A DNA stretch of 35,189 nucleotides from Terrimicrobiaceae bacterium (GTDB lineage Bacteria > Verrucomicrobiota > Verrucomicrobiia > Chthoniobacterales > JAATET01), in assembly GCA_028713285.1 (NCBI GenBank), contig JAQTOP010000001.1:1-35189 (forward strand), in the 5' to 3' direction. Shown piece by piece: positions 1 to 35,189 of this stretch (the stretch's first letter is position 1; each line of letters starts with the position of its first letter). The notes under the pieces are model-generated. The model was not told the DNA's origin. It made no database searches and saw only the letters and a program-made list of their open reading frames with translations. The translations under genes and the position numbers were made by a program.

Positions 1-123
1 AACGGCAAGACCTTCATCCCGGTGTTCGTCACCGAGAACATGGTCGGCCACAAGCTTGGAGAATTTTCGCCCACGCGAATCTTCAAGAAGCACGGTTCTC
101 ACACCGCCAAAGTGACGAAATAA
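1..123 (+). CDS. rpsS: 30S ribosomal protein S19, C-terminal part
   Basis: The window opens inside this gene; only the last 40 codons are present, ending in TAA. The visible part runs from [10 protein letters not shown] through [12 protein letters not shown] to a basic tail, which is the conserved C-terminal half of S19, with the GHKLGEF(S/A)PTR signature. S19 sits in the head of the small subunit with S13. It is the expected gene before rplV in an S10 operon. Only 8 bases separate its stop from the next start, which belongs to an unexpected exported protein rather than to rplV. Confidence 0.97.
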
Positions 124-131
124 ATTTACGG

Positions 132-953
132 ATGAAACTTGCTGCAATAGCGGCAGGCATCTCGGTCCTCGGGGTGGCGGAAATCGCCAGCGCGCAGGAC
201 AATCGATCTTTGACAAATTCTGGATTGCAAGCGCCGCAGGAGGCGTCCGAACCGCGGGTCATCACCAGCGGCGGGGGCGGCCGTGCGGACTCGGGCGGCG
301 ACGATGAAGACGCCCCGCTTGCCGAACGCGTCGTGCTGCTGAAAAACACGATCAAGCAACTCACGCTGAGCCTGGCGAACGCGAATGCCGAAGCCGAGAC
401 CTACAAACGGCAGGCGGCGGACGTGACGCTCAAGCTCCAGACGCTCGGCATTGCCGGCGTCGAAGGCGACGAAAACAAGCTCGAGCAAAAGCTTCTCGCC
501 GCGGTGCGCGACCTTCGCCTCGCCAAAAAGGCGAACGAGGACTATCGCGGCGAACTCATTCAGCTCTCCGAAGCGGTGATGGCGTTGCTGAAGGCGGCGG
601 AGGACGTGCCGGCCGGCGCGCGAGGCTCCGTCGAAGCGGAGATGCGGCGCACGGCTGAGCTATTGGGTTCCCCAGCGGGGGTGGCCCAGCCCCGGGCGAC
701 CGAGGTGACGCTCTCCGACGCAATGGTGGCCGAGGTCCGAGACGACCTTTCGCTGATCGTCGCAAACGTCGGTGAAAAGCAGGGCGTGAAGATCGGCATG
801 CCGTTTCAAGTGTGGCGGGGAGATCGCAAGATCGGCGAAGCCCGCGTGATCGATGTGCGCGAGCGCATCAGCGGGGCCGTCATCCAGAATTTGGAAAACA
901 ATAAGAATCCGGTGAAAACCGGAGACCAGTTGCGGGTGGACGCCCGGCAATAG
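132..953 (+). CDS. Exported coiled-coil protein of unknown function inside the S10 operon
   Basis: I do not recognise this 273-residue protein. It starts with a typical Sec signal peptide: a basic MK, a hydrophobic stretch to about residue 17, and a likely cleavage site after SAQ near residue 22. A Gly/Asp/Ser-rich linker follows to about residue 60, then an Ala/Leu/Lys/Glu-rich region (about 60-180) likely to form coiled coil. The C-terminal 75 residues look folded, with alternating beta-like segments (VKIGMPFQVWRGDRKIGEA) that suggest a small beta-barrel. It has no cysteines to speak of and no enzyme motif. The start lies 8 bases after rpsS and the stop 28 bases before rplV, so it is almost certainly co-transcribed with ribosomal genes, where rpsS and rplV normally adjoin. 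The open frame, codon use and length support a real gene; its role is unknown. Confidence 0.85.
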   Translation: MKLAAIAAGISVLGVAEIASAQDNRSLTNSGLQAPQEASEPRVITSGGGGRADSGGDDEDAPLAERVVLLKNTIKQLTLSLANANAEAETYKRQAADVTLKLQTLGIAGVEGDENKLEQKLLAAVRDLRLAKKANEDYRGELIQLSEAVMALLKAAEDVPAGARGSVEAEMRRTAELLGSPAGVAQPRATEVTLSDAMVAEVRDDLSLIVANVGEKQGVKIGMPFQVWRGDRKIGEARVIDVRERISGAVIQNLENNKNPVKTGDQLRVDARQ

Positions 954-981
954 CGACACGAAACGAATTATCCAACTAGAC

Positions 982-1458
982 ATGCAGGTTCAATCGACAT
1001 ATCGGTATGCGAAGATCTCGGCCTTCAAGGCACGGGAAGTCACTCGCGAGATCCAGGGGCTCCCCGCCACCGATGCGCTCAGCGTGCTCCGGTTCACCCC
1101 GAAGAAAGCGGCGCTCCTTATCAGCAAGACGCTGAAGAGCGCCATCGCGAACGCGGAGAACAACAACAATCTGCGGGTCGATAGTCTCGTGGTGCAGGAA
1201 GCGGTCGTGGGCGAGGGGCCGACGCTCAAGCGCTTCGTGCCAAAAGCGCGCGGCAGCGCGGGACCGATCCGCAAACGGACCAGTCACATCAAGATCACGC
1301 TCACCGACGAGATCGAGATCAAGCGGCGCGAGCCGAAGAATACAAAGAAGAACGCGGGCAAGTCGGCGAAGCCGAGGAAATCCGCGAAACCGGTTGCGAA
1401 GGCCGCCAGCGCGACACCGGCCGATGAGGCCGCGCCCGTCGCCGAAACGAAAGAGTAA
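982..1458 (+). CDS. rplV: 50S ribosomal protein L22 with basic C-terminal tail
   Basis: L22 binds 23S rRNA and lines the peptide exit tunnel with a long beta-hairpin. The first 113 residues fit the family: [17 protein letters not shown]-type helices, the [21 protein letters not shown] segment, and the hairpin region with [14 protein letters not shown]. Family members are usually about 110 residues. This one has 158, because of a low-complexity Lys/Ala/Pro tail of about 40 residues. The ATG at 982 gives a normal N terminus. The stop is 2 bases before rpsC, so the two are translationally close. Confidence 0.97.
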
Positions 1459-1460
1459 TC

Positions 1461-2132
1461 ATGGGACAGAAAGTCAATCCAATCGGATTTCGCCTCCAGA
1501 TCAACCGGGACTGGCGGTCGAAGTGGTATGCCTCGAAGAAGGAGCTTGCAGACTACCTTCTCGTGGATGTTCGCATTCGCGAGCACCTCAAGCGCAAGCT
1601 GAAGACCGCCGCGGTATCCAAAATTCTCATCGAACGCGCCTGGAATACGGTGCGCGTCACCATATATACGGCCCGCCCGGGTGTCGTGATCGGCCGCAAG
1701 GGCTCCGAGATCGAGAACATGACGAACGAACTCACCAAGCTCGCCGACGGCAAGCAGGTGAAGATCGACATCGTCGAAATCAAGAAACCCGAGACCGACG
1801 CGCAGCTCGTCGCCGAGAACGTCGCCGGCCAGCTCGAGCGCCGCATCTCCTTCCGCCGCGCGATCAAGCGCGCCGTGCAGACCGCGATGAGCATGGGCGC
1901 CGAGGGCATCAAGGTCCGCGTCTCGGGCCGCCTAGGCGGTTCGGAAATCGCCCGCACCGAATGGTATCGCGAGGGCACGATCCCGCTCCACACCCTGCGC
2001 CGTGCGATTGACTACGGCTTTGCCGAGTCCGATACGACAGCCGGCAAGATCGGCGTGAAGTGCTGGGTTTGCAAACCCGCCGAGAACCCCGAAAACGAGC
2101 CTTCCGCCGAACCGGCCGGGGCCGCCAAGTAA
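1461..2132 (+). CDS. rpsC: 30S ribosomal protein S3
   Basis: S3 forms part of the mRNA entry channel. The protein begins [12 protein letters not shown], the invariant S3 N terminus. A KH domain follows, with the [12 protein letters not shown] loop (about residues 74-85) of the GxxG type. The C-terminal domain contains [15 protein letters not shown], the family signature. Length (223 residues) is normal. The last 20 residues are an acidic/Ala tail. A clear ribosome binding site for the next gene, rplP, lies just after its stop. Confidence 0.98.
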
Positions 2133-2152
2133 TTATTTAGGAGGACAAAGCC

Positions 2153-2575
2153 ATGCCATTGATGCCCAAACGCGTGAAGTATCGCAAGACCCAGCGGGGA
2201 AGCCGCAAGGGGAATGCCTCGCGCATGCTCTCGATCGATTTCGGCGAATTCGGTTTGCAAACTCTCGAACGTGCGTGGATTACGAACACGCAGATCGAGG
2301 CCGCCCGTGTCGCCATGAACCGCAACATGAAGCGCAAGGGCAAGCTGTGGATTCGCATCTTTCCCGACAAGTCCGTGACCGCCCGCCCGCCGGAAACCCG
2401 AATGGGCAAGGGCAAGGGCCAGCCCGAATATTGGGTCGCGACGGTTCGCCCGGGCAATGTCCTGTTCGAACTCGGCGGCGTCTCCGAGACGGTCGCCAAG
2501 GAATGCCTGCGCCTCGCCGCCAACAAATTGCCCGTGCGCACGCGCTTCCTCGCGCGGCACCACGCCGCCGCCTAA
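2153..2575 (+). CDS. rplP: 50S ribosomal protein L16
   Basis: L16 contacts the A-site tRNA elbow and the central protuberance. The sequence begins [16 protein letters not shown] and contains [22 protein letters not shown], the L16 hallmark. At 140 residues the length is normal. AGGAGG at about 2139-2144 is one of the few strong Shine-Dalgarno sites in the operon and fixes the ATG at 2153. The order rpsC-rplP-rpmC is standard. Confidence 0.98.
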
Positions 2576-2587
2576 AGGACGCCGACC

Positions 2588-2791
2588 ATGAAGATTCAAG
2601 AAATTCGCGAAATGACCGCCAAGGAGCTTGCGAGCCGCAAGAACGAACTCCAGCACGAAGCGTTCAACCTTCGCATCCAAAAACAGGGCGGCCAGCTCGA
2701 GAAACCGCATCTCCTCAGGAGCATCCGCCGCGACGTCGCGCGCATCGAAATGGCTTTCACCGAGAAAACGAAGGCCGCCGCCGCCAAGTAA
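2588..2791 (+). CDS. rpmC: 50S ribosomal protein L29
   Basis: This is a 67-residue, mostly helical protein that sits near the exit tunnel. It begins MKIQEIREMTAKELASRKNE and has the two-helix layout of L29, with QKQGGQLEKPHLLRSIRRDVARI in the second helix. That matches the family motif (TGQLENP...RIRxxRRDIARI). The tail ends in Lys/Ala repeats. It lies 12 bases after rplP and 6 bases before rpsQ, in the standard position. Confidence 0.96.
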   Translation: MKIQEIREMTAKELASRKNELQHEAFNLRIQKQGGQLEKPHLLRSIRRDVARIEMAFTEKTKAAAAK

Positions 2792-2797
2792 CAGACC

Positions 2798-3088
2798 ATG
2801 AGCGATACCGCCACCACAGTTCCCAATGCCACCGATGCGGATTCCCGCGGCTTGCGCAAGACCCGCGTCGGCGAGGTGATCTCCGACAAGATGGACAAGA
2901 CCATCGTCGTGAAAGCCATCAACCGCGTGCCGCACGCCAAGTTCGGCAAGATCGTCAAGCAGATCAGCAAATTTCACGTCCACGATGAGAGGAACGAAGC
3001 CAAAATCGGCGACCGGGTTTCCATCGCGGAGACCCGCCCGCTCAGCCGCCTCAAGCGCTGGCGTCTCGTCGAAGTCATCAAACACTAA
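2798..3088 (+). CDS. rpsQ: 30S ribosomal protein S17
   Basis: S17 is a primary 16S rRNA binder with an OB fold. The core starts at about residue 19 with LRKTRVGEVISDKMDKTIVV, then the conserved KYGK-like KFGKIVK and GDRVSIAETRPLSRLKRWRLVEV. An N-terminal extension of about 18 residues rich in Thr/Asp/Asn precedes the core, making it 96 residues against about 84 in E. coli. The ATG at 2798 follows rpmC by 6 bases; no internal ATG lies at the core boundary. Confidence 0.97.
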   Translation: MSDTATTVPNATDADSRGLRKTRVGEVISDKMDKTIVVKAINRVPHAKFGKIVKQISKFHVHDERNEAKIGDRVSIAETRPLSRLKRWRLVEVIKH

Positions 3089-3094
3089 CGTCCC

Positions 3095-3460
3095 ATGATT
3101 CAGCTCCGCTCCCGACTCGATGTCGCCGACAACACCGGCGCACGCATGGCGACCATGATCGGCGTCATCGGTAAGAAAACGATGATCGCGCACGTCGGCG
3201 ATGTCATCACCGCCAACGTCAAGGAAGCCTCCACCGGCGGCTCCGTGAAAAAAGGCGATGTCGTCCGCGCCGTCGTCGTGCGCACGAAGCACCCGGTCAA
3301 GCGCGCCGACGGCTCCGTCCTGCGCTTTGACAACAACGCGATTGTCATCATCGACAAAGATCTTAATCCCAAGGGCAGCCGCGTCTTCGGTCCGGTCGCC
3401 CGCGAACTCCGCGAGAAGAACTTCATGAAGATCGTCTCCCTCGCTCCCGAGGTGCTGTAA
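3095..3460 (+). CDS. rplN: 50S ribosomal protein L14
   Basis: L14 forms an inter-subunit bridge. The 121-residue product begins [16 protein letters not shown], the near-universal L14 start, and contains [22 protein letters not shown] and [14 protein letters not shown], the family signatures. Length is normal. It is the first gene of the spc-type segment here. Its TAA shares one base with the rplX ATG (TAATG), so translational coupling is likely. Confidence 0.98.
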
Positions 3461-3723
3461 TGAGCCAGACCAAATTCCACGTCAAACGCGGCGACACCGT
3501 CCAGGTGATCTCCGGCAACCACAAGGGGTCCATCGGCAAGGTGCTCGAAATCCGCAGCATCAAGTCGCAGGTCGTCATCGAGGGCGTGCGCATGATCAAG
3601 AAGCATCAGCGCAAGAGCCAGGATCAGCCGAACGGCGCGATCGTCGAACTCGAGGGCCCCATTCACATCTCCAACGTCAAGATCACGGAGAAAGCCGCGG
3701 CCGGCAAAAAGAAGGCCGCCTGA
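3460..3723 (+). CDS. rplX: 50S ribosomal protein L24
   Basis: L24 initiates assembly of the large subunit. The 87-residue protein has the KOW motif near the N terminus (KRGDTVQVISGNHKGSIGKV, about residues 8-27) and the following EGVRMIKKHQRKS segment. It is shorter than the E. coli protein (104) and ends in a Lys/Ala tail; the Cys-containing C-terminal region seen in some bacteria is absent. It is coupled to rplN by a one-base overlap and followed 6 bases later by rplE. Confidence 0.97.
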   Translation: MSQTKFHVKRGDTVQVISGNHKGSIGKVLEIRSIKSQVVIEGVRMIKKHQRKSQDQPNGAIVELEGPIHISNVKITEKAAAGKKKAA

Positions 3724-3729
3724 GCGCAC

Positions 3730-4329
3730 ATGACTACCGATCCAGAACTCCTAAACGAATATCGCACGCGTGTCGTGCCGGCGCTTCGCGAGAAGCACGG
3801 CTACGTCAACGTCAACCAGATCCCGCGTCTCTCGAAGGTCGTCGTGAACACCTCGGTCGGTTCCGCAAACGACGTGAAGGACGCCCTCGAAGTGGCCAAG
3901 GCCGAGATCGCGCTCATCACCGGCCAGCGCCCCGTCGAGACGATTGCGAAGAAGAGCATCGCGAATTTCAAGCTCCGCGGGCAGCAGGCCATCGGAGCGA
4001 AGGTCACGCTTCGCGGCCGCGCGATGTATGAATTTCTCGAACGCCTCATCAAGATGTCGCTTCCGCGCATCCGCGATTTCCGCGGGGTATCGCCGAAGGC
4101 CTTCGACGGCCAGGGCAACTATACGCTTGGCGTTTCGGACCAAACCATCTTTCCCGAGGTCGAACTCGACAAGGTCAAGCGGAACATCGGCTTCGACGTG
4201 ACCATCGTCACCACAGCCCGCACCGACGCCGAGGCAAAGACACTCCTTTCCGAGTTGGGCATGCCCTTCTCCGACAAAAAGAAACCCGAAATCAAAAAGA
4301 ACGAACCGGAGGTGACGGCCGAGAGCTAG
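3730..4329 (+). CDS. rplE: 50S ribosomal protein L5
   Basis: L5 binds 5S rRNA and the P-site tRNA loop. Signatures seen are LSKVVVNTSVG, GQRPVETIAKKSIANFKLR, the conserved FLERLIKMSLPRIRDFRGVS and the GNYTLGVSDQTIFPEV block, then IGFDVTIVTTARTDAEAKTLL. The protein has 199 residues, about 20 more than E. coli, owing to a Lys/Glu/Pro-rich C-terminal tail. rpsN would normally follow; only 62 bases separate this gene from rpsH, and they hold a hairpin instead. Confidence 0.98.
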   Translation: MTTDPELLNEYRTRVVPALREKHGYVNVNQIPRLSKVVVNTSVGSANDVKDALEVAKAEIALITGQRPVETIAKKSIANFKLRGQQAIGAKVTLRGRAMYEFLERLIKMSLPRIRDFRGVSPKAFDGQGNYTLGVSDQTIFPEVELDKVKRNIGFDVTIVTTARTDAEAKTLLSELGMPFSDKKKPEIKKNEPEVTAES

Positions 4330-4335
4330 CAACAA

Positions 4336-4381
4336 ACGGGTTCCCGGGCACATCGTTCCCCGGGGCCGCAGCTTGAACCGT
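4336..4381 (+). promoter_or_regulatory. Hairpin in the rplE-rpsH gap where rpsN usually lies
   Basis: CCCGGG at 4343-4348 can pair with CCCGGG at 4359-4364 around a 10-base loop. An outer helix, ACGG/TT at 4336-4342 with AACCGT at 4376-4381, can close it with one bulged G; it shares one base (4343) with the inner stem. There is no T-run, so it is not a typical terminator. It could be an RNA processing site or a leader element for rpsH. Only the pairing is seen; the function is a guess. Confidence 0.4.
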
Positions 4382-4391
4382 CCAAACTATC

Positions 4392-4787
4392 ATGCCCGTA
4401 TCCGATCCCATCGCCGATTTGTTGACCCGGCTGCGCAATGCAGCGGGCGTCGGCAAACCCAAATTCGACGTCCCTTATTCCAAAATGAAGGGCGAACTCG
4501 TGCGCATTCTCAAGCGCGAGGGCTACATTGCCGACTACGAACTCGATACCACCGGCGGGTATCCCGTGCTCCACGTCGAGAACAAGTTCGTCAACAAGAC
4601 CGCCGCCGTTGCCGGCCTCAAGCGGGTCAGCAAGCCAGGCCTGCGCAAGTATGTCAGCTCGACGGAAATCCCGCGCGTCCTCGGCGGCATGGGAATCGCG
4701 ATCCTCTCGACATCGAGCGGCGTGATGACCGGCCAGGAAGCCAAACGCAAAAACGTCGGCGGCGAGCTGCTCGCCTTTGTCTGGTAA
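4392..4787 (+). CDS. rpsH: 30S ribosomal protein S8
   Basis: S8 binds the central domain of 16S rRNA and in E. coli also represses the spc operon. The 131-residue product begins MPVSDPIADLLTRLRNA, then KREGYI and LKRVSKPGLRKYV, and ends with the S8 signature GMGIAILSTSSGVMTGQEA and a GGELLAFVW terminus. Length is normal. The ATG at 4392 gives the family N terminus. The hairpin just upstream is the only noncoding structure in this part of the operon. Confidence 0.98.
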   Translation: MPVSDPIADLLTRLRNAAGVGKPKFDVPYSKMKGELVRILKREGYIADYELDTTGGYPVLHVENKFVNKTAAVAGLKRVSKPGLRKYVSSTEIPRVLGGMGIAILSTSSGVMTGQEAKRKNVGGELLAFVW

Positions 4788-4805
4788 TTACGAGGAGGAA
4801 CGACC

Positions 4806-5345
4806 ATGTCCCGTATTGGCAAAAAAGAAATTTCCCTTCCCGAAAAGGTGAAGGTCAATGTCGCCGCGGATGGCGCCGTCACCGTCGAGGGGCCGAAGGG
4901 CAAGCTCGAGTGGACGCTGCCCAAGGGCATCGTTGCGAAGGTCGAGGAGAAAAGCCTGGCCTTCACGGCCGAAACCGCGACCCGCACGTCCCGCGCGATG
5001 CACGGCCTCAGCCGGGCGCTTGTGGCCAACATGGTCGCCGGTGTCTCGCAAGGCTTCAAGCGCGACCTGGAAATCCAGGGCGTCGGATTCAAGGCCGCCG
5101 TCCAGGGCACACACCTCAACCTGAACATCGGCAAGTCGCACCAGGTGCTTTTTGAAATCCCCAAGGAAGTCAAAGTGACGGTTGCTGATAACACGAAGAT
5201 CAGCGTCGAAGGCATCGACAAACAGATCGTCGGCCAGACCGCCGCGAATATCCGCGCCTTTTATCCGCCGGAGCCCTACAAGGGCAAAGGCATCCGCTAC
5301 GCGGGCGAACAGGTCCGCCGCAAGGAAGGCAAGACCGTTCAGTAA
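4806..5345 (+). CDS. rplF: 50S ribosomal protein L6
   Basis: L6 lies near the sarcin-ricin loop. The protein has 179 residues: MSRIGKKEISLPEKV at the start, a duplicated alpha/beta fold, and the C-terminal signature PPEPYKGKGIRYAGEQVRRKEGK. A good Shine-Dalgarno (GAGGAGG, about 4792-4798) precedes the ATG. The order rpsH-rplF-rplR is standard. Confidence 0.98.
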   Translation: MSRIGKKEISLPEKVKVNVAADGAVTVEGPKGKLEWTLPKGIVAKVEEKSLAFTAETATRTSRAMHGLSRALVANMVAGVSQGFKRDLEIQGVGFKAAVQGTHLNLNIGKSHQVLFEIPKEVKVTVADNTKISVEGIDKQIVGQTAANIRAFYPPEPYKGKGIRYAGEQVRRKEGKTVQ

Positions 5346-5366
5346 CCGACCAGAGGACTCACGCAT

Positions 5367-5723
5367 ATGGCAAGCAACAAACTGCGCAAGATCCGGCACA
5401 CCCGGGTGCGCAAAAAAGTTTCCGGCTCGACGGAGCGCCCGCGTCTCGCGGTGCATTTCTCCGGCCGCAATATCACCGCCCAGGTCATCGACGACCAGGC
5501 CGGCGTCACCCTCGTCTCGGCCAATACGACCGAGAAGGAGCTCAAGCCGAAGGCCGCGGGCCGCGCGAATGTCGCGAACGCCACGGAGGTCGGCAAACTC
5601 GTGGCCCAACGCGGTGCCGCGAAAAACATCCGCCAGGTCGTCTTCGACCGCGGTGGCAACAAATACCACGGCAAGGTGAAAGCCCTCGCCGATGCGGCAC
5701 GGGAGGCAGGCTTCGAGTTCTAA
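5367..5723 (+). CDS. rplR: 50S ribosomal protein L18
   Basis: L18 carries 5S rRNA into the large subunit together with L5. The 118-residue product shows the basic N terminus ([14 protein letters not shown]), [20 protein letters not shown], and the C-terminal motif [25 protein letters not shown]. Length is normal. The stop is followed after one base by the ATG of rpsE. Confidence 0.98.
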
Positions 5724-5724
5724 T

Positions 5725-6306
5725 ATGGCGACACCCAACAATAGCAATCGTCGCGGAGGCAATGACCGCCGCAGCCGGGGTCCCTCTTCGGACGAACCCA
5801 AATCCGACACGGTCGAGAAGGTCGTGTTCATCAACCGATGCGCCAAGGTCGTCAAGGGCGGCCGCCGCTTCAGCTTCAGCGCGCTCATCGTGTCCGGCGA
5901 CAAGAAGGGCCGGGTTGGTTACGGCTTCGGCAAGGCAAACGAAGTCTCCGAGGCGATCCGCAAGGCTTCCGAGTCCTCGAAGAAAAAAATGGTTTTGATC
6001 GCGGTGCGCGAAAACACGATCCCGCACGAAGTCATCGGCGAATTCGGCGGCGGCCGGGTGCTCCTGCGTCCCGCCTCTCCGGGCACGGGCGTCATTGCCG
6101 GCGGCGGCGTCCGCGCCGTCATCGAGGCGGTCGGCATTCGCGACGTGCTCGCGAAGTCGCTCGGCTCGAGCAACCACGCCAATGTGGTGAAGGCGACCAT
6201 CAAGGCCCTCTCCGGCCTGCGCCAGCGCGACACCATTATGAAGATTCGCGGCAAACAGCTTCGCCCGGTGGTCCAGCCGGTCGCGGAACCCGTCGCCGCC
6301 ATTTAA
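5725..6306 (+). CDS. rpsE: 30S ribosomal protein S5
   Basis: S5 acts in decoding accuracy near the mRNA entry site. The frame is open from 5692, but the ATG at 5725, one base after the rplR stop, is the sensible start and gives 193 residues. After an Asn/Arg/Ser-rich N-terminal extension of about 30 residues come [24 protein letters not shown] and [18 protein letters not shown], the double-stranded-RNA-binding fold. [39 protein letters not shown] then gives the C-terminal signature. rpmD, which usually follows, is absent: only 12 bases separate this gene from rplO. Confidence 0.97.
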
Positions 6307-6318
6307 GAGCAAGCATCC

Positions 6319-6786
6319 ATGAGACTGCACAACCTCTCTCCCAACCCCGGCGCGAAGAAGCGCCGCAAGCGCCTCGGCCAGGGTGAAAGCTCCGGCAAGG
6401 GCAAGACCTCCGGCAAGGGCCACAAAGGCCAGAAGGCCCGCTCGGGCGGCGGCATTCGACCCGGCTTCGAAGGCGGCCAGATGCCGCTCATCCGCCGCCT
6501 GCCGAAGCGTGGCTTCAACAACACCGCTTTCAAATCGGTCTTTGGCATCGTGAATCTCGATGATCTCGAACGCAAATTCGCGGACGGCGCGTCGGTCAAC
6601 GAAGCGGCGCTGCGCGAGAGCGGCCTGATTCGCGGCAAGGTCGATGGCGTGAAGATCCTCGGGCGCGGCGAACTCAACAAGAAGCTCACGCTCGAAGTCG
6701 ATCACATCACTGCCACCGCGCGTGAAAAGATCGAAAAGATCGGTGGCACCATTGCCATCCGCGAGAAGAAGAAGGCCGCCGCTTAA
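6319..6786 (+). CDS. rplO: 50S ribosomal protein L15
   Basis: L15 is a late-assembly protein with a long basic N-terminal arm. The sequence begins MRLHNLSPNPGAKKRRKRLGQG, then SSGKGKTSGKGHKGQKARSGG and FEGGQMPLIRRLPKRGFNN, all invariant L15 features. Length (155) is normal. After the stop a run of six Ts (6791-6796) and then a long hairpin separate it from secY, the only sizeable gap in this part of the operon. Confidence 0.97.
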   Translation: MRLHNLSPNPGAKKRRKRLGQGESSGKGKTSGKGHKGQKARSGGGIRPGFEGGQMPLIRRLPKRGFNNTAFKSVFGIVNLDDLERKFADGASVNEAALRESGLIRGKVDGVKILGRGELNKKLTLEVDHITATAREKIEKIGGTIAIREKKKAAA

Positions 6787-6818
6787 AGGCTTTTTTCAGT
6801 CTCTCCGAATGAGTATCA

Positions 6819-6860
6819 CACGGGGACTTGGCGACGCGGCAACGCGGTGCCATCCCCGTG
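6819..6860 (+). promoter_or_regulatory. Long GNRA-capped hairpin between rplO and secY
   Basis: Eight bases at 6819-6826 (CACGGGGA) pair perfectly with 6853-6860 (TCCCCGTG). Inside, after a two-base bulge, TGGC (6829-6832) pairs with GCCA (6849-6852). Then CGCG (6835-6838) pairs with CGCG (6843-6846) around a GCAA loop, a GNRA tetraloop. About 16-17 pairs form in all. A weakly T-rich stretch follows but no clean T-run. It may be an RNase processing site or attenuator that sets secY apart from the ribosomal genes. The structure is seen; its role is inferred. Confidence 0.55.
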
Positions 6861-6897
6861 TTTCCATTTTATCGCACTCCCGCGCCGAATTCTTCCA

Positions 6898-8409
6898 ATG
6901 ATCTCCGCCTTTACCAACATCTTCAAAATCCCGGAACTGCGTGCGCGCGTGCTCTTCACGCTCGCGATGGTTGTCATCATTCGGGTCGGGTCCGCGGTGA
7001 CGACTCCCGGCGTGAACTCCGAGGTGCTCCGCGCGTGGTTCGTCGATGTCGCCGAGCGCCAGTCGCAGGGCGGCGTGGCCGCGTTGTTCAACCTCTTCAG
7101 CGGGGGCGCGCTCAGCCACGCGGCGATCTTCTCGCTCGGGATCATGCCTTACATCAGCGCGTCGATCATGCTCCAGCTCCTCACGGCCGTCGTGCCGCGG
7201 CTCGGGAAGCTGGCACGCGAGGACGGCGGACGGCAGAAAATCATGCAATACACGCGCTACACCACCCTTGCGCTCTGCATTTTTCAAGGCTGGCTTCTCG
7301 CGGTCTCGCTGGAGAATCCGGCATCGAATCCGTTCCTGCCGAATATCATGGATACGATCAACCGGCTCGGCATGGGCCTCGTCACCGAGCCGGGCATCGG
7401 GTTTCGCCTGCTCACGATTGCGACGATGACCGCCGGCACGATGTTCCTCATGTGGCTCGGAGATCAGATCACCGAGCGCGGCATCGGCAACGGCGTGTCG
7501 CTCATCATCACCATAGGCATCCTTGCGCAGTTGCCCGCCGGTTTGAACCAGGCGTGGCGCACGTTCGTGCCCAGCGAGGCGAACGCGGGTTCGCAGCTCA
7601 GCCCCATCGTGCTCGTGCTGATGGTCGCGTTTCTCCTTATCGTCATCGCCGCCGTCATCGCGGTGACCCAGGCGCAGCGCAAGATCGCCATCCAATACGC
7701 CAAACGCGTCGTGGGTCGCAAAGTGTATGGCGGCCAGACGCAATACATGCCGCTCAAGGTGAACTACGCCGGCGTCATGCCGATCATCTTCGCCCAGGCG
7801 ATCCTGCTGTTCCCATCCACGATCGTGCAGATGGCGTTTCCCGGGAATTCCACCGCCCAATGGATCGCGAACGAGCTGACCGGCGGCCTCTGGCACTATG
7901 CGCTCTATGCCGTGATGATCTTTTTCTTCAGCTATTTCTGGGTCTCCACGCAATTCCAGCCCTCACAGATCGCGGACGATCTCAAGAAATACGGCGGCTT
8001 TATTCCGGGCGTGCGCCCCGGCAAGCCGACGGCGGACTTTCTCGACTTCACGATGACGCGGCTTACGTTTGCGGGCGCCATTTTCCTAACGATTATCGCG
8101 GTGCTTCCGCAGCTCCTCAGCCGGCAGATGAATGTGCCCTACATGACCTCGCAGTTTTTTGGAGGCACGGGTCTCCTGATCATCGTCGGCGTGGTGCTCG
8201 ATACGATGCGACAGGTCGAGACGCATCTGCTCCAGCGGCATTACGACGGCTTCCTGCGCAAGGGGCGCATCCGCGGCGCGCGCGACACGCGGCTCCGCGT
8301 GGGCGGGGGGAACCTCGTGGCCGAGTCGTCGCTCGTCTGGCTGTGGGTCGGCCTCGGCGCGCTCGCCATCGCGGGCACGACGATCATGCTCGCGACCGGG
8401 CACAAGTAG
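6898..8409 (+). CDS. secY: Protein translocase subunit SecY
   Basis: SecY is the channel of the Sec translocon in the inner membrane. The frame opens at 6847, but the first ATG would lie inside the hairpin. The ATG at 6898 gives the usual start MISAFTNIFKIPELR and 503 residues. About ten membrane segments are visible. Signature blocks include GIMPYISASIMLQLL and the cytoplasmic loop GIGNGVSLIITIGI. QAQRKIAIQYAKRVVG, MPLKVNYAGVMPIIFA and the C-terminal VETHLLQRHYDGFLRKGRIRG loop complete the set. It is longer than E. coli SecY (443), mainly in the periplasmic loops near residues 125-160 and in a longer third quarter. No strong ribosome site precedes it. adk starts 2 bases after its stop. Confidence 0.97.
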   Translation: MISAFTNIFKIPELRARVLFTLAMVVIIRVGSAVTTPGVNSEVLRAWFVDVAERQSQGGVAALFNLFSGGALSHAAIFSLGIMPYISASIMLQLLTAVVPRLGKLAREDGGRQKIMQYTRYTTLALCIFQGWLLAVSLENPASNPFLPNIMDTINRLGMGLVTEPGIGFRLLTIATMTAGTMFLMWLGDQITERGIGNGVSLIITIGILAQLPAGLNQAWRTFVPSEANAGSQLSPIVLVLMVAFLLIVIAAVIAVTQAQRKIAIQYAKRVVGRKVYGGQTQYMPLKVNYAGVMPIIFAQAILLFPSTIVQMAFPGNSTAQWIANELTGGLWHYALYAVMIFFFSYFWVSTQFQPSQIADDLKKYGGFIPGVRPGKPTADFLDFTMTRLTFAGAIFLTIIAVLPQLLSRQMNVPYMTSQFFGGTGLLIIVGVVLDTMRQVETHLLQRHYDGFLRKGRIRGARDTRLRVGGGNLVAESSLVWLWVGLGALAIAGTTIMLATGHK

Positions 8410-8411
8410 CC

Positions 8412-9071
8412 TTGAAGCGCAGGATTGTTTTGCTGGGGCCGCCGGCTTCCGGCAAGGGCACCCAGGCGGAAAGGCTCGCCGCGCGATACCACATTCCCGC
8501 GGCCTCCACCGGCGAACTCCTGCGCAGGGAGCGCGCTCGCGGAACCGCCCTCGGGCGCGAAGCCGACGCGTGGACGAAGCGCGGCCAGTTTTTTCCGGAT
8601 GAGATCGCGTTGCGCGTCGTGCGCCAGTGGCTCGCCACATGCGGCACGAAGGCGTTCCTGCTCGACGGGTTTCCGCGAACGCTCGGCCAGGCCGTCGCCT
8701 TCGACGCGGAACTCCTCGCACACCGTGCCGAACTCGACGCGGTCTTTTACCTGGCGCTCTCCGACGAAGCGATTCGCGCGCGCGTGGCGATGCGCATCAC
8801 CTGCGCGCGGTGCGGCGCGAGCTTCAGCGTAAGCCTTCACGGCGTAAACGAGGGCAGCGCCTGCCCCGCCTGCGGTGAGAAGCTCGTGCGCCGTGGCGAT
8901 GATCGGCCCGAGGCGCTCGAGGAGCGGCTCGCGCAGCACCGCCGCCACACCGAACCGGTGATCGATTTTTATCGCGAAGCCGGACGGCTCATCGAAATCG
9001 ACGCCGCAGCGGATCGGGACACGGTGTTTGCGAAACTTTGCGAATCCATCGAGGAGGCGGTGCCGGCATGA
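8412..9071 (+). CDS. adk: Adenylate kinase with zinc-binding lid
   Basis: This cytosolic enzyme interconverts 2 ADP with ATP and AMP. A TTG at 8412, two bases after secY, gives MKRRIVLLGPPASGKGTQ, with the P-loop at residues 9-17; no nearer ATG or GTG would keep the first strand. Further marks are STGELLR (AMP site), FLLDGFPRTLGQA and the lid. The lid holds CARC and CPAC, two Cys pairs that form a zinc site in many bacterial adenylate kinases, followed by RRGDDRPEALEERL. Length (219) is normal. The gene order secY-adk-map-infA-rpmJ is familiar from many bacteria. Its stop overlaps the map start (ATGA). Confidence 0.95.
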   Translation: MKRRIVLLGPPASGKGTQAERLAARYHIPAASTGELLRRERARGTALGREADAWTKRGQFFPDEIALRVVRQWLATCGTKAFLLDGFPRTLGQAVAFDAELLAHRAELDAVFYLALSDEAIRARVAMRITCARCGASFSVSLHGVNEGSACPACGEKLVRRGDDRPEALEERLAQHRRHTEPVIDFYREAGRLIEIDAAADRDTVFAKLCESIEEAVPA

Positions 9072-9832
9072 TCCCGATCAAGACTCCCGCGGAGATCGAG
9101 AAGATGCGCGCCGCCGGCGACCTCGCCAGCAAGGTGCTCAATGCGGTCGTTGATCTCATCGCTCCCGGTGTGACCACCGGCGAACTCGACCGCTACGCCG
9201 GCAGAATGATCTCCGACGCCGGAGCAAGGAGCGCGTTTTTCGGCTACCGGAAATTTCCCGGACAGCTCTGCATTTCGCTCAACGAGGAAGTTGTCCACGG
9301 CATCGGCGGCGCTCGCAAGGTGAACTACGGCGACATCGTCACGCTCGACTGCGGCGTGAATCTCAACGGCTGGATCGGCGACACCGCCGTCACCGTGCCG
9401 GTCGGGATTGTCGAACCCGCGGTCGAGAAGCTCCTGCGCGTGACCGAAGAGACCCTCGAAGGCGCGCTGAAGTTCGCCGTGGCCGGCCGCCGTCTCGGCG
9501 ATATCTGCGCCTACATCGAGGAGCAGGTCGCGCGCAACGGTTACAGCGTCGTCCGCGAGTTCGTCGGCCACGGCGTCGGTCGCAAGCTGCACGAGGAGCC
9601 CCAGATTCCAAATTACGGACGCAAGGGCAGCGGACCAAAGCTGAGATCCGGAATGACGCTTGCCATCGAACCCATGGTGAACATGGGCAGGCACGAGGTC
9701 CGCATCCTCGAAGACAGATGGACCGTCGTCACGTGCGATGGCCTTCCCTCGGCGCATTTCGAGCACACGATTCTCATTACAAATGGCCAGCCGGAAGTGT
9801 TGACATGGCGAAGAAAGACGCTATTGAAATAG
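9068..9832 (+). CDS. map: Type I methionine aminopeptidase
   Basis: The enzyme removes the initiator Met from nascent proteins. The ATG at 9068 overlaps the adk stop and gives [17 protein letters not shown], the standard start; the product has 254 residues. The five metal ligands are visible in context: Asp in LDCGVN, Asp in GDTAVT, His in [12 protein letters not shown], Glu in AIEPMV and Glu in FEHTILIT. The substrate-site His in VVHGIGG is also present. No N-terminal zinc-finger extension is present, so it is the short type Ia form. Its 3' end overlaps infA by 28 bases. Confidence 0.97.
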
Positions 9833-10023
9833 ACGGCAAGGTCGTCGAGTTGTTGCCAAATACCATGTTCCGCGTCGAACTGGGAAACGGGCATCGCATC
9901 CTCGCAAACATTTCCGGCAAGATGCGGTTGCTTTTCATCCGCATCCTCCCAGGCGATAACGTCCGGGTCGAAATGTCCCCATACGACCTTACGACAGGCC
10001 GCATCATCTACAGATCGAAATAG
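9805..10023 (+). CDS. infA: Translation initiation factor IF-1
   Basis: IF-1 binds the A site during initiation. The 72-residue product begins [19 protein letters not shown] and contains [20 protein letters not shown] and [20 protein letters not shown], the OB-fold signature. Length matches the family exactly. The frame is open upstream, but the ATG at 9805, inside the end of map, is the family start. The 28-base overlap with map suggests translational coupling. Confidence 0.98.
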
Positions 10024-10038
10024 AAACGAAGAAGTCCC

Positions 10039-10152
10039 ATGAAAGTCCGAGCATCCGTCAAGCGGCTTTGCGAAAGCTGCAAGATCGTGAAACGCAATAA
10101 CGTCGTTCGCGTGATTTGCAAAAACCCACGCCACAAGCAAAAGCAAGGCTAG
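10039..10152 (+). CDS. rpmJ: 50S ribosomal protein L36, zinc-binding form
   Basis: A 37-residue gene reading [19 protein letters not shown] and ending NPRHKQKQG, the L36 pattern. Cys11, Cys14, Cys27 and His32 form the C-x2-C-x12-C-x4-H zinc ribbon of the C+ form. It lies 15 bases after infA, where rpmJ is expected. The next gene, rpsM, is 113 bases away across a repeat-bearing gap. Confidence 0.97.
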
Positions 10153-10174
10153 AACCCATTTCGATTTTGGACCT

Positions 10175-10254
10175 TGGATTTTGGATTGGGGAGTAGTTGC
10201 CCGAATAAAGAATCCCCGCGGCTGGCCAATCCAAAATCACCAATCCAAAATCCA
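10175..10254 (+). repeat. Inverted repeat with two alternative right arms between rpmJ and rpsM
   Basis: The 15-base arm TGGATTTTGGATTGG (10175-10189) is the exact reverse complement of CCAATCCAAAATCCA (10240-10254). Its last 13 bases also pair with a second copy, CCAATCCAAAATC (10226-10238). The two right arms compete for one left arm. The gap is conspicuously A/T-rich for this operon. It may be a REP-like genomic repeat or an RNA switch; the repeat itself is certain. Confidence 0.7.
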
Positions 10255-10265
10255 CCACCACCATC

Positions 10266-10661
10266 ATGCCCCGTTTACTTGGAGTTGATATCCCCGGCGA
10301 CAAGCGCATCGAAGCGTCGCTCCCCTACATCTATGGCATTGGCCCGAAGACCGCGAAGCGCGTGCTCGAGCAGGCCAACATCGACCCGAATGTCCGTGCG
10401 AAGGAACTCTCGCCCGAGCAGCTCGGCGCCATCGTCCACGCCATCGGCCAGAGCCGCATCATCATCGAAGGCGACCTGCGTCGCGAACTTCAGGGCAACC
10501 TGAAGCGCCTCCAGGCCATCAATTGTTACCGCGGCATCCGCCACCGCCGCGGCCTGCCCGTGCGCGGGCAGCGCACTTCCACCAACGCACGCACCCGGAA
10601 GGGACCCCGCAAGACGGTGGGCGTGCAGCGCAATCCGAACGCCAAGACCGGCAAGGTCTAA
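10266..10661 (+). CDS. rpsM: 30S ribosomal protein S13
   Basis: S13 lies in the head of the small subunit and contacts the P-site tRNA. The 131-residue product begins [26 protein letters not shown], has the helix-two-turn-helix region, and then the signature [17 protein letters not shown] followed by [12 protein letters not shown]. It is about 12 residues longer than E. coli S13 owing to a basic tail. The order rpsM-rpsK-rpsD is standard. Confidence 0.98.
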
Positions 10662-10676
10662 ACCGAAGTCCGCATC

Positions 10677-11345
10677 ATGTCCGAAGAGCCCAACGAACCC
10701 ATCACTCCCACTCCCGAAACCGCGCCCAAAAAGGCGCCGCGGGCGAAGAAGGAGGCCGCACCTGTCGCCGAGACAGCGCCGATCATCGAAAGTTCGGCGC
10801 CAGCCATTGAAAGTGCGGCGCCGGTCGCCGAAGCTCCGGCACCCGTGGTTGAACCCGCCGCGGCCAAGCCAAAGGCCGCGAAGAAAACCTCAAAGAAAAA
10901 AGAGGAAGCCGCCGCGGCCGCCGAGCCGGCGAAAATCAGCATCTCGCTCGACGACACCATCGAGCCCATCAAGGTCGTCAAGGCCAAGGGCAGCAAAAAC
11001 ATCCTGCAGGGCATCGCCCACGTGCAGGCGAGCTTCAACAACACCATCGTCAGCATTACCGATCTTCGCGGAGCGGTCATCGGCTGGTCGAGCGCCGGCA
11101 AATGCGGTTTCAAAGGCTCGCGCAAAAGCACGGCCTACGCGGCCCAGATGGTCGCGCAGGATGCCTGCCGCCAGGCGATGGGCCATGGCCTCAAGGAGGT
11201 CGAGGTTCGCGTGAAAGGTCCCGGAGCGGGCCGCGAATCCGCCGTCCGCGCCATGCAGGCCATCGGCCTGGAGATCGCGATCATAAAGGACGTCACGCCC
11301 GTTCCGCACAACGGCTGCCGCCCGCCGAAACAGCGCCGCGTCTGA
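10677..11345 (+). CDS. rpsK: 30S ribosomal protein S11 with long N-terminal extension
   Basis: The C-terminal 125 residues are ordinary S11, from [20 protein letters not shown] through [14 protein letters not shown] to [18 protein letters not shown] and [19 protein letters not shown]11 lines the mRNA path on the platform. Ahead of it lies a low-complexity extension of about 95 residues, rich in Pro, Ala, Glu and Lys, making 222 residues against about 129 in E. coli. The ATG at 10677 follows rpsM by 15 bases and the extension keeps the frame open throughout. No ATG sits at the core boundary, so the extension is probably translated. Confidence 0.95.
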
Positions 11346-11383
11346 TCGGTCCAACTCCTCAACCTTCAACTTTCCACCAAACT

Positions 11384-11995
11384 ATGGCCCGCAATACCGG
11401 ACCCAAAACCAGAATCAGCCGCCGCTACAACGTGTTCCTCGGCGGCTCAGCCAAAGCTTTCGAGCGCAAGAATTATCCGCCGGGCATGCACGGGCCGAAG
11501 GGCTCGCGCCGCAAGGTTTCCGAATACTCCCTCGCGCTCGCGGAGAAGCAGAAACTTCGCCACCAGTATGGCGTGCTCGAAAAGCAATTTCGCCGCTACT
11601 TCCAGATCGCCGTCAACCGGCGCGGCGTGACCGGCGAGACGCTTCTCCAGCTTCTCGAGACCCGCGTGGATAACATTGTTTATCGCATGGGCTTCGCGAA
11701 GACCCGGCAGGGCGCCCGCCAGCTCGTGGCGCATGGGCACGTTCGCGTGAACGGACGCAAGCTCGACGCCGCCTCGGCCAACCTCAAGCCGGGCGACAAG
11801 GTTTCCATCAAGGAAGCGGCGAACTCGAAACGCCTCGCGCAGCGCAACCTCGACCAGACGCAAATCGTCACGGTTCCCGAGTGGCTGATCGTGGATCGCG
11901 ACAACCTCGCCGGCGAGGTGACCCGCATCCCGACCCGCGACGAAATAAATCCCATTGCCAACGAGCAATTGGTGGTGGAGCTTTACTCACGATAA
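11384..11995 (+). CDS. rpsD: 30S ribosomal protein S4
   Basis: S4 is a primary 16S rRNA binder and in E. coli represses the alpha operon. The frame is open far upstream, but the ATG at 11384 starts MARNTGPKTRISRRYN and gives 203 residues, the normal size. Signatures include YPPGMHGPKGSRRK, the LLQLLETRVDNIVYRMGFAKTRQGARQLV domain and the S4 RNA-binding GHVRVNGRKL. The N-terminal Cys cluster of zinc-binding S4 is absent. Two hairpins, the second a terminator, follow the stop. rpoA and rplQ, which usually follow, are not here. Confidence 0.97.
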   Translation: MARNTGPKTRISRRYNVFLGGSAKAFERKNYPPGMHGPKGSRRKVSEYSLALAEKQKLRHQYGVLEKQFRRYFQIAVNRRGVTGETLLQLLETRVDNIVYRMGFAKTRQGARQLVAHGHVRVNGRKLDAASANLKPGDKVSIKEAANSKRLAQRNLDQTQIVTVPEWLIVDRDNLAGEVTRIPTRDEINPIANEQLVVELYSR

Positions 11996-12011
11996 TTTCC
12001 CCGCAACCCAG

Positions 12012-12037
12012 GTGACGGAGTCCATCGACTTCGTCAC
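12012..12037 (+). promoter_or_regulatory. Perfect hairpin directly after rpsD
   Basis: GTGACGGAGTC (12012-12022) pairs over all 11 positions, with one G-T wobble, with GACTTCGTCAC (12027-12037) around a CATC loop. It is followed by TGAAAAAG, not a T-run, and 8 bases later by the terminator stem. It may protect the mRNA 3' end or assist termination. Confidence 0.5.
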
Positions 12038-12045
12038 TGAAAAAG

Positions 12046-12084
12046 AGGCGCCCGCTGGCAGTAACAGGCGGGCGCCTTTTTTTT
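12046..12084 (+). terminator. Intrinsic terminator of the ribosomal operon
   Basis: A perfect 10-bp GC-rich stem, AGGCGCCCGC (12046-12055) with GCGGGCGCCT (12068-12077), encloses a 12-base loop and is followed by eight Ts (12077-12084). It is a textbook Rho-independent terminator, 50 bases after rpsD. It ends the ribosomal transcription unit. Confidence 0.95.
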
Positions 12085-12164
12085 GTGCCTTCCTCCGCAT
12101 CGCACGCCTCAAGAATGGCCTTGTGAGCGCTTGAGCGGGCGGCTATCCAATCGCGAGGAATCGT

Positions 12165-13079
12165 TTGGAAGAAACCGCGCAACGCAATGGCCCCGGGTCG
12201 GCGGAAGGCTCTGGCATCGGCCTTTGCCTGGGATCCTCCTATTTCGGATTTTACGCGCACGCGGGTTTTCTGAAGGGGCTGTTCGACGCGGGCATTCGAC
12301 CCGCGCATATCGCCGGATGCTCCTCGGGCGCCATTGTCGGCGGTCTTTATGCGGCGGGGCACCATCCCAACTCGATCATCGACCGCCTGCTCTCGTTTGA
12401 TTTCGCCAGCGCCTTCTTCGAGATGGGCGTTCCGTTGCGCGGGATGGCAATGCTCGCCAGCCTTCCCGGGGTGAGCGGATTTCTCACGGGCAGGAAATTC
12501 ATGCGCCTGCTCCGTGAATTCGTCGGAGATCGGCGCATCGAAGATTTGCGCGCACCACGCTTTTCTGTCTCGGCGACGAATCTGACCGCCTGTAGATCGG
12601 AGGTGCTCGAGTCGGGCGCTCTGGCGCAATGCATCGCCGCCAGCTCGGCTGTGCCCATGCTCTTCAGCGCGATTCCATTGAACGGCAGCTTCTATTGGGA
12701 CGGGGGAATCGCCAACAGCCTGCCTTTTGACTGCCTGTGCGACGACCCGGGCATTCACACGATCATCGTGCATCGCATCCTGCACAGCCACGAAGTGCGG
12801 GCCCGCGGCCGGCGGGGCGCTCCCTCCATTGCGACCGCCTTCAACATCGCGCACCAGAGCGTCGGGGAGCGTATTCTGGAACTCGACAGCCGTCGCCTTG
12901 CGCTCTCGGGCCGGCGTCTGATCTATTGCCAGACGGTCACCTCCGTTCCCGCGTTCGGTCGCAAGCGCCGGGCTCGCTACGTGCAGGCCGGCCTCTCCAC
13001 GGCGCAAGCCCGGGCCGGAGATTGGCGGGCGCTCGCCGAAGGTACTGTTTCCTTGACGCCTCAAATCGCCGGTCAATAG
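12165..13079 (+). CDS. Patatin-like phospholipase/acyl hydrolase
   Basis: The 304-residue protein has the patatin fold marks. Near the N terminus is the LGSSYFGFYAHAGFLKGL segment, where the oxyanion loop lies but with a Gly-poor form of the usual GGG/AxxG. The nucleophile elbow GCSSGA has Ser53, and the catalytic Asp lies in WDGGIANSLP (Asp179). Ser-Asp dyads of this kind hydrolyse acyl esters of lipids. No signal peptide or membrane segment is seen, so it is probably cytosolic. The TTG at 12165 is the start used here; GAGGAA just upstream can serve as ribosome site. It heads a five-gene + strand cluster after the ribosomal terminator, so it may release or edit acyl groups in that pathway. 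No promoter is obvious in the 80-base gap. Confidence 0.85.
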   Translation: MEETAQRNGPGSAEGSGIGLCLGSSYFGFYAHAGFLKGLFDAGIRPAHIAGCSSGAIVGGLYAAGHHPNSIIDRLLSFDFASAFFEMGVPLRGMAMLASLPGVSGFLTGRKFMRLLREFVGDRRIEDLRAPRFSVSATNLTACRSEVLESGALAQCIAASSAVPMLFSAIPLNGSFYWDGGIANSLPFDCLCDDPGIHTIIVHRILHSHEVRARGRRGAPSIATAFNIAHQSVGERILELDSRRLALSGRRLIYCQTVTSVPAFGRKRRARYVQAGLSTAQARAGDWRALAEGTVSLTPQIAGQ

Positions 13080-13093
13080 ATTCCGCGTCGCCA

Positions 13094-14785
13094 ATGGGCA
13101 GTCCCGTCACCACCGCCCCGATCGAGCAGCGACTCGCGGCTCTCATTGCGGAACGGATTCTCGATCCCGCGGGCGGCCTCGCTCCCGAGACGAATCTTTA
13201 CGACGCCGGCCTCGACTCGCTGGCGATCATGCAACTGCTGCTGCTCCTTGAAGAAGAATTCTCCATCGCGATACCCGTCGAGTCCGTCTCGCGTGCAAAC
13301 TTTGCGACGATTCGCGCCATCGCGGGATTGCTTCGCGAAAAGGGCTGCGCCATGGGCTGTGACGATCTTCTCATTGAGCCGAATCTCGAACCGGCGGAGC
13401 CGGAGGCCGCAGCCTTCACACCGATGGATGAGCCGCCTCCCGCCGGACCTCTGCTGGCGACGATGCGGGGCTGCGACTATTTCACGCTGTGCTTCGACCA
13501 CTGGTCCCGCAAATCCGGCCAGGGAGGCCACAAGGCGCACTCGTTCCTGCTGCTGGATCGCATTCCGGACTACGGAAAACTCGGCTCGCTCATCGCCGAC
13601 GCACCACGGCGGTATCCGCTGCTCTTCGGGCGGCTGAAGCGCCGGAGGATTTTTGGTGAGATCGAGTGGCGGCGCGCCGGTGCCGAGGCCCCGATCGAAG
13701 TGCGGCTCGTGTCGGAGACGGGCTCTCCGGGAATTCTGCGGAATGCCGGCGGGGAGAGTTGCGCCGACGCCTGGGAAACTGCCGACGATGTCGTGAACAT
13801 TCCACTGCCGCCACCGTTCCGTGGCGGCCTGCCGATGATCCACTTTACGCTCATCGAGCTGCGCGGCGGCGGTGCGATGCTCATTTTTTCGTGGAGCCAC
13901 CTTTTGATGGATGGCGTGGGAGCGGAGTTTTTTCTTTGCGAGCTTGCGAGGCTGGCCGGCGAGTTTCCGGGCGGAGCCGTGCCTTCGTTTGCTGCACCGG
14001 GGGAGGTCTTCGGCTGGAAGGAAACCTTCGAGCGCGCGAAGCCGATGGTCCAGTATTTCAACCGGCTCGTGCAGCGGAAGTTCGATTGTCTTGGGCCCCG
14101 CGAGCCTCGGCCCGGACGCACCCACTTCGAGATTCACACCCTCACGGCGGAGCAAACCCGGAGCGTGAATGCCCGATGTGCCTCGTTTTGCGGCGAGCTG
14201 GTGAGCATGCCGTTCTTCCTTGCCTGCGCGGCCCGCGCGCACGAACGCGTCTTCGCCGCGCGCGGGCTGTCGCCCGACTCGCACGTCTGCAGCGTCCCAG
14301 TGCAAACGCGGCGCAAAGGGGCCCGCGGCCCGATCTTCCAAAATCACATCACGATGTTTTTCGGGGTGCTCTCGCGCGAGGAATTGGGGGAACTGGATCG
14401 CGCCGTTTCGGCGCTGGTCGCGCAGCACGCCGCCTTCCACAAGAATCGCCTCGGCGACGCGCTCGACCGGCTCATGCACATGATGAACGTTCTGCCGCCC
14501 GGGCTTTACATGAAGTTCATCCAGTTTCAGATGCGTGGTCCGTTTGCGTCGTTTTTTCACTCGCACACCGGAGAGTTCGCGCCGGGTCTCGATCAATTCC
14601 TCGGGGCGAAAATTACGAACGCCTTTCATGCTCCGGGGATCGCGACGCCGCCCGGCTCGGGCATTTTCTGCAACGAGAAAAACGGACGGCTGATCATCAC
14701 GCTCAGTTGGCACGAGGAGGCCTTGAGCGCCGAGGAGCGCCGGCTCATGATGGATCAGCTTCTGCGCGATTTCGGACTCGCATGA
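13094..14785 (+). CDS. Acyl carrier protein fused to a condensation-type acyltransferase
   Basis: The ATG at 13094, 14 bases after the patatin gene, gives 563 residues. Residues 5-85 form an acyl carrier domain with YDAGLDSLAIMQ; Ser42 is the expected phosphopantetheine site. After an acidic, Pro-rich linker comes a domain of about 430 residues resembling the condensation/wax-ester-synthase acyltransferase superfamily. Its active-site motif HxxxDG is present as SHLLMDG (His269, Asp273, Gly274), with the first His of the common HHxxxDG replaced by Ser. Late in the domain, NHITMFFGVL is reminiscent of the structural block of that superfamily. The fusion suggests that an acyl group is carried on the N-terminal domain and passed to an alcohol or amine by the C-terminal domain. 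The stop overlaps the next start (ATGA). Substrate and acceptor cannot be read from sequence. Confidence 0.82.
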   Translation: MGSPVTTAPIEQRLAALIAERILDPAGGLAPETNLYDAGLDSLAIMQLLLLLEEEFSIAIPVESVSRANFATIRAIAGLLREKGCAMGCDDLLIEPNLEPAEPEAAAFTPMDEPPPAGPLLATMRGCDYFTLCFDHWSRKSGQGGHKAHSFLLLDRIPDYGKLGSLIADAPRRYPLLFGRLKRRRIFGEIEWRRAGAEAPIEVRLVSETGSPGILRNAGGESCADAWETADDVVNIPLPPPFRGGLPMIHFTLIELRGGGAMLIFSWSHLLMDGVGAEFFLCELARLAGEFPGGAVPSFAAPGEVFGWKETFERAKPMVQYFNRLVQRKFDCLGPREPRPGRTHFEIHTLTAEQTRSVNARCASFCGELVSMPFFLACAARAHERVFAARGLSPDSHVCSVPVQTRRKGARGPIFQNHITMFFGVLSREELGELDRAVSALVAQHAAFHKNRLGDALDRLMHMMNVLPPGLYMKFIQFQMRGPFASFFHSHTGEFAPGLDQFLGAKITNAFHAPGIATPPGSGIFCNEKNGRLIITLSWHEEALSAEERRLMMDQLLRDFGLA

Positions 14786-16035
14786 TCGATGTCGCCGTGG
14801 TCGGCGGGGGCAGTGCCGGCCTGGCGGCCGCGATAGCCGCCGCCCGCGCGGGCGCGGAGACGCTGCTGATCGAGCGCACGGGTTTTCTCGGCGGGATGGG
14901 TTCGCTCGCGCTGGTTCATACGATTTGCGGCCTTTACCGGTCGGGGACCGAAGAGCCGGTTTTTGCGAATGCCGGATTCACGAGGGAATTCGCGGAGCGA
15001 CTGCTTCGCGAAGGCGGCGCGCGCGGGCCCATGCGCATGGGCGGCCTGTTCGTGCTGCCGCACGATCCTTCCGCCTTCGCGGCGCTCGGAGCCGCCTGCG
15101 CGAGGGAGGCCCCGCGGCTGAAGGTCTGGTTCGATTCGGAACTCTGCACGGCCCGAATCGAGGAGGGCCGGCTTGCGCAGATCGAAGTGCTCCGCTGCGG
15201 AACGAAACACGAAGTGCGCGCGGGAGCGTTCGTCGATGCCACGGGCGACGCGGCGCTCACCGCGCTGGCCGGGGCAGGGTTCGCGCAGGTCGATGGCCGG
15301 CATCTGCAGCGGCCGGCTTACATCGCGGGCTTGCGCGAGGGACCTGCACAGCCGCTCGACGGCGACGAAAAGCTGCGACTTGCCCATGCCATCGCGGGCG
15401 CGGTGAAAGCCGGCGCATTGCCGCCGGAGACGTTGGGCGCGGCGTTTCGGAGCGCCATCGATCCCGGCGAAGTTTTCGTGACAATCGATCTCGATGCCGG
15501 CGGAGGCGGCTGGGACCCCAACGCTCCCGGCGCGATTGCGAGCGTCGAGCTGCGCGGCCAGGCTGTCGTTCGGGAGCTTGTGCGCTTCCTCGCCGAAAGC
15601 GCGACCGGCTGGCGGCAGGTGACGGTTTCCCGCTGGCCGTTGCGAGCCGGCGTGCGCGAAAGCCGGCGGGTGCGCGGCGTCCACGAGTTGCTCGGCACGG
15701 AGGTATTGAGCGGTGCGCAGTTTGGCGATGGGATCGCCGAGGTATCCTGGCCAATGGAGCTGCGGGAGCGGGCGACGGGGCCGCGCTGGCGGCATCCGCA
15801 CGGCGCGCTGCCGGCGCAGATTCCCCTCCGTGTGCTTCGACACCGGGACGTCGCAAATCTTTGGACGGCGGGCCGATGCGTATCCTGCGATCACGAAGCG
15901 CAGGCGTCCATTCGGGTGATGGGCACCTGCCTGGCGACGGGCGAAGCGGCCGGAGCCGCCGCAGCGCTCGCGCCGCCGGACGTGGCAGACTGGAATCAAC
16001 TGGCGGATCGGGTTAGGAATCGGCGGACATGGTGA
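14782..16035 (+). CDS. FAD-dependent oxidoreductase
   Basis: The ATG at 14782 overlaps the previous stop by four bases and gives 417 residues. The N terminus MIDVAVVGGGSAGLAAAIAAARAG is a dinucleotide-binding fold with GGGSAG (residues 8-13), followed by ERTGFLGGMG. Later come FVDATGDAALTALAG and, near the C terminus, NLWTAGRCVSCDHEAQASIRVMGTCLATGEAAG. This layout fits the FAD_oxidored family of flavoproteins. No signal peptide is seen. Within the cluster it could dehydrogenate or oxidise the carrier-bound acyl group, but that is inference. It overlaps the following ligase gene by 7 bases. Confidence 0.85.
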   Translation: MIDVAVVGGGSAGLAAAIAAARAGAETLLIERTGFLGGMGSLALVHTICGLYRSGTEEPVFANAGFTREFAERLLREGGARGPMRMGGLFVLPHDPSAFAALGAACAREAPRLKVWFDSELCTARIEEGRLAQIEVLRCGTKHEVRAGAFVDATGDAALTALAGAGFAQVDGRHLQRPAYIAGLREGPAQPLDGDEKLRLAHAIAGAVKAGALPPETLGAAFRSAIDPGEVFVTIDLDAGGGGWDPNAPGAIASVELRGQAVVRELVRFLAESATGWRQVTVSRWPLRAGVRESRRVRGVHELLGTEVLSGAQFGDGIAEVSWPMELRERATGPRWRHPHGALPAQIPLRVLRHRDVANLWTAGRCVSCDHEAQASIRVMGTCLATGEAAGAAAALAPPDVADWNQLADRVRNRRTW

Positions 16036-17462
16036 ACATCGTTGAGGAGATATTTCGGCGAGCCGACGCTCGGGCGACAGCCATCGTCGCGGCGGAAGGT
16101 GAGTGGTCGTTCGGCGAACTCGCGAAACTCATTGAAGCGGCCGCCGCAGCGCTCGCGATCCGCGAGGGCGAACGGATCGGATTGTATTGCCCCAATGGTC
16201 TGGCGCACATCGTCTGGTCGCTCGCGGTGCTGAAGCGAGGCGGTGTGCTCGTTCCCGTGGCTCCCGAGCTGAGCGCCCACGAGCGCGATCAACTTGTCGC
16301 GACGACCGCCCTGCGCGCCGTGATCTGCGCGGATGGCAAGGCATGGCACAGCGCCGCTCCCGGCGAACGCGTGCTGGCGGTGCCCGGTCTCAACCCGGCC
16401 GTGTTATGCGAGGGCTGGACCTGGACGCCCATTTTCGAGGAGGCGGCGCTGGCCGCGCTCGATCCCGCGTTGATTCGTTTCAGCTCGGGGACGACATCCC
16501 GGCGGAAGGGCGTGGTGCTGTCGCACGAGACGCTGCTCGCGCGTGTGACGGCGAGCAATTCGCACCTCGGCATCGGCGCGGGGGATCGTGTGATCTGGAT
16601 CCTGCCGATGGCGCATCACTTCGCCGTCTCGATCATCCTCTATCTGCTCCACGGCGCGACGACGGTGATCGAACTCTCGCATCTTGGGGCCGACGTGCTC
16701 GGCGCGATGCGGCGCTCGCGCGGCACGGTCCTCTACGCGTCGCCCTTTCATTACGCAATGCTGGCGGCTCTTCCCGAGGGAGAGCCCGTGCCGGATCTGC
16801 GACTCGCCGTCTCCACTGCCGCCGCGCTGCCCGCCGCGACCGCGGAAAAATTCTACGTGCGCTACGGCGTCCCGCTCCGGCAGGCGCTGGGGGTGATCGA
16901 GTGCGGCCTGCCGCTGCTGAACGATCAATGGCCGCTGGAGAAACCGGACTCCGTCGGCCGTCCGCAGGCAGGCTACGCGGTGTCAATTCGCGATGAAGCG
17001 GGAGGGGAAGTCGTAGCCGGGACGACGGGCGAGCTGTTTGTGAGAGGGCCGGGATTTGTCGATGCCTATCTTTCTCCCTGGCTCACACGCGACCAGATCC
17101 TCGCGGACGGCTGGTTCAAGACCGGAGATCAAGCCTGGATCGACCCGGAAGGTGCGGTTTCGCTGGCCGGCCGTTCTCACGCGGTGATAAACGTCGGGGG
17201 GATGAAATGTTTTCCCGAAGAGGTGGAGGCCGTGCTCGCTGGCCATCCGGGCGTCGTGGAATCCCGCGTCGTCGCGATGGCGCACCCGACTTTCGGCAGC
17301 GTGCCGGTTGCAGAGATCGTGCCGCGCGATGCCTTGCGACCGCCAAAGGTTTCCGAACTCGTCGGCCAGTGCCGCGCGTCGCTTTCAAGCTACAAGCTGC
17401 CATTCAAGTTCACGTTTGTGGGAACGATCCCGAAAACGCCGAGTGGCAAAATCCAGCGGTAA
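16029..17462 (+). CDS. Acyl-AMP ligase (acyl-CoA/ACP synthetase family)
   Basis: A 477-residue adenylate-forming enzyme. Core motifs are FSSGTTSRRKG (residues 151-161, the phosphate loop), the PLLNDQWP and VGRPQAGYAVSI region, GELFVRGPGFVDAYL, the GWFKTGDQAWIDPEG hinge Asp, and the C-terminal lysine in KTPSGKIQ, which is retained. It activates a carboxylic acid as acyl-AMP and transfers it to CoA or a phosphopantetheine carrier. It is shorter than typical fatty acyl-CoA ligases, closer to ligases of aryl or short acids. Its neighbour carries an acyl carrier domain, so carrier loading is likely. Start at 16029 overlaps the previous gene by 7 bases. Substrate unknown. Confidence 0.9.
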   Translation: MVNIVEEIFRRADARATAIVAAEGEWSFGELAKLIEAAAAALAIREGERIGLYCPNGLAHIVWSLAVLKRGGVLVPVAPELSAHERDQLVATTALRAVICADGKAWHSAAPGERVLAVPGLNPAVLCEGWTWTPIFEEAALAALDPALIRFSSGTTSRRKGVVLSHETLLARVTASNSHLGIGAGDRVIWILPMAHHFAVSIILYLLHGATTVIELSHLGADVLGAMRRSRGTVLYASPFHYAMLAALPEGEPVPDLRLAVSTAAALPAATAEKFYVRYGVPLRQALGVIECGLPLLNDQWPLEKPDSVGRPQAGYAVSIRDEAGGEVVAGTTGELFVRGPGFVDAYLSPWLTRDQILADGWFKTGDQAWIDPEGAVSLAGRSHAVINVGGMKCFPEEVEAVLAGHPGVVESRVVAMAHPTFGSVPVAEIVPRDALRPPKVSELVGQCRASLSSYKLPFKFTFVGTIPKTPSGKIQR

Positions 17463-17472
17463 TTTGCAAGAG

Positions 17473-18765
17473 ATGGCTGCGCCCAACCTTGAAAACCATG
17501 CCATGCGCATCGCGGTGATCGGCGGCGGGCCAGCGGGCGCCACGGTGGCCGCGCTGCTTGCGAAGAAGGGCGCCTCGGTCGTCCTGATCGATGACGGGAT
17601 GCGGCCGCCGTTGATCGTCGGCGAGTCGCTTGTGCCACAACTGGTTCCGGTTTTTCGTCGCCTCGGCATCGAGGAGGAGGTCGCCCGAATTGGCGTGCGC
17701 AAACCGGGGGTGACCGTGACGTTCGGCGCGGAGGATGAGATCCAGTTGAGCTTTCAGGCGGTGCGCGGCGTGCTGCCGACCTACGCCTACAACGTGCCTC
17801 GCCGGGAGTTCGACGACCTGATCACGCGCACGGCGCTGGCGGCCGGAGTGCGCATCGTGAAGGCGGCCGGGAAGTTTGAAATCGAGAAGGGCTCCTTGGT
17901 CCGGCTGGCCCCGGAAACGCTGGCGGAGGTTCCCGAATGGGCCGGGGGACGGCCGGATTTCCTGATCGATGCGAGCGGGCGGCGGCGCATTTTTGCGAAA
18001 CTGCTCGGGATCGACGCCGCGCTCGGTCCGCGCCGGGATGTCGCGCACTTTGCGCACTTCGAGAATTGTCCATGGCCCGAGCCCGCCGGCCAGGTGATGA
18101 CGATGCGGCTCGAATACGGCTGGGGCTGGCGCATACCGCTGCCCGGTCCCCGTCTCTCGATCGGCGTCGTGATCAACAAGGACGATGCAAAGCGCTTCGG
18201 CGCCACGCCGGAGGAACAGCTCGAAGGAGTCATCAATAACGACGCCCGGCTCGCGCGGGAGTGCGGCACGCGCCGCAGGCTCACGCCCGTCGCGACGTTT
18301 GCGAATTACCAATTGATCTCGCGGCAGGGCGTCGGCCCGAACTGGGCAACGGTGGGCGACGCCTTCGGCTTCGTGGATCCGATGCTGTCGCCGGGGCTGT
18401 GCATGGCAATGGTCTCGGCGGAGAGGCTGGCTGGCGCGATCCCGGTGCGCGCCGGATGCGAGGCGTCGCGCGCGGTTCGCCTGCGACAATACGAAAAGTG
18501 GTTCCGCCACACCCTCTCCGCCTGGCAGGAACTCGTGGATTACTTTTATGATGGCCGCATTTTTGCGATGCAGCGCACGGGCGTTCAGATGTCCGGGGAA
18601 TTTCCGGGCACTTTCAGCAAACTGATGCACCGGCACGTGGAAAAAAATCTCAGCGGCATGGCATCGGGAGCGTATGTCGCAAGGCCATACAGCCGCTGGC
18701 TGCTGCGCACGCTCGGCAAGCGGTTCGTCTTCGGCGCGAATCCGGCGGACTTCGCGATTCGCTAG
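17473..18765 (+). CDS. Flavin-dependent halogenase-like protein
   Basis: The ATG at 17473, 10 bases after the ligase, gives 430 residues; the ATG at 17503, nearer the first strand, is an alternative. The FAD site GGGPAG lies at residues 17-22, then VGESLVPQLVPVFRRLG. Two features are typical of flavin-dependent halogenases: the WxWxIP motif (Trp217-Gly-Trp219-Arg-Ile-Pro222) and a Lys at residue 77 in KPGVTVTFG, near where halogenases place the Lys that forms the chloramine. A conserved GDAFGFVDPMLSPGLCMAM block binds FAD in this superfamily. Such enzymes need FADH2 from a separate reductase. It could instead be a monooxygenase or reductase of the same superfamily, since these motifs can persist there. 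It is the last gene of the cluster; no clear terminator follows. Confidence 0.75.
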   Translation: MAAPNLENHAMRIAVIGGGPAGATVAALLAKKGASVVLIDDGMRPPLIVGESLVPQLVPVFRRLGIEEEVARIGVRKPGVTVTFGAEDEIQLSFQAVRGVLPTYAYNVPRREFDDLITRTALAAGVRIVKAAGKFEIEKGSLVRLAPETLAEVPEWAGGRPDFLIDASGRRRIFAKLLGIDAALGPRRDVAHFAHFENCPWPEPAGQVMTMRLEYGWGWRIPLPGPRLSIGVVINKDDAKRFGATPEEQLEGVINNDARLARECGTRRRLTPVATFANYQLISRQGVGPNWATVGDAFGFVDPMLSPGLCMAMVSAERLAGAIPVRAGCEASRAVRLRQYEKWFRHTLSAWQELVDYFYDGRIFAMQRTGVQMSGEFPGTFSKLMHRHVEKNLSGMASGAYVARPYSRWLLRTLGKRFVFGANPADFAIR

Positions 18766-18933
18766 CCACAGCCCGGCCAAATGCTGAAATACAAGGAACG
18801 CCTTCGCTTGCGAGAGCCAGCCGTTGACATCGGCCATCACTGATTGCATGGAAATTCCTAATAAGTAAACGCTCTCGCTCGAAGGCTGCATTCCGCATCC
18901 ATCGCAGTTCAATCCATCCTGGCGAGAGAACCC

Positions 18934-19494
18934 ATGCCGGTTATCGTCAGCGCTTTAAAAGGGCGCACCATGCCACTGCCCGAACCGGCAAAGAGAGCGA
19001 TTCTTTACAAATACTCCAGGAAGTACAAACCAAAGGTATTTGTTGAAACTGGAACCTTTCGCGGGGAAAGCGTCGAGTATCTATTGGCATTCTACGATCA
19101 ACTGTTTACGATCGAACTTGCGCCCGCACTGTTCAAGGATGCGCAAGACAAATTTTCATCTGAAGCAAAGGTGAGTTGCCTACAGGGGAATAGCACCGAC
19201 CACCTGCCAAAAATTCTTAACACTGTCGCTTCCGTCGCATTGATCTGGCTGGATGCGCATTATTCGGGAGGCAAGACGTCTTTGGGAGACCGCGAGACTC
19301 CGATCATGGAGGAGCTTGATTTGATTTTTTCACTTCAACAGGCAAAGCATATTATCCTCATTGACGATGCACGGGAATTTGGCGCAAATACGGCATATCC
19401 TTCACTTTCACTCGTAAAGCGCATCGCAGAGGAGAATCATTATTCATTCGAAAACAAATTGGATATTATCAGGTTGGTCCCTGTCCCGGACTGA
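18934..19494 (+). CDS. SAM-dependent methyltransferase-like protein
   Basis: The 186-residue product contains VFVETGTFRGESVEYLL (about residues 35-51), resembling the Gly-rich SAM-binding loop of class I methyltransferases, then IELAPALF, LQGNSTDHL, and LIWLDAHYSGG, the usual post-I and motif IV positions. HIILIDDAREFG follows. No substrate domain is recognised. A second in-frame ATG at 18970 (MPLPEPAKRA) is equally possible as start. Base composition is visibly richer in A and T than the cluster before it, so it may be transferred. It lies 168 bases after the halogenase-like gene, so it is probably not part of that operon. Confidence 0.65.
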   Translation: MPVIVSALKGRTMPLPEPAKRAILYKYSRKYKPKVFVETGTFRGESVEYLLAFYDQLFTIELAPALFKDAQDKFSSEAKVSCLQGNSTDHLPKILNTVASVALIWLDAHYSGGKTSLGDRETPIMEELDLIFSLQQAKHIILIDDAREFGANTAYPSLSLVKRIAEENHYSFENKLDIIRLVPVPD

Positions 19495-19617
19495 AAAATA
19501 GGCTGCAACCAACTTCCCGGTCGCGGCATGGTTTTTTTGGCGTCCGACCAGCTTGAAGGGGCCATCACAGCAGAGCGGTATGGATTGACTCCGAGGTGCG
19601 AAGGTGGAGATTGGTAA

Positions 19618-19827
19618 ATGAAATCGTATCCGGTAACTTTGTTACAGATCGGGATCCTATCGAGCGCGCGAGCGATCGCCGCTGCGGGGTTGGCACTGGC
19701 AGTGTCCGCGCGGGTGGCGCGGGAGAAGCGGGGGCCGATCGGGTGGAGCCTGTTCGGAGTGGGTTCGATCCTCTACCTCAGCCTGATCGCGGGACTCGTC
19801 CTGCGGAACCGGGAAAGACCATCTTGA
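19618..19827 (+). CDS. Small two-helix membrane protein
   Basis: I do not recognise this 69-residue protein. It has two probable membrane helices (about residues 10-30 and 41-62) with a basic loop VAREKRGP between, suggesting both ends face outward if the positive-inside rule holds. GGTGGAGA at 19603-19610 gives a good ribosome site 7 bases before the ATG, which supports real translation. It sits alone in a gene-poor stretch. Confidence 0.5.
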   Translation: MKSYPVTLLQIGILSSARAIAAAGLALAVSARVAREKRGPIGWSLFGVGSILYLSLIAGLVLRNRERPS

Positions 19828-19861
19828 TCAGGCGGCGCCTGCATCGGACTACAAAAATCAG

Positions 19862-20198
19862 GTGAAATCTGAAGCGGAAATGGCCGGGCAATATTTTGGA
19901 ACGAAGGTTGAGCATCCGACGGGTTTGGAAATGCGTTTCGAGCGGGAACTGGCTGCGGCGATCCCGGGCTGGCGGAGCGAATTCGAGGGGCTGGACGGTC
20001 CCGTGGAGTTGCATCCTGCCGGGAGACCACTCGAAAAACGGCGGGTTCCCCGGCATCGTCCACATCCCGCAAGGCGTCCGGGAAGCCGCGCAATTGATCG
20101 GAATGCGGGCGGGAAGCGATTCGATTGGTTATTGGCTTCACCAGGCGATTGCGCCAGCATTGGGGCGGACGATTTGTCCATCAAATACCCAAGATTGA
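19862..20198 (+). pseudogene. Probable frameshifted gene remnant
   Basis: Two frames share this stretch. From 19862 one frame reads MAGQYFGTKVEHPTGLEMRF and on to a GWRSEFEGLDGPVELHPAG segment, plausible protein, and then becomes Arg/Pro-rich. The +1 frame from about 20025 reads NGGFPGIVHIPQGVREAAQL and on to WLHQAIAPALGR, also plausible. A single base change near 20020-20030 would join them. No family is recognised. It may be a decayed gene or two chance frames. Confidence 0.3.
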
Positions 20199-20513
20199 AT
20201 GCGCCTGTTTCCTAAGGGAATCGCAAAGAAGGGCTCCGCAATTCGCGTTGCGGGGAGTTGTCTCTTGATCATTCTTGCCATCGTCATTCTTTATTACACG
20301 GCATCCGGAATTGCCTATCATGAAAAAATGTATCTCGGGCCGAAGTATCACAGGGGAATCATCATTTATTATGCGCGCCATCCATTTGGATTTAGTGCCG
20401 CGGCTGTTTTCAATTGCCTGTTCAGTGTCGCCTTACTTTACTTGTCCACTGCCGAGATACGCTACTCGATAAGACGGAAGCGGCGCGCGGATTCCAGCCC
20501 TGATTCCGCCTGA
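20199..20513 (+). CDS. Small membrane protein of unknown function
   Basis: The 104-residue product starts with basic residues (MRLFPKGIAKKGSAIR), then a strong membrane helix (about 17-40, LLIILAIVILYY). A polar loop with KYHRGIIIYYARHPFG follows, then a second helix (about 67-85) and a basic tail IRYSIRRKRR. The topology suggests both termini in the cytoplasm. No family is recognised. Codon use is less GC-rich than the core genome. Confidence 0.55.
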   Translation: MRLFPKGIAKKGSAIRVAGSCLLIILAIVILYYTASGIAYHEKMYLGPKYHRGIIIYYARHPFGFSAAAVFNCLFSVALLYLSTAEIRYSIRRKRRADSSPDSA

Positions 20514-20628
20514 CGGGGACGCTGTTGCCGACGCCCAGCGCTCCCCATGCATGACTCTCCTCGAAATTGAAATAGAGAGTCGGCCTTTCGTAGGTCCTAG
20601 AACGCATTAGATAAAGATGTGGCCGATT

Positions 20629-20703
20629 ACTCGTTCTCTTACTCGTGCTCGTGCTCTTTTCCAAAGGAGGAGCATGAGAAAGAGCAAGAGTATGAGCACG
20701 AGA
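20629..20703. repeat. Imperfect inverted repeat of CTCGTN-type hexamers
   Basis: The left arm (20629-20660) is built of CTC-N-T-N units such as CTCGTTCTC and CTCGTGCTC. The right arm (20670-20703) is built of the complementary GAGCAN/GAGNAN units. Around three quarters of positions pair. The units drift at the same hexamer positions in both arms. This looks like an interspersed genomic repeat that can fold into a long hairpin. Confidence 0.7.
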
Positions 20704-20716
20704 TGGGCGGCTATGT

Positions 20717-20740
20717 GTTTATTTAAACCGCTCTAGAGCG
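20717..20740. repeat. Two abutting palindromes upstream of the recombinase
   Basis: GTTTATTTAAAC (20717-20728) has 5-bp arms with a TT centre. CGCTCTAGAGCG (20729-20740) is a perfect 12-bp palindrome with AAAC and TTTC flanks that nearly extend it. They lie 80 bases before the serine recombinase start. Serine recombinase attachment and crossover sites are short imperfect palindromes next to the gene, so this is a candidate, not a proven, site. Confidence 0.4.
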
Positions 20741-20820
20741 TTTCAAGAAGTGATGGCCCAATTCACCAAGCCTCAAAATTCCCGAAAATTCCGCTTAACC
20801 GGTCGCCCCGAAAACCGGAT

Positions 20821-22557
20821 ATGCTCGGGATGGAACACAACATCCCACCCGAAAAGAAAACCAATGTAGCCTATAGCTACATCAGATTCTCTTCCCCGGC
20901 GCAGATGAAAGGCGACAGCCTAGGGCGCCAGACAAAAGCCAGCGAAGAATACGCCCGAGAGCACGGTCTATATATCGATGGCAATCTGCATATTCAGGAC
21001 CTCGGTATCTCGGCCTTCCATGGTAAAAACGCCACGGAAGGCAAGCTCGCCGGGTTCCTGACCGCCATTCGGACCGGACACGTGCCAGCCGGAGCTACCC
21101 TGCTGGTCGAAAGTCTGGACCGTCTCAGCCGGGAACAGGTCACCGATGCGTTGACGCAATTCCTCCAAATCATTAAGGCGGGCGTCATCGTTGTCACCCT
21201 GATCGACAAGATGGTTTACAGCCTGGCGAGCTTCAACGAGAACCCCGGAAGCCTCATGCTGAGCATTGTCTTCATGATGCGGGCGCATGACGAATCAGCC
21301 ACAAAGAGCAAGCGCATCGGCAAGGCTTGGGAGAAAAAGCGCCTGATGGCGCAGGAAACCAAGGCCCCTCAGAACAAAAACCGTCCCGGCTGGCTGGATC
21401 TCGTCAAGAACCCCGACGGAACCAAATCCTATGTGGTCATCCCCGAACGCGCTGCCGTCCTGGTGCGCATGTTCGAGCTTGCGGCCGGGGGTCTGGGCAA
21501 ACGCTCCATCGCCCGAATCCTCAACGCGGACGGAGTGGAGTATTGGAAAGGAGGCAAGTGGGCCGAAAGCACCCTCCACTTCATGCTCAAATGGCCTGCG
21601 GCGATGGGTATTTACCAGCCCTGCCGTCTCGACCCGGAAACCCGCCGCCGGATTCCTGAAGGTCCGGCCATTGAAGGGTATTTCCCGCAGGTTATCTCCA
21701 ACGACCTGTGGCAGCGCGCCCAATGCCGCACGCAGGCTCCCCGAGGTCCGCGCCGCCCGAGCACCCGCAACCTTTTCACCGGACTCGTCATCGACGGCTT
21801 CAACGGCTGCAAGATGCACTACAACGAGAAGATCGGCACCGGCACGAATCACTCGTATCTCTGCACGGCCCGCATGCGCCCGGACGGAATCAAATCGCAG
21901 ATGCTGCCCTATGGCCTGTTCGAGCAAACCGTCCTCGAACACCTCCGGGACCTCGACTGGTCCAGCCTCGTCAACAAAGGCCCTGACCAAGAAACCGCCA
22001 GGCTCAACACCCAGATCGCCGACGCCGAAGTCCACCTTGGAAAGTTAGACGCGGGCATCGAAAAATTCCTGGACGACCTCGCGGAACTGCCCGACCTCCT
22101 GCGCAAGTCTGCCACGGCGAGGGCGGCCAGAATGGCTGAGGAGAGGGAGGAACTCCAAGTCGTACTCGAAGAACTCCGACGGCAGCGGGATCAAGTCGCC
22201 ATCGCCCGCAATTCCATGACCGCGGGCGTCGAGGAATTCAAAACCCTGATTGAATCGGGAGACCCACAGAGCCGCCTTGCCCTGCAATCCGAAATCCGCC
22301 GCCGGGTCAAAGAAATCAGCGTTCGCACGGAGAAGACCCGTCAAGGCAAGCGCGCGAAAATCGCGATCTTCTTCGTAAATGGAGCCGCCACCTGGGTCAC
22401 CACGAAGGTCATCGTGCGCGGTCGAGCTTCGTCACAGGCGATCGAATTTGAAGTTCCCGGGAGAGGCCTTCATCCCTTCGACGACACCTCCGGCATCGAA
22501 CGCGAGCCGGACGGGCAAACAGCCGATCAGCCTTGCGACAAAAAGATGGAGGCATAG
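20821..22557 (+). CDS. Large serine recombinase
   Basis: Site-specific DNA recombinase of 578 residues (569-575 if a later start is used; ATG at 20830 is an alternative). The N-terminal resolvase domain begins VAYSYIRFSSPAQ, with catalytic Ser24 after Arg22, then DSLGRQ, LLVESLDRLSREQ and a long helix with ATKSKRIGKAWEKKR. The recombinase domain follows (ILNADGVEYWKGGKWAESTLHFML) and then a region where a zinc ribbon is expected. Only two cysteines remain there (NGCKM and YLCTA), so the usual four-Cys site is degenerate. A coiled coil (about residues 390-480) completes the large-serine-recombinase layout. It most likely integrates or excises the element that follows. No strong ribosome site precedes it. 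Confidence 0.9.
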   Translation: MLGMEHNIPPEKKTNVAYSYIRFSSPAQMKGDSLGRQTKASEEYAREHGLYIDGNLHIQDLGISAFHGKNATEGKLAGFLTAIRTGHVPAGATLLVESLDRLSREQVTDALTQFLQIIKAGVIVVTLIDKMVYSLASFNENPGSLMLSIVFMMRAHDESATKSKRIGKAWEKKRLMAQETKAPQNKNRPGWLDLVKNPDGTKSYVVIPERAAVLVRMFELAAGGLGKRSIARILNADGVEYWKGGKWAESTLHFMLKWPAAMGIYQPCRLDPETRRRIPEGPAIEGYFPQVISNDLWQRAQCRTQAPRGPRRPSTRNLFTGLVIDGFNGCKMHYNEKIGTGTNHSYLCTARMRPDGIKSQMLPYGLFEQTVLEHLRDLDWSSLVNKGPDQETARLNTQIADAEVHLGKLDAGIEKFLDDLAELPDLLRKSATARAARMAEEREELQVVLEELRRQRDQVAIARNSMTAGVEEFKTLIESGDPQSRLALQSEIRRRVKEISVRTEKTRQGKRAKIAIFFVNGAATWVTTKVIVRGRASSQAIEFEVPGRGLHPFDDTSGIEREPDGQTADQPCDKKMEA

Positions 22558-22571
22558 CACCAAGTATTTCT

Positions 22572-22955
22572 ATGAAAGCCTCACCTCGTTCGTTTCAGCT
22601 TTCCTCCGACGCCCTGCGCGCCCTCAAAATTCTGGAGGGCCTCTACATCAACAAAAGCCGCAAGAACATCGTCTCCGACGCCCTTGTGTGCACAGCCAAC
22701 GCGGCAGCGGCCCAGCCGCCCATCCAATCCCGCCGCCTCGAAGCCTCCGATGTGCTTGCCCTCCAGGTCGAGGTTCGCGAACTGGAAAAAATCGCCCGCG
22801 AGGTTCGGCGCGAACTCCTGCGCGTCCGCCCCGCCGAAAAACCCTCCGCCGAAAAAATCACCAAGGCCATTCACAAGGCTGATGCCACCCTTGACGAAAT
22901 CACGCACCTCCGTCAAAAAATCGCCAAAATGAACGATCCTGACGCCTCGCAATGA
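22572..22955 (+). CDS. Ribbon-helix-helix protein, possible mobilisation accessory factor
   Basis: The ATG at 22572 gives 127 residues. The start RSFQLSSDALRALKILEGLY followed by SRKNIVSDALVCTA fits the ribbon-helix-helix DNA-binding fold: a strand, then two helices. The rest is charged and helical (ELEKIAREVRREL), likely coiled coil. Its stop overlaps the start of a relaxase-like gene (ATGA), the arrangement expected for a relaxosome accessory protein of MobC type. Function is inferred from fold and neighbour. Confidence 0.65.
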   Translation: MKASPRSFQLSSDALRALKILEGLYINKSRKNIVSDALVCTANAAAAQPPIQSRRLEASDVLALQVEVRELEKIAREVRRELLRVRPAEKPSAEKITKAIHKADATLDEITHLRQKIAKMNDPDASQ

Positions 22956-23870
22956 TCAAGCTTACCCCGAGGTCGTCTCGGAAAGCATCCAGCGCCATCA
23001 CGCTCAATGATCGCATCCGCTACATCAGCGACCGGAAGGACCCCGACCATATCGGCAAGCTTATTCATCGGGCCAAGAACTACAACTGCCCTGCTCAGTC
23101 CGGTGGCGACTTCGCAGATGAGGTCATCCGCCTCCACGCGAAATATAAGAAACGCCGCGAAGGTAAACGCGGCAAACGTTCCTCCCGGCTTTTTGAGGAA
23201 ATCATCTACTCCACCCCCGAGGGGGGTCTATCCGACGAGGGAGGAACGCGAATATATCGAAAGCCAGATTATCGCTCTGGTCGCTGAGCAAACCGCCTGC
23301 CGCTGCGCCTGGCACATCGACGCAAATGGCAGGGCTGATCTGCATATCCTGATGGCTTCAAAAAACAACGACGGACAAGTCACACTCTGGGCCAATTTCG
23401 GAGGAAAAGCCGGGCGGCATATCTATGCCGAATTCGACCGGTTGGACGAAGAAATCGCCACCCACCTCAACCCCGAGAATGATCCACGGTTCCCGATCAA
23501 ATCTGCTGCCGCCATCCGCCGGAAAAACAACATTCCGTTCGCGGATGAACTGGCTGAAAAATACCCCGATCCTATCACCGCCGACACGCTTCTGGATACC
23601 CTGACCATCCTCGGCTACACCGTCCCCAAGGTCACCAAGAAGACCATCAGCGTCATCTTTCCCGGCAAGAAACGTCCCCACCGGTATAATATCGAAAACC
23701 TCCTGCTCCAACTCGAACTCGCACACGAACGCATCCGCCTGCGCCTCCGGTCCAAACCGAAGGGAAAGCCCGAGAAGAAACTCGAAAATCCCTCCACCAA
23801 TACCCCCGCGCCGCCCGACGCCCCAGAAGACAGAAAGCGAAGATCGGACGCTCCCGGCGACATCACCTAG
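22952..23870 (+). pseudogene. Relaxase-like mobilisation protein, frameshifted at a G6 run
   Basis: The frame from 22952 begins MIKLTPRSSRKASSAITLND, the usual opening of MobA-type relaxases, and runs to FEEIIYSTPEG before leaving phase at six Gs (23221-23226). Its own stop is at 23287. The next frame carries on as GVYPTREEREYIESQI, then CRCAWHIDANGRADLHILMA, which matches the relaxase third motif (HxD...xH). It ends at 23870 with a Pro/Lys-rich tail. With five Gs the two parts read through exactly, giving about 305 residues. The motif His set is degenerate (an Asp replaces one His). It may be a decayed gene, a phase-variable gene, or a sequencing error in the run. A relaxase nicks oriT; adjacent hairpins could be its target. 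Confidence 0.55.
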
Positions 23871-23887
23871 CCAGCCATGCCCTCGTT

Positions 23888-24177
23888 TCCGGGCAAAAAA
23901 TGCCCGGATTAGCAAAAAACGTAATCGTTTTGGGTAAAAAGCCGTGATCGCGCCAATTCTGGCGACTCACAACGTCCTCGAAACCGGCCCAGAAATGGCC
24001 GGATTGGGCCGAAAACATACTCGTTTTCGGTCCAGAACCCACCCGGAATAGGCTGAATGCCTATTCCGAATCGGGTTCAAAAATTATCGAGAACCAAGTC
24101 CCGATAATCGGAAGAATAGCAAGACGGGGATATTCGCTACATTTCCGCTACGCTACAAATCAGCTACGAATATCCCC
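23888..24177. other. Dense hairpin array, candidate origin of transfer or replication
   Basis: No gene is seen here. Stems: TCCGGGCA/TGCCCGGA (23888-23908), AAAACG/CGTTTT (23916-23931), CGCCA/TGGCG (23951-23964), CCGGCC/GGCCGG (23984-24002), CCGAAAAC/GTTTTCGG (24009-24030). Next come CGGAATAGGC/GCCTATTCCG (24044-24068) with an outer GAACCC/GGGTTC (24035-24078), and ATTATCG/CGATAAT (24083-24108). Last is GGGGATATTCG/CGAATATCCCC (24126-24177), whose loop region carries four GCTAC units. The first two hairpins and the fourth and fifth form a diverged tandem duplication with a 95-base period. Position beside mobilisation genes suggests an oriT or single-strand origin. Confidence 0.55.
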
Positions 24178-24461
24178 ACTTGCAAAAGGGGAGCAGAGCA
24201 CCCCCCTTTGGACCCCCCGGCACAGCCATCGACAAAACCGATGCGGTGCCCTCCGCCATCAACGGCGCATGCACTCTCGCCACAGGAGGGCTCGAATTCG
24301 CATGCAGGAAGCGAGCTAAAAATCGCCGCGTCCGCCCCGGAAGGGGGACTAGCAGAAAGCGATCCCGTAGCCTGGAAATCGTTTCCCGTTTGGCGAATTT
24401 CGCGAAGCGTCTTCTGGCACGGCTTTCGCCTACCCGGCCAGACGGACAATGGCGCGATGAT
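24178..24461. other. No recognisable gene before the AAA+ ATPase
   Basis: A frame is open from 24180 into the ATPase gene, but its first 94 codons are Arg/Pro-rich, low in hydrophobic core residues, and unlike the ATPase that follows. I see nothing else supportable in this stretch. It probably holds the promoter of the ATPase. Confidence 0.5.
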
Positions 24462-25349
24462 ATGAAAATATTTAGCCACCAAGCCACCGCCTACCGGGAG
24501 TTGCTTGCCCGCGCCCAAACCTTCTTCACCGGACACTGGAAAGGGCTGAATCTCCGCTGCCGCTGGCACAGCCTTGTCATTGGTCCCACCGCAAGTGGCA
24601 AGACTGCGCTGGCGTCCATTCTTGCGGAAGAAACCGGCGCTGCGCTCCTGCGCATCAATGTCACCAACTGGATGCCGTCGGGTGCGAATAACCGCGCCGT
24701 CGCCGAAACGCTCGAAACCATCGTCAGCCACATCGCTGCCCACAACCGATCAATTCTCTTCTGCGACGAGCTTGATAAAGTTTACCACGAAACTTCGTGG
24801 ATGGGTTACATCCGGGGGGAGCTTTTTGAAATTTTAGACGGACGCCTGCCCCTCGGAACAAAAGCACCAGCATTCGGAGAAGAGGATGGTGAGGCTCAAT
24901 TCCCAACCGAGAAATCTCTCAGCGAAAAACTCCGCTCCACCGTCTTCATCGTGGGCGCGGGCACCTTCCAGCAATTCTACGAAACCCGACGCTCGCCATC
25001 TATCGGCTTCAACCCTACCGAGCCGGAATCCGGCATCGGCCCGACCGCGGATTACATCGCACAAAAACTACCGCGGGAATTGACCACGAGGTTTAACAGC
25101 CAGTTGCTCTTCATTCCCGAACTCTCGCCCATCCACTATCAAGCCCTCGTCCGCGAAGCGGAAAAATCTCTTCCCGACTGGCTGGTCCCGGCGTTCCGGC
25201 AGGTCGCCGCCCGGCGCATGGCTCAGGCCATCGCCGTAAAGTCCGGCTGCCGGTTTCTCGAAGAAGCCGTGATGGACGCCCTCCAGATTTCCCAACCGCC
25301 ACCCCAGCCAGACGAAGACCCCTTCGCCTTTCTTGAAGGCGATCTGTGA
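24462..25349 (+). CDS. AAA+ ATPase
   Basis: The ATG at 24462 gives 295 residues. The Walker A motif is GPTASGKT (residues 41-48). Walker B is ILFCDELDK (Asp102, Glu103), followed by a long second region with GELFEILDGRLPLG, and sensor-like FIVGAGTF. RELTTRFNSQLLFIPELSP has the Arg expected of an arginine finger before the lid domain. The layout recalls ClpX and related clamp-loader-like AAA+ proteins, but I do not recognise the family. It is followed 60 bases later by an SSB gene, so a role in element replication or mobilisation is plausible. The upstream open frame is judged not to belong to it. Confidence 0.8.
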   Translation: MKIFSHQATAYRELLARAQTFFTGHWKGLNLRCRWHSLVIGPTASGKTALASILAEETGAALLRINVTNWMPSGANNRAVAETLETIVSHIAAHNRSILFCDELDKVYHETSWMGYIRGELFEILDGRLPLGTKAPAFGEEDGEAQFPTEKSLSEKLRSTVFIVGAGTFQQFYETRRSPSIGFNPTEPESGIGPTADYIAQKLPRELTTRFNSQLLFIPELSPIHYQALVREAEKSLPDWLVPAFRQVAARRMAQAIAVKSGCRFLEEAVMDALQISQPPPQPDEDPFAFLEGDL

Positions 25350-25409
25350 ATCCCATTCGGAGCGAAGAGGCTTTCGCCTCATCCCCCTCCGCAGCAACAC
25401 CACTCAACC

Positions 25410-25793
25410 ATGCTTGAAACTATCGTCGTCGGCAATATCGGCTCGGTGCGGTTCGCCCGCGCCGGGGAAACCAGTGTCCTCAACCTCTCGGTCGCCAGCT
25501 CCCGGAAAATCAACGACCGGGAATTCACCGACTGGATTTCCGCCAAGCTCTGGGGCGCGCGCGGAGAAAAACTCCGGGAACACGTCAGCGTCGGCATGAA
25601 AATTCTCCTGAAAGGACGGCCCGAAGCCAAAGGCTTCCAAAAGGGGGACGGAACCGTGGCCGGCGAACTCGTGCTCCATGTCAACGAACTCGAATTCCTG
25701 AGCGCCAAAGCCAAGCCGCCGCAACCCGAACAGCTCCCGCTGGAACCACCCCCAGCCACCAAACCCAAAAAGCGAAAAGCGGATACGCCGTAG
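25410..25793 (+). CDS. Single-stranded DNA-binding protein, short form
   Basis: The 127-residue product has an SSB-type OB fold: VGNIGSVRFARAGETSVLNLSVASS, then FTDWISAKLWGARGEKLREHVSVG and ILLKGRPEAKG, ending in LHVNELEFL. A short Pro/Lys-rich tail follows, without the acidic DxDIPF end that binds partners in housekeeping SSB, so this looks like the accessory form carried by mobile elements. A terminator with a GAAA loop follows 9 bases after its stop, ending the recombinase-to-SSB stretch. Confidence 0.85.
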   Translation: MLETIVVGNIGSVRFARAGETSVLNLSVASSRKINDREFTDWISAKLWGARGEKLREHVSVGMKILLKGRPEAKGFQKGDGTVAGELVLHVNELEFLSAKAKPPQPEQLPLEPPPATKPKKRKADTP

Positions 25794-25802
25794 CCGATCA
25801 GC

Positions 25803-25830
25803 AAAACGGGCGGGAAACCGCCCGTTTTTT
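25803..25830 (+). terminator. Intrinsic terminator after the SSB gene
   Basis: AAAACGGGCGG (25803-25813) pairs with CCGCCCGTTTT (25818-25828) around a GAAA tetraloop, followed by Ts to 25830. It is a strong Rho-independent terminator, nearly symmetric, so it may work from both sides. Confidence 0.93.
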
Positions 25831-25878
25831 CATGTTGCCAGCAGGCAGGCTCCTCGGTCGTCGCGTTTGCTCCTCCCC

Positions 25879-26082
25879 ATGAGCGGAAAAACGGGCTTTG
25901 GCATGATACAAATAATCGTTCTCGCCCTCATCGGAATCTGGCTGGCCTGGGGCATCATCAATGTCGTCTGGGGACTCGCGCAAATCCTTTTAGGACTGGC
26001 CAGCGGAGTCGTCGCAATCATCCTCTACACACTCGCCTACACCCTCGAACTCGTCTCCAAAGTCATAGGGAAACTTCGCTGA
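25879..26082 (+). CDS. Small hydrophobic membrane protein
   Basis: I do not recognise this 67-residue protein. From the ATG at 25879 it begins MSGKTGFGMIQIIVLALIG, with one or two membrane helices spanning about residues 8-50 and a basic end (VSKVIGKLR). An upstream TTG (25867) is possible but has a poorer context. It converges with the XRE regulator, whose stop is 17 bases away. Confidence 0.5.
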   Translation: MSGKTGFGMIQIIVLALIGIWLAWGIINVVWGLAQILLGLASGVVAIILYTLAYTLELVSKVIGKLR

Positions 26083-26098
26083 CCTCAGGGTCGGCGAT

Positions 26099-26377
26099 CT
26101 ATTTCGAATTTTTGGTAGAGCCCGGCGAAAACTTCGGAACCTCCAAGTCCTTCAACTCCGCACCGAGCACTTCCAAAATCAGCAACAGCTCTATGTCACC
26201 GAGAATGCGCTGCCCGCTCTCAAGCTGCGAATAGGACGAGGCCGCCACCTCCCATCCTCGCCTCCCCAACTTGGCAATTACCTCGGTGGCAGAAAGCCCC
26301 CGTGCCACGCGCATACGGCGCAACGCCGCCCCGAAGGCGTTGCGGCGTTTTCCGAAGGGTGAAATGCGACCAGACAC
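26099..26377 (-). CDS. XRE-family transcriptional regulator
   Basis: The 92-residue protein carries a helix-turn-helix of the Cro/CI type: FGAALRRMRVARGLSATEVIAKLG, then SYSQLESGQRILGDIELLLILEVLG (about residues 15-75). It starts at a GTG at 26377 with a strong GGGAGG ribosome site just before it. It is transcribed away from the gene at 26469 and the two share a 91-base gap with tandem operator-like palindromes. This is the layout of an autoregulated repressor controlling its divergent neighbour. No effector domain is present. It could be linked to the restriction system 1.4 kb further on, as controller proteins are, but this is inference. Confidence 0.85.
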   Translation of the reverse strand: MSGRISPFGKRRNAFGAALRRMRVARGLSATEVIAKLGRRGWEVAASSYSQLESGQRILGDIELLLILEVLGAELKDLEVPKFSPGSTKNSK

Positions 26378-26408
26378 CCCTCCCTTCTAGGACAAGGACG
26401 CCCTCCTG

Positions 26409-26442
26409 ATTTCTACTAATAGAAATTCTTACTGGTAGAGAT
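26409..26442. promoter_or_regulatory. Tandem operator-like palindromes of the divergent XRE regulator
   Basis: ATTTCTACTAATAGAAAT (26409-26426) has 7-bp perfect arms around CTAA. ATTCTTACTGGTAGAGAT (26425-26442) is a second, degenerate copy 16 bases on, matching the first at 13 of 18 positions. Both lie between the GTG of the XRE gene and the ATG at 26469, where its own and the neighbour's promoters must be. The spacing suggests two dimers bound side by side. Confidence 0.65.
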
Positions 26443-26468
26443 TTTCGTCAACCACTACCTCTCCTTAC

Positions 26469-27563
26469 ATGCTCAGAACCATCATACTCTTGCTTCTTTT
26501 CTCAGGCGCGCTCGTCGGCGGCGCAACTCCTGCCACGGCAGAAGACGAAAAGGTTAACCTCAACACCGCCACGCTGGAGGAGTTGGACGCCTTGCCGCAT
26601 ATCGGCAAATACACCGCCGAGCGGATCATCGAAATGCGGCCAATCACGGACCTCAACGCTCTCTTGGCGATCAAAGGCATGGACAAGGATGAAGTCGCTG
26701 CCTTGGAAAAACTCGTCACCCTTGGCAACGGCCCGAGCGAACCATCTCTCAGTATTTCCGTGGCAGGAGTTCAGGTTCCGGTTACCCGCATCGGCGCAGG
26801 GCCGGTAGGCGTGATCTTCTTTCCCCACAGCGGTTCCCGCGGAATGGTCAAATACATCCAACAAAACAGCAAGTGGCTGGGCGACCTCACCGAGAAATGC
26901 TCTCTGTTCGTTTGGGCGTATCCGAATTCGACACCGTTCGACCAAGTCGAACCGACCATACAGGCATACCGCAGTGGCGATCTTTCAGCCAAGCTGCCGT
27001 TCCTCGGATTCGCAGCGGGCGTGGTTGAGCAGATCAAGAAGGCTTCAGGATTGAACCAATTTTTGATTGTCGGCAACAGTCTCGGTGCGGGACTCATCCT
27101 ACAGGACTACACCAGCCTTGCCTCAGACAAGTCACTCAGTTTTTTAATCATCTCACCGTCTGAATCTTTCATGCCGCCGACCGAAAAGATTCCGACGCTT
27201 GAACGAACCGTATTGATCGGCTCGAAAGGGCTCGAAATCGGAAACGGCGACCTGAGATTCTCTACCGACCCTTTTCTAAAAGGAACGGACGGGAAGGCCG
27301 AGGCCAAAGCGTGGCATTGGTTCAGGAAAAACAACAACGAAGATTGGGGCGATCTGATCACCGCAAGCCGGGCGTCGGAACCTATAGAATGGCAAACCCG
27401 CCCTGACGGAGGCCGGTATCGCATGGCTCTACCGACGGATTTCGAGACTGGTCACAAAACTATCGGCGGAGAAATCAATTCCGAACTCCTGTCAAAACTA
27501 ATCCGAGTCCGACTCGGGTGGGCCGACAAAGCAATTTTGGCGGAACCTCCGCTACAACGCTGA
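26469..27563 (+). CDS. Exported helix-hairpin-helix plus alpha/beta-hydrolase-like protein
   Basis: A 364-residue protein with a signal peptide (hydrophobic core about residues 5-20, cleavage near TATA-ED at 24). Residues 29-85 form a helix-hairpin-helix domain of ComEA type: VNLNTATLEELDALPHIGKY, then ERIIEMRP. The rest resembles an alpha/beta hydrolase: VGVIFFPHSGSRGMV, a GNSLGAG nucleophile elbow with Ser204, and a downstream segment LSFLIISPSESFM, but the Asp and His cannot be placed with confidence. I know of no common protein with both parts, so this arrangement is worth checking. A strong terminator follows 86 bases after the stop. The upstream operator-like palindromes suggest repression by the XRE protein. 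Confidence 0.75.
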   Translation: MLRTIILLLLFSGALVGGATPATAEDEKVNLNTATLEELDALPHIGKYTAERIIEMRPITDLNALLAIKGMDKDEVAALEKLVTLGNGPSEPSLSISVAGVQVPVTRIGAGPVGVIFFPHSGSRGMVKYIQQNSKWLGDLTEKCSLFVWAYPNSTPFDQVEPTIQAYRSGDLSAKLPFLGFAAGVVEQIKKASGLNQFLIVGNSLGAGLILQDYTSLASDKSLSFLIISPSESFMPPTEKIPTLERTVLIGSKGLEIGNGDLRFSTDPFLKGTDGKAEAKAWHWFRKNNNEDWGDLITASRASEPIEWQTRPDGGRYRMALPTDFETGHKTIGGEINSELLSKLIRVRLGWADKAILAEPPLQR

Positions 27564-27648
27564 GGCAGAAAAACCATCATTGCGCTCCATCAAACGGACT
27601 CCCCGCGTAACAACCATTCCTTGGAGTAGACCCGCGAATTTTCTTTCA

Positions 27649-27682
27649 CCCCTGAGGGCTTCGGCTCTCAGGGGATTTTTTT
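27649..27682 (+). terminator. Intrinsic terminator with a TTCG loop
   Basis: CCCCTGAGGGC (27649-27659) pairs with GCTCTCAGGGG (27664-27674), with one G-T wobble, around a C(TTCG)G loop, one of the most stable tetraloops. Seven Ts follow (27676-27682). It ends the transcript of the gene at 26469 and separates it from the restriction locus. Confidence 0.95.
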
Positions 27683-27723
27683 GTTACCCTTTCCACTCAT
27701 TCGTCCGCCAAGTGGTTTTCCTC

Positions 27724-27745
27724 GTCAAATTCACTTGAATTTGAC
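27724..27745. promoter_or_regulatory. Perfect-armed palindrome upstream of hsdR
   Basis: GTCAAATTCA and TGAATTTGAC form 10-bp perfect arms around a two-base CT centre. The element lies 46 bases before the hsdR ATG. A TTGACA overlaps its right end (27741-27746), but no good -10 hexamer lies at the right distance. It is likely a repressor or regulator binding site for the restriction operon. Confidence 0.55.
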
Positions 27746-27791
27746 AGCATATAGCGCTTGTGCCTGCCCCCAGTGACGGCACTGCCGCCGC

Positions 27792-30341
27792 ATGAAAGAA
27801 GCCACCGCTCGAATTAAAATCAACAAACTGCTCGAAGCAGCAGGTTGGAGATTTTTTGCGGACTCCAGCGGTCCTGCGAATGTGCAGCTCGAACCCAGCG
27901 TAAAGCTCACCAATCAGGCGCTCGATGCCCTCGGGACGGACTTCGAGAAGGCGGGAAAAGGATTCGTCGATTTTCTTCTCCTCAACGAGAAAGGCTTCCC
28001 GTTCATCATCCTGGAGGCGAAGTCCGAGGACAAAAATCCCCTCGTCGGAAAAGAACAGGCGCGCAAATACGCCCGCTCCCAGAATTGCCGGTTCGTCATC
28101 CTCTCGAACGGCAATCTGCACTACTTCTGGGATCTCGAACGCGGCAACCCCTACGTCATCACCGCATTTCCGTCCCCCGGCTCCGTCACCGGCTACCAAA
28201 AAGGCGTGCCCGATCCGAAGCGGCTCATCGAGGAAACCGTCGACGACGATTACGTCGTTCTCACCCAGCGGCCCTCCTACGCCACGGAAGCCGCATGGAA
28301 AAACGAGCCCGAGCGCCCTCGCTTCATCGAGGTCAACGGACTCCGGTTCCTCCGGCCCTACCAAAAGAAAGCTGTCGTCGCCATCCAGCAGGCGGTGAAG
28401 CGGGGCAGCGACCGCTTCCTCCTCGAAATGGCCACCGGCACCGGCAAGACGCTCACCGCGGCGGCCATCATCAAACTCTTCCTCCGCACCGGCAACGCCA
28501 TCCGCGTCCTCTTCCTCGTGGACCGGCTCGAACTCGAGGATCAAGCCCTGAAAGCCTTCAAAAAGGCCCTAGCCAACGATTACCGCAGCGTCATCTACAA
28601 GGAAAACCGCGACGACTGGCGAAAGGCGGAGATTGTCGTCACCACCGTTCAGTCCCTCCTCTTCAACAACAAATATCAGCAGCTCTTTTCCCCCACGGAC
28701 TTCGACCTCGTCATCTCCGACGAAGCTCATCGCTCCATCGGCGGCAACGCCCGCGCCGTCTTCGACTACTTCATCGGCTATAAGCTCGGACTCACCGCCA
28801 CCCCCCGCGATTACCTCAAGAAGTTCGATAAGGCGTCGCCGACCACGAAGGACCCACGGGAGTTCGAGCGCCGCGTGCTCCTTGATACCTACCGCACGTT
28901 CGGCTGCGACGACGGCCAGCCCACCTTCCGTTACTCCCTCCTCGACGGCGTCAGAGATCCCGACGGTCCCTTCCTCATCAATCCCACCGTGGTCGATGCC
29001 CGCAGCGAGATCACTACGGAGTTACTCTCCGAGGATGGCTTCGTGGTCGAGTTCAAGGACGACCAGGGAGAGGACCAGAAAGAGGCCTACAAACAGCGCG
29101 AATTCGAGAAGCGGTTTCTCTCGCCCGCCACCAACCAAGTCTTTTGCAAGACCTTTCTCGAAAACGCCCTCCGTGACCCCATCAGCGGGGAGATCGGGAA
29201 GTCCATCGTCTTCGCCGTCAGTCAGAACCACGCCGCCAAGCTCGCCCAAGTCTTCAACGAGATGGCCGACCGGATGTTCCCCGGCAAATACCAGTCTGAC
29301 TTCGCCGTGCAGGTCACGTCGCAGGTGGACAGCGCGCAGCAACTCACGATAAACTTTACGAACAACAACCTCCTCGGCTCCGGTAATTTCCTGCCCGCCT
29401 ACAAGACCAGCAAGGCGCGGGTCTGCGTCACCGTCGGCATGATGACCACCGGCTATGATTGCCCGGACATCCTGAATCTCGGCCTCTTCCGGCCCATCTT
29501 CTCACCCACCGACTTCATCCAGATCAAGGGGCGCGGCACCCGCAAGCACGACTTCCGCGAAGAACTCTTCGACGAGACGCTCAAGGAGACGGTGACCGCG
29601 CCGAAGAAGACGGCGTTCAAGCTCTTCGACTTCTTCGCGAATTGCGAATACTTCGAGGAGAAGTTCAACTACGACGAAGTCCTCAAGCTGCCGAAACCGA
29701 AAGGAACAGGCGGTGACGGAGGCGAGGAGCCAGGCCCCGGACCGAATCCCTACACCGGTGCCTACGAGCATCTCGGCGAGGACATCCTTTCCACGATCAA
29801 GGAGGAGACCATCGGCTTCGACGGCATGCGTATCGACCGCGAGTTCTACGCGAAGTTCGAGGATGTCGTTCGCGAGAACGACTTCATCGCCGCCAGCGTC
29901 GAGGCCGGCCAGTGGGATCGCGTGATCGACTACGTGAATAAGGAGGTCTTCGACAAACCCTCCGAATACTACTCGCTCGACAAGCTGCGAAAGGCCGCCG
30001 GCGTGGACCGCCGTCTCACCCTCCGGGAAATTCTGGAAAAAATCTTCGGTCTCATCCCCCGGTTCAAATCCAAGGACGAGATGCTGGAGGAGGAATTCTC
30101 GAAATTCGTCGCCGACCAGAAGCCCGACGAAGCCGAGGCCATCCCTGCCATCAAGACCTATTTCAAGGCCTACGCCACCAGCGACCAGATTCGCCACATC
30201 ATCGAGTCCGGCCACCTCACCGATCTCGCGACCAATCCGGTCTTCTCCACCAAGGACTACAAGGCCGTCCCGGCCAAATACCGCACGCTCATCCCGGAAT
30301 ACATCAAGGACTACGTCTCCCTGAATCAGTTCGCCGCTTAG
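27792..30341 (+). CDS. hsdR: Type I restriction enzyme R subunit
   Basis: The 849-residue protein is the motor and nuclease subunit of a type I restriction-modification system. The N-terminal nuclease domain shows the PD-(D/E)xK residues Asp60, Glu75 and Lys77 (KGFVDFLLL...ILEAKSEDK). The helicase domain follows with Walker A MATGTGKT (213-220), the DEAH box SDEAHRSIGG (310-313) and GLTATPRDYLKKF. A later motif VCVTVGMMTTGYDCPD and the PTDFIQIKGRGTRKH block complete it. A short C-terminal domain follows. Length and motif order fit the compact, EcoEI-like family rather than the longer EcoKI type. Start at 27792 follows a palindrome; the stop lies 9 bases before hsdMS, so both are one operon. 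Confidence 0.95.
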   Translation: MKEATARIKINKLLEAAGWRFFADSSGPANVQLEPSVKLTNQALDALGTDFEKAGKGFVDFLLLNEKGFPFIILEAKSEDKNPLVGKEQARKYARSQNCRFVILSNGNLHYFWDLERGNPYVITAFPSPGSVTGYQKGVPDPKRLIEETVDDDYVVLTQRPSYATEAAWKNEPERPRFIEVNGLRFLRPYQKKAVVAIQQAVKRGSDRFLLEMATGTGKTLTAAAIIKLFLRTGNAIRVLFLVDRLELEDQALKAFKKALANDYRSVIYKENRDDWRKAEIVVTTVQSLLFNNKYQQLFSPTDFDLVISDEAHRSIGGNARAVFDYFIGYKLGLTATPRDYLKKFDKASPTTKDPREFERRVLLDTYRTFGCDDGQPTFRYSLLDGVRDPDGPFLINPTVVDARSEITTELLSEDGFVVEFKDDQGEDQKEAYKQREFEKRFLSPATNQVFCKTFLENALRDPISGEIGKSIVFAVSQNHAAKLAQVFNEMADRMFPGKYQSDFAVQVTSQVDSAQQLTINFTNNNLLGSGNFLPAYKTSKARVCVTVGMMTTGYDCPDILNLGLFRPIFSPTDFIQIKGRGTRKHDFREELFDETLKETVTAPKKTAFKLFDFFANCEYFEEKFNYDEVLKLPKPKGTGGDGGEEPGPGPNPYTGAYEHLGEDILSTIKEETIGFDGMRIDREFYAKFEDVVRENDFIAASVEAGQWDRVIDYVNKEVFDKPSEYYSLDKLRKAAGVDRRLTLREILEKIFGLIPRFKSKDEMLEEEFSKFVADQKPDEAEAIPAIKTYFKAYATSDQIRHIIESGHLTDLATNPVFSTKDYKAVPAKYRTLIPEYIKDYVSLNQFAA

Positions 30342-30350
30342 CCGTTACTC

Positions 30351-32837
30351 ATGCTCGACACCGATACCAAACGCCGCATCGACACCGCCCGCGACATCCT
30401 CGTCGGCAAGGTCCCCGACCCCAAATCCCAGGTCGAGCAGATCACCATCGCCCTCATCTACAAGTTCATGGACGACATGGACGCCGAGGCCGAGGAACTG
30501 GGCGGCAAGCGCAAGTTCTTTACCGGCGACTTCGCTCGCTACGGGTGGGCGAAGCTCATGCGCTCCGGGCTCGGCGGCCACGAGACGCTGGCCCTCTACG
30601 GCGAGGGCATCACCAAGATGACGGAAAACCCCGGCCTGCCGCCGCTCTTCCGCGACATCTTCAAAAACGCCTACCTCCCGTATCGTGACCCCGAGACGCT
30701 CAAGGCCTTTCTCAAGATCATCGACGAGTTCACCTACGACCACAGCGAACGTCTCGGCGATGCCTTCGAGTATCTCCTCTCCGTCCTCGGCTCGCAGGGA
30801 GACGCCGGCCAATTCCGCACTCCGCGCCACATCATCGACTTCATCGTCGCCCTCGTGGACCCGAAGAAAACCGAAACGGTTCTCGACCCCGCCTGCGGCA
30901 CCGCCGGATTCCTTATCTCGTCATTCAAACACATCCTCCGCGCCAATACCAACGAGCACGGCCACAGCACCCTCACCCCGGATGAACGCGGTAATCTCGC
31001 CAAAAATTTCAAGGGCTACGACATCTCTCCCGACATGGTGCGTCTGTCGCTGGTGAATCTCTACCTCCACGGATTCACCGACCCCCATATCTACGAATAC
31101 GACACCCTCACCTCCGAGGAACGGTGGAACGAGTTCGCCGACGTCATCCTTGCAAACCCACCCTTCATGTCGCCGAAAGGCGGCATCAAGCCCCATCGCC
31201 GCTTCTCCATGCAGAGCAAGCGCAGCGAAGTCCTCTTCGTGGACTACATGGCCGAGCACCTCACGCCCACCGGTCGCGCCGGCATCATCGTCCCCGAGGG
31301 AATCATCTTCCAGAGCCAAGGGTCCTACGTCGAACTGCGCCGAATGCTCGTCGAGAACAGCCTCGTCGCCGTCATCTCCCTGCCCGCCGGGGTTTTCAAT
31401 CCCTACTCCGGCGTCAAGACCAGCATCCTCATTCTCGACAAATCTCTCGCGAGGCAGGCGTCCGCCGTCGGTTTCTTCAAGGTGGAAAACGACGGCTTCG
31501 GCCTCGGTGCTCAACGCCGAGCCATCGAGAAAAACGACCTTCCGCATGTGCAGGCGGACATTGCAAGTTGGCTCGGAGCGTTGCGCACCAATCAATCGAC
31601 CGACGAACTCCTCCTCACCACGGGCCTCATTGTCGCCAAGGATAAGATTGCAGCGAACGGCGACTATAACCTCAGCGGGGAGCGGTATCGGGAGGGCACG
31701 GTCGCCGTATCATCATGGCCCTTCGTCCCGGTTGGGGATGTTTTTAGAAAGGCGGACGAAACTGTGCTGCCCGAATCCCTCAAGGGGCCGGTAACTTACC
31801 TCGGACTCGAGAACCTCACGCAGAACACGGGCGAGATTGAGGGTAACGTCGTAAGCGAGAAACCCTCCGACATCAAAAGCATCAAGAATGTGTTCAAGCC
31901 TGATCACATCCTCTATGGGAAGCTTCGTCCCAACCTGAACAAGGTCTGGCTCGCAGACCGCAGCGGCATCTGCTCCACAGATATTTTCGTCATCGAGGGG
32001 AACAACGGAAAGACCGTCCCGGCACTCTACGCCTACCTGTTTCGGAGCAGTCGGTTCAATGACGCCGTCATGGGCCAGCTCAAAGGCGCACAGCTTCCAA
32101 GAATTGGCTGGTCGTCATTTGCCCAACTCCAAATCCCCCTGCCACCGCTGGAGGTGCAGAAGGAGATCGTGGCGGAAATCGAGGGCTACCAGGAAGTCAT
32201 CAACGGCGCCCGCGCCGTCCTCGACCACTACCGCCCCCACATCCCCATCCACGCCGACTGGCCAATGGTGCCGCTGGCCGAAGTGTGTGAGAGCTTTCAG
32301 TATGGTAGCTCCCTCAAGTCCTCGGAGAACGGAGAGGTCGTCTGCCTTCGGATGGGGAATATTCAGAACGGGAAAATCGACTGGTCGGATCTCAAATTCG
32401 CACCACCAGACGAAGACCTTGAGAAATATCTACTGTCCCCGAACGACGTTCTTTTCAACAGGACCAACAGCCCGATCCATGTGGGGAAAACAGGAATCTA
32501 TCGAGGAGAAAGGCCGGCCGTATTCGCCGGTTACCTCATTCGTCTCAACTACCGAAAAGAGAAAATAATGGGGCAATACCTGAACTTTTGCCTGAATACC
32601 AAAGAAGCGAAGGAGTTCTGCCTCAGGGTCAAAACCGATGGGATTAACCAGTCGAACATCAACGCCACGATATTGGGCACCTTCGCAGTCCCCCTTCCAC
32701 CCCTCGCCACCCAGCAAGCTATCGTGGCCGAGATCGAAGCCGAGCAAGCGCTGGTGGCCGCCAACCGCGAACTGATCACCCGCTTCGAGAAAAAAACACA
32801 AGCCACCCTCGCTCGGGTGTGGGGTGAAGACGAGTGA
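30351..32837 (+). CDS. Type I modification methylase fused to specificity subunit
   Basis: The 828-residue protein joins HsdM and HsdS. The HsdM part has the N-terminal helical domain (residues 1-120) and GDAGQFRTPRHIIDFIV. The SAM motif is LDPACGTAGF (Asp179 onward), the catalytic motif ANPPF (Asn269), and it ends about residue 440 with NGDYNLSGERYREG. Two target-recognition domains follow: one about residues 450-620 ending PLPPLEVQKEIVAEIEGYQ with a coiled coil, one about 640-790 ending PLPPLATQQAIVAEIEAEQ. This is the usual HsdS layout. Adenine-N6 methylation protects host sites recognised by the two domains. Fusion of M and S is uncommon compared with separate genes. It lies 9 bases after hsdR and 15 bases before the RloC-like gene. 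Confidence 0.9.
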   Translation: MLDTDTKRRIDTARDILVGKVPDPKSQVEQITIALIYKFMDDMDAEAEELGGKRKFFTGDFARYGWAKLMRSGLGGHETLALYGEGITKMTENPGLPPLFRDIFKNAYLPYRDPETLKAFLKIIDEFTYDHSERLGDAFEYLLSVLGSQGDAGQFRTPRHIIDFIVALVDPKKTETVLDPACGTAGFLISSFKHILRANTNEHGHSTLTPDERGNLAKNFKGYDISPDMVRLSLVNLYLHGFTDPHIYEYDTLTSEERWNEFADVILANPPFMSPKGGIKPHRRFSMQSKRSEVLFVDYMAEHLTPTGRAGIIVPEGIIFQSQGSYVELRRMLVENSLVAVISLPAGVFNPYSGVKTSILILDKSLARQASAVGFFKVENDGFGLGAQRRAIEKNDLPHVQADIASWLGALRTNQSTDELLLTTGLIVAKDKIAANGDYNLSGERYREGTVAVSSWPFVPVGDVFRKADETVLPESLKGPVTYLGLENLTQNTGEIEGNVVSEKPSDIKSIKNVFKPDHILYGKLRPNLNKVWLADRSGICSTDIFVIEGNNGKTVPALYAYLFRSSRFNDAVMGQLKGAQLPRIGWSSFAQLQIPLPPLEVQKEIVAEIEGYQEVINGARAVLDHYRPHIPIHADWPMVPLAEVCESFQYGSSLKSSENGEVVCLRMGNIQNGKIDWSDLKFAPPDEDLEKYLLSPNDVLFNRTNSPIHVGKTGIYRGERPAVFAGYLIRLNYRKEKIMGQYLNFCLNTKEAKEFCLRVKTDGINQSNINATILGTFAVPLPPLATQQAIVAEIEAEQALVAANRELITRFEKKTQATLARVWGEDE

Positions 32838-32852
32838 CCAGCAGGGGAAGGC

Positions 32853-35189
32853 ATGAACGTTCTGCTTGATATTTTCGAATGGTCGCAAACCCGACCGATC
32901 TGGCAGCGCGACGCCCTACGCCGACTTGTCCAAGTAGGCGATCTCTCCGACGAGGACATCAACTCACTGACAGCAATCTGTAAAAGCGCACACGGCCTGT
33001 CGGATCAGCAGGAATCCAATCCACTCGCCAAAGAACACATCCCGGACGTAGCCGCAGGAACCAATCCGGTATCACTCGTTTCCATCTTTCACCACCGCGG
33101 GGTAAACGCACTCGCCGAGGATCAGACGCTTTCCTTTTCCCCTCAACTAACGGTCGTCTACGGCGACAACGGCGCAGGCAAAACTGGCTATATCCGCATT
33201 CTCAAGAGTGCGTGCCGGGCACGGGGTCAGGAAGACATTTTGGGTAACGTCGTCTCCGGTTCATCACCACTCACGCCGGTTGTCGCAATCAAATACAAGG
33301 TCGGTTCTGAGTCAGAACCTCACGAATGGACGGGAGCCAGTGAGGACGAATTCGTCTCTCGCGTCAGCGTCTTCGACACACAGTGCGCCGCCGTCTATCT
33401 CACCGAGAAAACCGACGTCGCGTTCAGACCCTTCGGTCTTGACCTCTTCGACAAACTCGTCAGAGCCTGCAAAAACGTCCGCACAAAACTCGAAGGCGAA
33501 CAGCGGGCACTGGCCTCAAACGCGCTCACCCTCATCCAACCCCAAATCCCGGAAGGAACTGCGGTCGCGAAATTCCTGGCGAGCCTCAGTTCACTCACCA
33601 AGCCGGACGCCGTGGAGGCGCTCGCGGTGTTGTCCGAGGAAGAAGAGGCTCGCCTCACACTCCTCGAAAAATCGCTTCTCGATCTCCAGGCCAACGACCC
33701 GGAAAAACTGATAAAGCAACTCACCCTGCGCGTCGGACGCCTTCAAACGCTGATACAGCACCTCAAGGAAATCGAAACCGCGCTCTCACCCGACGCGGTC
33801 GCCGCCGTGTTCAATGCGCGAACAGAAGGCCGTCGAAAGAGCGAGGAGGCCAAGCGCCTGCGCGAGGCCACATTCCCGGAAGGCCTGCTGACGGGAACGG
33901 GCTCGGAACCTTGGAAAGCGTTATGGGAAGCCGCCCGGCAGTTCTCGGAAGAATCGGCGTATCCCGAAAAAGGATTCCCCTTTGTCGAGGACGGTGCCCG
34001 TTGTGTGCTGTGTCAACAGGACCTCGAACACGAAGCAGCCCATCGACTCACACAGTTCCAAGCATTCGTCGCCTCGACCACCGAGCGGGAACTTCGGAAG
34101 TTGAGAGAGGACTTTACCCGCCTTCGGAAGGGGTTCATCGATCTAAAAACAACAAACCACGCGGTCGATGAAACGGTTAAGGAAATCCGAATCGAACACG
34201 AGGCCTTGGCAGATGCTATAGCCGTCGCTCTCGCTGCCCACGAAGACCGCCGCAAGGCCGTCGTCGCCGCCCTTTCAGAGGACAAGGACCTCGCCCCCGA
34301 TAGCTCAACCCTCGGGTCCATGGTTCCCAAATGCGAGTCCCTGCTCGTCGAAGTCGAAGCCCGCATCAAGGCTCTCCGCACCAGCGCGAACCCCGAAGCG
34401 CGAAAACGCATGACGGCCGAGGCGCAGGAACTGCGCGCTCGCAAGCTGCTGGGGACGCACAAGCAGACCGTTCTGGATGACATCGAACGCCGAAAAAAAT
34501 ATGCGGCCTATGGAGTGTGCATCGAGGAAACGAAGACACAGGCGATCACACAGAAAAGTTCTTCAGTCACAAAAATCGTGGTGTCGCAACGGCTGAAGCA
34601 GAGCTTCAACGGCGAACTGGGCAACCTGTCGTTCAACCACATCGAGGTCGAACTCAAGGAACTCGGCGGCGCGGACGGCGTGTTTTACCACAAGCTCGCC
34701 TTCAAACGCGCCCCCGGCGTTGACCTTCCAAAAGTCGTCAGCGAGGGCGAGCAACGGTGCCTCTCCATCGCCGCCTTCTTCGCAGAACTCAGCACAGCCG
34801 ACGATCCATCAGGGATCGTGTTCGACGATCCCGTCTCCTCACTCGACTACCAATGGCGACAATCCGTAGCACGGCGACTGGTCCAGGAAGCCAAGACGCG
34901 GCAAGTCATCGTCTTCACCCACGACGTCGTCTTCCTGCTCCTCCTTCGGCAGTTCGCCGACGAGTTGAACGTCGAACAGATGGACCAACACGTCCGGTTC
35001 CTTCCCAAGGGGGCAGGGGTCTGCACCCAAGAACTCCCATGGGTTGCAATGCCGATCAAAAAAAAGATCGGCTACTTGAAGAACTGCTGGCAGGCCGCCG
35101 ATAAACTTTTCCGTGACGGGCACCAGGACGCCTACGAGAAGGAAGCCAAACATCTTTACGGCCTGCTACGAGAAGCCTGGGAACGCGGC
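32853..35189 (+). CDS. RloC-like ABC/SMC-type ATPase, 3' end beyond the window
   Basis: An open frame of at least 779 codons starts at the ATG at 32853 after GCAGGGGAAG. It runs off the window. Motifs: Walker A YGDNGAGKTGY (residues 103-113), then long charged helices; a CVLC zinc-hook pair (Cys384, Cys387) in GARCVLCQQDL; helices again; the ABC signature SEGEQ (630-634); Walker B IVFDDPVSSLD (655-665); and the H-loop His690 in FTHD. This is the Rad50/RecF-like layout of RloC, an anticodon nuclease linked to type I restriction systems and described as carrying a CxxC hook. In RloC and PrrC a tRNA-cutting domain lies after the ATPase. The window ends at REAWERG (Arg773, Glu777), whose R-x3-E spacing is compatible with that site, but most of the domain is outside. 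It could also be a different ABC defence ATPase. Confidence 0.8.
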   Translation, partial: MNVLLDIFEWSQTRPIWQRDALRRLVQVGDLSDEDINSLTAICKSAHGLSDQQESNPLAKEHIPDVAAGTNPVSLVSIFHHRGVNALAEDQTLSFSPQLTVVYGDNGAGKTGYIRILKSACRARGQEDILGNVVSGSSPLTPVVAIKYKVGSESEPHEWTGASEDEFVSRVSVFDTQCAAVYLTEKTDVAFRPFGLDLFDKLVRACKNVRTKLEGEQRALASNALTLIQPQIPEGTAVAKFLASLSSLTKPDAVEALAVLSEEEEARLTLLEKSLLDLQANDPEKLIKQLTLRVGRLQTLIQHLKEIETALSPDAVAAVFNARTEGRRKSEEAKRLREATFPEGLLTGTGSEPWKALWEAARQFSEESAYPEKGFPFVEDGARCVLCQQDLEHEAAHRLTQFQAFVASTTERELRKLREDFTRLRKGFIDLKTTNHAVDETVKEIRIEHEALADAIAVALAAHEDRRKAVVAALSEDKDLAPDSSTLGSMVPKCESLLVEVEARIKALRTSANPEARKRMTAEAQELRARKLLGTHKQTVLDDIERRKKYAAYGVCIEETKTQAITQKSSSVTKIVVSQRLKQSFNGELGNLSFNHIEVELKELGGADGVFYHKLAFKRAPGVDLPKVVSEGEQRCLSIAAFFAELSTADDPSGIVFDDPVSSLDYQWRQSVARRLVQEAKTRQVIVFTHDVVFLLLLRQFADELNVEQMDQHVRFLPKGAGVCTQELPWVAMPIKKKIGYLKNCWQAADKLFRDGHQDAYEKEAKHLYGLLREAWERG

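Follow-up and report, generated by a model that had tools for sequence, protein, structure and literature searches.

What does an array of hairpins do between a relaxase-like gene and the genes of an AAA+ ATPase and a single-stranded DNA-binding protein (SSB)? Such an array lies at positions 23888–24177 of the window, i.e. the whole stretch of 35,189 nt analysed here, which opens a 102-kb contig in a 3.5-Mb genome of a Terrimicrobiaceae bacterium. The original prediction proposed an origin of transfer (oriT), a single-strand origin or perhaps a structured RNA; the gene order that it described, with the relaxase-like gene upstream and the AAA+ and SSB genes downstream, was confirmed (Table 1). 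Comparison of sequences and folding make it highly probable that the array is an oriT region together with its flank, belonging to an integrative element that is probably mobilizable.

Table 1. Features of the window, with the evidence on which each assignment is based
Feature	Position	Strand	Evidence
Large serine recombinase, integrase of the element	20821–22557	+	Pfam Resolvase E 5.7e-16, Recombinase E 4.3e-14; PHROG integrase E 1.9e-64
MobC-like accessory gene (start codon inferred)	22572–22955	+	without Pfam match; homologue before the G774 relaxase
Relaxase of a family outside Pfam/NCBIfam, with a frame change in the G6 run 23221–23226	22952–23870	+	homologues, fold comparison
Hairpin 1, first of duplicated unit A	23888–23908		folding, hairpin counts
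Hairpin 2, AAAACG/CGTTTT, second of unit A	23916–23931		folding
Hairpin 3, CGCCA/TGGCG and outer stem	23944–23970		folding
Hairpin 4, CCGGCC/GGCCGG, first of duplicated unit B	23984–24002		folding, unit alignment
Hairpin 5, 12-pair stem, second of unit B	24005–24034		folding
Hairpin 6, long stem in two parts	24035–24078		hairpin counts
Hairpin 7, ATTATCG/CGATAAT, 12-nt loop, weak	24083–24108		hairpin counts
Conserved module of the putative oriT, full covariance-model match	24110–24213	-	E 8.2e-8 in 315 kb; E 9.2e-7 in the whole genome
Long inverted repeat of the putative oriT, four GCTAC (GTAGC on the minus strand) in the loop	24119–24183	-	fold z −4.8; pair changes, four elements
Predicted nick, TCCCCGTCTTG|CTA	between 24120 and 24119	-	motif conservation; position inferred
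G-rich hairpin, preceded by GGGGTCC, common to MOBV oriT regions	24185–24216	-	pattern GGGG..CCCC..GACCCC; fold
AAA+ ATPase	24462–25349	+	Pfam AAA E 2.2e-9; 57–58% identical copy in second element
Single-stranded DNA-binding protein (SSB)	25410–25793	+	Pfam SSB E 2.5e-9; 81% identical copy in second element

Folded as single-stranded DNA, the region 23870–24190 reached −75.8 kcal/mol, compared with −39.6 kcal/mol for dinucleotide shuffles (z −10.3); with RNA parameters the z-scores were −9.4 and −8.6, one per strand. When the 102 kb were covered by 409 tiles of 250 nt, the array proved to be the top fold outlier of the contig (tile 24001, 31.6 kcal/mol past shuffles), followed by tile 69001 (31.0 kcal/mol) and, at a distance, by the next one (20.6 kcal/mol; sd 4.7). 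Tile 69001 falls in the non-coding stretch before the relaxase gene of a second element, i.e. in the matching array of that element. The array region was also first by hairpin counts. The predicted hairpin array is thus borne out by the folding z-scores and the contig-wide tiling, and the four GCTAC units do exist, placed in the loop of the last hairpin (24136–24166). A further conserved hairpin occupies 24185–24209, just past the end of the array as first delimited. The third most over-structured tile, at ∼41.0–41.25 kb of the contig between the two elements (L021:5990–6240), contains GGGGCGGTGGAACGGGGC/GCCCCGTTCCGCCGCCCC and is possibly a terminator or a junction.

The duplication within the array is genuine: the units at 23881–23937 and 23976–24034 gave a local alignment score of 27, above all 5000 shuffles (maximum 17.5). 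The accompanying claim, that several base changes between the copies are compensated across the stems, did not hold up. A two-sided change (G-C to C-G) was found in just one of 20 pairs, a count equalled by shuffling in 269 of 500 cases; five more pairs are paired in one unit copy only and the remainder are invariant or at a gap. With a single pair, compensation between units A and B was rejected as evidence of structure, and the two copies give almost no sign of selection on pairing. Support for a conserved structure has therefore to come from comparison between elements.

Such comparison is made possible by the relaxase. It belongs to a family that the libraries do not contain: apart from a spurious NABP match (0.26), Pfam gave nothing at E up to 10, and there was no NCBIfam family, no match to the profiles PF03432 (Relaxase, MOBP) and PF01076 (Mob_Pre, MOBV) and nothing among sequences of solved structures. 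Homologues were identified in three other genomes, G774 (an Akkermansiaceae MAG, contig CANHPN010000038.1), G125 and G132. Read through its frame change, the window relaxase aligns with protein P0012 of G774 at 35% over 204 aa (E 3e-30); the match to the G125 homologue is 40% over 259 aa (E 1e-57). The homologues in G774, G125 and G132 are each one open frame; the frame change in the six-G run of the window gene may be an assembly or sequencing error or the mark of a broken copy, and the window relaxase may thus be defective. The MobC-like protein is similar to the product of the gene immediately preceding the G774 relaxase (30% over 125 aa, E 5e-7). Beyond these four elements, the only ones of this relaxase family found, protein and DNA searches of the plasmid and phage collections returned no relatives, and neither did peptide-pattern scans with the AAA+ and relaxase proteins over the genome and viral contig collections.

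A structural model of the relaxase (pLDDT 49.6 overall, poor outside residues 10–140) was compared with known folds. The four matches with Z of at least 5 are all conjugative relaxases: MobA of R1162 (Z 7.7), NES (7.0), MobM (7.0; rmsd 3.5 over 123) and TraI (6.0), all with Z below 8. A viral Rep (Z 4.1) and unrelated chains (3.9 or less) ranked below them. We regard this ranking as supportive, not conclusive. Residues Y26, H123, D132 and H134 are invariant across three members of the family, and the tyrosine and histidines would be the catalytic and metal-binding residues.

The conserved structure beside these relaxases is a module of two hairpins, the last one of the array and the G-rich one that follows it. 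A covariance model (R1) was built from the G774, G125 and G132 sequences alone, with the window sequence left out; in the 3.5-Mb genome its sole match with E < 0.01 was the minus strand of 24110–24213, which is close to the relaxase gene ending at 23870, and the same association is seen in G774, G125 and G132. In the alignment of the four elements two-sided changes occur in 10 of the 25 module pairs, a count that leans toward structure because the alignment was fitted to it, and 93.8% of the pairing cells can pair, versus 48–63% with the partners slid. The search for homologues near the same genes that had been suggested as a check thus had a positive outcome: in three other genomes, homologous structures showing two-sided changes accompany relaxases of the same family, so that the stated refuting condition, a lack of such structures near related elements, did not apply. 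Of the order, 210 genomes were searched; three of them contain the relaxase family (the genome of the window, G125 and G132), and the same three contain the module; strict filters matched G125 and G132 only, and the genome's own copy appeared with laxer filters. It is this coincidence of module and relaxase family, together with the match of the leave-out model, from which we argue for an oriT, a reading now well supported for the last hairpin and its neighbour. The loops of the long repeat have ACTAC units in G774 and G125; these units and the GCTAC units of the window are possibly protein-binding repeats.

A degenerate pattern of the repeat hit 44 stretches in the genome contig collection, about the number expected by chance for 19 fixed bases over 31 spacings, with the full repeat and a relaxase only at the Akkermansiaceae locus on the G774 contig. 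One further hit of the covariance model, at G125:C29 (E 0.002), proved to be a palindrome with no relaxase nearby and was taken as chance.

The module also bears on the idea of a structured RNA, attenuator or terminator cluster between genes of one operon, which we hold to be very improbable. Both strands fold well as RNA, but Rfam gave no match at gathering or permissive thresholds, no promoter-like site was seen, the three terminator-like sites compare with 1.9 expected from shuffles, and among the four elements the module shifts relative to the genes and stands on either strand relative to them. Without an Rfam match or a promoter-like site, the RNA alternative of the original prediction gained no positive support.

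For an oriT one expects an inverted repeat that adjoins a nick-like core and is conserved among relatives, and this is what we observed. In all four elements the order on the module strand is a G-rich hairpin, the long inverted repeat and then TCC(N)[CG]RTCTTG followed by C or T. The motif TCC(N)[CG]RTCTTGY occurs once in the 102 kb and at the equivalent place in G774, G125 and G132. Counts of the nick motif in pattern-selected loci were discarded, as the selection itself enriches the motif. Reported nicks include CTTG|CA, TGCTTG|CCA, RYGCTTG|C and TATCCTG|C, and in MOBP-type nick regions the cut is at ATCCTG|C (RP4-like) or CTTG|C (pRS01, Tn1549, pRJ6) (PMC7755788); the predicted TCTTG|Y core resembles the CTTG|C nicks in shape. 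The window is also like the MOBP regions in that a long inverted repeat leads directly into a (C/T)TG|C core and that the relaxase has a conserved Tyr and two His; it is unlike them in that the relaxase has no Pfam or NCBIfam match, a G-rich hairpin precedes the repeat and several hairpins follow it.

The position of the cut can be compared with MOBV systems. The second element, located on the same contig on the other strand, carries genes of a serine recombinase, a Mob_Pre (MOBV) relaxase, AAA+, SSB and restriction proteins, and the array of G082 likewise lies beside a MOBV (Mob_Pre) relaxase. At the foot of the long hairpin both arrays carry TAGTGAGTTATAC or TAGTGTGTTATAC, which occurs once in each contig stretch: TAGTGAG or TAGTGTG, then TTATAC, in the same order as in the module. 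The nick of pMV158 is TAGTGTG/TTA (PMC5090054). In these two related elements the MOBV nick can be read by homology, and it sits where the module has TCTTG|Y. Like the oriT of pMV158 and other MOBV systems (MobM; IMESag-rpsI; PMC5090054), the window has inverted repeats with a nick site, here a predicted one, at the base of a hairpin, beside a relaxase gene in an integrative element, and the MOBV nick sequence itself is carried by two relatives of this element type, one of them on the same contig. What sets the window apart from MOBV systems is a relaxase that the Mob_Pre profile does not recognise and a TCTTG|Y core in place of TAGTGTG|TTA.

The G-rich hairpin links the two kinds of array. 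The 102 kb contain GGGG-loop-CCCC with GACCCC after it just twice, once in each array, and the G082 array (L031:728) has it as well; in 338 kb of unrelated loci the pattern was absent. By inspection, G125 and G132 have weaker forms. On its own the hairpin folds no more strongly than shuffles (z −0.9). Its presence in both arrays of the contig and in G082 means that it accompanies two unrelated relaxase families; one possibility is that it is a shared part of the transfer machinery.

Conservation of the motif and the position of the G-rich hairpin point to the minus strand as the strand that would be cut. An alternative keeps the same oriT but puts the cut on the plus strand at the right arm of the repeat, in CACTTG|CAAAA (24182|24183), so that the AAA+ and SSB genes would enter first and the array last. 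In its favour, the plus-strand CTTGCAAAA is identical to what PMC7755788 quotes as the match to the pRS01 nick region, the two arms of the repeat are almost symmetric, with weak model matches on the opposite strand in G774, G132 and G125, and the extra hairpins of G125 and G132 would fall on the same side as those of the window. Still, the core has changed on the opposite strand (CTTGA in G125, CTCGA in G132), while TCTTGY on the module strand is kept in four of four. The MOBV arrays, for which homology reveals the nick strand, also have the G-rich hairpin on this side of the repeat. We therefore consider a plus-strand cut unlikely.

Hairpins 7 to 1 pose a separate problem. In 250 nt on the hairpin side of the predicted nick the window reached z −8.1, the second element −6.0 and G082 −6.2; on the same side of the nick the values were −4.8 in G125, −4.0 in G774 and −1.2 in G132, which is not structured there, and in four of the six elements the other side of the nick is structured as well. 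By inspection, the hairpins share no sequence similarity between elements. Several stem-loops on one strand downstream of a relaxase gene are the arrangement expected of a single-strand origin, and in ICEBs1 the several stem-loops of sso1 come immediately after nicK, the relaxase gene (PMC4595007). Like sso1, the stretch contains multiple hairpins and follows directly on the relaxase gene of an integrative element; unlike sso1, the window hairpins adjoin the putative oriT itself and have no sequence relative among plasmids or phages. A single-strand origin at 23888–24108 is plausible, and judging by position and structure the stretch could, on a tentative estimate, be the start of complementary-strand synthesis.

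Should the whole array be only such a single-strand origin, the oriT would lie elsewhere. The location and stem-loops shared with ICEBs1 and the strong structure of the 250 nt adjoining the nick would fit, but the conserved module follows the relaxase family and carries a nick-like core, and no match to a described sso emerged from 72,556 plasmids and 50,697 phages (E 0.1). In the window and G774 the inverted repeat with its core comes after the relaxase gene; in G125 and G132 it precedes the MobC-like gene. The latter placement counts against the oriT claim in that it is not after the relaxase; at the same time it is the usual place of an oriT, which argues against a sole single-strand origin. 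On balance that reading is quite improbable.

The surroundings are those of a mobile element. GC content falls from ∼19 kb, where the element begins, and the element encodes its own integrase and relaxase, as an IME does. Only ∼15 bp lie between the recombinase gene and the MobC-like gene, which leaves the array as the sole large non-coding stretch next to the relaxase. Downstream of SSB there are a helix-hairpin-helix protein and type I restriction genes. No type IV secretion system was found among the main proteins scanned (window and contig to ∼54 kb). The element is integrative and probably mobilizable. The AAA+ gene was rejected as a marker of arrays, since homologues with 30–36% identity usually have no array in front of them; for the 58% identical copy the array precedes the relaxase instead.

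The serine recombinase upstream and the broken relaxase frame are compatible with another idea, that the hairpins are recombination or attachment sites of the recombinase or decayed, functionless repeats. Around the G774 module the scanned genes include the relaxase but none recognisable as a recombinase, and the structure is kept by two-sided changes between elements; we find this idea extremely improbable.

Several other observations were made in this part of the contig. Just before the serine recombinase gene, 20642–20746 contains a 17-nt inverted repeat and a palindrome (fold z −4.0), a possible operator or attachment site. Both elements have the hairpin AAAACGGGCGG/CCGCCCGTTTT after SSB (25803–25828 in the window; minus strand in L022). 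The two related elements face each other at ∼19–72 kb of the contig, with different relaxase families and both with type I restriction. Between them, at ∼41.9–46.0 kb (L021:6909–11030), is a CBASS-like set of genes for a DncV-like cyclase, a patatin-type phospholipase and a DUF6791/ThiF protein, adjoining a UvrD/GajB-like helicase with PD-(D/E)XK domain and an M78 peptidase domain; the set and its neighbours form a defence island between two mobile elements.

With the array read as an oriT region, transfer would proceed as follows. The relaxase and the MobC-like protein would recognise the long inverted repeat, and the relaxase would cut the minus strand at the predicted site (24120|24119). 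The 5′ end held by the relaxase would lead the transferred strand; hairpins 7 to 1 would be first into the recipient, ahead of the relaxase genes, which would be read antisense. Once single-stranded, the hairpins of 23888–24108 would extrude and would probably act as a complementary-strand start or as a docking site for transfer proteins.

Mobile elements are recognised through their transfer origins and relaxases. The relaxase and putative oriT described here are invisible to Pfam, NCBIfam, PHROGs and Rfam, and such elements therefore likely go uncounted; the covariance model and the relaxase alignment provide means of finding further ones. To our knowledge, little is known about the conjugation biology of this bacterial group. 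The elements carry anti-phage defence (type I restriction, with CBASS nearby), and the array is likely the oriT from which a defence-gene-carrying element would start its single-stranded passage between Verrucomicrobia-type bacteria. More speculatively, Verrucomicrobia might have an undescribed relaxase family with its own class of oriT, and their integrative defence islands might share a transfer region assembled from interchangeable parts: an inverted repeat specific to the relaxase, a G-rich hairpin that is common to them and found also with unrelated MOBV relaxases, and a multi-hairpin start for the complementary strand on the entering strand. The question raised is why two unrelated relaxase families keep the same extra G-rich structure.
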